From Cylindrobasidium torrendii FP15055 ss-10 (taxonomy: Eukaryota; Basidiomycota; Agaricomycetes; Agaricales; Physalacriaceae): 64,000 bases of DNA. The translations under genes were made by a program, and so were the position numbers. The notes beneath the pieces are model-generated. The model did no database searches. It saw only the letters and a program-made list of their open reading frames with translations, and was not told the origin of the DNA. Below, piece after piece: positions 1 to 64,000 of the stretch. Location: NCBI GenBank assembly GCA_000934385.1, contig KN880514.1, forward strand, positions 33,720 to 97,719, in the 5' to 3' direction. Numbering within the stretch: the stretch's first letter is position 1; the number at the start of each line of letters is the position of its first letter.

Positions 1-2
1 CA

Positions 3-938
3 TTCTGGGACACGCCCTTCCTCACGTTCCTACACCTCGAGCACATCCCCGCGTTCGCAAAGATCCCGAACGTGGGGCTGAACGAGGTGTTCATGGTGTT
101 CGCGTCTGTTGGGCTGGCTGCGAATATCGCTGCGGGGTACCATAACGTTCGGAAGACCTCCACGACGACGAGGGGGATGGTCAAGCCGCTTTTGCGATTG
201 CTCCCGTTCGTCGTTGCGGCTGGGATACAGATTGCGTGGCTCTCGGCTCCTTCATCGTTCTCGCAGCGTCCAGAAGCGGAAGGAGCAAGCTCTGCTCTCA
301 TCACGTCCTCGCTGTTCGTGCCCTTTCTGTGTGCGTGGGGGTTGCAGTTTGCACACCAGGTGGGGAGGATGATTTTGGCGCATGTGACGAGTACGGGTTT
401 TCCTGTGTTTGATTGGATGTGGGTGTGGAGTGTTGTTGGGGCGGTGGATGCGAATATGATGAGGTTGTTTGGGATGTGCGTGTGTTTTAACTTGCTTCTT
501 TGGGCATCTCCCATTTTATCTGCGCCGTCCCCCCCCCCTCCATTTCGTATCTTTGCGCGCTCCTCCTCCTCCCACGACATGCATCTTTGCGCGCCTCCTC
601 CGCTTCATATCTTTAGCGCTAACGCGCCCCCGTTCTCTTTTTCGTACAGACCTCCACTCATCCAAAACTCCCCGCAAAACATGACTTTCCTGGTATACAT
701 GACGCTCGCCGGCTCGTTTTTCGCGTACTTGCGGTTCTGCGCGCTTGTTATTTCGGATATTACGGAGTATATGGGTATTGCGTGTTTTACTGTGCGGAAG
801 AGGGATAAGGCGGGGGTTTGGCGGGATGCTGCTTCGTCGGCGTCGGCGGCGTCGGCTTCGTCGGCGTCGGTGTATGAGTTGGGCAAGGGCAGGGGCAAGG
901 ACAAGGGCAGGGGCAAGGACAAGGACAAGAAGGTGTGA
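3..938 (+). CDS. Choline/ethanolamine phosphotransferase, C-terminal part (5' cut by window edge)
   Basis: The gene enters the window in frame at base 3 and ends with TGA at 936-938. Exons are 3-475 and 650-938; the 174-nt intron (donor gtgcgt, branch-like ctaac, acceptor tacag) has no stop in frame, so a retained form would also be open. The visible part is a multi-span membrane protein with segments ending VYMTLAGSFFAYLRFCALVI and a tail ITEYMGIACFTVRK, the arrangement at the end of yeast CPT1/EPT1-type enzymes. That family transfers phosphocholine or phosphoethanolamine from the CDP-alcohol to diacylglycerol in the ER or Golgi membrane. The catalytic CDP-alcohol motif would lie upstream and is not visible, so substrate cannot be judged. 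The last 30 residues are a low-complexity Ala/Ser and Gly/Lys tail (GKGRGKDK repeated). Confidence 0.8.
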   Translation, partial: FWDTPFLTFLHLEHIPAFAKIPNVGLNEVFMVFASVGLAANIAAGYHNVRKTSTTTRGMVKPLLRLLPFVVAAGIQIAWLSAPSSFSQRPEAEGASSALITSSLFVPFLCAWGLQFAHQVGRMILAHVTSTGFPVFDWMWVWSVVGAVDANMMRLFGMCVCFNLLLWASPILSAPSPPPPFRIFARSSSSHDMHLCAPPPLHIFSANAPPFSFSYRPPLIQNSPQNMTFLVYMTLAGSFFAYLRFCALVISDITEYMGIACFTVRKRDKAGVWRDAASSASAASASSASVYELGKGRGKDKGRGKDKDKKV

Positions 939-1808
939 ACATTGTTCTTTTGAATGAAAAAAAAAGTGGGTGACCGGTTTGTGTTGTGTTTTCAAGTGTC
1001 TTCCGCTCTGAGGACTTCCTCCCTCCGCTCTGTTTCTGGCGATGGGGATTTTCTGTTGCGTGCGATTTTAGATCAAGATAGATACCTTGGTTACATTACT
1101 TACTTACCCCCCTCACCCCGTTTTTTAATGATTGATTAATGATTACTTATGGCTGCAAATCTGAATGATGCATGTGGGTTTTTTCGGAACTGTGTTGGGT
1201 GCAAGGATGCGCAGGTTCAGAAGAAAGGCTGAGTTTAAGTCGTATCTAGCATTATATTACGAGGGAGTGCAAGCATTATACTACGAGGTTATATTACGAG
1301 GGAGTACAATAAGTACAAAGTCAACTTGTTATGGGCGCCCGTGAGTTCAAGTCACAGAGTGCAATTGGATTTTTTGGGATCCGATGCTTCCTCAGGTGGT
1401 GGCATGGCGGTTCGAATAACCCTTTCGCACGCCGGGTCGTTGTTGAGATAGACAAAGGTTTTCCGAAATTCGAATCGATGGCGCCTGAGCTTGAAGGCAG
1501 ATACCATGTCATTGTTTGGACCTGGCGGGTATTCGACGAGGGCTTTGGCATATGCACAAAGTATATATATGCACGCAACTTGGATGATGTTACGCAGGTT
1601 CAGAAAAAAGGCTACTACTAGTCACGGTCGTAGCATTACTTACATCACAAGGGAGGGAGTTCAGAGTCAATTAATTATCGCTGCATCTGATGAGTTCAAC
1701 TAAGTACTTAGTAGTACACAGGTCCTATATTACTGGGAGCCAATATCGGTGCTATGCACATGCACATTAGCCCAACTTCTTCTTTAAAAAATGCAGGTAT
1801 GTAGCTTA
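939..1808. other. Gene-poor flank with short duplicated segments
   Basis: I see no convincing gene. The stretch holds the 3' flank of the phosphotransferase gene and the 3' flank of F-box gene A1. Two segments, near 1205-1300 and 1588-1660, resemble each other. Confidence 0.5.
1205..1660. repeat. Duplicated F-box A 3'-flank segment (two copies here, one at 8815-8838)
   Basis: The block GCAGGTTCAGAAGAAAGGCT near 1211 recurs with small changes near 1592, each followed about 20 nt later by tagcatta and then a purine-rich gaggga stretch. The reverse complement lies at 8815-8838, behind F-box gene A2. The copies at 1592 and 8815 sit at the same distance behind two paralogous genes, so they belong to the duplicated unit; the copy at 1211 looks like a leftover of a third flank. 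Confidence 0.5.
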
Positions 1809-3332
1809 CTACTCACATGCGATGACCGTAACCTGCAGACGCTCACGAACCCGGTCCAGCGCTGTATAGAGGGGTGTAGAGCGGATGGCTTTACTTGGGG
1901 GATGGTTTTTGGTTGAGCCTAGGTATGATTTGAATGCGATTAATGTGAGTTTTTTGAGTTGAAATTTTTCTTCTTCTTTGGGAGGCTTAGAGGCAGAGGT
2001 AGAGGCAGAGGTAGAGGCAGAGGAAGAGTGATACATTGATATCATGCCTAGCACGGCATCTCCCCACCCAGTGGTATCGTCGAACACCTCGTCGATGGTG
2101 GCGTGCATCTCGAGTGTCAGCTCCTTTGTGTGTATCCAACTTCCGTCTGGTCCGAGTGGGAGCGGTGAAAGTGAAGGCGAAGTGGCAAGTCGAATGTTTT
2201 CTCCGTGCTTGTTCACGAAGTCTTCGACGATGGATGGATGCGAAAACCGCAAGATGAGATGACGGAGGGGACGAGGGCCCAGGGAGAGGCGCGGCATCGA
2301 TTCTGTGACCTCAAGTCGGAGAGTGCGCAGTGGAGGCTTGGAGACCTCCAGGAATGTTGTCATCGGCAAACTCAAACCCGAATTCGAATTCGAACTCGAA
2401 CTCGAACTCGAAGGGCACAACACTGCAAGCTCCTCGAGTACGGGACAACGAATGGCGAGAAGCACATTATCCGAGTATGAAAGCTTGAGCTTTGTGAGGT
2501 CCGGAAAAGTGACCATCTCGTCCGGGGATTTCGCCAATAACCTCCACTCGTCCTTTGCAGCCTCAGAGTTATCTTCAAGGAGCTTGAGCGTCAACTCCTT
2601 GAGCTGAGAACATCTGCGCAAGATATCAAGTACGTTGGCTGGAGCGAACGAGTTGCCGATCAAGAGAGACAGCGATGTAAGCTGGTGCCACGGAAAATGT
2701 ATAACGGTCCGAGGCTCATTGTGCCATTCAAGTCCGAGTCGACGCTCGCCCCCATAGATGCGCAGGTCCATCTTTCGAAGGCGAGGGCAGTTGTTGAACG
2801 TTTTCAGCGCAAACGCCATGTCCCCAATGTGCGCACTACCGAGATCGACGCGGAGGCTGAGCTCCTCGAGGGCGGGCAGAGACTGCCCCACACCAGGGAA
2901 GCAGAACTCCATCGCGTTCCAATCAAAAGCACTGTCCACAATCAACTCCCTCCATCGGGAAGATGTTCTCCCGAATGAGAATGTCGTAGAGTCAGCGCGA
3001 AGGCCATCCAAGTCGAGGAAAACAGAGAAGGCATGTCCGCCGGTGCGTTCGAGAAACAGATCGAGAAGGGGACGCGCACCGTGAGAGGTGGACGCTATGG
3101 AGTCAATCAAGAGCGGCACGGTAAGCCACAAAAGCGGCGAGGTGAGTAAGAGGTGTCTCCAGTCACTGCATACTTGCGATAGTACCAGTACTTCATGAAT
3201 AGTGTGGCCCTCGGTGCTGAATTTGAATATCATGGATAGGATTTCCGTAGGGAGCTTTTGTATTGGGGCGGAAATGTTCGTATATCCAGCCGATAACAGC
3301 TTGTGCTGGGTGTGGAGCGCTTGGTTGTCCAT
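1809..3332 (-). CDS. F-box protein A1
   Basis: Single-exon gene of 507 residues. An F-box begins near residue 27 (LPTEILSMIFKF, then QVCSDWRHLLLTSPLLW), followed by a leucine-rich region with a repeated alternation of hydrophobic positions. Such proteins normally recruit targets to SCF ubiquitin ligases through Skp1; the target is unknown. The start MDNQ was chosen over an upstream in-frame codon because the paralogue A2 (7271-8659) starts with the same MDNQ and the two genes share upstream sequence ending right before this ATG. Compared with A2 it carries two hexanucleotide expansions, encoding a Ser/Asn run (about 2375-2412) and a Ser/Ala/Thr run (about 1988-2026). A1 and A2 point away from each other with the AFG1 gene between them. 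Confidence 0.8.
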   Translation of the reverse strand: MDNQALHTQHKLLSAGYTNISAPIQKLPTEILSMIFKFSTEGHTIHEVLVLSQVCSDWRHLLLTSPLLWLTVPLLIDSIASTSHGARPLLDLFLERTGGHAFSVFLDLDGLRADSTTFSFGRTSSRWRELIVDSAFDWNAMEFCFPGVGQSLPALEELSLRVDLGSAHIGDMAFALKTFNNCPRLRKMDLRIYGGERRLGLEWHNEPRTVIHFPWHQLTSLSLLIGNSFAPANVLDILRRCSQLKELTLKLLEDNSEAAKDEWRLLAKSPDEMVTFPDLTKLKLSYSDNVLLAIRCPVLEELAVLCPSSSSSSSNSNSGLSLPMTTFLEVSKPPLRTLRLEVTESMPRLSLGPRPLRHLILRFSHPSIVEDFVNKHGENIRLATSPSLSPLPLGPDGSWIHTKELTLEMHATIDEVFDDTTGWGDAVLGMISMYHSSSASTSASTSASKPPKEEEKFQLKKLTLIAFKSYLGSTKNHPPSKAIRSTPLYTALDRVRERLQVTVIACE

Positions 3333-3894
3333 GCTTAGTGACGGGAGAAGGGAAGTGACAAGTTGATTTACGATCACACAACGGGCTCCTCCCTTATTTA
3401 AATTGGCTTGGACAATAACTTAGGCCCTCCGAGGGCCCAAAGGACAGTTTATTGTTTGGACAAAAGAGATAAGGCAACGCCGGCGCCAGGTTTAGACAAT
3501 AACACAGATTATAATAAAGGCGGTGCGCAACCGCAAATTCGACTTTACTGGTCGGCTTCTGGGAATCAAGCATGGTTAAGCGCAAACTACGATCTTACAT
3601 AAGTACCACAAGCCATATTTAGTTAAGTATGTTGGTTCAGAAACCAGATTTCCAATGAATCTCGGCCTGGATCTCTCATCCTTACCAATAATCTAGGAAG
3701 ACACGTCGTACACATGCTCGTCGGAAATCTGAATTTGGCTATTGCTGAGATGGACAATCAAGCGGGAACACTTCGCCACTCACAAGGTTGACCGTTGGAC
3801 CCATGCGAGACGACAGGAAAACTCGAGACGCAGTACACACACAGAGATCATACATCATACATACATACCTATAATCTAAGCCTTGAGCAAAATA
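3333..3894. other. Promoter of F-box A1 and 3' flank of the AFG1 gene
   Basis: The A1-proximal 180 bases match the region upstream of A2. The rest shows no gene. Confidence 0.6.
3391..3510 (-). promoter_or_regulatory. Conserved promoter block of F-box A1 with TATA-like box
   Basis: Read on the minus strand, the block contains TTGTCTAAACCTGGCGC, then TTTGTCCAAACAA, then AAGTTATTGTCC, then the TATA-like TTTAAATAAGGG (3391-3402) about 60 bases before the ATG. The same elements occur in the same order before A2. Conservation between two paralogues whose further flanks differ suggests function, but it may simply be recent duplication. Confidence 0.5.
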
Positions 3895-5967
3895 TTAATC
3901 CTTTGCATCTTTATCATAAACACTTGCTCCTCTCCCCCAGCTCCGTCCCCTGGCGGTCGCGCCTCCCCAATCCTCTCGCACACCCCACACATGGTCTGCC
4001 TTTAGCGTAGGCGCCATCGATTCAGAACCGCCTGAAGCAGCATCTACAACCAGAGGCTGAGGTTTTTCAACCGTCTGTGCGATACCAAAACCACGACCCA
4101 GCCGCGTCGTCCTTTCCCATCCCCTCATCCCCTCCGGCAGAGGCTCCCACTCCGCACCTCGACAATACCCCGCGCCCGTCATCTCCACCAGCCTCGACAG
4201 CGCCCTCTTAAACGCGAACTGCTCATCCTTGCCTGAGAAGATGGACAGTTGCTCGAGTGGACGGCGAACAGGCTGGATCTCCTCCAAGCTCGCAGCCTTG
4301 TCATCATACGCGATGATGTTCGGTCGATATGCCTCGGCTCCCGTCGACACACTCACGCTCTCTTGCCATACGCTGTCCGTAGCAGTAGTAGCAGCATCCT
4401 CAATGAACAGCCCATCCAGAGGAGTTTCCGCAAAGCAGACGATGCGACACCGCCTCTCGTACAGCGCGTCAATGAGACTGATGAACCTCCTTGCTTGATT
4501 CTTCGCCGTGGGTAGCCGAATGGCCGGGATGCGCGTGATGAGGATAGTGTCGAACGTCGAGGCGATGGTAAGGTAGTCTGCCGGCCCAAGGGAGGAGTCG
4601 CAGAGCTGCTCGAACGAGAATCGGCATGTCTTTCCGGAGGGTGAGACGGAGGGGACGATGAGGCGTCTACCAAAGACCGATAGTGTTGAGGGCTCACCGC
4701 CTGAAGGAACATCAGCAGGTGGGTATGTGCAAGGTCATGGTACATACCTTCTTCACCAAACAGTGTGGTCGCCAGTACCTCAAATTCATCTTCTTGGTGT
4801 CCCAAAAACCACGTCCTCTGCCCTTCCTCTCCTTTCTCCTTCGCCGCATTCGAACGTCTATAATCCCTTGCATCGATATCTTCAGACCCCAGCTCAATCA
4901 CCGGACACCTTGCCCTCAGCGCACTCCCAAACGCCCCCAGCCTCTCTTTCTGCACCCCATTCACGTAGAGGTCTTCCGGAACACGGTTTGACGTGCCGAC
5001 AACGACGCCTCCCATGCGCCAATACCACACCAGCACGTCCGACAGTAGGAGGGCGCTGGAGACATCCTGCAGCTGGACCTCGTCAAGCAGAAGGGCATAT
5101 GCCGACTGGATGAGGCGGGAGGCGAGGATGTATGGGATGGGCAGAGCCGCCGTCGTAGTCTTATTGCGTGCGGAGGAGGAGGGAAGCAGAGACTTGCGGA
5201 GCCGGTTCCACACTGCGTTGGCGCCCGCGCCGTCGTTGCGCCTGAGTAGACCGCGGACCTGCTCTTGAAAATCCTTGGTCCAGCTTTTCGGCCTCGTTCC
5301 CGTAGAAGCAGCACTATCAACATCATCAACAGCAACGTAGTGGAGGTTGTGGTGCATGCGCGATTCCGTGACGTCCCACACATCGCGGTACAAGTCCAAC
5401 ACGAACTGGTTGTAATGTTTCCGCATCTTGTAGGGCGTCGAAACGCTGGCGAACCAGGTGTCTGCCACGAAGGTCTTTCCGGATCCCGGAGGGCCAGTTA
5501 TCAGCAAACCCTAGAGAATCAATTAGCACACCGCGGCACGTTGTAGACGTCCATAATTTACCTTGGGCGATGGAAGGTCAAGCATCTCATTAGCCAGGTC
5601 CTTGGACTTGACAAGCAACTTCATTTCTTCCCGGGCTTGGACAAGGACACTGTCGTGCTCGTCCGTGATGGGTCGTGCGTAAGCCGAAGTGGTAGGAACA
5701 TGTGTGCTGAGGTCTTTGCTCAAGCGTCGGAGCTACTACATAAAACGGAAACAGTCATCGGCCGTCCCCATCTCTGTATACAGAAACGCTCTCACATACC
5801 TGAGAAAGCACGCGAATCTGGTTTTCGTCCCGTTCTATGGTGCCGGATTTACATAGAGCGTTGTAGCGGTCGAGGAGGTTGCTTGGGACTAGGGCTGAAT
5901 CGGTTGAGAGCAGCCTGTGCCTATGTTGGTATTTCGCAGGAAAAACCAGACGCGGTGTTCGATACAT
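3895..5967 (-). CDS. AFG1: AFG1/LACE1-family mitochondrial AAA-type ATPase
   Basis: Four exons on the minus strand: 5967-5800, 5732-5562, 5510-4748 and 4700-3895, joined by introns of 67, 51 and 47 nt, giving 635 residues. The Walker A motif GPPGSGKT spans the start of exon 3 (about residues 118-126) and the Walker B-like LLLDEVQLQDVSSA lies near residues 252-265, followed by VVGTSNRVPEDLYVNGVQKE, a signature of this family. Downstream are the family's FEQLCDSSLGPADYL and ARRFISLIDALYE blocks. The N-terminus (MYRTPRLVFPAKYQHRHRLL) is basic and free of acidic residues, as expected for a mitochondrial presequence. AFG1 proteins act in the mitochondrial matrix or inner membrane in turnover of respiratory-chain subunits. 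The C-terminal 100 residues are poorly conserved. An upstream in-frame ATG (MPRRSERD) is possible. Confidence 0.9.
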
Positions 5968-6456
5968 CCGTGAAGCCGTTCTCGAGTTTGTTGTGGTGAT
6001 GGTCAAAGGTAGAGGACATAAACCCCGGCGATCGCGTTCTGATCTTCTCGGCATCACCGCGCTAAGTCCTGCTAAGTCTTGGACTTTCCTTCCATGTTGC
6101 CGAATGCACATGCTGACCCGACCACGTCCAAGAAACGCTACGCCACTCACTCGAGTGGCAAGTGCACTGTGAAAATCAAGCTCAATTCTCAAACGAGGAC
6201 AGTCAGCGAAAATGCAGCGAGTCCAACTCGAATCCTGCAGTTCCACCACATTTTAATTGCTCCTCTGAATCCCATTAAACGCGCCTCTGCAATTTGTCTT
6301 TGATTTTTGAGCGCTGTGTCGAGAGACAATGTCGTATAGGAGCCCATGGCAATGACATGACTGGGCTGGATGCCGAAAGGCCTTTTGTTCTCACTTTATC
6401 TTATTCACACTTCCCTTCCTACCACACCGACCACCGAGCCACTTGAAAGCAATTCA
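5968..6456. other. Divergent promoter region between AFG1 and coiled-coil gene A
   Basis: No gene seen. The part next to 6457 resembles the region upstream of coiled-coil gene B (about 18700-18845): a shared cttttgtt stretch, pyrimidine-rich tract and ccaccnacacgacc-like end. Confidence 0.5.
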
Positions 6457-6919
6457 ATGTCAAGGGGACAGATGAAGCGCACCAGGGTGAGCCCATGCCC
6501 TGTACTTTTGAGTTGCGCTGATGAATAGGATGTAGTGCGAGGACAGCGACGACTTCGACATGTTGGATTTGGAGGCCTCGGTGCGACCAAAGAAATGCCG
6601 CATAGATTACACGGACGACTCCGCCAGAGGGACGAACACTCAGCCCGTTGATCTGGAGAGCACTGAGCAGCTATTCGACTCCATCGAAAACAACATGAAG
6701 GAGATTTTCGAACAGTGGGAGGCCGAGAAGGCTGCGTTAATAGCTGTAATCGAGGACCTCAAGCAAACGAATGCGGCTCTCAAGGACGAGGTCAAGGCGC
6801 AGGAGTATACCATCTACACCCGCGACGTCCACATACGCAAACTCGAGAAGGAGCTCATTGAGGACAAGCAGACTGCAGTAAAGGCGGAGAAAGACTGCGA
6901 CAGCCTCAGGGAGAAGTAA
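6457..6919 (+). CDS. Coiled-coil protein A, truncated paralogue of 18846-20573
   Basis: Exons 6457-6486 and 6536-6919 (49-nt intron, acceptor tgtag) encode 137 residues. The first exon, MSRGQMKRTR, matches MSSTHRGQMKRAR of the paralogue and is followed by an intron at the equivalent place. The body is a heptad-rich coiled coil (EQWEAEKAALIAVIEDLKQ), with the block EYTIYTRDVHIRKLEKE matching ECTIYTRENDIRKLNLE of copy B. The protein stops at SLREK, where copy B continues with DLREKFHLAEYQLGEANK for another 300 residues. The bases after the stop still resemble copy B, so this copy is truncated by mutation and is probably a pseudogene or yields only the coiled coil. Function unknown. Confidence 0.55.
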
Positions 6920-7010
6920 AACCAGGCATCGTTCCACTGCTTGCGGGGTCAACAACACCGTAATGCAAGCCCAAATTGCTGCGAATCTGATAAACCTCGA
7001 CGTTTCGTTC
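6920..7010 (+). pseudogene. Decayed remainder of coiled-coil gene A
   Basis: After the stop, stretches such as GGGGTCAACAACACCG and TGCAAGCCCAAATTGCTGCG align with GAGGCCAACAAGACTG and TGCAAGCCCAAAACGCCGCG in the intact copy (19680-19730). The resemblance fades near 7010, shortly before the promoter block of F-box A2 begins. Confidence 0.5.
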
Positions 7011-7082
7011 TGATCTAGCATTGTAGACGGTAGGACTGTCCCCTTACTACATACATATTTTGTCACAACAACTGAGGCTATG

Positions 7083-7200
7083 TTTTTGTCTAAACCTGGC
7101 GCTTCGCCTGTGGCGGACCTTCTTTTTGTCCAAACAAAAACTGGTCCTCGGGCCTTTGGAAAACCCAAGTTATTGTCTCACCGCATATAAATAAGGGGGT
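7083..7200 (+). promoter_or_regulatory. Conserved promoter block of F-box A2 with TATA box
   Basis: It contains TTTTGTCTAAACCTGGCGC, TTTTGTCCAAACAAA, CCCAAGTTATTGTC and the TATA box TATAAATAAG (7186-7195), 85 bases before the ATG. Order and spacing follow the A1 promoter. The repeated TTGTCYAAAC core could be a regulator site. Confidence 0.5.
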
Positions 7201-7270
7201 CCATCTCGCAATGTACGATCATAACTATCGTCTCTTCCCTTCTTCCATCACTGTGTCCTGGGAACTCAGC

Positions 7271-8659
7271 ATGGACAACCAAGCGGCCTTTTTGGAGCAC
7301 GACGCCCAGCACAAGCTGCTAGTACCGGCAGGATTTACGAACATTTCCACCCCAATACAAGAGCTCCCTACGGAAATCCTATCCTTGATATTCAAATTCA
7401 GCGCCGAGGGCGACACGATTCTTGATGTCCTGCGACTAGAGCACGTATGCAGTGGCTGGAGACACCTCATATCCAACTCGCCGCTTTTGTGGCTTACCGT
7501 ACCGCTCGTAATTGACATGTGTGCGCTTCCCCTTCTCGATCTTTTTCTCGAGCGCACCGGCGGTCATCCCTTCTCTGTCAACGTCAACTTGGATCGCCTT
7601 CAAGCCAACCACACGGCCTCTCCATTTAGAACAACCTCTCAGCGCTGGAGATCTCTGACTGTCGACAGTGAATTCAATAGTCACGCCCTAGAGTTCTACT
7701 TCCCTTGCTTGGAGCAGTCTCTGCACGCCCTTGAGGAGCTCAGCCTTCAAATCTTTCTCAGAGTACCACACATTGGGAATATGCCATTTGCATTGAAACC
7801 TCAGTTCAACAACTGCCCTCGCCTCCGCAAGATGAGTCTGGGCATCTATGCCAATGGTCGATACAACGAGCCTATCCACTTTCCAACGGCGTTCCCGTGG
7901 CACCAGCTCACATCTCTATCCCTCACGGTCTTTTTGTCCCCAGCCAACCTATTCGGCATCTTGCGTGAATGTTCTCAGCTCAAGGAGCTAATGCTCAAGA
8001 TTATCCGAAGAGGCGACGACGAGGTGCAAGACACGGAGGATTGGATGGCATTGGCAAAATCCGAAATTATCACCTTCTTGAACCTGATCAAGCTTGCCGT
8101 TCCGGAATCCGATGATGTTCTTCTTGCCATTCATTGTCCCGTACTAGAGGAGCTCGAAATGTGGGACCCCTCGACTTCAAAATCACCCATGATCACATTC
8201 CTGTCGGTCTCCAAGCCTCCGTTGCGCAGTCTGCTCGTTGAAATCACAGAAAAAATGCCGCGCCTCTCCCTTCCATACCTTGACCACCTCGTCCTGCGAT
8301 TTTCGCATCCCCTTGTTGTTGATGACTTTGTACGCAAGCACAGAGTCACCGCTTCACCATCCCAGGGAAGTTGGATACACACGAAGGAGATAACTCTCAG
8401 GATATTCGCAACTATCGACGAGTTCTTCGACAATACTCTTGAGTGGGGAGATGCCGTGCTAGACTTGATATCGATGTATCGAGAGGCGTCAGAGCCTATT
8501 CTCGAAATGCTTACGTTAGTCGCGTCCAATTCATACAGCCTCACCAAGGAATGCCATCTCCCTTCCAGGGAGGCAATCTACTCGTCAACATTTTATAAAG
8601 AGCTGGTTCGTCGCTGCCCTCAGGGACTGCAGATCACGTTTGAGGTCGTCCGTCTGTGA
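7271..8659 (+). CDS. F-box protein A2, paralogue of A1
   Basis: Single-exon gene of 462 residues starting MDNQAAFLEHDAQHKLL, with an F-box at about residues 31-70 (LPTEILSLIFKFSAEG, then HVCSGWRHLISNSPLLWLTV) and a leucine-rich C-terminal part. It is collinear with A1 over its whole length but lacks A1's two hexanucleotide expansions. Expected role: substrate adaptor of an SCF ubiquitin ligase. Promoter and 3' flank are also shared with A1, so the duplication covered roughly 1.7 kb. The gene lies directly behind the truncated coiled-coil gene A, and its promoter starts where that gene's similarity to copy B ends. An in-frame ATG 60 bases upstream (7211) is not conserved in A1. Confidence 0.8.
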   Translation: MDNQAAFLEHDAQHKLLVPAGFTNISTPIQELPTEILSLIFKFSAEGDTILDVLRLEHVCSGWRHLISNSPLLWLTVPLVIDMCALPLLDLFLERTGGHPFSVNVNLDRLQANHTASPFRTTSQRWRSLTVDSEFNSHALEFYFPCLEQSLHALEELSLQIFLRVPHIGNMPFALKPQFNNCPRLRKMSLGIYANGRYNEPIHFPTAFPWHQLTSLSLTVFLSPANLFGILRECSQLKELMLKIIRRGDDEVQDTEDWMALAKSEIITFLNLIKLAVPESDDVLLAIHCPVLEELEMWDPSTSKSPMITFLSVSKPPLRSLLVEITEKMPRLSLPYLDHLVLRFSHPLVVDDFVRKHRVTASPSQGSWIHTKEITLRIFATIDEFFDNTLEWGDAVLDLISMYREASEPILEMLTLVASNSYSLTKECHLPSREAIYSSTFYKELVRRCPQGLQITFEVVRL

Positions 8660-8992
8660 GTGCACGCCCTTCCAAAGGTATGGAAATTCTGGACAATTGT
8701 TCATACATATGTGCATACCGCTCCGCACCTAGCTCCCACTAATGTAAGGCTTATGGACTACTAATTCATTGGCGCGCAGCATTGACTTTGGATCTTGTAA
8801 ATTGTAATGCTTCTGGCCTTTCTTCTGAACCTGCACGTCCTTGCGTACTTAACATAGGCTCACTGGAGGCCGTTGAGTCTGGCGCGTCGGCACCTCAAGT
8901 AACATATTGTATGTACATGTACGGATTAGACATTTGAAAGATAAATAAAAGAGAAACAAGTTGTTTATAACTAAAAGCTTCTGCGCACATGG
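8660..8992. other. 3' flanks of convergent F-box genes A2 and B1
   Basis: The A2 side (AGCTCCCACTAATGTAAGG near 8729, the TTCTGAACCTGC block at 8823) matches the A1 3' flank. No gene seen. Confidence 0.5.
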
Positions 8993-10652
8993 TCAAAACC
9001 ATTCCTCATCCGCATCACTAACCTCGACAACACGCAGAGCAGGATCCATCTGTCTGAGGCGCGCTCTAAGATCTTCCTTCAACATGGGAGCCTCGACCTT
9101 GTCCTTTCTTTTGTAGCTCTTTCCGGTGTCAAGCTCTATACATCGCAGGGGAGTCACGTCCTGGGCACCCATCCGCGAAGAGACCAACTCGCAAAGCGCA
9201 TCTATACAAGGCTCCGGCGCGTAGAGGGCGGATGTCGCAAATCGTAGGCGTGTAAGCTTTGAGGCTATTTTGGATGCATCGTCGGCCAATGCTACCAAAA
9301 TTGGAGCGATGTCGTGCGCATCGTCCATCACCTCAACGTGAAGGAACAGCAGCTTGGGCATGCCCCGAAGAATGGTGAGAACACGATGAACTGAGTCCTG
9401 GTCATCATGCGCCTGGTACACAAACGAGAATGAAGTGATGCGGCATACGGCAGCGAAGAACGCGTCCATCGGTTCGTTCGGCCCCAATGTTTGGATGCTG
9501 GTAATCTTGAGCTCGTCCAGTGCAGGAATATCAAAGCATTCAAACACTGTAGTGGGGATGCGTCCAGGAAGCGCTGGTGAGTGTCTTGAGACTATCTCCA
9601 GGCATCGAAGGCGTGGTAAAACGACGCGATGATCTTGTAGCTCAGCGAACTGACCATCTTGACCATTCAAGATCAAGACCTCTACGTCCCTCAGCTTTGG
9701 GACATGCACGAAGCTTTGGTGATATAAGCAACTGTGCGTTAGTTGCGCCCAAGGCATGTTGATTTCTGCTTGATGAGAATGCCCTTCTTTATATCGTCGC
9801 AGCTTGGGGGCGTTCTCGAAGTTGAACGAGATTGGTCTTGAAAAGTCCTCTTCCGGGTTGGGGCCCATCCGCGGCAAGAGGAGCTTGATCTCTAAATTTT
9901 CTAGAGAAGGCAGGAGCATACCAGATACGGCTCTGATGACGCTGAACTTTGAGATGACTCTGAGTGAACGAATACGCGATGCTGTAGCTGTCTCCGACAG
10001 TGACGCGATTATATTCATTCCGAACGAGTGGTAGTCCGGGGACATGGAGTCTATGTCAAGTAGTTGAATACGCAAGGGCCGTTGCTGCGAAAGCTGTGAG
10101 GTGCGCTTTACAGCAGAGACATAGCTGTCCAAGGAGGAATAGCGGGAACCCAACATGACATAGCGAGTATCCGATATGCTGAACGATGACCACAAACCTG
10201 AGCTGGCAGTCGAGACCGCACGCCAGGTTTGGCAAACGCCCGTGAGAGACCAGGGTGGCGAGGCAGGATCCATGTGAGGATTGTCATGGCCATCGCTAAC
10301 GCAAAAATCAAATATGTATCCCAGAAGGTCGTCTGGAATCCGGCGAATGGGACTTAGGGCGAAGTTTAGTGCCCTCGCGCGCGCGGCGAGGCGCCGTTTC
10401 AGCTTGTTTACATCGTCGATGGCCTTCGTCAGCGCGGCACGCTGCCTCGCAAAAGAGGAGATTTCGTCGCAAGTGGGGCGCTTGTTGCTGTGCGAGTAAG
10501 ACTGAATGTAATCCATCACATCGATGTTTGCCTCGATAGCGTCGGTCTTGGCCTTTAAAGAGCAGAGGCTGCAGCCTGTGCCCATTAACATTGGTCTGCT
10601 TTGTCAGAATTTTCAAACGATATCCTGGGAGTGAGACTTACAGGTTGTTCAT
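8993..10652 (-). CDS. F-box protein B1 with an 11-nt first exon
   Basis: Two exons are proposed: 10652-10642 (ATGAACAACCT) and 10595-8993, separated by a 46-nt intron (gtaagt donor, ctgac branch, gcag acceptor); 537 residues. The tiny first exon is supported by the paralogue B2 (16629-18266), where an 11-nt first exon ends in the same phase. The N-terminal 80 residues are helical, then the F-box LSPIRRIPDDLLGYIFDFCV and the W-containing block TGVCQTWRAVSTASSGLWSS, followed by a long leucine-rich domain. This is a common expanded basidiomycete F-box class; an SCF adaptor role is inferred. If the first exon is wrong the protein starts at MLMGTG (10591). Confidence 0.78.
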
Positions 10653-12176
10653 AGTACGTAAGTTATGGAGATGGTAGTCTTGGTCGAAGGTTCAAACCGG
10701 CCCGATCTCGTGCTTCGCATGTGGATGTGATCAGCCCCCGCTCAATGCTGAGGCCAACACGATATGTACCTATCATAAGGCAATTATTATCAGTTTCGAC
10801 GAGGAGGAAACTTCAAGTTCTAACCCAGCCACTACTTCTACTGGGCTTCAACCCACCGGCAGTCTATCCACGCTAACGGCTTTGGCTTCAACATCTTTCA
10901 CTGGCCTGACGCAGAACGGAAAAATGCAACTCGAGAATACACGACTAAATGACTGCCATTCTGGTAATTACGCCTCGTCAGCCGTAAGTTCCTCCCCATC
11001 TCTTAAATTCCGCCCCATACTCCATCGCCCGGGATATACTACTACTTCTTGGATAGACCAACTGAACTGAGCTTCGTCCGTAGACAGTTTGTCCGTGGTA
11101 TTTTGGGAATATCACGATCTGAACCAATCATAAGAATATTGCGCAGATATATCACGCGCAAAAACAAACTCATGCGAGAATGCAGTTCGCAAAATGCAGC
11201 CAATTGACTGAATGCCTGGTAAAACGCTCGAGTCTTTCATCTGACTATGGCGCTCTCAAACATCCCGACGATGACCATCTCGGGTGGCACCACTTTCACT
11301 ATGCCTCCCAACGAAGACGAGGCCTTGCCCGCTCAAGACTGTTTGGATCACCGCCACATGAGGTAATCACAATGGAAAGAGAGGGATAGTAGATTCATTG
11401 TAACATTGAGCGATTTCTCGGGGCTGCGATGACGGTAAGCAACTCGAAGGTCATGAGTAGAGCCCCCTGCGCGCGCGTCGGGCACCAAAAGAAGGTCAAG
11501 ACAAAAGCCCAACAGATGCAGCTTCATGTTGAATATAACTGGTACTTCCAGGGTACTTCGCTGAGCAATCGAGCATGTCAGATATCCAGTAGACGCCCCA
11601 GACTCTGCTCTCAGAAAACTGGATGTGAATTGTCAAAATCATGGTCCTTAAGCCTGAGAATCATACGAGATAACATCTGGAGTTCTGACTCTGCCGACCG
11701 CCTCGCTCAGGCATCGCTATGATTCTCGACTCGCCCTTTTGAAAGATACTAACCGAGAAGAGAAGTACTCGTCGCGCTTCGAGTCATTGATACTTAGAGG
11801 CTTGACTATTGCAAACTCAGAGCAGCGACGTGGCGCCACGTCCCATAGACGTGGGGGAAAGTTGCGCTTTCGCGCAGAACGACGAGGTCAACGCCGCCTC
11901 ACAAATTACAATCTGCCATGGAATCAAACGTGCTGCATGTGGGTTGTCACGAGGAAACTTGATGGCAGCTTGATGGTGCGAGCGGGCCATCGTCGCAGAA
12001 AAAGATAGGGGCTGTTTTGCCGTGTTTGTTGCGGGTATGAAAGCGATGCCACGTCAGTCTGGGGTTTCTTCACGACTTCCACGTACACTCGTCCTGCGAC
12101 TGCAGTAAATTTCGCTCAAATACCTTCTCTCATCGACGTCCTTCCTTTCTCTCCACGTATACATCCACGTTTAACA
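10653..12176. other. Intergenic region upstream of HAC1
   Basis: 1.5 kb with no convincing coding sequence on either strand. The notable content is the ACGTGG motif cluster at 11827-12056. A short upstream reading frame starts at ATG 12038 and ends before 12177. Confidence 0.5.
11827..12056. promoter_or_regulatory. UPRE/CRE-like ACGTGG elements upstream of HAC1
   Basis: A perfect 16-base palindrome GACGTGGCGCCACGTC lies at 11827-11842, a second GACGTGGGGG at 11848-11857, and GCCACGTCA (reverse complement TGACGTGGC) at 12048-12056, 121 bases before the HAC1 ATG. TGACGTG(G/A) is the known core of unfolded-protein-response elements bound by Hac1/XBP1-type bZIP factors. Their clustering before a HAC1-like gene suggests autoregulation, which is known for several Hac1 proteins. 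This is motif matching only. Confidence 0.5.
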
Positions 12177-13290
12177 ATGTCTTCGCCATTCGTCAACCCC
12201 TCGACCATTTCTGAAGCAGGGCCCTCCAGGAAACGCGCTCGCGGCGACTTGTCGTCCGAGGAGCGCAAAGAGGCTCGCGCCCACCGCAACCGTATCGCCG
12301 CACAGAACTCTCGCGACCGTCGCAAGGCGCAGTTTGGCGCATTGGAGCGTCGCTGCGCTGAGCTAGAGGACGAGAACCGCCGCCTTCGCGCTGGCTATGG
12401 CGTTGTCGCGCCTGCGCCCGCCCCCGCCAAATCACCCGAACAAGAGGCGCGCGACCGCGAGAACGAGGAACTACGCGAACGTATCAAGACGCTAGAGAAA
12501 GGCTGGGACGCCGTTGTGAAGGCTCTTGCCGCCCAGGGCTTGCCAGGTACGTGTTTTGATTGCATCAACCGCACGCGCGTGGCTGACATGGCATCGCAGG
12601 ACTCGGCCTCGCGGCACCCGATAACGCCGCCGTGCCCTCCGTACCTGCGCCCACTATGACCCAAACCCCCGCTCCCGAACCACGGGCTGCCCACGAATTT
12701 CCCTCCATCGCGGCGCTCCCGATCTCCCCCGCACCTTCTCCACAAGCCGACGAGGACTCACCAATGTTTTCTGCCGACTCAACGACCACGACCGACTATT
12801 CCGGATCACCGTCACCGAAGTCTGAGCCCACTCGCCACCTAGCACGGGTGGCGACCACCATTGCGCCAGCAGTTCAGGCTGCGCCATTGGTGTCCCTGCA
12901 GCGGGTGGGCCCGACTCGTTTGACATATTCGCCCCAGTCTCTTTCCCGCAAGCTTCAACTTCTCAGGCCGCCGTCGCTCCAGTCGACGACGCCACAATGG
13001 AGAACCTCTTCCGCGAGATCCTTGCCACTTCGCCTGCCCCAGCGCCGGAAGCAACACTATTTGTTTCTGATGCGGCGGCGCCAGTGTCAAGACCGGAAGT
13101 GACATTTGATGAGATTGCGGGCAGGGAGGCGAACGGATCAGTGTTGTTGAGCGGCGCATCAGAGGAACTCGTTTGGCCGCAGGAGGAGCTGGATGTGCAG
13201 AGGTTGATCGATTTGCTGCCGATGGAGTCCCAATCCCTCGACACCTGGGATTTCTCGTTGGACTCTTCCAACTCCATCGGTGTATACTAA
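12177..13290 (+). CDS. HAC1: HAC1/XBP1-type bZIP transcription factor with unconventional intron
   Basis: The basic region RKEARAHRNRIAAQNSRDRR (about residues 30-49) followed by a leucine zipper is the Hac1/XBP1/HacA signature of the unfolded protein response. A conventional 53-nt intron (12547-12599, gtacgt/gcag) lies after the zipper. Exon 2 is open to TGA-type termination at 13102, but a better C-terminal half (DSFDIFAPVSFPQAS, MENLFREILATSPAP, ending DFSLDSSNSIGVY) lies in another frame up to 13290. Removing the 29 bases 12870-12898 joins the two frames exactly. Both borders read CNG^CNGN: CAG^CAGT at 12869/12870 and CTG^CAGC at 12898/12899, the motif cut by IRE1. Spliced exons 12177-12546, 12600-12869 and 12899-13290 give 343 residues. 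The unspliced mRNA would give a protein with a basic C-terminus, as for XBP1u. Confidence 0.9.
12870..12898 (+). other. Predicted 29-nt IRE1-type unconventional intron
   Basis: Borders CAG^CAGTT and CCCTG^CAGCG fit the CNG^CNGN consensus known from XBP1 and fungal HAC1 messages. The ends are not GT-AG, and a GT-AG alternative here would remove 30 bases and not change frame. The junction codon is GCA. Removing 29 bases is the shift needed to reach the conserved-looking C-terminal frame. I could not compute whether both sites sit in the required 7-base hairpin loops; the 3' loop CTGCAGC has a weak CC/GG-based stem, the 5' loop is less clear. Confidence 0.8.
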
Positions 13291-13879
13291 AACATTTCAC
13301 TCTCCTCTCTCATCTTCCTCTTGGATATTTTAAGGTCGACTATTCGTCTCTTCTCTGACGCACCACTTATTTAACAGTTTCGTCTCTTTTCCTCATCTCA
13401 TCTCGGAACCATGTATTTACTTCGCCTTACCTTGTTGTTTCTCTTTCGCATGTTTACTTGCACCTTTCGCCTATGACTTTTAGCTATCTCTTCGTCTTAC
13501 TTGATGCAGTCTCCCGTTCTCGGCATCTTCTCCCTTCGGGTCGAGATGTTTGCTGGGGGCGGTGAGCGCGTTGGGTGGCCTGGGCTATATCTTCTTCGAG
13601 TAGGGACATGGTATTCGTTACATTCGGAATAGTGACTTCTGGGTTTGCTGTGTTCTCCAGTGTGATACAGGATTGTCTGCAGCTCTCCTTTGGATGAACT
13701 GAAGGACTTTGTGAGGGGTTCTCAGAGCATCGTTGGCAACGCGAGAAAGTAGCGAGCTAGGCCTCATGAGAGAGATGTCTCATAGAAGTCACTGTCATTA
13801 CAAGCTAACGAGCCTCCGGCCCTCCGCGCCAGGTACTTTAGTCCAGTTCGACCAAAAATATTGTTGCGACAACCAGTGA
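13291..13879. other. 3' flank of HAC1
   Basis: Pyrimidine-rich sequence, probably HAC1 3' untranslated region in its first part. No gene seen. Confidence 0.5.
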
Positions 13880-13982
13880 TGCCCCCTGCAAGGCTCGAAC
13901 TTGCGACCTCAGGATCACTCAAGCCAAGCTTGAACATACAATTGTATGAGACCTGCGCTCTAGCCAACTGAGCCAAGGAGGC
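13880..13982 (-). tRNA. trnM: Elongator tRNA-Met (CAT) with 29-nt intron
   Basis: On the minus strand a full cloverleaf can be folded: acceptor GCCTCCT/AGGGGGC, D stem GCTC/GAGC, anticodon stem CAGGT/TCCTG with loop CTCATAA, variable AGGTC, T arm GCAAG-TTCGAGC-CTTGC and discriminator A. The anticodon is CAT. A 29-base intron sits after position 37, the canonical site for nuclear tRNA introns. The T-T mismatch at 31-39 is also found in the yeast elongator tRNA-Met, and the T-loop (not initiator-type AUCG) supports elongator identity. Mature length is 74 nt without CCA. Confidence 0.93.
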
Positions 13983-14624
13983 GTATTTGCGCCACATTAT
14001 AGTGATTACCCACCCCCCCCAACGTACTCGACGCTCGTAGTCTGGACTCTGCACTCTGGAAAACAAGCGTGACCTTCTCCTTCACTTCCTATGATCACGG
14101 TGGCGCCAACACGGAGAGATTAGAGTTCTGAATTGCTATTAGATACTGCCTGGAACCGGTGCTCCGCTTTTGCCTCTATCCCTCATCCGGAGCGATGTTG
14201 ACGAGGCAGATACCGCTATCCTGGTCTGCGGTACTTCGTACGCATACTACGCTCTGAATGGTTGCGCCGCAGCTGCGAGCCACCGACTGCACAGTTCCTA
14301 TTTTGATCCCGCCTCCGGATGTTGGGCCGCCAGGTACACTTTGAACCGCCTCGAGAACGCCGTACCTGCAGTGCCCGCCCTATCTTCTTCGATTTGTGTA
14401 CCAAGTCCGCGTCTGCTTCGCTGAGTGTACAATTCACGTGTCTTGACTACCCTGTGTGCTGCATCTCCTGGCAGGCGCAGAATAAATCGTGATGTCCGGT
14501 CTGTCGGTGTAATTGAGGCGCGCGTTTGACTGGACTGCTGCGCACCCAAAATGCATCCTTCTTATATGCGGGCTGTCTAGCCTTTTTTTGCAACGTCTGT
14601 TTTTCTCCTCCCTCTCCTCTCAAC
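13983..14624. other. Promoter region of the Pro/His-rich gene
   Basis: No gene seen. The last 40 bases are pyrimidine-rich, as is usual before fungal start codons. Confidence 0.5.
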
Positions 14625-16099
14625 ATGAAAGGCGAAATTTTTCTGCCCTTTGCTGACGGCGATGCGCCCGTCGAGCGCCGCCGCCTCTCACGCCCAATCA
14701 CGGTCTCGTTGATTGTCCTGTCGCTCCTTTCTTGTTCGTATTTCTTCTCTCGCCAGGGATCGCACCCCTTTGGCCGCGGATTCCACCACGGTGGTGAACA
14801 CGGCCATGCGTGCGAGGGTTTCCACGGCCCTCCTCCGCCTCATTTCAATGGGCTGGCGCCACCACCTCCCTTCGATGGGCACTTCCCACCGCCACCGCCT
14901 CATTTCCATCACCACGGCCACGAAGATGGCATGCCACCACCACCACCACCACCACCGTTCTTTGGCGGCGACGATGCATCACACTGGCACATGCCGCCAC
15001 CGCCTCCCAGGCCTTGGTGGAAATTCTGGGGGCCACCTCCCCCGCCTCCTCACAGCCATCATCACGGTCACAAGAGTGTGTTTTTCCCTCTGTGGGGTAG
15101 CTTGGTCGCTGACTCTGACATCTAGAGCATATGCACTGCCGTGATATGCAGCTCATTGGCGATGCAGAGGATAATGCCGAGCAAGTCTGTGCATTCGACT
15201 TTATCTCGGAGAAAGAAGATTGCAATGTCTACGTCGTCGGTGCGTTTTTCTTTATTTATACTTACACAAACGTGCAGAGGTTAATAATGGTTCGTTTAGG
15301 TCTTGTCGGAAAATCCAGCTTCGAAGGCGCCATTCTCTCGGAGTCGGAGGCATGCCAAGTCTACGGGTACGACGAGTCTGTCGACAAGGTGTGTTTATCA
15401 GCCGCTAATTGTTCCTCTGGAACTGACTGCTTATAGTTCGGCGACGCTGTCCCTTTGGACTCTGACCGCGCTCATATCATCAAGCTTGAGGACAGCCACG
15501 GCGACGTTCTGTCTGCGGTGCTCGCCACCGCCGAGGGAAAATTCATCGACATTCTCAAGGTCGGCCTCTCGGACAACGCGGACTTGATGGAGCTCGACAA
15601 CTACCTCTCCGGTCTGCTCGAACAACGCAAGAAGGCACAGCATCACCATAAGAAGCCTGAGCAGCACCGCAAGCAGCACGATGAGCCCAAGGACGAGGAC
15701 AAGAAGCCCAAGCGCCCGTACCCACCTCCCCCGCCGCATGAGCGCAGGCCTCACCACCCACCTCATCACGGCCCACCTCCTCCATTCGGTCAGCTCCTCC
15801 TCACCGCCGATGCCTCTCTCGACGTGAAGCCTGTGCTCGAGAAAATCTCCAAGCTCGGTATGGCGTCGTTCTACGCCGGGGAGACCGCATCCGGCAGTGC
15901 TCTCGAGGTGCGTTCATTTCCTCTTGTGGATGAATGGAAATGACTGACTTGGGAATCACAGTTCGACTTTATGGCCCCGCCCCCTCCTCCTCCCCACCAT
16001 CGTCCCCACCACGGACACCATGATCACCAGGAGCCCGAGCCCGAAGATCCTGAGCCCGAAGATTTCGAGCAGGAAGCGCCTATGCAAGAGCTCGTCTAA
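14625..16099 (+). CDS. Type II membrane protein with Methyltransf_22-like domain and Pro/His-rich insertions
   Basis: Five exons (14625-15075, 15126-15239, 15300-15388, 15437-15907, 15962-16099) give 420 residues. After a short cytosolic head comes one membrane segment (RPITVSLIVLSLLSCSYFF), then about 100 residues built of poly-proline blocks and histidine clusters (HFHHHGHEDGMPPPPPPPP). The following exons carry EACQVYGYDESVDKFGDA and GKFIDILKVGLSDNADLMEL, which resemble from memory the CQVYGYD.SV..FG and FIDILKIDIEGAE motifs of Methyltransf_22 proteins. In the second motif the acidic IEGAE is replaced by GLSDN, so activity is doubtful. A second Pro/His/Lys-rich block interrupts the domain, and the C-terminus is again Pro/His then Glu/Pro rich. 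A lumenal, perhaps metal-binding protein is an inference from composition only. Confidence 0.75.
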
Positions 16100-16628
16100 A
16101 CTTCCTTGTTACTATTTACAATTCCCATTCATCATTCCAGAATTTCCCTTCCAGTCGGCACTACCTTTCATGGACTTTTGTCATACCTTTTTCGTGCGTC
16201 TGTGTATACCGTCCGAGCCCATTCGACAGTCTTGATGCAGGCCAGGCGTGATACTTGCCTGCTCGACCGTTTGTGCGTAGACCTCCCTGTACTTTTACCT
16301 GCATACCTTGATCCAGTCGCCCTTGTATAACGACACACTGGTTGTTCATTGAGCAATGGGCTTGTTACATTTCCTCCTAGGCTCAAACATCCTTCTGGGC
16401 TATCATTTAGCAAAGTTTCAAGTTATTCGCCTGAGATTTTGGCGACACATACGAAGCTGAAGGATGTAGAGGGTCCACACAACTGACACAACCATGGGGG
16501 TCGGCCTTGCCATCGAGTGGCGTCCCACGTCTGATCATATCCACGTGTGATGAATGATTGATTCAGTTCGCGGGGAAGCCCGCGAAGTCTAAGCCAGAAC
16601 CACCATCTTCGTAACTGAGTGCAAGAAT
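16100..16628. other. Intergenic region before F-box B2
   Basis: No gene seen. The end (ACCATCTTCGTAACTGAGT near 16603) resembles the upstream region of F-box B1. Confidence 0.5.
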
Positions 16629-18266
16629 ATGGACAAATCGTCAGCGCGTCCATTGCCACCATAAATTGTAAAATCTAACAGGGCCCATAGCCTCCCGATA
16701 CCGATGGTGGACACCGCAGGCGACTTGTGTTCTGTCAAGGCCAAGATCAGCGCCATCGAGGCGAACACCAAGACCGATGTGATGAGTCGCATCTACTCAT
16801 ACTCATGCAACAATGAGTCCCCCTCTGCTGAAGAGACTGCTTCGTTCATGATACACCGTGCCACATTGGAAAAGGCCATCGACGATGCGAACGAGCTGCA
16901 GCGGCGCCTCTCCGCGCACAAGGAGGCCCTCGATTTTGCTCTAAGCCCTATTCGACGGATCCCGAACGAGCTTTTGGGATATATCTTCGAGTGCTGCGTT
17001 GCAGCAGAGTCGTTTCGATGCCCTGACATGCATCCCGCCTCATCGCCGTGGCTCCTCGCGTGCGTCTGTCGCAAATGGCGTACCGTATCTACCACCATCT
17101 CAGGCCTGTGGTCAGCATTCAACATATTGGGTGCCCGTCGCACCAGATTAGAAAAGCGTACCTCTGCTGTGGTTCGTATGCTGAACCTTTCGAAACAGCA
17201 GCCCTTGGATATCGAGTTTGGTCGCGATGTCTATTGCCACAATGATCAGTTCGAAATGGACATTATCACGTTACTTTCGGAGTCAGCTGTAGCCTCGCGC
17301 ATTCGCTCTCTAGTCATCAGCTCGGTGCCTCGTGTAATCCGAGCCATGTCTAGTGCAGTGCTCCCGTCTCTGGAAAAACTGGATATCGATTTGGCCAGGT
17401 CGAATGCCGACGCAGAACAGGAGTCGCTCGAACCAATCGCTTTCAACGATGTCCCGAACCTGCGGCGGTACAAAGAGGATGATTACCATGATAGTAGAGA
17501 AATCAATCTGCCTTGGGCACAACTAACGCACATTCAATTAGGTTACCGACGCTGTGTGTATGTCGAAAAGCTGAGGGACGTTGAGGTCTTGATCCTGGGT
17601 GGTCGGGATCTTCAGTTCGCTGGATCGCGACCTGGTCGTCCCGTCGTCCTTCCACGACTTCGATGCCTAGAGGTAGCTCAAGTGCATCCAGGGCAGTTAG
17701 CAAATAAACGCATCCTTCCGAGAATCTTCGAAGGTTTCAACATGCCCAATCTAGAGGAGCTCAAGATCAGAATCATCGCTCTCGAGCTGAACAATTCCAT
17801 GACTGCGCTCTTCGCTGGCGTATCTCGGATTACTTCGTTTACGCTTGGGTACTGGCCGGGGGCATCGCCGGACGTGAATTTTCAGGGAAAATCCGACCGT
17901 GTTCTCGACGTCCTTCGGAGCATGCCCCAGCTACTGTTCCTCCAAATTGAAGCGGTGTACTATGGGCACGATGTTGCACGAGTTATGGTGGGCTTGGCCG
18001 ACAACGTGCCCACAATAGCACCTAAGCTTGCGCAGTTGCGATTCCCTGATTCTACCTTGTACGAGCCGGGGCCTGGTATGGACGCCCTTTGCAAGTTGGT
18101 CTCTTCGCGAATGGCCACGCCAGGCGCAGCTCCCCTGCGAGAGGTACGGCTTTACATAGGAATGGATGCCATAGCTATTCCTATTGGCAAGCGAGAGTCG
18201 CGCATCCACGAGATCGATCCTGCTCTACGTTTCGGGGCGGCTAGCAAAGTTGAGGACTGGTTTTAG
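16629..18266 (+). CDS. F-box protein B2, paralogue of B1
   Basis: Proposed exons are 16629-16639 (ATGGACAAATC) and 16682-18266, with a 42-nt intron (gtcagc/taacag), giving 531 residues; without the micro-exon it starts at 16704. The N-terminal helical part (DLCSVKAKISAIEANTK) matches LCSLKAKTDAIEANID of B1. The F-box is LSPIRRIPNELLGYIFECCV, followed by VCRKWRTVSTTISGLWSA and a leucine-rich domain. The two genes lie 6 kb apart, with B1 on the minus strand and B2 on the plus strand. An SCF adaptor role is inferred from the domain. Confidence 0.8.
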
Positions 18267-18845
18267 GCGTATACATAGACGAATGATATCCAAATTATCT
18301 GCATGTTAAAAGAGTGTTACTACAGCTATTACAAGCCACGAACAACATTCTTTGATTCAAATTTCACGACGTGTTTTTAGCAGGTAGGGAGACTTACAGT
18401 ATGCTCGTGTGACTAGAATCGCAATCCTACCCACTGGCAATAGCCATGGCACACCAGTAATTCGGACCTGATGCATTTAACAGGCTTCATAATACGCCAG
18501 ACCGTGAGTCAATCCAAGCCACAGCTTGCTGTAACTAGGAAAATCCAGTCTCTTGCTGTTGCTCTTCTGTAAACTTCTCGCGTAACTTACATAGATCTAT
18601 CATGGCTGTAAATGGCATCGGCACCGGGCCATTTGTCCTGGCCGCGATCGGCTTACTCTCAGGTTGCCAATTGCCTGCCACTGAGAACAATACTTGACAA
18701 TGGTCCTCGAGGTTCATGGCACTGCTTCTACGGGACTCAAATACCGGAGGTCTTTTGTTTTGGTTTTATAACCACGCTTGTTTTCCTCCCACCAACACGA
18801 CCGCAAGAAGAGCGCAAAACCACGCAGAAGCTACCGTTTGGAACA
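18267..18845. other. Intergenic region before coiled-coil gene B
   Basis: No gene seen. The last 150 bases are similar to the promoter region of coiled-coil gene A. Confidence 0.5.
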
Positions 18846-20573
18846 ATGTCAAGCACACATCGGGGACAGATGAAGCGCGCCAGAGTGCGTCTCAGTTCTG
18901 ACCAGATTCTCGGCTGTGCTGAAAAGGACATAGCGCGACTCTGTCGATTCACCGTCGCCGAACAGCGACTCAGGATACGAGACTGGCATTTTGTTGAGTC
19001 CCATCACCAAGGGGACATCTCGCACTCAAGCTGTTTGTGGCCAGCGATTTGATATATGATTTAACGGCTGATAATGTGCTTCCAGCCCTGCGTTCGCGTC
19101 AGAACGGCGGGCCCGAGGACAAAGAGACGCCGCATCGAGGACGAGGACGAACAGTCACAGGACTTGGGCGCGTCCACCGATCTGCAAAGGAAGCTTCGCA
19201 TCAAGCCACGCATTTCCGACGCTCAAAGAGACAAGGAGCTCGCCGCACTGAAGGCCGACAACGAGAAGCTGAGGAAAACGAACAAGGAGCTTAGGACGAA
19301 GAATGAACGGCTCACAGCGGAGTACAAGGAGCTTACGACAGAGAACGAGGAGCTCAGCACAGATCACAGGGAACTCAGGAGGAAGATTGAGCAAATGGAA
19401 TGCACAATCTACACTCGCGAGAACGACATACGCAAGCTCAATCTGGAGGCGGCCAAAGACAAAGAGTTCATCGGCGCCAGGATCACATACTATGCTGCGC
19501 AGGATGCGCAAGTTGTGCAGTTGACCAAGGAGGGGGACGCGGCAAGGGCTAGAGTGCGTTCTTTGTCTCCTCATCCATGAGTTGCGCTGATCGCTGCCCA
19601 GGCTGAAAAGGCGGAGAGAGACTCTGACGAACGCTTCAGGGACCTCAGGGAAAAGTTCCATCTAGCCGAGTACCAGCTTGGCGAGGCCAACAAGACTGTC
19701 TCTACTCTGCAAGCCCAAAACGCCGCGAGTACAGACCGAGCCGAGGCTGAGGACATGGTCAAGAAGCTCGCAATGGTCGCGGACGGATACCGCCAAGCCC
19801 TCATTGAATGTCCTGACCTCTTTGCCGAGTCCGTCTATCAAGCCTTCGTGCAGCGCACAGGATGGACAGACGCTGATACCAAGACCTGGTTCGCCGCGAC
19901 TTGCGAGAGCATCAAGATTGGATACCTTTCCACACACCTCCCTACGTTGGACGTGACCCTGCAGCCTGTTGTAGACCTCATCAACAGCACCTTGCCGGCG
20001 CAGTGGCTTCAAACACAGTACTTTGGCGCATACAATCCAATCAGCACTAGCTACTTGCCGTCCACAGATTTCCTCGACGCCCGGCATTGGGCTCCAAACG
20101 ATGGCGCCGCCTACCAGACTTCAACTTCACAGGCGGACAACGCCTACACTATTGCCAACTCTTTCGATACTTCCGACTTCGGCCTTCAAGGTGCTGAGGA
20201 TGAGCAAGACCATCTCGCCACCGCCGGCCCTGCTACTTCAGTCCCTGTCATCCCCGCCTCTCTGAACTTCCTAACGCCTCAGGACAACATCTCCGCCAAT
20301 CCCAGTAGCCCGCCTGCTGACCAGACCGAAGTCTCGTCGCCGTCCTCCAAGCGGGATCCATGGTCCTGGGCATACACAGTGCCCACCGACCAGGCATCTT
20401 GGAAGATATTCAAAGAGTATTGCAAGGTTCTCAAGGTGTCCTATGTGCCGACAAAGATGCCAACGGACGCGGTGACCATAGCGGGGTACATGGCGCAGGC
20501 CCAAAGCAAGGTCGAGTTCAAGCACGGGCCGAGACCTGGTGTGCTCGAGCGGTTTCTCGACGCAGCGCTTTAG
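18846..20573 (+). CDS. Coiled-coil protein B (full-length copy)
   Basis: Three exons are proposed: 18846-18884, 19086-19553 and 19602-20573 (introns of 201 and 48 nt), 492 residues. The first exon MSSTHRGQMKRAR is conserved in the truncated copy at 6457. A basic patch (GPRTKRRRIEDEDE) could be a nuclear signal. Residues about 45-210 form a long coiled coil with repeated ELRTKNERLTAEYKEL-like heptads. The C-terminal half is non-repetitive, with WSWAYTVPTDQASWKIFKEY near the end; I do not recognise a family. The 201-nt first intron is long for this genome and might hide another small exon. It follows F-box B2 head to tail, as coiled-coil A precedes F-box A2, so F-box and coiled-coil genes are neighbours at both sites. 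Confidence 0.6.
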
Positions 20574-21103
20574 TCGTCGCGCGTGAAAAGTTATGCCCTA
20601 ATGCTCCATATTTTTGAGCGCCAGTCGGTGCGCGTACAAGGGGGGACCTAGTTGTGTTAAAGGTATGCTCTGATGCTTGTCTCGTGGTTCTGAGTGCTGA
20701 CGTCGATGCAGATATAGATTGGTCCTAATGGAATTGTGTGTACTTATTTTGTATTTGTAAAACGTTGTTATTTGGTCAAACTTGTATTAGTAGACTCTAC
20801 ATTAGGATTATTCAACGCTTTCCCTCCGCGAACCCCGAGACCTGTTGATCATTTCCATCCCATCGGTACAGATAGCCCCAGACGTAGGGAGGAAGAATCG
20901 CATGCTTCCCATCGGTACCCAGTGGCCCAAGTAGTTCACTGTCCTTATTGGTCTTCGCGCGCAAAAGGACACTAGTACCAATAGTCCAATCTGCAAGAAC
21001 CCATGTCCATATCTATTCACCTCAACCACTGGCATATTAAGAACGCCTGCAGGGCTCAAAACAAGGAATATGGTATATACAGTACAGCGTCTAAGTAATA
21101 TGT
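20574..21103. other. 3' flanks of convergent coiled-coil B and carrier genes
   Basis: No gene seen. Confidence 0.5.
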
Positions 21104-22300
21104 CTATGCATTCAGCATACGGCTCGCCATCTCAAAGCCGAGGAAGGTTGCGCCGTTCGCGAATGGTGACCTGAACAAAGCGGTCAGATAGAGAGCTACA
21201 GTGCAATAACATGCAACAAACCTGATCAATGTCGGTCCCAACCCACGCATGAAAGCGCCCGCGCCTTCTGTCTTCCAGACCGTCTTAACACAGTTCCAAG
21301 TTGAGGAGTACTTCTGTCCTGTCGCTGGAGAGAATCCATCGGTCTGCATGCGTGACTTGATCATGTCTATGGGGTATATCACAGCCCAAAGCTATGACAC
21401 TGGTCAGTCTACGCAAAGAGCCAAACGAGGAGGGACATACGACGTATCCTGCGCCCGCGCCGAAAAGGACAGCGTTCGCTGGGTTGATTTCATCGCGACG
21501 AATGTTCTTGATGCGCATTTCCCGCTGGACGAGTTTCTCGTACGCCCAGAAGTAGACTCCATACCCCGACGTTTCGCGGATGAGTGTAATCGCCTGGCCC
21601 TTGTAGATACCAGCAATCCCCCGCTGCGCGTATATCTTCTTCATTGCGTCCCATGGGCCCTTGTATATTGGGTTTGTCGCGGATTGTGTTTGTAAACCTG
21701 CACAAATCATGAGGGCGAGGGTTCATACGTACAAAATGGAAGCGTACGGATACGGATGTGCTCGACGGGTCCCGATACGACACCGTTGGCAATGCCAGCG
21801 ACGGCGCCAGCAACAAAAAGTTGTCCGTGGCCGAGCTCGAGTCCACCGGGCCCTCCAGTGCCGTTCTGTAAGTTTCGGGAAGAATAAAAGCGCTTCATCC
21901 ATTCGATAGCGCCGAATTGGATGGACACGCAGACACCGATGCCAAGCAGAGGCGTGAGTGTTCCCTAGAGCAGGTGTTAGCTTTCGCCCAAGGCGGCTCA
22001 TATCGCGCACCTTATAGAATGCTAATGGCCCTTCATTTTTTAATATTCCTCCTGCGCATTGGACCATTCCACTGTAGGTGCCCTTTGGCGCTGTTTGCAT
22101 GCGCTGTGAGGCGTAAGAGCAGTGCTGGACGTTCATGTGGTTCTGCATACCACTTTGACGATGTCGAAAGGCTGGCCGACGAGAACCTAGTCAAAAAGTA
22201 TAAGTTCTCCGTCTAATCTTGGAGGATTTCCTCAAGATACCTGGCAAACACCACCCGCCGTTCCCGCCGTAAGATCCTTTATCGTTTTTGTCGCCGACAT
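21104..22300 (-). CDS. YMC1: Mitochondrial carrier, YMC1/YMC2-like
   Basis: Seven exons on the minus strand (22300-22241, 22186-22151, 22103-22011, 21964-21748, 21697-21441, 21391-21222, 21170-21104) give 299 residues, the normal carrier length. Introns are 46-54 nt. The three tandem repeats each carry the carrier motif: QPFDIVKVRMQT, GPVEHIRIRLQTQ and YPIDMIKSRMQTD. The start MSATKTIKDLTAGTAGGVCQ and the blocks YKGTLTPLLGIGVCVSIQFG and FANGATFLGFEMA agree with yeast Ymc1 rather than with other carriers. Ymc1/Ymc2 are inner-membrane carriers linked to glycine, glutamate and oleate metabolism; the substrate here is not shown by sequence. The second exon is only 36 nt. Confidence 0.9.
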
Positions 22301-22824
22301 GGCTGGCTTGAATCAGCGGAGATGGAGGGAGGAAAGCAGGACGCGTGCTGGAATACCGTCCGAAAATGATCGGCGACAAGGCCGAAAATTAGGATAAGAT
22401 ATCCCACGTGGACCGCGTCAAGACGCGATCGGGAGACGCGTTTAGATCAGTGTGCGTTGCTGAAGAAGCCTAAATCTAATACACTGGGACTGAATCCATA
22501 GTGGCTAGAGTATGGCTCACGCACAAGCCCTGGGTGTATATGCTGGAGAAAGCTGCCTATGCACTGCTGATAGTATGTACAGCGAGAAGAGTCTACGGCT
22601 GGACCTATTTTGGAGTTACGCCATTTCCAAAGCCTACCCTAGAAGAAAAAATAAAGAAATTAATGATAGAAACGACCCCTGCGGTATATATCAGGCTTAT
22701 AGCGTGCGTCTGGTGTGCGTAAACAAGTTTCTACGGTCGCCTGAACGTTAACTGCAGTGATAATGATCGATGATGGCGGCATCTTTGTGATCAATTTTGA
22801 TCGCGCACTTTCTTTCACACCCCC
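22301..22824. other. Divergent promoter region of carrier and C2H2 genes
   Basis: Short open stretches around 22501-22750 lack a proper start and family similarity. Nothing else seen. Confidence 0.5.
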
Positions 22825-24522
22825 ATGTCGCTCCCTGAATCCGAGCTACCAGGAATACCACCGGCCAAAAACTTGGAACTGAGCGATGATGACGATGACG
22901 ATGATGACTCGGACTCAGATATTGACGAGGAGGCCGAGAAAATGGCGCAGCGGCTGCGCGCCGAGCTGCTTGCGGACATCAGCAGAGTGAATGCGGCGGC
23001 TGTGACGCCCCAGCCTCCCCCAAAGGGGCCACTTCCCTCCCCACAACAGAGTAATACTTCGTCAGTTCAAGCCCTGTCCAAGAAGGAAGAAGCTATCCTT
23101 GGATCCATGCGTACCATCCTGACACTCCTGGACCGCGATGTACCAGCCCGCTCGCATATGCAGGCGACGCCCATTCCCAGCCTTGGAAACGTCAGTGTAC
23201 ACACTATTCTCACCTCTTTGGTTTCTTCCACTCGCGTTCCGCCCGAAATGGCGAAAACTTTGCACGAATCTATCATCGCGCTCACTCGCAACAACGACCT
23301 ATTCGATTTGGGGAAACGAAAACGTGACGCGCAGGCTGTTCCCCCTTCCCAGGACATTATACAAGAACCAGTCAAGCGTGGCACCTACGCCCAGCACTAC
23401 GACCTGAACGCTCAGCTAGTGGAGGCAGTAGGCATGGTTAGCCATACCCTCGCTGCAACCGCGAGCAGTCCCCTCGAACCAACTTCTATACACCCAATTC
23501 AACTGCACTTGCACCAGATATTCCTGTTCGCGGTGACTTCTGCCCCACGCGCTGGGACGGGCACCAATACACTGCAAGAAATTGCTGGCCTCATACAGGT
23601 CATTGGCGTCCTGACAGGCATTCAAATCGGGCAGAACCCTCCAGCAGTCTCGTCACAGAACCCTCCATTCAACGGAATTGTGACCGCTGTCTATCCTTGC
23701 CTCGCCTCGGGCTGTCAGAAGACGTTCTCGCGTTTATTCAACTTGCGGGCTCACCAGCGTGTGCATGCTGTCGACAGACCGTACCGCTGCCCAACCTGTC
23801 CGGCGTCATTCGTGCGCAACCATGATCTCAAACGACATGTCCAGCTGCACGATAACAAGGCGTGGAAATGCTCTGGGTGCGACAAGATGTTTTCGAGACG
23901 GGACGCTATCAAGCGTCACAAGAAGCTCAGCGAAGCGCACCGGTCCAAAGGGGAAGCTTGTGTTCACGGGGACATCATCGAGGTCGAAAACGGGGACGAC
24001 GACGAGGGGATACGGGAGGAAAAGCGCGTCAAGATGTGGAATGGGATCTCGCAGAATGTTGCCAATGGCGGTGCGAACGAGGTCGAGGAGGGCGAAATCC
24101 AGCCGGTGATGCTGGCTCAATTACAGACAACAGTGCTCACACTGCATCCCGTCCTGCAGAACAGAGTCACTAATGCACTAGGCAATGCTGCGGCAGGTGC
24201 CCCGCCCATGAACACTGGCCAGACGCAGTCCGCATTAGCGAGTGTCATCGCGCGAGTACAGGTTCAGACCGAGATGCCGCCTGCTCCATCGGAGCAAGAA
24301 CCTGCGCCTGCGCCGCCGCCCGCTGTGCCCGAGGCCTTGTCGATGTACGGTCTATCGGATGCCCAAACCAAGATGCTCGAGGATGCTATCTCTGGCGCTG
24401 CGCGCGCTGCACAGGCCCAGGCAGAGGCAGAGGCAGCGTTGGAGGAGGAAGAGGACGAGTCGGATGATGAGATGGATATGGAACCTGTGCCCATCCCGTC
24501 ACCGGCGCCAGCGGAAATGTAA
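22825..24522 (+). CDS. C2H2 zinc-finger transcription factor
   Basis: Intronless gene of 565 residues. An acidic run (DDDDDDDSDSDIDEEAE) lies near residues 21-37. Three fingers occupy about residues 290-390: a first with C-X4-C and H-X3-H, a second CPTCPASFVRNHDLKRHVQLH of classic spacing, and a third CSGCDKMFSRRDAIKRHKKL with a longer H-X5-H end. The linker and the RNHDLKRH helix recall fungal Crz1/CrzA-like regulators, but the rest of the protein does not allow an orthology call. The C-terminal third is Pro/Ala rich, with an acidic block (EEEEDESDDEMDME). Nuclear, DNA-binding; targets unknown. Confidence 0.85.
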   Translation: MSLPESELPGIPPAKNLELSDDDDDDDDSDSDIDEEAEKMAQRLRAELLADISRVNAAAVTPQPPPKGPLPSPQQSNTSSVQALSKKEEAILGSMRTILTLLDRDVPARSHMQATPIPSLGNVSVHTILTSLVSSTRVPPEMAKTLHESIIALTRNNDLFDLGKRKRDAQAVPPSQDIIQEPVKRGTYAQHYDLNAQLVEAVGMVSHTLAATASSPLEPTSIHPIQLHLHQIFLFAVTSAPRAGTGTNTLQEIAGLIQVIGVLTGIQIGQNPPAVSSQNPPFNGIVTAVYPCLASGCQKTFSRLFNLRAHQRVHAVDRPYRCPTCPASFVRNHDLKRHVQLHDNKAWKCSGCDKMFSRRDAIKRHKKLSEAHRSKGEACVHGDIIEVENGDDDEGIREEKRVKMWNGISQNVANGGANEVEEGEIQPVMLAQLQTTVLTLHPVLQNRVTNALGNAAAGAPPMNTGQTQSALASVIARVQVQTEMPPAPSEQEPAPAPPPAVPEALSMYGLSDAQTKMLEDAISGAARAAQAQAEAEAALEEEEDESDDEMDMEPVPIPSPAPAEM

Positions 24523-24776
24523 GTTATTCATTTACAATGCGAGGAGAATAGATAGCTAATACAACAACAACTGATCAGGACGGCAATAGGGAATAATGGT
24601 TAAATGATGTGTAGGGTCGCGCTTGTCGGGTGGATGGATAGATAGAATGGATGGGGTATGCGTCTGTGACAGTTAGAGCAACGGTGCAGGAGAGATTGGG
24701 GCAGCATACCGGGAGAGTCGTGCTGGGTCGTGGTTGCGCGTGGGTGTGGTCGTGAAAGTGTCTGCGCTCTCTGCGC

Positions 24777-25100
24777 TCAGAGCTTCGTTCGCCGCCGCCT
24801 GGGGTCGTGCAGATGGGGATTGGTATACTGGCTCTCTACCTCCACCTGCAGCTTCCGCCAGCGCTCCTTGCTCTCCGCCGACTCTCGGTTCCACGCCTCA
24901 AGTATGGCCTGTGCTGGAGACATCTTGGGGCTTGACGGAGGGCTTGTTGGGCGCGTCTCCCGCTTGGGTTTCCTGCGAGAGTCGGGCGGGTCGTGTGTCA
25001 TCTGTAATGTACGAAGTCGGTGCTCGGCAAGGCGGGGTAGTGTGGGAATAGAGGCGTACAATTCGTTTACTCGGAGGATAATGGTGGGGGAATGTAACAT
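24777..25100 (-). CDS. Small basic protein, hypothetical
   Basis: An ATG-initiated frame of 107 residues without introns. It opens MLHSPTIILRVNELYASIPT, has a basic Pro/Ser-rich middle and ends with a helix (AILEAWNRESAESKERWRKL) and RRRRTKL. It lies between the convergent C2H2 and chitinase genes, and the amino-acid make-up is not that of random frames. I do not recognise a family. It could be a small mitochondrial or nuclear protein, or a chance frame. Confidence 0.4.
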   Translation of the reverse strand: MLHSPTIILRVNELYASIPTLPRLAEHRLRTLQMTHDPPDSRRKPKRETRPTSPPSSPKMSPAQAILEAWNRESAESKERWRKLQVEVESQYTNPHLHDPRRRRTKL

Positions 25101-26089
25101 TTGTCGATCCCAGCCATCCGCGGTCTTTTATAATCTCCATCTTCTGCCAGCCATCTGGCCCAGGGGCATGGGTTCGGACACTCAAAGTGACAGTATGGAA
25201 ACATTTAGGATTCCCAGACACACTTTTTTGTCCCATTAGGCACGCACGCGTGCGCCGGTTCGTATCCTTTTGTGTCGTGACGGGTCTTTCCTTTGTTGGC
25301 GCAAAACAAAGGATGCCCCCAAACAGGAAGGTTGAAAGCAAGGGCAACCACGGGCCGCGAGCATCCGTATAGTCCCAAAACATTCAGAGGTCACTTCGTA
25401 TACCTTCCTGGTACCCACAATTTTGACACACAAATTCTTCATTGTAAAGAATCCCCGAAGAATGTAGAATGCATGATGGTATCAGGGTTTGGGTCAGGAG
25501 GGAAAAACACTAAGAATGGAAGGAGAGCACGCCCCATCAGTCACACACACTACCGCGTTGTTTGCACATTGTGCGTCCGGGCTCTTATGCGGACGCTGCG
25601 CTTTTGTCCACAACTCATTGTAATACGTCAGGTAGCGTGCGCTTTGGGAGGATTTATCGTCGCGCACTGCGCGCGCGTTCCATTCCCGGTGTCTGTGCGA
25701 CAAGTAATCCGCGTGCTACCGTCCCAATGCCCAGAATCACTGTAGGATCCCGAGGCATCGATGCACCTAAGGCCCAAGATACGATGATGAATATGAATTT
25801 AGAGTTCATTTCATGGACGGGGCTCGGACTCGGACTCGGAGGACGGACTCAAGATGCGTGAAGCCCTCTGCCCGAGGGGCGGTACATCCGCACCTCTGTG
25901 TGCACTGTGCAGCTGTACCTATGATAGTGTTACTATGTTTGAAGCCATGCGTTCGATGCGAGGCGTCTGCGCTGTAAACCACTACAAGCGACCTGTGTAC
26001 CCTAAATTCCCAAGAGCATGACATGTACTTTGGTATTACGGGTACACCGAAAGCTGCGTAGGATACAACTTGTAGCATATAACCGGTGA
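25101..26089. other. Intergenic region behind the chitinase gene
   Basis: Open frames here are continuations of wrong chitinase frames. No gene seen. Confidence 0.45.
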
Positions 26090-27916
26090 TTATAGTATGA
26101 AAGTCAGGATGAGATGTAACGGCAGCGAGGCCCACAGCAGGGATGCAGCTGTAGTGTGTCGCGGAGTCACTGCGTTCGAAGGTGTGCTCGAGGCTGACGC
26201 GCTTGGACTTTGTGATGTCGAGGTCGTGTCCGAGATGCCTGATACTATGGCACGAGGATAAGCATAGATTGCACAGTAAGTTCGAGGACCCACAAATGGC
26301 GTCAAGTAGAATGTCGTCCGGGTCGCCTGCAGCCTCCCACACGGCAAATCCTGCAAGAGCATTGTCACGGATGAAACGTCCCTAGTGTTGTGTCAGAAAT
26401 CCAGGCGTCATATTACAAGCATTGTCGACCGCAATCGGGAAGGCGGAGGACTCACTTTGGCGGCGAACGACACGGGATTGTCGTACGAAATCAGCACTTG
26501 CTTCGTCCTGTCGTAGACGTACGGCTGCGGAATCATGGTGAGTACGACATTCTTCACGCTTGATTCCAACTGCGCTCGGAAACACAAAATAGGGAATTAT
26601 CCAGGCAAAACGCACCGTCTGGCTGCAATTGTCGAAACTCGACAGTACACCACTCAAGGCAGTACCGTTCTTGTCGATTAGCCCCTCCTCGGCAAGTGCC
26701 CAGTAGTTGTACACGCCCGAAGGACCTTGGAAGACTCCACAAATATCTTCCCCACCATCGCCATCCCAGCTGTCCCCTTTGCCCAGCACACTAGGATTTG
26801 AAGCCGGATAGGCAGAAAGCTCCGAGCTATTGCTCAGAGGACCAACGGCGAAAGAATGTCCATAGGCCGGGACGCCCAGCAGGATTTTGCTACTAGGCAT
26901 TCCTGCTGATGTCCAAGCGGCAACTGCAGTCGCCGCTGACCCATGACGATGGTTAGCCGGCGCACAGGTGTCGTTGAGAGGTGCGTTCGGGCCCGCGTTC
27001 ACCGAGAGGGCGTTTGAGACGTCGTAGTTCATGATAGCAATGTGGTCGAGCACATCGCCGAACGCAGACACGTCTTGCATTGGCTTTCCATCTGAGCCAT
27101 TAAACGGCTGCAGAAATGTTGCTGCAGAAAGTACAAGGTCCTTTGCAGCGGGCCGTCCACGCAATTCCTGCAAGAATGAAAGGAAATTGGCAGAATCGTT
27201 CTTGTTCACGATATTGCATCCCACGCCTTGCTTGTTTGGGTATTCCCAGCTAGAAAGCATGTGTATTAGGATACGATGCACGATATCGGCGAAGAAGGGT
27301 AGACAAACTCGAAATCAACACCATCGAACGAGTATTCCGAGACAAGGTCAAGTACACCATCGACGAACGCGGTACGATTGTGGGCTGATCCGACCTGGGA
27401 CGAAAAGTACCGCGAGCCCGTCCATCCGCCAATGGAGATGGACGCCTTGACGTTCTGTAATAGGCCGGAGTCCCCAGTAAGCACAATGGATTCGCGACAT
27501 GCGGAGATCAAGTAAAAGCGGGTGATGATGCACATCGTGGGCTGGGACTTACATTCTTGTGGGCCTCTTGAACGAATTCGCGTACAATCGCATCCTCATC
27601 GTCGCTTGGAAGCTCAATCTTTCCAGCATCCGGGGATGGGAGACTGTATCGACGGAAGATCAGCTTTTGAAGAATGGAGACCACTCGGAGAACATGAAGA
27701 GTCTAGATGAACCAGTCGCGTGCAGAAAAAAACACAAGGATTCTCGACGTACGCAAAAGCATAGGTGACGAGTGAATACTTTGACCAGCTCACGTTGGCC
27801 GGCGGGAACTGTGCAGCATGCCAGCCTGCATACCACGCGGCCGCGGTAGGCGACGCGGCAAACACAGGCTGAGAGACAAAGAACGTGGCAAAAACCAGGG
27901 AGAGAACGGACGCCAT
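26090..27916 (-). CDS. GPI-anchored GH18 chitinase
   Basis: Seven exons on the minus strand (27916-27753, 27643-27553, 27454-27309, 27249-26616, 26524-26456, 26381-26294, 26244-26090) give 448 residues. The first 20 residues (MASVLSLVFATFFVSQPVFA) are a signal peptide. The GH18 substrate motif SIGGW lies near residue 92 and the catalytic motif DGVDFDWE, assembled across the exon 3/4 border, near residues 129-136 with the catalytic Glu present. The last intron (49 nt) shifts the frame into a Ser/Thr-rich stretch ending in a hydrophobic tail (ASLLWASLPLHLILTFIL), a GPI-attachment signal. The enzyme hydrolyses chitin in the fungal wall and would stay on the cell surface, pointing to wall remodelling. 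Without the last intron the C-terminus would be an unrelated 150-residue extension. Confidence 0.9.
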
Positions 27917-28828
27917 GGTGGTTGCTTTGTGGTCTGCTGGCGGCAGAATCCGGGCTGAAGCTCGTCTAACTGAGTGGTCGCGACTGACAGCGCGTCACTG
28001 TTTACGCATCACGATCGTGCCCTCGCGGTCACCTGAGCGACGACGCTCCCACAAATTGTAAAAGCGCGTTGTGGATCAGATCCAATTTGTCAGAAAAGCA
28101 GAAGAAAGGTGGAGGCCGTCATAACAGGAGTACATGTGAGAGCAGAGTCAAACAATGCAATCACGATCAGAACAAAGCCGGAGTAAACTTGGTGATGGCC
28201 TGTCCTGACTTAGAGAGGTTGCTTTTGTCTCGAATTTTTCTGATTTACAGCCATGTAAGTGGATCGAAATCATAATACAAGACAGTCATTTGGATGTTAT
28301 GTACCCGTCTTCCACTATGAAAGTGTGATTGCAGCAACAAATGAGCTCAAGCCCCTGCGGCTCTTCGCTTGGGAATAGCGTTCAACAACACGCGAGGAAG
28401 TATTGTATCTGTAGACAATGACCAGACTGCACAAGCACATACATAGCCGCGCAGAGCCTTTTGTTTTGTTGGCAGTGCGGCGCCGCACGGCCCGCAAGCC
28501 GACAAGGTCACGTTTCGTCACGTTCGCCGATCTTTACAAAGGCCCACCATCCTCAGCCTCTTACCACCACATTTGCCCATATTTCCCGGGAACTACTCAA
28601 GGAAACTGCTTCAAGATTAAACTTTGTGGCCTTCGACGCGTCTTCACGCCATTGAATCCTGCGCCTCGACACTCAAGTACTTAACAGCCGGCGCTACTGA
28701 ACTGGCCACTCTTCAAAACGCGCCTTCAACTACCCAACAACGACGCGCTCCAGCTCACTTTCCATAAAAACCTTCACAACATTCTCTGAAAGGAGCTTCG
28801 AACATCTCTATCCTTCCGATCCCACACT
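27917..28828. other. Divergent promoter region of chitinase and checkpoint kinase
   Basis: No gene seen. Short frames around 28069-28684 lack support. Confidence 0.5.
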
Positions 28829-31249
28829 ATGGACTCGCCACCACCCGTCACGCCGGTCAATCCTGTGGGCAGGCCCCGAAATCCATTGCTCATAGACGAC
28901 GACGAATTCGACAATGGACCGGAGCCAGAAATGAACGAAGATATTATGCCAACGCAGGATGAGGACACGCAACCAAACTCCCAGGTCCAAGCTAGCGTGC
29001 CGGACAAAGACCTCTGGGGCCTCCTCCAACCTTGCCATCGCAATAACCGTCCAATCCATCTCCGGCGCACTTTTAGGATATACAAAGTCGGACGCAACAA
29101 AGTAGGCAACCAGATCATCCTTCCCAGTACCAAAATAAGTGCGTGCTCGTCAACTACATATTTTGGACTTTCTAACTTTTGAAAGGCAACAAACACTGCA
29201 CCATTACCTGGGACGGCGAACTCTCTTCTTCCGCTTCCGTCATCGTTCAAGATATGTCTACTAACGGCACCTTTGTATGTCACTGCTCTGTACAGCCGAC
29301 TAGTACTTACCCTCCTTAGGTCAACGGCGACCGCATTGGCAAAGGAAAACAGCGCCTGCTTAGGCAAGGAGACGAGATATCGTTTGGGACTGTTGTTCCA
29401 CAACCAGCCAGCGCGCTGGATGACTACCGTGCGTAACTCACTTTCGCCAAAGGCTGGCTTTGACATAATTGCAGGCTTCCTCTTCCGTCTTCTCGCTGGT
29501 GGTGGAACACAAGAAGGCATGTATGCCGAGTACGACCTCATTAGTGAACTTGGCAAAGGCTCGTTCGCGACTGTCATGAAGGCACTGGAGCGCCAGACTG
29601 GCGAAACCCGCGCCATCAAAATGATCCACCACAGAGTCGCAGGAAACTCCCAAGACGAAGAAACGCGCAACAAGCAGTTGACCCGCGAGATAGAAATCAT
29701 GCGCGGTCTGCGGCATCCCAACATCTGTGCCCTCCACAAAGTCTTCCGTGAGAAGAACGGCTCGATAAGTATGTCTAGTGCTCCTTACCACGTCGCTGCC
29801 TCTTATGCTCTGTAGACCTTGTCCTTGACCTCATCGATGGCGGTGACCTTCTCGACTTCATTCTCCAACACCACGGCGTCAACGAAGCCATGGGCAAACA
29901 CATCAGCTACCAAATATGCGATGCCTTGAGTGTAGGCCAAGACCCTTATGTGACTGCCGTCCTTTATTGACATCCTTCAGTATTGCCACGCGCGTCTCAT
30001 TGCTCACCGCGACCTGAAGCCTGAAAACATCCTTCTCACCAAGACTAACCCACCGATGGTGAAGATTGCTGATTTTGGGCTCGCGAAAGTCGTGGATAGT
30101 GCGACCATGCTTCGAGTATGCTCTTTGATTGGTCCTCTAGTTCGTTGCTCAGCATTCTTCAGACTATGTGTGGAACACCTGCCTATCTCGCTCCAGAGGT
30201 TGTTTCTCAAGTCAACGACTCCGGCTACGGACATATGGTTGATGCATGGAGTGTTGGCGTGATCATGTACTCTATGTGAGCATCTCTGTTCGTCCTGCTG
30301 CATTATAAATTGACCTTGCTTCCAGGTTGACCAACCAGACGCCCTTTGACGAGCGCGACTCCTGCGTTGACATCCGCCAGAAGATTATAGAACGTGACAT
30401 TGTCTGGCAGCCTTTGTATGATAAGGGGATATCTGAATATGGTCAGTTATCTGCCCCATGCCAAACTAGCCACTGATACTCTTTCTAGGTATCGACCTCA
30501 TCTGGTCCTTCCTCTTCCGCGACCCCAAGAAGCGCCTGACAATGGCGGCGGCTCTGACACACCCTTGGTTCAGTGACTACCGATCAGTGACCGACTACTC
30601 ACAATACGACGAACTTCTACCCCCCAACCAACGCAAGGAGGTCCGCGATGCCGCTGGCTCGGTGATGGACATCGACCGCTCCCGCTCGACATTCCGGCCA
30701 GAGATGTCAGCCTCTCAGATTGAGCGTGAGGCAGCGCTCACGCGACGGAGCCGTGTTGTTGGGCAAGCGGCAGAGGACAACATGTCGATGCCTGCGCCCC
30801 CAGCGGATATGGTTGCCAACTGGAGTCGAGTGGCCGGTGTTGGTGTCGGTGCTGTCCCTCAGCCTATTCCTTCGGACGTGTCGAGCGCGACGCTTATGCC
30901 GCCACCGCCAAATCCCGTGCAGACACCGGTCATCAACGCGCATATTCCCCCTGCCCTTGTCGTTGATGAGCCTATGCACGCACCCGCCCCAATCGTCGAC
31001 GATGAGCGCATGTCCACGCCTACGCCGGACAATTTGGCGCCTCGCGCGTTGAATGGGAAGCGGTCGTTGTCGCCAATGTCGGACGTCGAGGAAAATGGAG
31101 ATGTGAGGATGAATGTGATGTCGCCGAGGAAGAAACCACGGGTGCCATCGTCGAGTGATATGGATACAGACAAGAACAAGGCAAGGGGCAGGAAGCCTAC
31201 ATCGTCTGAGCCGCGGCGCTCGTCGAGGAACAAGAAGCATTCCCCATGA
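28829..31249 (+). CDS. RAD53: FHA-domain checkpoint kinase, Rad53/Cds1/Chk2 family
   Basis: Nine exons (28829-29138, 29186-29274, 29320-29428, 29475-29768, 29816-29931, 29981-30115, 30163-30275, 30326-30441, 30489-31249) with introns of 45-50 nt give 680 residues. An FHA domain spans about residues 80-165, with phosphothreonine-binding signatures [19 protein letters not shown] and STNGTFVNG. The kinase domain follows (about 186-458): [10 protein letters not shown], catalytic Lys in [19 protein letters not shown] and APE are all intact. One N-terminal FHA before the kinase is the Chk2/Cds1 layout; budding-yeast Rad53 has a second FHA, not seen here. The C-terminal 220 residues are low complexity, with a basic KKPR-type nuclear signal. 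The family acts in the nucleus in the DNA-damage and replication checkpoint. Confidence 0.93.
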
Positions 31250-31785
31250 GGTATAGCCTGACGGATCTACATATTTTGTTTGTTTAATGCTTTGAACCAC
31301 TACATCCCTAGTCCCATTTCCTTCCTTCCTTTATCTGCATTGCATTTACAAGTATTGTATTTATTCTGGATTATGATCAGTATACGTCGTTTTGGGTAGC
31401 TTACTACTGCTCCTCGCTTTGCTTGAGCAAATGTAATGTGTATTATGCAGAAAAACTGCTCAACTGAACTGAGTTCTGACGCTCAGCGCTCAGCGCTCAA
31501 CGTTTCAATTTCAACGTTCAACGCCAACGTTCATAAGGCGACCAATTGTAGCACAACAGGCCTCAGGCCTCAAGCTTAAGGGTGAAATAGAGAATCGATG
31601 CCATGAAAATGACTTACTTTAAGCCATCAAGTGTAGTCAGTAGATGCAGGCAGGCTAGATGAGTTCACAGCCATGCAAAGTTGATGGCCGAGGTGAGGCT
31701 GCCGCCGGCCCATCGGCACATACTCATCTTGCTTCAGCACAATCACTACCCCATTCTGATTTGAGCACACGACTTACGGAGGAAT
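31250..31785. other. Intergenic region behind the kinase gene
   Basis: Near 31480-31530 lie several short GCTCA/ACGTTCA-type direct repeats. The frame from 31659 contains CKVDGRG, which faintly recalls a zinc-cluster KCDGRRP but has no paired cysteines. No gene seen. Confidence 0.4.
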
Positions 31786-34035
31786 ATGGAAGGAAAGACA
31801 GAATCAACGGAGAGGCCCTCCAAACGTGCACGTACATCACGCAATGGTAGCTTTCCTGCGAATGTGACATACCGTGCTACTGACTGCTCTTCTTCCCGAG
31901 TAGACGGAGACCATACAATTGATAGTGAATACGCAACCAAGGTAGGAAAACAGAACACTCGATTGATGTAATTTGCTGACTTGGACTTGAGAGGTTTGTG
32001 CTATTCGTTGCAGGTTCCTACTGTACTGACCTCCCTTCAAGTTCTGTAAGTGTTTTGGAGAAGAGAATGGCCGCATTGGAGGATGCATTCAACGACGTAA
32101 AGCTCTGAGCTCTGAGTGGAGGAATGACTCACGAAATTCAGCGTTTCAATCCACCTCCACCCCCGGAGGATCCTAGCCCTTTTGTGACAACTCAATCTCC
32201 CTCGCCAAACCAGCTACTGGAAAGTTTCCAGCCAGACATCGTATCACCATTGGCATACGGGCCGTCTTGGTCGGTCTATCACTTCTCTATCTTAGCCTTT
32301 GACTCACAGACCTATGCCAGTTGTATCTTCCTCGCTCAAAGTGCATTTCGACAAAAGTATTCCAGAACCGGTGAACCCTTACCGAAACCGATTCCGCCAC
32401 GGACCGCCGTATTTCCCAGACGAGAGGAGTTTGCGTCAGAGCCTCCTGTGCGTATGCTTTCTCTGTGTTTTAATTTCACGCCAGTGACAGGTCTAGTTTC
32501 TCCTTGCACCCTTCCCATCAGATGCAGTTTACACCTTTCCGGAGGATGCACTACGTGATCGCCTCATTGATAATTACTTTCTCCACTACAATCATTTCCT
32601 CCCACTGCTACACCGACCCACATTCCAGCAAGCTCTTGAAGCGCAGCTATATCTAAAAGACGAAGCGTTCGGAGGAACAGTGCTTCTAGTTTGCGCGTTA
32701 GGGACGCATGCTGAACCCAAGGTTGAGGACGAGCGATGGCTAGGTCTACAATGGTTTAATCAAGTTGATGTCTTCCGAAGCACAGCCCGCTTTGCTCGGC
32801 CAACATTGCATGAAATCCAGATGCACATAGTACGTCCCTCTTCGAACATAGGTCCTTGTAGTTTGCTGATTTGAGGAGCTTGCGATCATGTTTGCGCATG
32901 CATTTGGGAAAGGATATTCCGTCGACTTCCGCTTGTCAATAGCATTCAGAAGGATTATTGAGGTTGGTGCACATCGGGAAGAGGCAGGGCCATCTTCATC
33001 CAGGAAGGAGCTGTGGAAAAGAGCATTCTGGGTCCTGCTTTTTATGGACGTATCCGACGCTGGATTCCGGGGTCGACCAACCACTTTGCGATATGAAGAG
33101 TGAGTATTCACCGTTTCTCATCATTACGCTAAGCTAACCTTCCTGTTGTTTCGACGCGCGGCTCCCCATTGAATGTGACGACCAGTTCTGGGGTGAAGAA
33201 GGCCATCCCATGGCTTTCGTTCAACCGCCTTCCACACCGTCCACGATAACAGCATTCAATCATCTATTAAAACTAACTCTCCAATTGTTGCACATCCAAT
33301 CAAGCATGGTAAACCGCCGCGTCCTTTGGACCATATTGGTTACTTATGTTCTGAGCGTCTAGTACAGCATACGCAAACCGCCAGGTATAGCTAACAGCGT
33401 CGAGGCGTCTGATGCCGACACCGTCATGCACTTCGACTCGGACCTTAACCTTTGGCTCGAGGCTCTACCAGCGCATTGTACGTAGTAATTCTCGCACTTT
33501 GTATCATCACGCACTAAAGACTGCAGTATCATGGCAAACCCCCGAATCCGCCGGGCACTTCTCACACTCTGCCTTCCTCCATATCACATATACATACGTG
33601 CGACTCACAATTCATCGTCCGTTCATCGAGGACAACGATGGGTCGAGCGCGTCCTTCCCGATATGCGTGAATGCTGCGCGGTCGTGTTTGCGCGTGGCGG
33701 AGGCGATAGTGAGTAGGAAGGAGACGATATACATTCCGCATGTCATGGTGCGCTTCTTCATTTACTCATGCACGTCCAATTGCTGACCTCGCGGGAAGCA
33801 ATGTTTACAGAACGCAGGTTTGGTGTCCATGAGATGGGCATGGCGAACTGTACGCTCCAGGCAGGACGTAGCGAAGAGCCAGGAGTTCCGGCTCATGGGC
33901 GTCCTCCTGGACTTCCTGAAGAACTTGGAGGACAAGATCTCTATGGCAGGAATATCATGGGATGCACTCTCCGAACTGATGAGCATACCATCGTCTCTGC
34001 CAGAGTCAGTGCTCCAGGTGCATGACTTCAACTGA
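31786..34035 (+). CDS. Fungal_trans-domain regulator without recognisable Zn2Cys6; possibly decaying
   Basis: The middle-homology domain is clear: RLIDNYFLHYNHFLPLLHRP, VLLVCALGTHAEPKVEDERW, GFRGRPTTLRYE, FDARLPIECDDQFW and LTIHRPFIEDNDG match fungal zinc-cluster regulators. Proposed exons are 31786-31941, 31992-32096, 32142-32447, 32497-32829, 32876-33099, 33149-33308, 33363-33477, 33527-33747 and 33811-34035 (614 residues). A dimerisation-type coiled coil (VLEKRMAALEDAFND) lies where it should follow a Zn2Cys6 cluster, but no cysteine cluster is seen upstream. The 33100-33148 intron has a proper donor and a ctaac branch but ends in TG instead of AG; no AG acceptor keeps the conserved YED-FDARLPIECDD frame. 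The gene may be a recent pseudogene, use a rare acceptor, or contain a sequencing error. The 5' end is uncertain. Confidence 0.65.
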
Positions 34036-34144
34036 ATGTGCAATGAAGGGCGTGACATTTGTCGCACTATTCTATTGATAATATGCATATTTCATAACCC
34101 ATAGTCAACGGAACTTCGTGGAAGCGTAGCAAGGTCAACGCGGC

Positions 34145-35187
34145 CTATGGCTCAATCTTACCTGAGACGAAAGTCCTCTTGAATGGGAAGGTGTTGGTAA
34201 TATCCTCGTAGTCGCGTTCGACTACACGATACGGTTAGTACGCGGGGAGGAAGGATCATGTTGACTGGGGTCACTCACTGCACATATCCCCGCCAGAAGG
34301 ACCCACATGCGCGCAATGTACGTCCGGGCGGTAGCTCAGCATGTACTTGTGGATGTACCGGCATATGGTCGTGTTCAGACCCGCGCCCCATATCTCCCCA
34401 AACTCGATAGACGACAGATATCCTGCGCACGCCTGATAACTCTCGTATTGCTTGTTATCCCCAACGCAGTATTGCTCGTGCTCTGTGCATGTGTCGACAA
34501 TGACGCGTTGCGCAAGGAGGGCTTTCAGCTCTGTGGCGGTTGAGTAGGTCTTGTTGAGCTCCTTTGCGATGGCGGGGCCCAGTTTAGGCGTGACATACTG
34601 AATTGCCTGAGGATAGCGTCGGAATACCGCGTCATATGATTGAATCTGCATTTTGTCGTTGTAATCGAGAGTCAAGTCGAGCTGGCAAGGAAGATGATAA
34701 TCGATAGTTGGGTACAAGCCATCGAGGATCACACTGGCGTATACAATGGGGGGTTGGACGATGAGGGACTGAACTGTAAAGGCTTTGGGCTTCCCGAGAA
34801 TTTGGGTGGTGTTGTATTTCTCGAGGTTGACGAAGAGTCCATAAACGTATTCGATGTTAAGCTCCTTCCCTTCGAAAGCTAGCACGCAGGTGAGTTTCTA
34901 TTCTGGATTTGTAGCAGGGCAAGGGTGAAGGGTCTCACTGGTAGTAACATCGACACGGCCTACAATGTCATCAGCGAAGAGCGGTGTATCTCCAGCTTCC
35001 ACTATTTCGGTAGGGTCAACGAAACTAGGCGCCATTGAGCATGAAAACGCGCGCAGGGTGGAATGATTACTCACGAGTCCATAAATTCCACTAGAGCGTT
35101 CTCGTAGTCCGCAATCTCAAGTGCCTGTACAAAGATAGAGAGCAGGACCGGACATAGACCCAGAAAGCGAATAACACTGAAGTTCAT
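34145..35187 (-). CDS. Secreted cysteine-containing protein of an uncharacterised basidiomycete family
   Basis: Four exons on the minus strand (35187-35075, 35024-34939, 34878-34279, 34221-34145) give 291 residues. The first 21 residues (MNFSVIRFLGLCPVLLSIFV) form a signal peptide. The mature part has eight or so cysteines in a C-terminal block with the phrases TCTEHEQYCVGDNKQYESY, TTICRYIHKYM and DVHCAHVGPSGGDMC. I recall proteins with this DVCTxHEQYC and VHCPHxGPxGG pattern widely in basidiomycete genomes without a known function. Several N-x-S/T sites (NTT, NKT) suggest glycosylation. There is no catalytic signature I recognise. Gene order does not hint at a role. Confidence 0.78.
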
Positions 35188-36091
35188 GATTTAGAGGCAC
35201 GAGAGAAGGATGGTATTCGCTGGGAGCGATAGGCTGACCTTTTGTATGAGTTGCTCTGGCGCGTGAATGGAAAGAGGACTCCGTGTGAAACGCAAAAGTT
35301 GGGCAGACCCTGAATTTGCTGGTTGTATGGAATACCTAACATGGTCTCAATAGTAGGCAGTACTGAGATGAATGGCCTTCTGATTCGGGCAATGAGCAAG
35401 GTATCCCCCTTGATTATGGGTTGATAAGTGCCTCGGCTCTCAAAACAGCTGAGTAGTCCTCATCGGTCATGACGGCGTCCACAGACATTGAACGCTATTG
35501 AACGCAACACTTGCACAGGCGGTCGATTTGCTCCGAGTCGCTGTAGCGAGTCGTTGTATGAGTACCTGAGTGAGGTAAACAGTACACAGTATGAGAGAGG
35601 TGGTCGTTGATTAAACAGGGCTGGTAGTTATTGCAATATAGTCACTGAGTATCTGAGGCAAATCTGAGGCGCTGAAGCAAGCCCCACAGTAACTTCGACC
35701 AATAGGGCGCCACGAACTGTGCATCTGGTCATACAACTCAGTACTCACTCGGGTTAAAACATTTCTTTTTCGCTACACTGGACACTTTTGTCCGGACTGC
35801 AGTACGAGGAACGGTCGGGGATTTGAAAGCCTCCAAGCCGCAAACGGCAATCAATCCATCAAACATTCCCGATCCGCCCTTTCGCAGCCCGCGCCGCGCC
35901 GTGCGCCGGCCGATGGTGTTTCCTGCGCCATGGCCTGCGCTGCCTGGCGGTTGGAGGCATTGATAGGGATCGAATCAAAGGGGAAAAAATTACGATGTTT
36001 TTGACTTGTTGGGTCCCACGGTAAGGTCGGTCATTCATTTCCACGATTTCGATCTGAGTCAGCACCGCTTCCAGTTTCGCATTCAACCACC
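35188..36091. other. Divergent promoter region
   Basis: No gene seen between the secreted orphan and F-box gene D. A GC-rich stretch (gcgccgcgccgtgcgccgg) lies at about 35890. Confidence 0.5.
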
Positions 36092-37310
36092 ATGACGGCC
36101 ACGCGGATGGTGCGACTTGGCAACCTCACACCTTCTGTACAATGCAAAACTTACTGTGTGCGTTCAGAATCTTCCTCCGGAGCTTTGGCGGGAGGTCGTC
36201 TGTATGCTCCACGCAAACGAGGACCGAACAACCTTGCAATCATGTCAATTAGTATCTAAGGCTTGGCTGCAGCTTACACGCCCTTTTGTGCATGAAAAAG
36301 TGCTGCTGCGCAGTGCATCTCAAGCTGTAGCGTTCCTCGGTGTTCTTGCACAGAATCCAGCTATCCGTCCTTGCGTTCGTACTCTCGAAATCAGCGAGAC
36401 GCGTATTGGAGGCAACATTGACAATGCTGGTCGGTGGCTCAACAAGTCTCTACCGAGTCTTGTCATGCACCTGCCCCATGTCGAGAAACTTGTTTTCGTC
36501 AACGTACTGCACGATGCACTCAGCAGTTCCTCCATGATCCTACTTCATCATGGTTTCCGCCGCGTACGCGGGTTGACACTTCAGCGCGTGCGCTTTGCAT
36601 CATCCCAGGACTTTAATGCTTTCCTTTCTTCCTTCCCAGAGCTAGAGAGGGTCGAACTTTTGAATCTTCAAGTCGTATCACATACAGTTGTCCGACCCGA
36701 TAACTCAAAATGGAGCGTGCCTAAGCGCCTTGGGGTGCTCGACGTCGACAACGTCGACTGGTTCATCGACTCCATGGACTGGATAACAAAAAGTAAAAGC
36801 CCGTCATCACTGCTCGACCTCACCATGCCCCTTCTCTCCGACCTCGCACGATTCGGTGTAATAGGATCGTTCCTCAAGTCGTGCGTTGCACTCGAGCGAC
36901 TCTGTTTACAATGGCAAATCCATTCTACAACGGGGTATCACGGTGTGGGAGATGCTGTCAAAGAGCACATCGACTTGTCACACAATACCAACCTGCGCGC
37001 CATACACCTTGACCTCATCTGCGTCCTCCCGCTTCCAGACACGGACTTTTCGTGGGTGCCCCGGCTCCTGCGCCAGCTGCCCCATCTCGAGGAGGTCAAG
37101 ATCTCCATCGTATTCAGGTCGAAAGTCGAGCATTTGGACTTGTTCCCGTGGAAAGCGCTGGAGGACACCTTTTCTCGTATGTGTGGACTTCGGGAGTCGG
37201 TCTGGGCTTTTGTGGTCGTGATGTCGTTGCAAAGGCAGGCGTGGAACTACGTCGGCGAGAAGCTCCCAGAGCTGAAGCAGAAGGGGAAGCTGAGGTTCGA
37301 AGAGGTTTGA
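36092..37310 (+). CDS. F-box protein D
   Basis: Two exons: 36092-36109 (MTATRM) and 36168-37310, with a 58-nt intron (gtgcga/ttcag), giving 386 residues. The F-box NLPPELWREVVCMLHANED begins directly after the junction, followed by LQSCQLVSKAWLQLTRPFVH. The rest is a degenerate leucine-rich array (VRTLEIS, VEKLVFVNVL, VRGLTLQRVRF, LERVELLNL). It belongs to a different F-box class from the A and B genes, with the F-box at the very N-terminus. SCF adaptor role inferred. The short first exon is supported by the Kozak-like accaccATG and by loss of any other in-frame ATG before the F-box. Confidence 0.8.
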
Positions 37311-38533
37311 TCAGCTTGCGAATCGGAGGAATGCAAGGCTCGGTTCATGCCGCTGCGCGGTGCTATGGCCGACGGAAATATGTTATATACGGCTGATATA
37401 TGGACAAGGATTGATATATTGGCGAACTCTTACTACTAAAAGTACCAACGTTACAATGCCTAGATGGCGTTACATATTATACACTCACGGAAGAAGTTGG
37501 GAAGAAGCCCCAGTCGAGAACTCCTTCTTCGCGGCTTGGTCCCTGCCGCGGCGTGATCCGCCAATGCCGCCACAGCCGCAGACGATACCCACGTGGCGAT
37601 TTCGTAAGTCTCAAAATCTTGACTTTCATGTGAGTGAGTAAGCGGTGCCGAAAGAACATACAATCTCTCCAGGTCAGTTTACTAGGGATCGCAGTAGCCC
37701 ACACCCCACAACTGGAATACACGCCTCGCTCGGCGTAGCGGTTGCAGTCAGACTAATGCGTTGGCATGGCCAATTCCCACGCTATGCATGGTCAGGGATT
37801 CTGTTTACAGTAAGTCTACTAACAATGGGGTGCATACGGCTGTGTCATGATGAAAGGACCACTGAGCGTAGCCCATGGTGTCGCTACGCACTCTTGGAGT
37901 GGCGAATAGGTAATTTTTGGTGGTGCGGTCGGAATGCATGGAAACATGCACGATGGGACCGTCGTGTATTCCCCGGGGCCGTCGAGCTGGCGAAGAATGT
38001 GCTCATCAATCATGCGTACTGATTAAGCTCTTGACCTGTTCCTTGCCTAGCTGGTTTCGGTGCGGTTTGTCGCCGTTATTTTATCCCACCTCAACCCAAG
38101 CGATCTTCCGTCGACAGAAACTGGACGAGTTATTCCTAAATGTGCTGCATCGTATGACAGTAAAACTCTTCATTTCCGGGTTCTCTACCGCATACTAGCA
38201 GCCTATTAGCAGAACACCAATGCACTGGACCCGCATTACTTCACATCGCACTTTCGGGCACTCCGAGGGCAGGTCCCAGCGATTGGCGAGGCCTTCGATT
38301 TGCGGAGATGACATAGATATACCATCTGTTCCCGCAACCGTTCTGTTCAATTCAGAGTGCAACTCTGTTTGAAAGGATTAGTATGTTTGTTTACCTATAA
38401 TTGGTAAGTACCCTGCACTTGGGCCATCTGGAGTGAATTTGCCCATATGTGCAAAATACACGATCGTTCCCGTGCCGCTTGTAACTTTCCCTCTGACATC
38501 CTCTCTGTTTGAACATCACTCGTCGACTGGCTG
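37311..38533. other. Intergenic region before the WOPR gene
   Basis: 1.2 kb of probable regulatory sequence. A minus-strand stretch at 37490-37600 reads like coding sequence (ETYEIATWVSSAAVAALADH), but has no coherent start or splice context. Confidence 0.4.
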
Positions 38534-40285
38534 ATGTCGGCGCGCGCAACGTGTACGGGAACGAAGCTGGGGTCGGCGGACGCCGCGCGAACGATCCTGC
38601 ACGCTGTGAGATGCGGCCTGTTGCCCTTACTTGTCCAGCGCCTTAGTCCCGAGGAGCGCTTGGCCATCTCGGCGGGCGATATCTTCGTGTGGGAGGAGAA
38701 ATCCTTGGGTTCCGACGTACGTTTTCTCTTGTTCTCTAGTTGCAAGCGAGTTCTCACATAGGCTCGATGCCAAAAAGTCGGGTATTGAGCGGTGGACAGA
38801 TAGTACGTTTACTGCACCCCTCAGCAATAGGCCTTTTCCAGACGACGTGCTTTCGCAGGCAAACGCTGGAGTGCGTCCCGAGTGAAGGATGTGGGTCTTT
38901 CCCTCAGCGTCGCTTGCACGCTTGACCATGCATGTTGATCATTTATTCTCATTTCCTCAGGCATTTTTGTTATACAACGAGAAGTTGGAACCGAACGAAA
39001 GTTTTGTGGCCGTAGGCTCTGAGTACTATCCAGACCGAGTATCTGCGCCTTCATTTTCTCATGCATCCGCAGATTGAAGATCGCCCCCCAGCGCGACTGC
39101 CTCGTCAAGCAAACTTTTACCAGCCATGTCACGACTGCACGAGGAAGACGAAAGTGGCATCTCAGTGCGTTTTACGCACCGCTAGCGACATGAAAAACTA
39201 AATGCCCGTTCCCAGTCGCGTATTACACCGAATCGTCTCTCTCGACGCTGCGCACGATCGACGACTTCCCACTGCTGCGAGGCCTCGATGTACCCCATGA
39301 CAAGTACCCAAGCGCGCGCGCCGTCAAGGGTCGTCCAGAGAACATATTCAATCCTCCCCGTAATGCGAGCAATCGACCAATCACTCCGCAGTACCACTTC
39401 TACGCACTTCCCCCGCCGCCGTCACAGCCGTCACAACCCTCGAACGTGAGCCATGGACACAGAGCCCGTGGGAGAGAGCGAGCAACAGGCCCCTACCACT
39501 CTCCGGTGCCGGACTCCCGCGTGCAGTTCCCCATGATGACCTCGAAGGCAAGACGACAGCGCGCGCTGACCAGCGCGTCGGACATGTCTGCAGAATCTGC
39601 AGACTCTGGGTATCAGTCGGCTAGTCAGAGTGATGCTGCCGCCGGGAGGAGTCGAAGCTCGACCTTCACCGTCGCGGCGTATGCAAACCATGTGCCCCTG
39701 CCCGATACCGACCACTCTGTGCTCGAGCCTGCCGCCAGAGATGACGATGGATACCTTGCGCCAGAAATCCACGCTCCAACTGCCATCAAGCACCATAGTG
39801 GATGGTTTGGTCGTGAGATGGAGTACGCAGCGGAGCACACGCCTTCGACAAGCTTGCAGGCGCGAGTTCATCAAGGGAACTCTTCGTTCTTGGCACCTCC
39901 ATCGCCTTCGAATGGATATAGGACTCAAGTGCCCCGACATTTGCATCATCAGCCCCAGCCACAGCAGCAGCCCACTCACACGCACCATTCAACGACTCAT
40001 AGAGACACCTATCCTAGGTTCGATTATCCAGACCACAAGAACCCCGGTTCTATCCCCTCGCTTCCTAAAATTCTCGAGCAGCACTATGACTATGACTCGA
40101 AGAATCGCGACCAGCATGGCCCGCCTCGGCTTTTGCCTCCTCCTCTTCCTTCTCCGCGCGTTCCTCAACATCGCTGGGGGCCGACTCTGCCTGACCCACG
40201 GCGAATGGGGCCCCCGACGCGCTTTGTGTCGCGCGCGCTGACGGACCAGCATATGCTCAACAGCATCCTCAACGCGTCTCCCTAA
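38534..40285 (+). CDS. WOPR-domain (Gti1/Pac2 family) transcription factor
   Basis: Six exons (38534-38716, 38778-38802, 38859-38890, 38961-39038, 39092-39164, 39216-40285) give 486 residues. Two of them are only 25 and 32 nt. The joined reading gives both WOPR boxes: RCGLLPLLVQRLSPEERLAI, GDIFVWEE, then GIERWTDSKRWSASRVKDAF, FLLYNEK, and DCLVKQTFTSHVTTARGRRK followed by WHLIAYY. These match fungal Wor1/Ryp1/Pac2 regulators, which control morphological switching, sporulation and nutrient responses. The C-terminal two thirds is Pro/Ser/His-rich, without domains. The acceptor of the first intron (ccaaaaag, 38777) is not pyrimidine-rich, but only this choice keeps frame and family sequence. A 1.2-kb upstream gap fits a highly regulated gene. 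Confidence 0.88.
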
Positions 40286-41265
40286 TTTGATGGGTATCTA
40301 ATGAAGGGCATAGTATATGTGTGTAGACGACTTTATGGCGGACATAATGGCGGACTAATCATACCATAAATAATTACAATACGGGACATTGTAGGGCGCA
40401 CTCATAGGGAGCCTGGTTGCTCGGCGTTGTAGAGATTGCTAGCGACCACGACCTTCCTGGTGTCTATGGCCATAGGGCCATTGATGCAAGCCGGGAGCGA
40501 AGGGGTGGTTTAGTGGAACCATGCATATTTTTGAATTTGACTATTTGTCAAGAAGGTGGGCTGGTATGATGGTGTGGCTGGTAACTTTCGTCTGGAACCC
40601 AGGTCGGATGCGAAGCTGCCATGGAGTTCAATCAAGGAGTCACTCCTCCAATCGTCAAATCACCTAGCTATCCCATCAGCCTTATGTAGACAACCGCTTC
40701 TTGGTCTTCAATTGTCAATAAAGTCACACGCGGTGCTTGCCATCAAACTCTATCCGACGCCAAGCGGTGGGCGTCCTCATTAATGATTTCCTCATTGACC
40801 TTAGCCTTCCTCGGAGGTGGAGAGGAGCAACCAATGAAGGTGTTGGCCGACGATAGAAGTTACCCGAGCTCTTCGACCCTGTGGAACACAAAATTTGGGG
40901 CGATAGACTGAATAAACATGCCTACGATGACAGCCGCGGGAGCTTGAGGCCGTTCCCCCGTCATAAGCGAAGTTGTGGCGGACGTGATACCGAGACCAGT
41001 CCGGTATAGTGATTGGGGAAGACAAGAAAACCTTTTAAAGAGGATGCAAGAGTAATTATCTACAAGATGGCGCATATCTACGGACGACCAGTAACCCAAT
41101 ATGAGGAGCAACGACTAAGTTATACTTGTACACTGTGTGCGGTATGTTCGTAGAGTAGGCTCGCGAGCCAGAGGCTGAATCGAGCCTATCGATGGCATTA
41201 AAGAGCGTAACACGATGTCCCAGTGTCCATAACATATACACATGAGCAGCACGAGCGCGGCTCGT
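40286..41265. other. Convergent 3' flanks of WOPR and glutaredoxin-fold genes
   Basis: 980 bases with no supported gene. Confidence 0.5.
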
Positions 41266-42141
41266 CTACTTCTTGTGCTTCTTCTTTGCGCCATCGATGA
41301 CGGCGCCGGCGTCGGATATGCGTTGCTTGAGCTCGCCGCTTTCGTGTAAAGCACGAATGGCGGCGATGTCGCCGAGGTTAGTACCGCCGACGATAAGCAC
41401 AGGCAATTCCTCGGCGAATGCTAGCCGTTGGACGAGCGGCTCAAGCACTTCTGCGTCGTCGCGAACATCCACATCGATGATAGTGGGTGCGGGTTTCAAG
41501 TGAAGTTCGGCCAACATAGCCTTGACTTCACGGGAGAGTGGGGAGTACATCTGTTATGGCGGGATGAGTCAGGTGACATGGAGAACAATGGAAAGAGTAC
41601 GGACCCTTGAGTAAAGGAAGACTGGATTGCGAGTCCAGACATCGTCCATCATTTCCCGCACTTCGTCTGCAGCGCGCGGGCTGCGTGTATCAAAGTCGAC
41701 GACCAGGTGGGGGTCTATCGGACGTGCAGGGTCGACATATGGCGGGATGACGTTCTGGGGTAGGCTGGCAAGGAAGCTGGATACGGCCGCGAGCTCCTCT
41801 GCTGGCTGAAGTGTCAGCGTCGAGTGGTGACTGGCCACTTTGCGGTGGGCTTCCTGCGACTGGCGCAGAGTCTCCAGTGCGATGTTGACGTGGTTGACCG
41901 GTTTCGTATCCATCCGCCTCAAGGTCACGGCCGGGGATAGCGCCCGCGCCTGAAAGACAAAGAGATAGACTGATAATGCGAAGAGGAAGCCGAGCCCGAG
42001 GAATGTCGTCCTATGGCGGTGCTTTCTGGGCTGGAGAGCGGCGGCCATCAGAGAAGGATACGATTGCGAGGGCGGTGGATGTGATAGTGGGAGAGCAGAC
42101 ATTCGGAGCGGCGTCCGACTGCTGATACGGGGAACGGCCAT
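41266..42141 (-). CDS. Membrane-anchored glutaredoxin-fold protein lacking the active-site cysteine
   Basis: Two exons, 42141-41605 and 41550-41266, with a 54-nt intron, give 273 residues. A single membrane segment (TFLGLGFLFALSVYLFVFQA, about residues 45-64) makes a type II topology like yeast Grx6/Grx7 in the early secretory pathway. The C-terminal domain has the glutaredoxin layout: FLYSRMYSPLSREVKAML, ELPVLIVGG with the cis-Pro position, then LHESGELKQRI. In active enzymes the first block reads SKxYCPxC/S; here the catalytic Cys position is Ser (MYSPLS), and the whole domain has no cysteine. I recall similar MYSP variants in other agaricomycetes, so this may be a conserved non-catalytic family. 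The tail DGAKKKHKK is basic. The upstream in-frame extension lacks a better start. Confidence 0.82.
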
Positions 42142-43661
42142 TTTAAATGCAGAGTGACAAAGGGATGCAAATGAACAAAAGAACGTGTAGGGGCCGACTG
42201 GCAGATTAGGAACGTGGTGGAAGAGAAGGAAACTTGCAAAAGTCTTTTCACGGGTTTCGATCAATGGGCCTATTGATCGTGCCTGTTCTCCACCGGGCTC
42301 AACAGCCGCCGAGCCGCCCGCTCCGAGACTCTGTTTGTGTGCCCGGTCCGCCCTGAACGCGCTTGGCAAAGGCGGGACAACAATGGCGAACACCTCACTT
42401 TTTTCTCCGATGATAACAACAACAGGCGACTTGCACGCACAGGAATAATCAATATGGGATGGGTGCATGGGTTACACATGCATGGGTACCCTTGACCTCA
42501 TAGCTCACTTGAAACGGCTTCATCCTTGTTCACCTTCGCGACAACCGGTTTGCCGCGCTTTTATGCTCGAACAAGGAGCCGTTTGTTTGCCCTCCTATGC
42601 CTGTTTGGATCCCCCAAGACACCGACACCGGCGGAGGGCGCGAAGGCGCACACGAAAGGGTCTAGGCCAGCTTATTGTAAAGCACGGAATATTGCTTTCA
42701 ATTTATGTACACCTACCTATAGTGCCTCGCGGACAGGGCGTCCATGCGAATATTATGTGGCGCCGGAGAAATAACCGGAGAGCTATCGGTGGGACAAGGA
42801 ACTGAAGGTACGGGTCCCCTTGTCCTAACCCTCAGTTTGTGCTGTACATGATGAGCATCGCCTATAAACTAAGTCTTACTAAACAATGGATGGGCAGATC
42901 GGACAGCTCTTGTAAAGTGCTCAATATATGATGCACCCTATACAAAAGTAGGGGGCGTTCCCCGACGATTGGCAGAGAATAATAGCGCCAATCGGAAGGC
43001 CTGGAGGGAGACATATTACGGCGTGCAGCTTTCATGTACACCGGTCCAGGGGTTATGGTAATCATATCCTCTATTATGCTCTTGTTAGCTATCGATTGCG
43101 ATCTTCATGTCCTCACACTGACAGACTCTAGATTCTGTCGCGGCTAGACTTATGTACCACAAAAGATTCCACAGCGATTTCAAGATTGGTATACTGATTA
43201 GGTGAACTACGTACACGGCACCCTCAAAAACGAGTTCGAACAGTGCACCAAGGACATTTTGAATGCCAGCTTATGTCAACACATTACTTCGGTATGAAGC
43301 TAGTGACAGCGAGTATTGTCCCATACGCTTCGAAGAAAGACACGAAAACAGCGGCCTCTTCGATGTCAATACATAAGGACCCCAACGGTAGTTTTGAACC
43401 CACAGTCCTAAGTACCAGTTCCTCGCCGAGGAACCCGCGAATCCAGTGGCACTTGGCCGCCACTCTATCGGCCCGACACCCGAACCAGCCAAACCCCGTT
43501 CGATTGTTATTGTGTACTTACAACTGAGTTTGCACTACTCAACCACTGTAAAAGCAACGTTCCCAATCTGACACTATTCTATCTCTATCCTACTTGGGCT
43601 CAAGTCTTTCAGCCGCCCTCACCCGAGTCTTGATGATGGCACTGGACGGTTGGACCTGGAA
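42142..43661. other. Intergenic region
   Basis: 1.5 kb between divergent genes. I find no gene, RNA or clear repeat. Confidence 0.5.
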
Positions 43662-45038
43662 ATGCCAATCGAAATTCAGAGTAACTTGCCTCAGTCCTTG
43701 ATCGCCACCCAATCCCGCACTTTCCACGGCACGATGCAGGCTTCTGGATTGTATAATCTAAGTTCTTCATATCTACCAACACATACTCAAGAGCAAGAGC
43801 AGCCGGAGCTTGGACAAAACACCAAAGTTAGCGTGGAAAGTAATGCGCCCCGGAGGCCTGCCCGTCGGCCACAAGCTCGGGTGGTCGAGGCTCGAGACCC
43901 CCATGCGTTTTCCGTCCGCCGGAGCTCCTCATCGTCTCATACAGCAGAGCTTTCCCGCACAGCGTTCCCCGGCATCCAAGACTTTGTTGCCGCCACGGCG
44001 CCATTCTTTCTCGCCGGCCCCACGAAGCGGTGCGGAAATTGTATCTCGAAAAAGGCGCTAGCATGTTCAGAAGTATGTTCTCTTGGTCGTCTTTCGGATT
44101 GTCATTGATGGTGAGTATTATAGGCCACCTTGCCTGGCGCAGAAGGGACATCACCAGCAGCTCTGGAGTTCCCATCCGATGGATGGGAGCACGAGGCTCT
44201 CAACGCAACTTGTGCCGACTGCGAGGCTATCTACTGCCGTGGGTGCTGGATCAGTGCGCCCGAGACGAGAGGATGTGAGCACCCTGCGACCTGCCGCCGC
44301 CGACATGCACTTGCGATTTTTCAAATCCTGTGCGCATTAGACGAGCACTATCTCGACTATACCGCTCCGAAGGTTAGAGTGGAGGATGACAGTAGGGATG
44401 ACGAGCTAATACAGGACGATTATATCTTGGTAGACGAGGATGGGTCTGGTTCGCCCACCATCGAAGGGCAGTTCCTAGGAATGCATACGCAGAACGATGG
44501 GTGGGCACCAAACACCCTTGTATTCATCTCCGTGCTTCGACACCTCAACTTTTACATCGAAGCGCTTCACGAAGCCGACCAAGAGAAAGAGGACCATCGC
44601 TGGCTTATCCGTCGCCTCTTCGAACTATCTTTCCTCCCTACGTTCCTCAAAGAGGCGTTCACCCTACGGTACTGGAGGAACGATTTCCAGGAGAAGTACA
44701 AGGACCTGTACGTCGTGATCTTTCGCCTCGTCAAAACACTGTCCATTGTACACCCTGATGTGCTGTACCGCGACACGGCCATGTTTCGCAGCAACTGGGG
44801 CCTCAAGCATTTCTTTGAACATGAAGGGCAGAGTGGCATCTTGTGGGAATCGGGAGGATGGGTTGTGCCCAACAGCAACCTATGGCTGTCTGTAGAAGCC
44901 TACGCCAAGGTCGCGCCGCTGGGCATCTGGCGTTCAGATGGCTGGGATTGGATGGAGGGAGACCCCCGGGAGTACTACAAGGTAGCAAAGGAGAGGCAAG
45001 GGCGCGTAACGCGGATACGAGAGTTGCCAGATCTGTAG
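43662..45038 (+). CDS. Zinc-binding protein C1 (tandem paralogue of C2)
   Basis: Exons 43662-44072 and 44124-45038 (51-nt intron) give 441 residues. A Ser-rich head leads to FPGIQDFVAATAPFF and a first cysteine pair (KRCGNC), then NATCADCEAIYCRGCW and GCEHPATCRRRHALAIF, giving four cysteine pairs, enough for two zinc sites of RING/IBR type. The C-terminal 250 residues are helical, with KEDHRWLIRRLFELSFLPTF and SGILWESGGWVVPNSNLWLS. Paralogue C2 lies 130 bases downstream on the same strand and shares all these blocks. I recall C..CxxxYCRGC blocks in uncharacterised basidiomycete proteins with ubiquitin-related annotation; an E3-like role is only a guess. C1 has an acidic insertion (DDSRDDELIQDDYILVDEDG) that C2 lacks. 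Confidence 0.72.
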
Positions 45039-45164
45039 ACTAGCTACAGTTAACTCCGTTTGTCGTTGGCCCTTGGTGTAAACACGTGGTCACCACGCCT
45101 CGAGGACATAACGTGGCAAATTTCATATACGCGAACTTGGTGTTCTACCACCACCACCACCACC

Positions 45165-47847
45165 ATGTTTTCCCCTCGGAGTGATGCGGGTTCGTCGCCT
45201 TGGCCGTCTTTACTTTTAAACACATCTATGGTTGGCTCACCGAATCCCGAATCAGAAGAGTTACCTTCGGCACTGGGCGGATCCGGTTCTGAGAGTGGCG
45301 AGTGCCATATTCAACATTGGCGGACTGGGCTGATTGTAATATTCGAATTGTAGTCCCACGCTACAGAAGCCTTTCGTTTCTTCCGAGTATAGACTCTGTC
45401 ATGGAAAAACTCGAACATCGAGAGTCAGAGCCTCCGAGGAGGGAAAGGACACCAGTAATGCGAAGTCCAGAATCTCGCAGCAGCATTGCGGCAGGCTTTC
45501 GTGACGACTCTCATCCATATCATCGCACACCGCGAGAGAGTCAAGTCACTATCATCCCGTATGCTGATGCTGAAGAAGGTGAAGATGAACTGTTTGAAGA
45601 GGCTGAGGACGATGATGTCCCTCCTCCGAGGGGGCAACACAGTCCTTACCAGCGTCCACCCTTGTTCAGGGAAACTAGCGTTCCCCAGGTGGGGGTTTCG
45701 CGTCCTGACGCTGAACATGAGAACGAGGAAGAATACGAGGAAGAGCGGCAGGATGAGAAGGGACAACAGCGCAGCAGGACTGCCAGCCTGATTGCTCGAG
45801 GCTTCCGTGACGCTTCTAACCCTCTTCACCACTCTCCGGGGGTGAGGCAGAGTACTGCCTCTGCGCTGTCGTATCCCGAGATACCCGATGAGTACGATGG
45901 TCGCAGTGCACGGCATCAACAGCAGTGGGAAGAAGAGGATGAAGAGGAAGAGGATGAACTCCAGACCCCGGCATCGCGCACTCCTAGCCCTATCGCAAGA
46001 ACGCCTTCGCCTGAATATGTGAAGGCTCGACGCCCGGCGCGTAGTCCATCCCCTCGTGTTCCCAGTCCCACACCAGTTGAACGCAATTTATCGCCTGATA
46101 TTATGAATGCTCGAAGACCAGCGCCTACTCCATCGCCTGGTGGCCTTGTTTGTCCTCGAATTGCGCGCACACCATCGCCTGATATCATGCATACTCGCAG
46201 ACCAGCGCCCAGTCCATCTCCACGCTATGCTCGACAAGCTCCAGTCTTGCGAACACCATCGCCCGTTGCTGTACATGATCGAGAGCCCTCTCCCGACATC
46301 GGTCAGCGTACCCCAGTCAGGAATACAACACCGACTCCAGATGCCATGTACACCTGGTGGCCTGCTCAAAGTCCGGTCCCAGAAGCTCCTTCTGCTCCCA
46401 TCATGCGCGCACCCTCGCCTGAATTGAAGTACAACCGGCGGCCAGCACGCAGTCCGTCTCCCGGCCGATATACTCGCTCTCGATACATTCGTACACCGAC
46501 ACCAGAAACTGTGCAAGAACCACCCCCGCGTACGCCGTCTCCTGTGATTCCAACACATTCGTGGCCTGTGCGTACGGCGTCTCCTGCACCTGCTTCCCCA
46601 TTCCGACCAATTCGTTCGCCACCTTGCGACATTGCCAGCCATGTACGGTCGCCATCGCCTACATTGCCGCCGCTTTCGCATCCATCCCCTCGACATGCTG
46701 TCCCGCCTATTGACGTGGATGCCATTGTGCCCCCGTCAAGTCCACCCAGTCCACAGCGTCCTCGGTTGACGCGCACGATTGAGGCACGATTTACCGGTGA
46801 AATAGACGCATCGGCGAATACCCATGGCTATCCTGGAATCCGCGAGTTTGTTTTATGGACGCTGCCGTATTTCGCGGGGGAGAAGATGCGGTTTTGCGCT
46901 CAGTGTAAGTCGCGGGATCCATTGCGGGTGATCTATCGGCATGTAAGCAGATTCCTTTCTTAAGTTGTCCGGGTCATTGACTTGTCCTCCAGCCCCTTGA
47001 GCCCTCTTCACCACAGCAAGCCCCCGAGGACGATGTACGACCACCCATATTGCCCAGCGAGTCGGCGATGGATGCTACCTGCTCCAAGTGCGGCACGGCG
47101 TACTGTCGGGGTTGCTGGCTCAGTACACCCCAGAGCCACAGCTGTGCAACGCCGGAGATATGTCGTCGCAGACATGCTGTTGCCATGTTCCACGTCCTCT
47201 GCCTTCTTGACGAGCACTACATCCATTACCTTGACAAGAATTCCTCCAAGCGCGAGGCTGCCGCTTTCCTCGCCATGTCCCATCCCAACGACGAATGGCA
47301 CGCAAACACGGAGTTCTTCCTCGATGCGATCCACCATATGCAAGCCAGCCTCGCTGCCTTGCTCGAAACGGACCACGACAAGGAAGACTGGCGTTGGCTC
47401 ATCCGACGGCTCATCGAACTCTCATTCTTGCCTCGTCTCATCAAGGAGGCGTTCAGCGAGAAATACCGGAATAACCCTATCCAGGGAAAATACCGCGAGT
47501 TGTACCATGGCTTGTTCCAGTTCCTCCGCACGCTCTCGCGGGTGCATCCCGATGCAGTATTCCAAGATACAGCCGTTTTCCGGACGAGTAAGGGGTTGAG
47601 GTATCTCTACGAGAAGGAGGGCGCAGAGGGCATATTGTGGGAAGAGGGTGGTTGGATTGTGGAGGGAACGAGTTTGTGGTTGTGTGTGGAGGATTATGCA
47701 AGGGTTGCTGCTATGGGCCAGTGGCGGACAGATGGACGGGATTGGATGGATGGGGCACCAAGGGAGCATTATGAGGTTATGGCTACGCGGAGTGGGAAGA
47801 GAACAAAGGTACGACAGAGTAATGAGAGTACGTGTCAACCGATGTAA
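45165..47847 (+). CDS. Zinc-binding protein C2 with long Pro/Ser repeat region
   Basis: Exons 45165-45294, 45354-46942 and 46993-47847 (introns 59 and 50 nt) give 857 residues. The C-terminal 340 residues match C1: YPGIREFVLWTLPYF, FCAQC, ATCSKCGTAYCRGCW, SCATPEICRRRHAVAMF, DWRWLIRRLIELSFLPRL and GILWEEGGWIVEGTSLWL. The N-terminal 500 residues are absent from C1. They hold two copies of a GFRD block (IAAGFRDDSHPYH and IARGFRDASNPLH), acidic stretches, and about ten imperfect repeats of the type RTPSPxxxxxRRPAxSPSP between roughly 45960 and 46560. Many SP and TP dipeptides suggest a phosphorylated, disordered tail, as in SR-like or CTD-binding proteins. Function unknown. Confidence 0.7.
45960..46560 (+). 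repeat. Coding minisatellite (TPSP/RRPA repeat) in C2
   Basis: Imperfect units of roughly 75-90 bases encode variants of RTPSPDIMxxRRPAPSPSP. Units 45999-46050, 46090-46140, 46165-46220 and 46405-46470 are the clearest. Confidence 0.65.
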
Positions 47848-48025
47848 GGGTTGTATCATGGACTTGCGGTAGACATGTAGGCGCAATGGGTAGTGTACTT
47901 CGAATTGAGCCTTGTCTCTGGTCGCCCTACTTTGACAATCAGATCAAATTGCTACAGACGTATCCCATCATTATAAAGTACCATTTGCTTTTAGGAACAT
48001 GGAACCAAGGTGAATACATCATCTA

Positions 48026-49713
48026 CTAATACTTCCAAGAACGAATGCACCCGTCACCTTCAGCCACGCACTTTGTCTCCTCATCCCCGGGCTGGTCTAC
48101 TAGAAACCACCTCACCACAACGATACGAAGGGTCGGATCAGCTTCAAGAAGTGGGCGCGAACGCCGGAGAACCCTTCGCAGACGAAGATTCTCCCAGTTG
48201 CCTTCACAGTAGAACTGTATCTCGCGCAGTGGCGTTGCCTTGTTTGGTTTGTTCATCCTAGACGTTATCAGATTCCCAAGGGAAGGTGCGAGACTTCCGA
48301 GCAGTGACAGCGGTAGGCGAAGGCATTCCACTTTCGGGAGGAGGATGGCGCCTCGGCGATGTCCAATGAGCAAGCCGAGGGCGTCGGCATAAAGCTGAAG
48401 AGCAAAATCGGGGTCGATGTGGAAGCCGAAAGCAAGATAACGAATGTTTGGAAGTCGAAAAAAGACGTTGGATAAGAAAGCCAGGATTGGGATATCCCAT
48501 GCAGACGCCGCCAGGAAGAAATGCGAAATCTGTGAGGGGAAAGGAAGGTGGGTTGCAGGTAAACGACAGTTTTTGTAGATGATGATTAGACGACGTAAGT
48601 TTGGCGTGTGGAATGCTTTGAAGAAGGAGTCGACGAGATGGATGTCGCTTTCTTCGCCGGCGTCCTCCTGAATCACCTCTAATGAGCGAAGGCGATCAAG
48701 GTGGACAGAGTTGAGCCCCCGCCAATGAACAGAATGCGTCCCCGGTCCGTCAAGCTGGAGCTTCTCCACGTCCCTCATCCTGCGCGTTCCGCGAAAGCTG
48801 CATTCCCCCAAGGCGCAGTCAATGAGCTGATGCCACGGAACATCCTCGATGTCGAATTGACCATCTTGAGTGTATCGAAGCAATGCGGGCATCCTCAGAC
48901 TGAGTGTGCTAATGCCTGCGCCGCGAGGAGGAGATAAATGGAGAAACAGAGACGTTAACGCCGGGAACGTCGCCCGCGTTAGAGCAGCGAGGGTGTTGCA
49001 ATTTCCAGAGAGGTCGAGATCGACGATTCGCCCCGATTCTGCAGCAAGCAAAGATACCAGGTGCGAAGAATAGTCCTGATACACATGCGTGGACAATCGG
49101 AGTGGTGCTCCCCGGGAGCGTCGCAGAACAAGTTGCAGAGCGTTAGTGTATTCTTCGTGGTTCGCGGCCGTCCGTAGTACTCTATCATCGAAGACCACAT
49201 ATGACCACAAAATCGGATGAGCCAGTACCGCCTGTCGCCAACCGTGGGAGACCCGCGAGAGCACCCAGAGGATACCAGTGTTGTTTTGAGTACACCTAAG
49301 CGGATAAAGGGGGTAGTCAAACACCCAAGGAACGCAGAACTCGAAGACGTATCCAAGGACCTCGATCGGAAGCCTGCGAAGAGGGCTTAGAACTGACTTG
49401 AAGGCGTTCTTCAAGATGTTTAGTTTAAGCTGGGTCTTTTTCCTGCTGGCGATATTCCGTCGTGTGTTGCGGATGATAGAAGAAGTCATCGCAGAGTACT
49501 CGGACTTTAGAGACTCCAATTCATTTTCAAGAGGGCATTCGTTGTTTCCGGAGTAGTACTTGAAGGCATTTGGGACATTTGCGGCATGTATGCTATATTT
49601 TGTCAGAGAGGCAAAAATTTTCGGATCGCGCAAGCCTACAAGTCATTCTGGATTTGGCGTTCTAGGTTTTCTGCCGCGCAGGCGCCGTTTTGGCGGATAT
49701 ACGCGTCGGACAT
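48026..49713 (-). CDS. F-box protein C (B-like class)
   Basis: Two exons, 49713-49640 and 49592-48026, with a 47-nt intron (gtaggc donor, ctgac branch, tatag acceptor), give 546 residues. The intron interrupts the codon after its second base, as do the first introns of B1 and B2. After a helical N-terminal part comes the F-box LSPLRRLPIEVLGYVFEFCV, then VLSRVSHGWRQAVLAHPILW and a leucine-rich region. It is a member of the same class as B1 and B2 but clearly more distant. SCF adaptor role inferred. A start inside the second exon is possible, but the first exon has good coding content. Confidence 0.8.
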
Positions 49714-50013
49714 GGTGGTTCTGAGTGAGTGTGCGATCGCCACGTGCGCATGATCAAAATTGATGGGTGCGCCCGCATTCCCATTCCATAGTGTGTTCAG
49801 TCGCTGGCAGTCCATACCGCCCACGCATATATAATTTGTCACGTTTCCCGAAGCCGAAGCCCATAAGCTAGAGCTCAGCGACGTTTGTCCTCGGCGGGGT
49901 CCCTGAGCCTAATTTGGCAATTGTTCGGCCCGACACAGTCCTATGTATATCGGGGCGCACGAGCGATAAAAGGCCAGTCAAAGTCAGACTTACACCATCA
50001 CCACAGCAGCACA

Positions 50014-51338
50014 ATGGGTTTCTTCTACATGCTCCGTCGCTTCTATGATCAACAGTGGCCGCCTGCCCCGACGTTCGACGTTAAAAGAGACATCCCCGAC
50101 CTCACAGGAAAAGTCGCCATTGTCACTGGGGGGAATAGCGGTACCGGCTATGAGACAGCAAAAGTTTGTACTCATGTCTTACCTCGGGATGTTCTCAGGA
50201 CTGACGTTAGTCGCAGGAACTCCTGCGCCACAACGCGACGGTCTATCTTGGCTGTCGTAACGAGACCAGGGCAAAAGATGCTATCGAAAATCTCAAGAAA
50301 GAGTGCGATGGAAAAGAAGCTCGTTTTTTGCCGCTTGATCTCTCGAGTTTCGCGTCAATCAAGCGGGCGGTCGACGATTTCACTCAGTACGTCTCTTTGT
50401 TGTTGTACAATACCAGGCGCCTAACATTCTCATTTGATAGGAGAGAGCAGAGGCTTGACATTCTCTACAATAACGGGTGCGTATCTGAGCTCCTCACAGG
50501 CATTGATCCAACCTTTATTTTCTCTTTCAGTGGTGGTATGACGTCCACTCCGGAACAGAGACACACAGAAGACGGATACGACATGACATTTGGCGTAAAC
50601 TTGGTCGGTGAGTTATTTCAAGTGAGCATTGCTTCACCGCGCTGAGATTTTATAGGGCCTTTCTATCTCACCAAACTCCTCCTACCCACCCTCATTTCCT
50701 CTGCAAAGTCAAGCCCGACGAAGCATGTCCGCGTAGTGAATGTCTCCTCTTTTGCTTCTGAGCTTACTAGCCACGTCGACATTGATCTCCAGAGCAAAGG
50801 AAACAAACGCCTCAAGGCTAACCCAAATCAGATGTACTTTCAAGCCAAATTTGTAAGTTCTAATGAACCTCCTTACGCTCAATGTGGCTTATAATTATGC
50901 TTAGGGAACTGTCGTATTCTCTAATGAGCTTGCCCGCCGCTACGGGGATCAGGGCATTGTATCGACATCCGTCCATCCTGGCACGATTCGCTCGAACTTC
51001 CAACGCAATATGACTGGCCTCACGAGAGCTATCATCGTGCGTGCTCGACTGTGTGCTTTCTCGGTCTCTAATTTTTAATGACCAACAGATGTCCCTAACC
51101 TATCCTCAAGAAATGGGAGCATTAACTATGCTCTACGCCGGGACCGTGCCGGAAGGCGACGGCTTCAATGGTCAGGTATGCTACCCACAGACACTCAAAA
51201 GAAAAGCACAAGGCTTACGCATCGTTGCAGTATCTCAATCCATGGGGACGTCTTGTGCCACCGAACCCTGCGTCAAAGGATATGAAGATTCGGGAGGAGC
51301 TGTGGAACTGGCTTGATGCTCAGGTCAAAGACATTTGA
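50014..51338 (+). CDS. Short-chain dehydrogenase/reductase, retinol-dehydrogenase-like
   Basis: Eight exons (50014-50163, 50217-50386, 50441-50476, 50531-50607, 50656-50852, 50905-51036, 51089-51175, 51231-51338) give 318 residues. The cofactor motif is [13 protein letters not shown] (classical TGxxxGxG), followed by [14 protein letters not shown] and [12 protein letters not shown], typical of NADP(H)-dependent members. The NNAG block reads NNGG. The catalytic residues are Ser in VVNVSSFAS and YFQAK (YxxxK). [11 protein letters not shown] follows, as in WWOX/RDH12-type proteins. The substrate is not shown by sequence; the fungal relatives act on diverse carbonyls. There is no signal peptide, so a cytosolic enzyme or one peripheral to lipid droplets. 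Confidence 0.9.
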
Positions 51339-51692
51339 GAATACCCGTCCGAGTGGTGCTTATAGTCAAGGATTACTTTAATGTTTAGCAAGGACATGCC
51401 AGTGTTATTTAGCGAGGTGTTTGCAGTGATATTGAAGCCATTTATCGACATTTAGCAGTTGACACGCATCGTTCAAAGCGACTACCACCCCTTGCATCTG
51501 GATTTCTTTAGTCAGGACATCATTGTATAGGTGAACAGATTAGTATTTGTCAAACATGTGAATGGTACAGGCAGTATTTGTGGTCATTACAGTAGAAGTC
51601 GTGAAATAATGATACATGCCGTTCGAAGGTCAGTCGACCGGCCGATGAGCCCAGCTCTGGTTCAGTCTCCGTCGCCATTAGAGCCCTTCGCT
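51339..51692. other. 3' flank of the dehydrogenase gene
   Basis: No gene seen. Confidence 0.5.
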
Positions 51693-51914
51693 CTACTTGT
51701 ATCCCCAGCCGACACTCAACAAATCTTCCCAGCTACTCGTCTTCGCGTCAAGGTCTGCCCAATTGCTCGGCTTGGCGTCGAGCCCGAGCTCGGACTTGTC
51801 GTCGGTGGTGGTAGTAGTAGGCTTCTGAGGCTCATCCTCGAGGCGCTCGTAGCGGCGAATCAACATGCCGAGCACGACGACGAATCCCATCCAGGCTTGG
51901 GTGTTGTCGGCCAT
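51693..51914 (-). CDS. Small single-span membrane protein, hypothetical
   Basis: ATG-initiated frame of 73 residues. The start MADNTQAWMGFVVVLGMLIR contains a short membrane span followed by a basic RRYERLEDE. The rest holds a threonine run and two related 11-residue units (GLDAKPSNWAD and DLDAKTSSWED). The bases before the ATG are pyrimidine-rich as in real fungal leaders. It may be a mitochondrial outer-membrane or ER microprotein. I do not recognise it. Confidence 0.5.
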   Translation of the reverse strand: MADNTQAWMGFVVVLGMLIRRYERLEDEPQKPTTTTTDDKSELGLDAKPSNWADLDAKTSSWEDLLSVGWGYK

Positions 51915-52401
51915 ATTGGTGAAGGTAGTATGGGTGTGTAGATGAGGCGAAGGTGAACAGTGAGTTTATAAAGGGTGCCAGAGAACGGCTGGTCGTGGTG
52001 TGCCACAGAGCAGTTGGTGTTGCTGTAAGTGCGTGTGAATGGTGAGGGCTTCCTGAGAATACAATACAACTTTGCTGCATTATATTGCACAGGCGCAACA
52101 GCGGCCCGAGGGACCCCCGACTCGCATCAGTCTTTCAAACAAATCAGTCAGGTCATCACAAAGGATTTACCAAGGACGGTGATGCTTTGGTGATGCTGAT
52201 GTTGAATGGCCGAATGAAATGATGCAAGCATGGGCGGAAAGCACAACAGAAATAGGAATAATGGACGTAGCGTACAAAGGAAACAAATGAGTGTGTGTGC
52301 AGAGGTCCATACAATGATAAATGATAAATGAGCGACAGATGAGTGATATACTGGCTGCCAGCGCCAATGCCTATGCCACGGAACCAAAATGAAAGCAACA
52401 A
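51915..52401. other. Intergenic region between the microprotein and PX genes
   Basis: No gene seen; open frames here are low-complexity. Confidence 0.5.
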
Positions 52402-53125
52402 TCAGTTCTCCATGACCCAGAGACGAACTGCTTTAGAACCACCGATATCTGGGTGGAGTAGTACGGACGAAAGCCAGTGCTGAAGAAGTACGCGTCTACG
52501 GTCGAGAAATGCTGGCCGGTAGCGGGAGAGGGGTGCTTTGGGCGGCAGTTCGGGAACGAGGCGGCGCTGGGTGCGGGATAGCGTCTTGCGCAGGGCGCGG
52601 TCTAGGGATTCGAACCCCGAGTACCGCTTGTGGGCATGGATAACGGTGCCCTCCTTGGTCTTGATGACGCAGTCGTAAACGACGTAGCCTGTGCCAGCGT
52701 CGCCGACGCTTGTCCAGCCAGATATTTTAACGTCACGGGCAAATGTGGCCGATTCTCCAACGTTGTCTGCTAGCCAGATGGACTGGGATTCGCGTGAAAA
52801 GAGAGAGGCGTTGTAGTCGAGCGACACTCGCGGCTCCCGGCGGATGCCAAAGGAGTAGTCATCGTTCTGGAGGGCAGTGTTAATGAAATTCAGATGTGAT
52901 ATGCGTGTTCCGCACCTCGCAAAGCGCATCATACAGCCTGGATTCCTCTTCAATGTCTATCTTGTTCGGAATGATCTCCAGCCGCGCCTTTGTATGCGCA
53001 AAAGGGTGTGCCATGGTCGGTGTCACTGGCCCGGGGGAGTCCATAGCATCCATGGCATCGGCGACGGCGGTCTCGGTCGCGTTGGGCGGTGTTATCGTCG
53101 AAATGGACGTTTCTTGTCTCCGCAT
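52402..53125 (-). CDS. PX-domain protein, YPT35-like
   Basis: Exons 53125-52916 and 52866-52402 (49-nt intron) give 224 residues; an in-frame start at 53299 would add 58. The PX domain covers the last 120 residues: VKISGWTSVGDAGTGYVVYD, the phosphoinositide-contacting HKRYSGFESLDRAL (RYSxFxxL), the Pro loop ELPPKAPLSRYRPAFLDRR and RVLLQHWLSSVLLHPDI. PX domains bind PI3P on endosomes; yeast Ypt35 is an endosomal and vacuolar adaptor that recruits Vps13. The N-terminus is Ser/Thr/Pro-rich, where Ypt35 carries its Vps13-binding motif. No other domain is present. Confidence 0.8.
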
Positions 53126-53814
53126 CGTGGTGGCCGCAGTCCAAACCGTGTATCCAACCGATGTTCCAGGCGCTCCAAGCGATTGAAATGACAAAATTAA
53201 AGCAGCGGATCCGTCAGCTGGATTACGAGTAGACGGCCCGGGTCCCGAGAGGACGATCCAAGCGTGACCATCGCCTTTCTGCTGATGCCAAGGTGCCACT
53301 CGAGCTTAGATCGTCTCCCGCTCTCCCTTAGACGGCTGTCGACATATCCTCCTAATTTCCTGGTATGCAACTAACTCTAGATGAACGCCCAGCTCTCTGG
53401 CGCACTTACTTATCATCCCGTTCGAGATTTGTTCTGCTCAGTTCTGCTCGTCCCAGAGGTTCCCCATGTCGCTAAGCCTGAAAGTGGGGCTACGTATCGA
53501 GCGCTTGAGTTGGTCCCGCTAAACTCTTCAAGTTCGCGGGATGGCAATTAGCGTATTGTGCTCCTCTTCTGTATGTGGCAGCCATGTCTACGACTTGAAG
53601 ACGATGTCTCTTGTTATTCCAATTTGAGGAGGTCTGTGTCCATGTACATACGTGTGTAATATTAATGCTGGTATACCCTAGTTGATGTATTAAATTGCGA
53701 CCTGTACTATTATGCTCAATTGGTCTGGAGTCCGTATCCTTGTCCTCACCCTCATACTCCTGATTCAGAATCTCTGACTTGAACATCGCCATGGCCCATC
53801 GTTACATCTCGATT
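53126..53814. other. Intergenic region or possible 5' extension of the PX gene
   Basis: Bases 53126-53299 remain open in the PX frame. The rest shows no gene. Confidence 0.4.
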
Positions 53815-54632
53815 TCAGTCCGACTCCGATTCGCTATGTGCGCGCTTTCGGGGGCCCATCGTTCGATTCATTCCCATGTTACTTTTGCTGTCGCGTCCAT
53901 GCGCCATGCCAGTATAGCCAGAGCAAGAGTGAGGCGCGCCCGTAGCTGCTGCGTCAAATTGAAATCCGAATGGATTGTATTGATGCGGCATAGTCGCGGT
54001 AGCCGGGCCATTTGATGCCTGCGCCGCATAGTACGCTTCCAAGCGCTGTGGCTCGGCGCCCATTGGAGTTAGAGACGATCCGTAGCTGTGAGGCGCCGAG
54101 TTCTGATCTACGACGTCCTGAAGCGCATGATGGGAAGCTTCAGGTGTACGAGTAGATTTCGAGCTATCAACTGGCCAAGGGTTGCAGTGCAAGTTGTCGG
54201 GGAGAAGGTCCCGAAAGCGCCGTTGCATGGGTGTCGGAGAGTCCATGATAAAGTCACCATGCACATCCAGATTCGTGCTTCCTTGACGATGTATAGACAT
54301 TGGCCAGTAGTCTTGTGCGTCTGAGTTATGTGAAGGAGAGGTGGGCCGCGAGGAAGAGCCGGATGACACAGAAAGAGGAGAAAGGGACCTTTCCCTTGCG
54401 ACAGAGTCCAGCATGAAGAGATCGTCTAATGTGCTGTAAGGTTCAAACTTCGTATTATATGATGTGCATACCAAAGGATAGATTGTGGCGGGCCTGTCGA
54501 GTGGCACCCGTGTCCTGCCGAGTTTCTTTCATGAATTGTATGTGACCGCTCATGTTCGTGTTGTGCGACAGACGGCTTGAGCCTTGAGGTTGAGATGATG
54601 ATGGAAGGATCAAAAGAGTGGCTGTAGCTCAT
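53815..54632 (-). CDS. Serine-rich protein with C-terminal nuclear signal, hypothetical
   Basis: Proposed exons 54632-54472 and 54433-53815 give 259 residues. The intron is only 38 nt (gtatgc/ttacag), short even for this genome, but joining is needed to give the long frame an ATG. The protein is low complexity: ARERSLSPLSVSSGSSSRPT, SPTPMQRRFRDLLPDNLHCN, then a Gly/Ala/Tyr-rich part and the end GPRKRAHSESESD, a probable nuclear localisation signal with CK2-type acidic serines. No domain is recognised. It could be a small transcriptional regulator; this is inferred from composition only. Confidence 0.6.
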
Positions 54633-55512
54633 GGCAGTGGTAACAGCTTTTTGTACTGGTGTACGATTACAGCTAGACCGCCAAAGAACCTATGGAGCCG
54701 ATGGCAACCTACTACATATCATTCTAGTCAATGAGCAACAACACGCTAGCCAAGAACCAGTCCAGAGAGACCATATTTAGGACTTCCACCACCACGTGCC
54801 CGTGACACGAGGATCGCGAATGGCCAGGAATGGCCGCGCGAACTTGGCGCAAATGTGAATGAGTTTGGCCTCGTTGAAGGACGCCTTGAAATCCAACAGC
54901 ACACTGTGGGGGAAATCCCCAAGATTTCCATGGATATGGTCATGGTTCACAGTTCGTGTTGGCTGTATCATAATATTATAACTGTAACTAACCGACCTAA
55001 TAGGAATACGAGTGATTGACACAAGCGGGGTTGAACCACCTTACATAGTCAATGTAGTTTGAATAATGCCAACGACAGTGCTTCTATATCTCTGCTCGCA
55101 TCCAGAATTTCCGATTCGGAAGTCGAGAGCATCCTGAGAGCATCGCCCAGCAGAATTGAAACAGTAGTATATATGTTCTATGGAATCATCAATCGCTTGA
55201 ACCGCAACGAGTATTACTGCGTTCGCATCTAGACAAAAGATTCCTCCTCACGCAGATGATATTAGCTATACTCAGGAAGATATCGCATCATCTTCAAGCA
55301 CACCCACTTTGAATGCCACTGGCTCTACTTTGTGACCCAGGGTCGAATCTAGAGTCGCACATCAGGCAAAGCTGATGCCGAGTAAGAAGCCGAGCAGCCA
55401 ATCGGCGAGCCGATATTGCGGAGGAACTCCTTCCCCGCATCACGTGATGTGCTGACAGTGGAGATCATGAATCCGAGCTGCGTCTCGAGAACATTCTCTC
55501 TTTTTTACCACG
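54633..55512. other. Intergenic region upstream of cytochrome c peroxidase
   Basis: A minus-strand stretch (54777-54960) reads HGNLGDFPHSVLLDFKASFN and on to CAKFARPFLAIRD before a stop. It looks like coding sequence but has no clear start; perhaps a gene fragment. Otherwise nothing seen. Confidence 0.35.
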
Positions 55513-56912
55513 ATGTCGTTCCAAACTACCCTTCGCCGCGCGCGCGCACCTATTCGTGCTGCTGCTCTTGCCTCAGCCCCTCGCTCAGCAACATTTGCCC
55601 GGGCGGCATTCAGACGCTATTCGACTGAGCCCGAGCCCCCAAAGAAAGGCAACACTGCACTCTACATCGGCCTTACCGCTGCCGCGCTTGGCGTTGGCGC
55701 GTATTTCATCTACACAAGCGACGAGTCTCCATTGGGCGTGAAGGCGACGTATGTGCCAACGAGGGAAGACTACCAGAAGGTGCGCCTTATCTCTACTGTC
55801 TGGACCAGAGCACTGATTTTCGCGTTCGGAACGGGTTAGGTTTACAACAGAATTGCGGAAATTATTGAATCTGCTTCAGATGCTGGCTACGACGGTGAGA
55901 AAGTCGGGTTAGTGGTACCCCGCGTCGGTGCTTATGATTTCGGCAGATGGCTCGTACGGCCCTGTCCTTCTCCGGCTCGCATGGCACTCATCTGGCACCT
56001 ACGACGAGCAAACGAAGACAGGTGGGAGGTGCGCGTTATCTCGTCTGACATTTCTCCAACCTGCGTATCTCATATCAATCCAGCAACTATGCTACTATGC
56101 GATTCAACCCAGAGTCCGGCCACGGCGCCAATGCTGGCCTTGATGTTGCGCGCAACTTGATGGAGGGTGTCAAGAAGGAGTTCCCATGGATCAGCTACGG
56201 TGATCTCTGGACTCTAGCTGGTGTGGCCGCCATCCAGGAGATGGCTGGTCCCAAGGTTCCCTGGCGTCCGGGACGTGTTGATGGTTTCACGGAGAACTGC
56301 ACGCCAGACGGCCGACTTCCTGATGCTGCCCAGGGTGCTGACCATGTTCGCGCGGTTAGTCCCTTCATCCTCATGTTGTTCGGTGAACTCAACTTCATAG
56401 ATCTTCTATCGCATGGGTTTCAACGACCAAGAAATTGTCGCTCTCTCCGGCGCACACGCCCTGGGCCGCTGCCACACTAACCGTTCGGGCTTCGATGGTC
56501 CCTGGACGTTCTCTCCCACAACCGTGACCAATGATTACTATAAGCTCCTCTTCGAAGAGAGGTAAGCACACTGGTCTAGATGATGGTTTCCATTTATTTA
56601 ATCTCCCCGCAGCTGGGTCTGGAGGAAATGGAATGGTCCCAAGCAGCTGCAGGACAAGAAGACCAAGTCTCTCATGATGCTTCCGTACGCGCGCTTACTG
56701 TTCATATGTAGCGGACGCTAACCTCTCTTGTTAGTACCGACTACGTGCTTGTCCAGGACAAGAGCTTCAAGAAGTACGCCAAGGCCTACGCAGACAACCA
56801 GGATCTATTCTTCAAGGACTTCGCTGCCGCTGTCGCTCGCTTGTTTGAACTTGGTGTCCCGACCAACCAATTCAGCGAGGAGCCGTACACCCTCAAGTCC
56901 ACTTTGGATTAA
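55513..56912 (+). CDS. CCP1: Cytochrome c peroxidase, mitochondrial
   Basis: Seven exons (55513-55779, 55840-55894, 55947-56028, 56084-56354, 56401-56561, 56613-56684, 56735-56912) give 361 residues. A basic presequence ([20 protein letters not shown]) and a membrane segment ([20 protein letters not shown], about 49-68) match the bipartite signal of yeast Ccp1, processed into the intermembrane space. The distal haem side is [12 protein letters not shown] (Arg, Trp, His), the proximal His is in [12 protein letters not shown], the radical Trp in [15 protein letters not shown], and the proximal Asp in YVLVQDKSF; all are present. The enzyme reduces hydrogen peroxide with electrons from cytochrome c. 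Several introns (46-60 nt) split codons. Confidence 0.96.
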
Positions 56913-57326
56913 GCCAATCACTCCTTTCTCTCGCCTCCGTGCTGCTAAAGGGTTTCATGCTTCGTAATAGAGGTAGACTAGAGCTGCTAGATCGCCTCGG
57001 TTTTAACATGTGTATTCTTACTAACTGTCCTTCAATTTTATATCTTGCGCTTCTCGAAAGGCTGAAGATAACATGCCTAGACATCCCCACTAAGTGTCGC
57101 ACGCTTAAGCTTTGAGCGCTGAGCGCTTGATGGTCTACACAAGTGGACTCAAGCGACTTTAGATTGAGGCTACCGTTGAAAGCTACCAAAGTTCGTGTAG
57201 TGGCAACCTGCGATTAAGTACTTTTCTAAGCACGCCTGAGACTATATTAAGCATGCATTATGTTGCTCTCGTGCACAATGAATAATCATACAAAGCCCAA
57301 CGGCCCAAACTTTTGTGATAGCGCCC
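56913..57326. other. Convergent 3' flanks of CCP1 and CAP59-type genes
   Basis: No gene seen. Confidence 0.5.
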
Positions 57327-59015
57327 TCAGAACCACGGCTGACACTCCCCACCATCCCACCTCCATACCTTCGCCGAGTCCCCGATGATCATCCGCGCAA
57401 GGTGCATCATGCTCCCCGCCTCGACGTTCTCTATCCACCACTTCACCATCCAATGCCGCAGCACGTACTTGTACCAGACGTAGAAACTCCATTCGTAGCT
57501 GTTGATGACCCGGGGGTTGAGGTATATTTCGTTGAGCTCGAACTGCCGTCGCATGTCGTATGGTAGGAGGAAGGACTCAGAGGAGAAGCATTCCTTGCCC
57601 TCGATGGAATGGCGGAACGCCAGTGGTGGTGTGTTGGCTGGGGTCATTAAAGCTGATTGCCCGTACGATGGGTGACTTGAGGGTAAGGGCGTCGATAGTG
57701 GGTTTGTCGACAGGCGTCCGGGTTTACGGAGGTGAATGGGCATGAAGGGTTCGGCAGTGACAGAGATGATACCGTTCCAGCATGTGAGGACTGGTGCTGG
57801 CTCGTCCTTCATCACAGCTTGCATGCCGGCTTGCTCGAGGAAGTATGGCCATAATGAGGAGACGATACCGCCAAGGCGGTCACGGACAACCCATGCATCA
57901 TACATCCTACAAATTGTCAGGCAAGGATGGTGATAGTACGATGGCGGACGCACCCCCAGTACGATAGGTCAAGACCACAAGCCATGTCATACTTCCCATC
58001 CTTGGTCTTGAGCAACTCTACGACGGACTCTGCCTCAATGAAGACGTCATTGCTGAAGAGGACACGGTCGAAACCACCCATTTGAACCAAGGGTTCCATG
58101 ACCTTGTTCCTAACATCTGCGAGGAACTTGATGCGCGGGGTGGCCGTGTCCATACTTGGCGGCCGTTCGACAGAGGTATCATGGATAAGAACCCTGCTCT
58201 TGACATGCATCTCATTCAATCTAGCCTCCCATTCCTTCAAGAGGTCCGGGGTCTTGTCCCCGCTATTTGACTCGACGATAGAGACGAACACATTGTCCTA
58301 CGGCACGGTGAGAGGGGATCCAAGAGAGGAGAGCTGCGCTGCGCACGGTGCCTAAATATTTGATGACCTTGGTCATTTCTTCTGTCCAGTAGGGCAGGAC
58401 GCGCTCATTGTTGAAGAACATGGCCGCGATGAATATCTTTTCTAGAGCAGAGTGAGTTCAGAGTATCCATGTACAGTCAGAGCACGCACCTCCATTTCCA
58501 TGTCCCTCTGGTCGCGGGTCCTTTATGGCCGCTAATACGTCTTCCCGGTAGCGTACATCGTTTGGCTGCTCGTATGTCGTCCAAACAAACATCCCGCAGA
58601 AAAAGATGGAGAGATATACAAGCACGGTGATATAGGACCTATGTTGCAGGTATTTCCGTCGTAGATTGCGTGCATTGGGTCTGGATTCGTCCATATCGAG
58701 GTTTATGGCTTCGTAGTCGGGTTGGACGCGATGTCGACTTGACCAGAGGCGTTGGAGCAAAGGGTATCCTATCTGGAGAGCGGCCATTACAGCAGCCCAT
58801 ACGGGTATCGTGACCATAAGATATACGAGTCTTGTCCGTCCCGCTGGCCATGCGGGCTGCCAGACTCCCCAGCCGACCCAGGAGAGCCAGTATAGGTAAA
58901 TCTGGTTGTAGATGACGGCGAATAGCACGCCTGGGAGTGCCCAGGGAGAGATGTGCTTGACTATCGTGAACGCGACCTGGAGGGCCCACGTAAGGCGGAT
59001 TGCGGACCGCGCCAT
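57327..59015 (-). CDS. CAP59/CMT1-family glycosyltransferase, multi-span
   Basis: Four exons on the minus strand (59015-58490, 58441-58347, 58297-57954, 57906-57327) give 514 residues. Three membrane segments precede the enzyme domain (about residues 15-50, 62-86 and 127-148). The domain starts EKIFIAAMFFNNERVLPYWT and includes VFVSIVESNSGDKTPDLLKE, FLADVRNKVMEPL, RVLFSNDVFIEAESVVELL, YDMACGLDLSYWGMYDAWVV and CWNGIISVTAEPF, the signature blocks of Cryptococcus CAP59, CAP60 and the alpha-1,3-mannosyltransferase Cmt1. It is likely a Golgi mannosyl- or related transferase for wall or extracellular glycans. The N-terminal triple-span region is longer than the single anchor of Cmt1. The start is the first ATG in frame (MARSAIRL). 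Confidence 0.9.
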
Positions 59016-59506
59016 TGTTGCGCGCGCGCTGCCAGCTCGTTTCGATGGTTCAGACGTCGTGGGCAAACCCAAGCGATGGTGATGGACCGAAAGAGCGTGA
59101 GAGAGAGTCTAGAGAGCCAAGTCGATCATTCAGGACCAGATCTAACTGGCTTTCAGCACAGCCACTACTAGGGAGGTGACCCCGAGCGGCAAGCGCCGAA
59201 CTGTCCTAATAACAGCACGGAGCAGTGCCAGAAGGGTTGCAGCTGCAGCCCGACTCGAGTTGGCCTCCTTCCCGCCGTCGTTGCTGCCGACGTTGATCTG
59301 CGTCACTAGGCAGAACAAATCTCCACAGTCAAGTGGGATTCGCAACGTAGTTTTCCCTCGGTTTCCCCAGTTCGGAGCGATGCCAAAACTCTGGGTTTCC
59401 CATCACTTGAACATCGTATACTCGCATCTTTGCGCCGTTGAACAGCTATCGAGAAGCGTTCGTCGAGAATACGTGCCTGTCTCCATAGCTTCAAGCTTCA
59501 AGAGCA
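59016..59506. other. Divergent promoter of CAP59-type and DUF6535 genes
   Basis: No gene seen. Confidence 0.5.
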
Positions 59507-61564
59507 ATGGCCACCAATGACAGTGGTACCAATCGTAGTCGGCCCGCAACCCCCATCTTCAGGCGCTTAGCACTGCCAGCAAGTACCAGCATTGCCTTCT
59601 TCCACCACGTACAAGGCTTCTCTTTCTGTGTGGGCTATCAAAGCATGGATGCAGGCCTTGGGACAGCGCAGCACAATCCCTTCATCAAGAATGACAGCTC
59701 CGAATTCATACCGACACCCCGGCAGCCCTTTCTTGGTGAGTCCAGCAGTTTATTTGGCATTCAGATGTCGCTCAAGGAAGTATTCTAAAGGAAAGTATGA
59801 CTACGAGCAGAAGTACCCTCCAGACGAGCGATGCCACGAACTGGATGAGAACGCCCGTATCTGGCACGTCTACAACGACGAGGCTGCCGATTTCGATGGA
59901 GACATCGTGATCGAATTTGGGAATAGTCTCGATGTACTACTTGTATTCGTGAGTTTTCCATAAAGTCATGACTTGCTCTCAGAGTTGACCTGCCTACAGG
60001 CAGCGCTCTTCGCATCCGTCCTCACTACATTCGTCGCGCAGACATCGCAATCCCTTTCCGCAGACAACGCCGCCATATCCGTGGGCCTGCTGGCTGAAAT
60101 AGCAGCCCTTCAGAGGGCACGAGCGAATAATTCATCAATCAGCGACATCCCTCTGCACCAACTACATCAATTCCCGCCTCAGCAGACATTTGGGTGAACG
60201 GCCTCTGGTTCGTCGGACTCGTTCTTAGTCTATCGACAGCACTTCTTGCCGTCCTCGCCAAACAATGGCTGCGCCAGTATGCATTGCCCATCACGGGCAC
60301 TGCTCGCCAGCGTGCATACGTTCGACACCAACGATTCCAGGGACTACAGACCTGGAAAGTCAGGGAGATCATCGGCCTCCTCCCAGTGCTCCTGCACACA
60401 TCCCTCTTTTGTTTCCTCTGTGGGTTAATAGTGTTCCTCATCCCGCGCAACTATGCAGTTGCCGCTATTGTAGCAGGTCTTTCTGGGGTTCTCGGCGCAG
60501 TTTATGTCGTTAAAACATGCCTTCCCGTGTTGTACATCTTCTGCCAGTATCGAACGCCGCTCTCTGACCTCATTTACTCCTTAAGAAGGCGGCCACCTAG
60601 GGCACCGCGAAATGTGAAGGACGCAGAACTAGCCAGCCCATTGTGGTCGACATCTTCGTCATACCGTGCTGATATGCATGAACTGACTGTCGACGCGCTA
60701 TTCTGGCTTGTTGAAACATCGAACAAGGCGCAAGTACGCTCACTTGCCAGTCAAGCCTGCGACCTCCTCCCTGTCGAGAACCCAGCAGACGAGTGCAGAC
60801 TCAAGTACAGAACCCTCGCGCGACCCTCCTTACAAGCATTGGTGACGCCGCACTTTGGGTCGAAATATCCTGACGAGGTCAAGGAGAGACACCTTCGCTC
60901 GCGTATCGTCCTGCGCGACCTCAGGACCCTCTCTGCCTCCAGGGAACAACTCGACAGCCTTGTCGAAACATCGGACGTCACCTTTGCCCTAACACTCGCC
61001 GTATTCCGCGTTCCCGTCCGTTTGCAAGCCTGCGGAGCCTCATTCTTCATAGCGCCAGGACGTGCGCTGGAGATCCTCGTTCAACACTACACCAGCGCGT
61101 CAGAAATGCCTCAGCTTCCATCGAGAATCTGGGACGCCCTATACGCAACATCCCTCTGGCGCGTCCCATCATGTTCGCCCTACACTTCCGTTACTCGTCC
61201 ATTCCTACGATTACTTCAGGACGCTGTGGGATCGCATGTACATACGCTGGCAGCTCCCCAACACCAAACGACAATCTCCGACAAACCCATTGCGTTCAAC
61301 CGGTATATGCAATCGCACCTCATTGAGGCAGGGTGGTTGTGTCGCAATGGTGTTATTGTGAACATGCATACAATGGTCCGGCCTTTGGTAAGGCGTCTTC
61401 CTGGGAGCGACGATGCTTTTGATGATCCATGCGACGACGTGCAAGATGATGGCCTGTCGATACATGCTTTATATCCTGGCGAATCAGGAGTAAAATCCGC
61501 TGCCAATACTTACAAGCACTTGCCTTCCATTACCTCCATCGCTACAACACGAGGGTACGATTAA
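59507..61564 (+). CDS. DUF6535 membrane protein, probably frameshifted
   Basis: Exons 59507-59735 and 59791-59948 encode the head (YDYEQKYPPDERCHELDENA, then VYNDEAADFDGDIV), and exon 3 starts at 60000 with LFASVLTTFVAQTSQSLSAD. The family then continues through LLAEIAALQRARANNSSISD into VNGLWFVGLVLSLSTALLAV and KQWLRQYALPITGTARQRAY. Here the first of these blocks is in one frame and the second in another, with no GT-AG intron between them. Either one base was lost between about 60150 and 60185, or a 62-nt intron (60081-60142) skips the conserved QRARANN block, giving 629 residues. Three to four membrane segments are present. DUF6535 proteins are abundant in agaricomycetes and have no known function. 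Confidence 0.65.
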
Positions 61565-62294
61565 TCAAAGCACGGTACAAGCGAGACTTACTCAATATTA
61601 TGACAGGCTTCACTGTCAAGAGAGAACAATCGCAGGGTCGGATGCGCAAGGGGATTTGGGCAGTATGACCATCCACGATGGTGGTGGCTTGCACCAGCAT
61701 CCGTCAAGTGAAGGGGTCGCACCACTCAAGCTACCGAAATCTCTCAGGTTAGCGAATGTGCGGAGGCTCACAGAGAATCCACCGAGTTTAGTGTAGTGTC
61801 CAAGTAGAAATATGGTCTTGTTCGCGTTGTGTAGTATTGGTGAGCTTTATGCCGCCCTCTGTACACTTTGTGAATCGCCATTACCACGATGTGGTCTTCT
61901 TCCCTTGAGACGCCCGTACAGCCACGGTGGAAGACAGAAGATGCAGAAGTAGTGCCTAAGCCCAACCAGAGCCCAACGCCATCCTACCCAAAGCCGCCCA
62001 TTTGACGAAGTCCCTAATCACGCCGCCATTCACACGAGAAACGAGGAACAAAGACATTCAATGCAGTACAGTGTACAAGAAAGCTATAGAGCTGGAACTA
62101 CTGCTACAAGTCAAGCGACGGAAAGCATGGGTATAGCTAGGGATGGGCGAAGATTCCCGACGCACTCGCTCGCGCATGGAGGCAGGGCCATCATTGCGCG
62201 GCCGCAGCGCAGAAGTGCATGCGTAGGAGACGGACCCGTCTGCAACCAGGCATGCACATCGTGCATCTAGCAGTGTCTATCCAACCCATTGGCA
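61565..62294. other. Convergent 3' flanks
   Basis: No gene seen between the DUF6535 gene and the orphan at 62295. Confidence 0.5.
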
Positions 62295-63326
62295 CTATGT
62301 GACTGGATGCTTGCGTGCGGGGGGTGCCATGTTTGCTCTTGCCATAGTTTTGGCAGCTCGAGGCGGGTTCCTACGCAGAGGGATGCATGGAGTCCGGCGA
62401 GGGCGCTTGGTCGGAGGACATTCTCCAGATGGGGCCGTGTCGCGCTGGCGTTTGCGCAGACGTGCGTGTTGAGTACCTGGCGCTGTGGTCGACATAGCTG
62501 GCCGCCTTACGCAATGTGAAGGTGTCAAGGAAGAAGCTATCGCGGATGGTGGAGCAGGAATAAGCGGTGGTTTGGATATAGCAGGGCAATTGGCCCGGGA
62601 AAACCACCCAATCGGTGGATTGCGAAAGAAGTAGTCTTGCGCGCGTCGAAATTGCTCTAGTAAGCGTCTTTCTTTGAGAGATGTTGATAGTTGGTAGCAT
62701 GCTTTTGACGCTACCATGATGGGGTCGGCCGTGCGGAGTCGGATGGTCGGAAAGGCTGGGTAAGGATGCTCATGCTTTGTGATGATTCCAGTGATAGGAT
62801 GTCGAAGGAATAACGGACGCGACGTTGAAGCAGCCACGAATGTGCACTCTAATGCACCAATGTTAATCTATTAGACTAGGTGAGCGATATGGCTGGTAGA
62901 AGTTCCACAATATGCTCAAACCTTGATACGGGCCCGGTCTTCGTAAAGACATTGTTGATTCTTTTGATATATGTCTGCCATGGCTTGAAGAGTCTCATTT
63001 AAAGGAACAAATGCATGTCCATTAAGAAAGGCTCTTGCACCGAAATCGCGTTGCACTGCGACATACATAAGCACGCATCGTTAGGCCGAAAGCTTCACAT
63101 ACAGTAGAGGTAGTTTCCAGGTTCATACAGGCTGTTGGTTGTTTCCCCACGTTTCATTCCGCTCCCGAGTTCGTGCCGTCGCATCTGCATCACCGTTAGA
63201 GTGAGTGCTTGCACATGAGCTATTACGCACAAATGGACTCTGATGGTCGGTGATTATTGGAAAACCAATTGGTTCTTCGAATACGCCATTGAAAGAGATA
63301 CAATCCTCCGTGTAGGGCGTGGCCAT
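62295..63326 (-). CDS. Four-exon orphan protein with basic C-terminus
   Basis: Exons 63326-63231, 63184-63103, 63055-62922 and 62846-62295 on the minus strand give 287 residues. The first two introns (46 and 47 nt) have good donors (gtgcgt, gtatgt), ctaac branches and gcag acceptors; the third is 75 nt. Only this combination keeps an open frame. The protein starts MATPYTEDCISFNGVFEEPI, contains RDFGARAFLNGHAFVPLNET and HPITGIITKHEHPYPAFPTI, and ends in a Pro/Arg-rich part with RKRQRDTAPS and PPTKRPRR, resembling a bipartite nuclear signal. I do not recognise a family. It is divergent from the gene starting at 63619. Confidence 0.6.
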
Positions 63327-63618
63327 AGCGAGTAAGAAGTGATAAGTCAAGTTGATGGGATGAAGGAAAGCGACAAGCACTACGTCACACAGACCAGCTC
63401 GGCAATCATCGGCAATCACAACTTCACGTGGACAGACCATCTTGTCCGCTCACGTGAGCGGCCTCTATGCCATGTTGCGCCGTGTGAGTAACGGTACAGC
63501 CTCGTGTCCCCTCTTTCGTTAAGACAACCATCACTGCACTTTAACTTCTGCCAACCGCCACTACCGCCACTCCGTAACCGCGACCCAGCACCACGAAAAC
63601 ATCTTTGCTCTGCCTATC
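63327..63618. other. Short divergent promoter
   Basis: 292 bases between two divergent ATGs; CACGTG-like tcacgtgg and tcacgtgag at about 63424-63457. Confidence 0.5.
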
Positions 63619-64000
63619 ATGAGAATCTGGGATGATCCTGCGGTAGCCCGACGCATGGACGATCTTGCAGCATTCGTCAAAAAAAAGCCAGGAACTCCTG
63701 AAGAGAAGGCCGCTCGTGACAGTATCATGGGAGTCCCAATTCTGGAGAGTGATCCTCGTCCGCCGCCGTATAGAAAGCAGGACCACTATGCCAGTGCCGT
63801 CATTACCCCGGAGAAGGCCAAGGCGGAGGGAGACCGCCGGATGAAGGGCAAAAAAGTCTTGAATGCCGTTCTAGAGATGTCCATACACGTTGATGGAAAC
63901 AACATTGTTGATTCCATAACGCACGAACGGCTCGAAACGTATGATGTCACCCACACCCGTGCATTCAGCAGTTCAGCGGCCCTTGTGCGTCCTGATTATT
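63619..64000 (+). CDS. 5' part of an unidentified gene (cut by window edge)
   Basis: From ATG 63619 the frame stays open to the window end (127 codons). It reads MRIWDDPAVARRMDDLAAFV, then a Lys/Glu/Pro-rich stretch (KKPGTPEEKAARDSI) and KKVLNAVLEMSIHVDGNN. The GTGCGT at 63985 after ...SSAALV-type codons is a strong splice donor, so exon 1 probably ends at 63984. The protein is charged and shows no signal peptide. I do not recognise it. Confidence 0.6.
   Translation, partial: MRIWDDPAVARRMDDLAAFVKKKPGTPEEKAARDSIMGVPILESDPRPPPYRKQDHYASAVITPEKAKAEGDRRMKGKKVLNAVLEMSIHVDGNNIVDSITHERLETYDVTHTRAFSSSAALVRPDY

Follow-up and report, generated by a model that had tools for sequence, protein, structure and literature searches.

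How does a message whose bZIP domain lies in one frame come to encode a conserved C-terminus that lies in another? The question is raised by a gene of the wood-decay fungus Cylindrobasidium torrendii, found in the 64,000-nt stretch of DNA analyzed here (the window; bases 33720–97719 of contig C84, in a genome of 29.3 Mb and 494 contigs). Coding starts at 12177 on the plus strand; exon 1 (12177–12546) holds the bZIP domain (12261–12389) and is followed by a conventional GT–AG intron of 53 nt (12547–12599), which is also removed in P0001, the protein of C. torrendii FP15055 ss-10 that is the top match for this gene among the protein matches listed. An earlier note on this DNA had described an upstream frame open to 13102 and a C-terminal frame open to 13290, and both are borne out once this intron is removed. 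The upstream frame runs to a stop at 13100–13102 and gives 290 residues with a different, basic C-terminus, as had been proposed for the unspliced form, and the second frame, which encodes the conserved C-terminus, is open from 12826 to 13290 and is accessible only through a frameshift or the removal of 3n + 2 nt. Bases 12899–13102 (plus strand) are dual-coding, serving the unspliced tail past the 3' site and, in the other frame, the C-terminus of the spliced form; basic RRK or RRR also ends the unspliced tails of several relatives.

The gene is a HAC1/XBP1/Cib1/Hxl1-type bZIP gene. Its description in the earlier note as HAC1/XBP1-like with a basic region agrees with the Pfam profiles, as a bZIP domain is found in the N-terminal part (bZIP_1, PF00170, 40 bits; PF07716, 34 bits; both above cut-offs), and the locus scores best among the 11 PF00170 matches of the genome. 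A PDB sequence search (E up to 1) returned 27 bZIP-type chains, the best with E of 0.01, and Rfam yielded four unrelated matches, all under the gathering score. Further along the minus strand, a segment at about 13880–13985 resembles by eye an intron-containing tRNA gene; ARAGORN in bacterial mode called no tRNA in the window, this segment included.

The join between the frames was sought in relatives. Protein searches (best 120 of 452 matches and best 120 of 477) provided 154 distinct proteins that were examined, and a search with the region only, three proteins. Scans of viral contigs and prokaryote genomes gave no relatives, so that DNA-level covariation was not countable and relatives were judged from proteins. 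These proteins read the region in two ways. Unspliced-type relatives have TRHLAR(V/M)A...(S/A/P)LQRV, while in spliced-type relatives (e.g., P0007, P0018, and P0049) TRHLA is directly joined to AGG; RHLAAG is read in P0044 and P0049 and, among the annotated proteins, in P0007, P0056, and P0065. Both motifs of the unspliced type are present in 63 of the 154 proteins, the left one only in 39, the spliced junction in 12, and neither in 40, three of which (P0097, P0107, and P0113) carry motif variants. Under a looser rule, where the left motif suffices, 120 proteins are divided into 89 unspliced-type, 6 spliced-type and 25 others. Annotated genomes are the source of eight of the 12 spliced-type entries, and in these the junction may reflect a gene model rather than RNA. 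By a hand list, 31 of the 154 proteins are sourced only from jgi, lgn, or ena, and RHLAAG occurs in only eight of the other 123. In most of the Trametes-type models listed, the frames are connected at other points (e.g., ...TTDAPPGGSE), and the many annotated models that reach PAAGG or TTDAPPGG via such joins are presumably gene-model artefacts.

The most direct comparison is that of P0018 and P0098, both from the source "lgn" with contigs of 1344 and 1381 bp, lengths that suggest a cDNA origin. They share 187 identical residues ending at TRHLA, after which P0098 continues with RVATTERPSSVSLQ and its tail, and P0018, with AGGLELF and a different tail. At shift 2, a single DNA could encode both tails along the full 207 nt, compared to 2–3 nt at other shifts, and at most 23 nt when P0018 is compared to other unspliced tails; loss of 41 nt between TRHLA and LQ would account for the difference. 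In a second pair, P0153 and P0113 (145 of 164 aligned residues identical), the same scheme fits 32 nt, with 14 nt for the next best tail. For P0044, P0049, P0007, P0056, and P0065 no matched unspliced partner was found among the proteins examined, the best fits being 11–29 nt. Some jgi, lgn, or ena entries are located on longer contigs and may be genomic (e.g., P0048, 27,720 bp), and homology-guided joining of exons by a gene caller could in principle mimic a spliced form such as P0018.

Both anchors are present in the window, TRHLARVA at 12830–12853 and SLQRV at 12893–12907. When the junction of the relatives is transferred to the gene, 56 nt (12843–12898, plus strand) are removed between exon 2 (12600–12842) and exon 3 (12899–13290, with the stop at 13288–13290), yielding 334 residues that align with spliced-type relatives through the C-terminus (IGVY here, VGVF in several of them). 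The protein sequences and the hairpin described below make us confident that IRE1 removes these 56 nt, cutting after 12842 and after 12898; we stop short of greater certainty because the cDNA origin of the short-contig proteins is itself deduced and a gene caller could imitate splicing. The intron lengths implied by the 63 proteins with both motifs range from 32 to 53 nt, and the 56 nt of the window exceed all of them; the intron of Ustilago maydis cib1 is 65 nt long.

The predicted 5' cut falls between loop bases 3 and 4 of TAG^CACG (12840–12846), on a perfect stem of 8 Watson–Crick pairs (hairpin 12832–12854, plus strand). In the whole window, NNGCNNN loops on a Watson–Crick stem of at least 7 bp occur once on the plus strand, at this very cut, and once on the minus strand, the latter with a 9-bp stem at about 25298–25304. 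Synonymous recoding with the codon usage of the gene itself (20,000 trials) produced a stem of at least 8 bp in 0.095% of trials and of at least 7 bp in 0.83%. The folding program additionally pairs U1 and G7 of the loop, so that five unpaired bases are predicted rather than seven. The 3' site, CTG^CAGC (12896–12902, cut after 12898), conforms to the consensus in its loop letters, and its local stem is weak, with 2 Watson–Crick and 3 G–U pairs.

The 5' loop violates the consensus CNG|CNGN at two positions, with U at –3 and C at +3. This would hold for any relative encoding HLAR if the cut is made at G^C, as the second base of a leucine codon is T and arginine codons start with C or A, and hence the conserved peptide suggests a rule-breaking 5' site in most relatives listed; the two TRHSARVA proteins are exceptions that could carry C at –3. 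Among 107 proteins with the left motif, 95 have TRHLARVA, six TRHLARMA, two TRHSARVA, two TCHLARVA, one ARHLARVA, and one TRQLARLA. In the last one H is replaced by Q and V by L jointly, at stem positions that face each other, a single suggestive case. Shifting both cuts by 1–2 nt gives an identical product or an identical protein; the G^C register was chosen because it is the known register of IRE1, and the exact position of the cuts is predicted to this extent.

The earlier note had placed the intron at 12870–12898, 29 nt in length, with a spliced product of 343 residues. As computed, this deletion does join the frames into 343 residues, and both its borders (CAG^CAGT and CTG^CAGC) match CNG^CNGN. 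Yet the region 12600–13300 contains nine CNGCNGN sites, and four of them can serve as right partner of the left site at 12869 in joining the frames (deletions of 29, 32, 101, and 206 nt), three besides the one proposed; since such pairs are so easily found there, a frame-joining consensus pair says little by itself. The fold expected at the left site is absent, as it lies outside any 7-nt loop, has a stem of 0 bp even with G–U pairs allowed, and is partly paired in predicted folds. Moreover, the 29-nt version would retain the RVAT... segment, which is absent from spliced-type relatives. An excision of 29 nt is thus very improbable: the relatives' protein forms and the strong hairpin shift the 5' cut upstream by 27 nt, to the position after 12842, and the product becomes one of 334 residues. 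Two parts of the earlier proposal are well supported: its principle, that a basidiomycete message of the HAC1/XBP1 type is spliced by IRE1, and its 3' cut at 12898/12899 (CTG^CAGC), which is conserved and has fitting loop letters on the weak local stem. Its intron length is not supported, nor is its 5' cut at 12869/12870, which is unused in relatives.

Just as improbable is a conventional GT–AG intron of 62 nt (12905–12966), although it joins the frames and reproduces the public model P0001 (332 residues) exactly, two placements one base apart giving the same protein. This intron would delete GGPDSFDIFAPVSFPQ, which is similar to GGLDSLDLFAPINFPQ of P0002 in the downstream frame (P0002 being a gene model too), and would retain SLQR, absent from spliced-type relatives; P0001 is probably a gene-model artefact. 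Least probable of all is that the message is not spliced at this point, so that the gene makes the 290-residue protein and ribosomes enter the downstream frame by frameshifting or never. The greater frequency of the unspliced type (both motifs in 63 of 154 proteins vs. the spliced junction in 12) speaks for it. Against it, spliced-type forms are found in several lineages, their missing RVA...SL segment is explained by a deletion and not by a frameshift, and the genome encodes IRE1 and ligase domains.

Indeed, locus L012 combines a kinase domain (E of 2.8e-37) with both Ribonuc_2-5A parts (1.4e-24 and 1.5e-16), the domain pair of IRE1; its lumenal part had no IRE1-specific Pfam match. A tRNA_lig_CPD domain on contig C80 (E of 7.8e-19) points to a Trl1-type tRNA ligase. 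With these components, the 56-nt reading would operate as follows. The unspliced message would encode the 290-residue bZIP protein with the basic tail; under ER stress, IRE1 would cleave the loop of the 8-bp hairpin after 12842 and the 3' site after 12898, and the Trl1-type ligase would join the exons with the loss of 56 nt. With the conserved C-terminal domain thereby acquired, the 334-residue product would be expected to switch on ER chaperone genes via the TGCCACGT core, and probably its own promoter as well.

In Ustilago, Cib1 is described as binding promoters that share TGCCACGT, and the motif of pit1/2 as occurring also in the cib1 promoter (available text of PMC4836707). A motif scan for this UPRE core of Cib1 (PMC4836707) finds it in the promoter of the C. 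torrendii gene, within TGCCACGTCA at 12047–12056 on the plus strand, 130 bp before the ATG, and the palindrome at 11827–11842 (GACGTGGCGCCACGTC, with GCCACGTC on both strands) might form a second UPRE cluster. Genome-wide, the exact TGACGTGGC, taken as the UPRE, has 84 sites vs. 240 for the reversed control, and is found near two ER-type matches, a thioredoxin match on C12 and a DnaJ match on C203; the core TGCCACGT has 380 sites vs. 1007 for the reversed control. Within 1.5 kb upstream, counted to the first matched domain rather than to the start codon, the core is present at 6 of 16 chaperone-family loci, with about 0.3 expected in 24 kb, and at 5 of 14 (about 0.27 expected) when C12 and C203 are excluded. 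The loci were hand-picked and not fully blind, as the proximity of C12 and C203 to TGACGTGGC had been noted beforehand; the 16 comprise 7 of 8 HSP70 contigs, 5 of 9 thioredoxin contigs, calnexin, ERO1, 1 of 2 DER1 contigs, and 1 of 20 DnaJ contigs. The core-bearing ones include an HDEL-ending HSP70, a calnexin-type gene, and ERO1. Not all 16 encode ER proteins, and an ER-retention-like C-terminus is seen at three, the HSP70 loci L015 and L018 (with the site) and the thioredoxin-type L025 (without it).

Folding of the region revealed a second helix, a 10-bp stem between the two exons, with the 5' arm at 12826–12835 and the 3' arm at 12901–12910 (plus strand). In the unspliced RNA, pair probabilities of the 5' hairpin vary with the segment folded, between 0.31 and 0.86, and those of the competing exon–exon stem are 0.21 to 1.0. 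Folds of 12800–12940 constrained to either structure have equal energy (–56.9), the hairpin-constrained one retaining the outer six pairs of the exon–exon stem; with the intron removed, the probability of the stem is 0.98–1.0. A helix as long is obtained in 89 of 5000 mononucleotide shuffles, so that it is only moderately unlikely by chance, and for this reason the exon–exon stem is offered as a proposal. It recalls the "RNA zipper" of XBP1, reportedly described by Peschek in 2015. Between the intron and the 100 nt before the ATG, taken to stand for the 5' UTR, the longest helix is 7 bp, equalled in 1665 of 2000 shuffles.

Taken jointly, these features suggest a reading for Agaricomycetes to which we would give an even chance: asymmetric IRE1 sites, a TRHLARVA conservation driven by the hairpin, and an exon–exon zipper. 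The Agaricomycete IRE1 would pair the standard 3' loop CUG^CAGC with a lineage-specific 5' loop UNG^CNC(G), breaking the –3/+3 rule, in which case motif searches choose the wrong site. TRHLARVA would be kept largely for encoding the 5' hairpin. The 5' arm would bridge the intron by forming 10 bp with the 3' exon, at an energy equal to that of the hairpin fold before cutting and dominantly after it, and so act as a zipper holding the exons for ligation, while introns drift in length between 32 and 56 nt.

The predicted 56-nt intron places the unfolded protein response switch of mushroom-forming fungi, rarely shown by public annotation, on precise coordinates, and, should IRE1 cut the 5' site at the proposed position, its recognition in Agaricomycetes would depart from the yeast rule. 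Among the proteins, P0078 is an XBP1-like protein named from Trametes cinnabarina, which we take to be the same species as Pycnoporus cinnabarinus. This contrasts with the available text of PMC4101180, by which a clear Hac1 orthologue was not found in P. cinnabarinus. In the literature, as far as its texts were available, IRE1 splicing is described in Cryptococcus and Ustilago, and a mapped Agaricomycete intron was not found; the text seen of Cheon et al. (PMC3154848) mentions homologues of Hxl1 in Coprinopsis and Laccaria and gives no splicing data for them.

The closest parallel is HXL1 of Cryptococcus neoformans, likewise a basidiomycete bZIP gene, to which the C. torrendii gene is likened by the published description, IRE1 dependence having been shown experimentally for HXL1 (PMC3154848). 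In that account, as far as available, HXL1 has a conventional intron (55 nt; 53 nt in C. torrendii), followed downstream by an IRE1 intron whose 56 nt equal the length predicted in C. torrendii, and splicing gives its protein another C-terminus, as it would in C. torrendii (PMC3154848). The equal length is probably a coincidence, because the relatives span 32–53 nt. A difference is that HXL1 has CAG at both intron borders, while the C. torrendii intron would begin with CAC (available text of PMC3154848). Complementarity to the 5' UTR is not reported for HXL1 in the same text (PMC3154848) and was not found in C. torrendii over the 100 nt before the ATG, where the intron/5' UTR pairing of S. cerevisiae HAC1 attenuation lacks a counterpart. 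The cib1 gene of U. maydis is similar by description, encoding a Hac1-like bZIP protein from an IRE1-spliced message, and its target core TGCCACGT, reported also for its own promoter, is shared by the C. torrendii promoter (available text of PMC4836707). IRE1 introns of XBP1, HAC1, and hacA are given as 19–29 nt, and that of S. cerevisiae, as 252 nt (PMC3154848, text available in part). Yeast Ire1 enzymes cleave a substrate, CUG|CAGC, that is identical to the C. torrendii 3' loop CTG^CAGC, while the yeast Ire1 rule, CNG|CNGN or CNG|ANGN, is broken by the 5' loop (available text of PMC6037481). The C. torrendii gene has the domain and, as predicted from its frames, the frame switch of the HAC1/XBP1 type, and thus would share with metazoan XBP1 and ascomycete HAC1/hacA a bZIP message in which IRE1-type splicing changes the reading frame.
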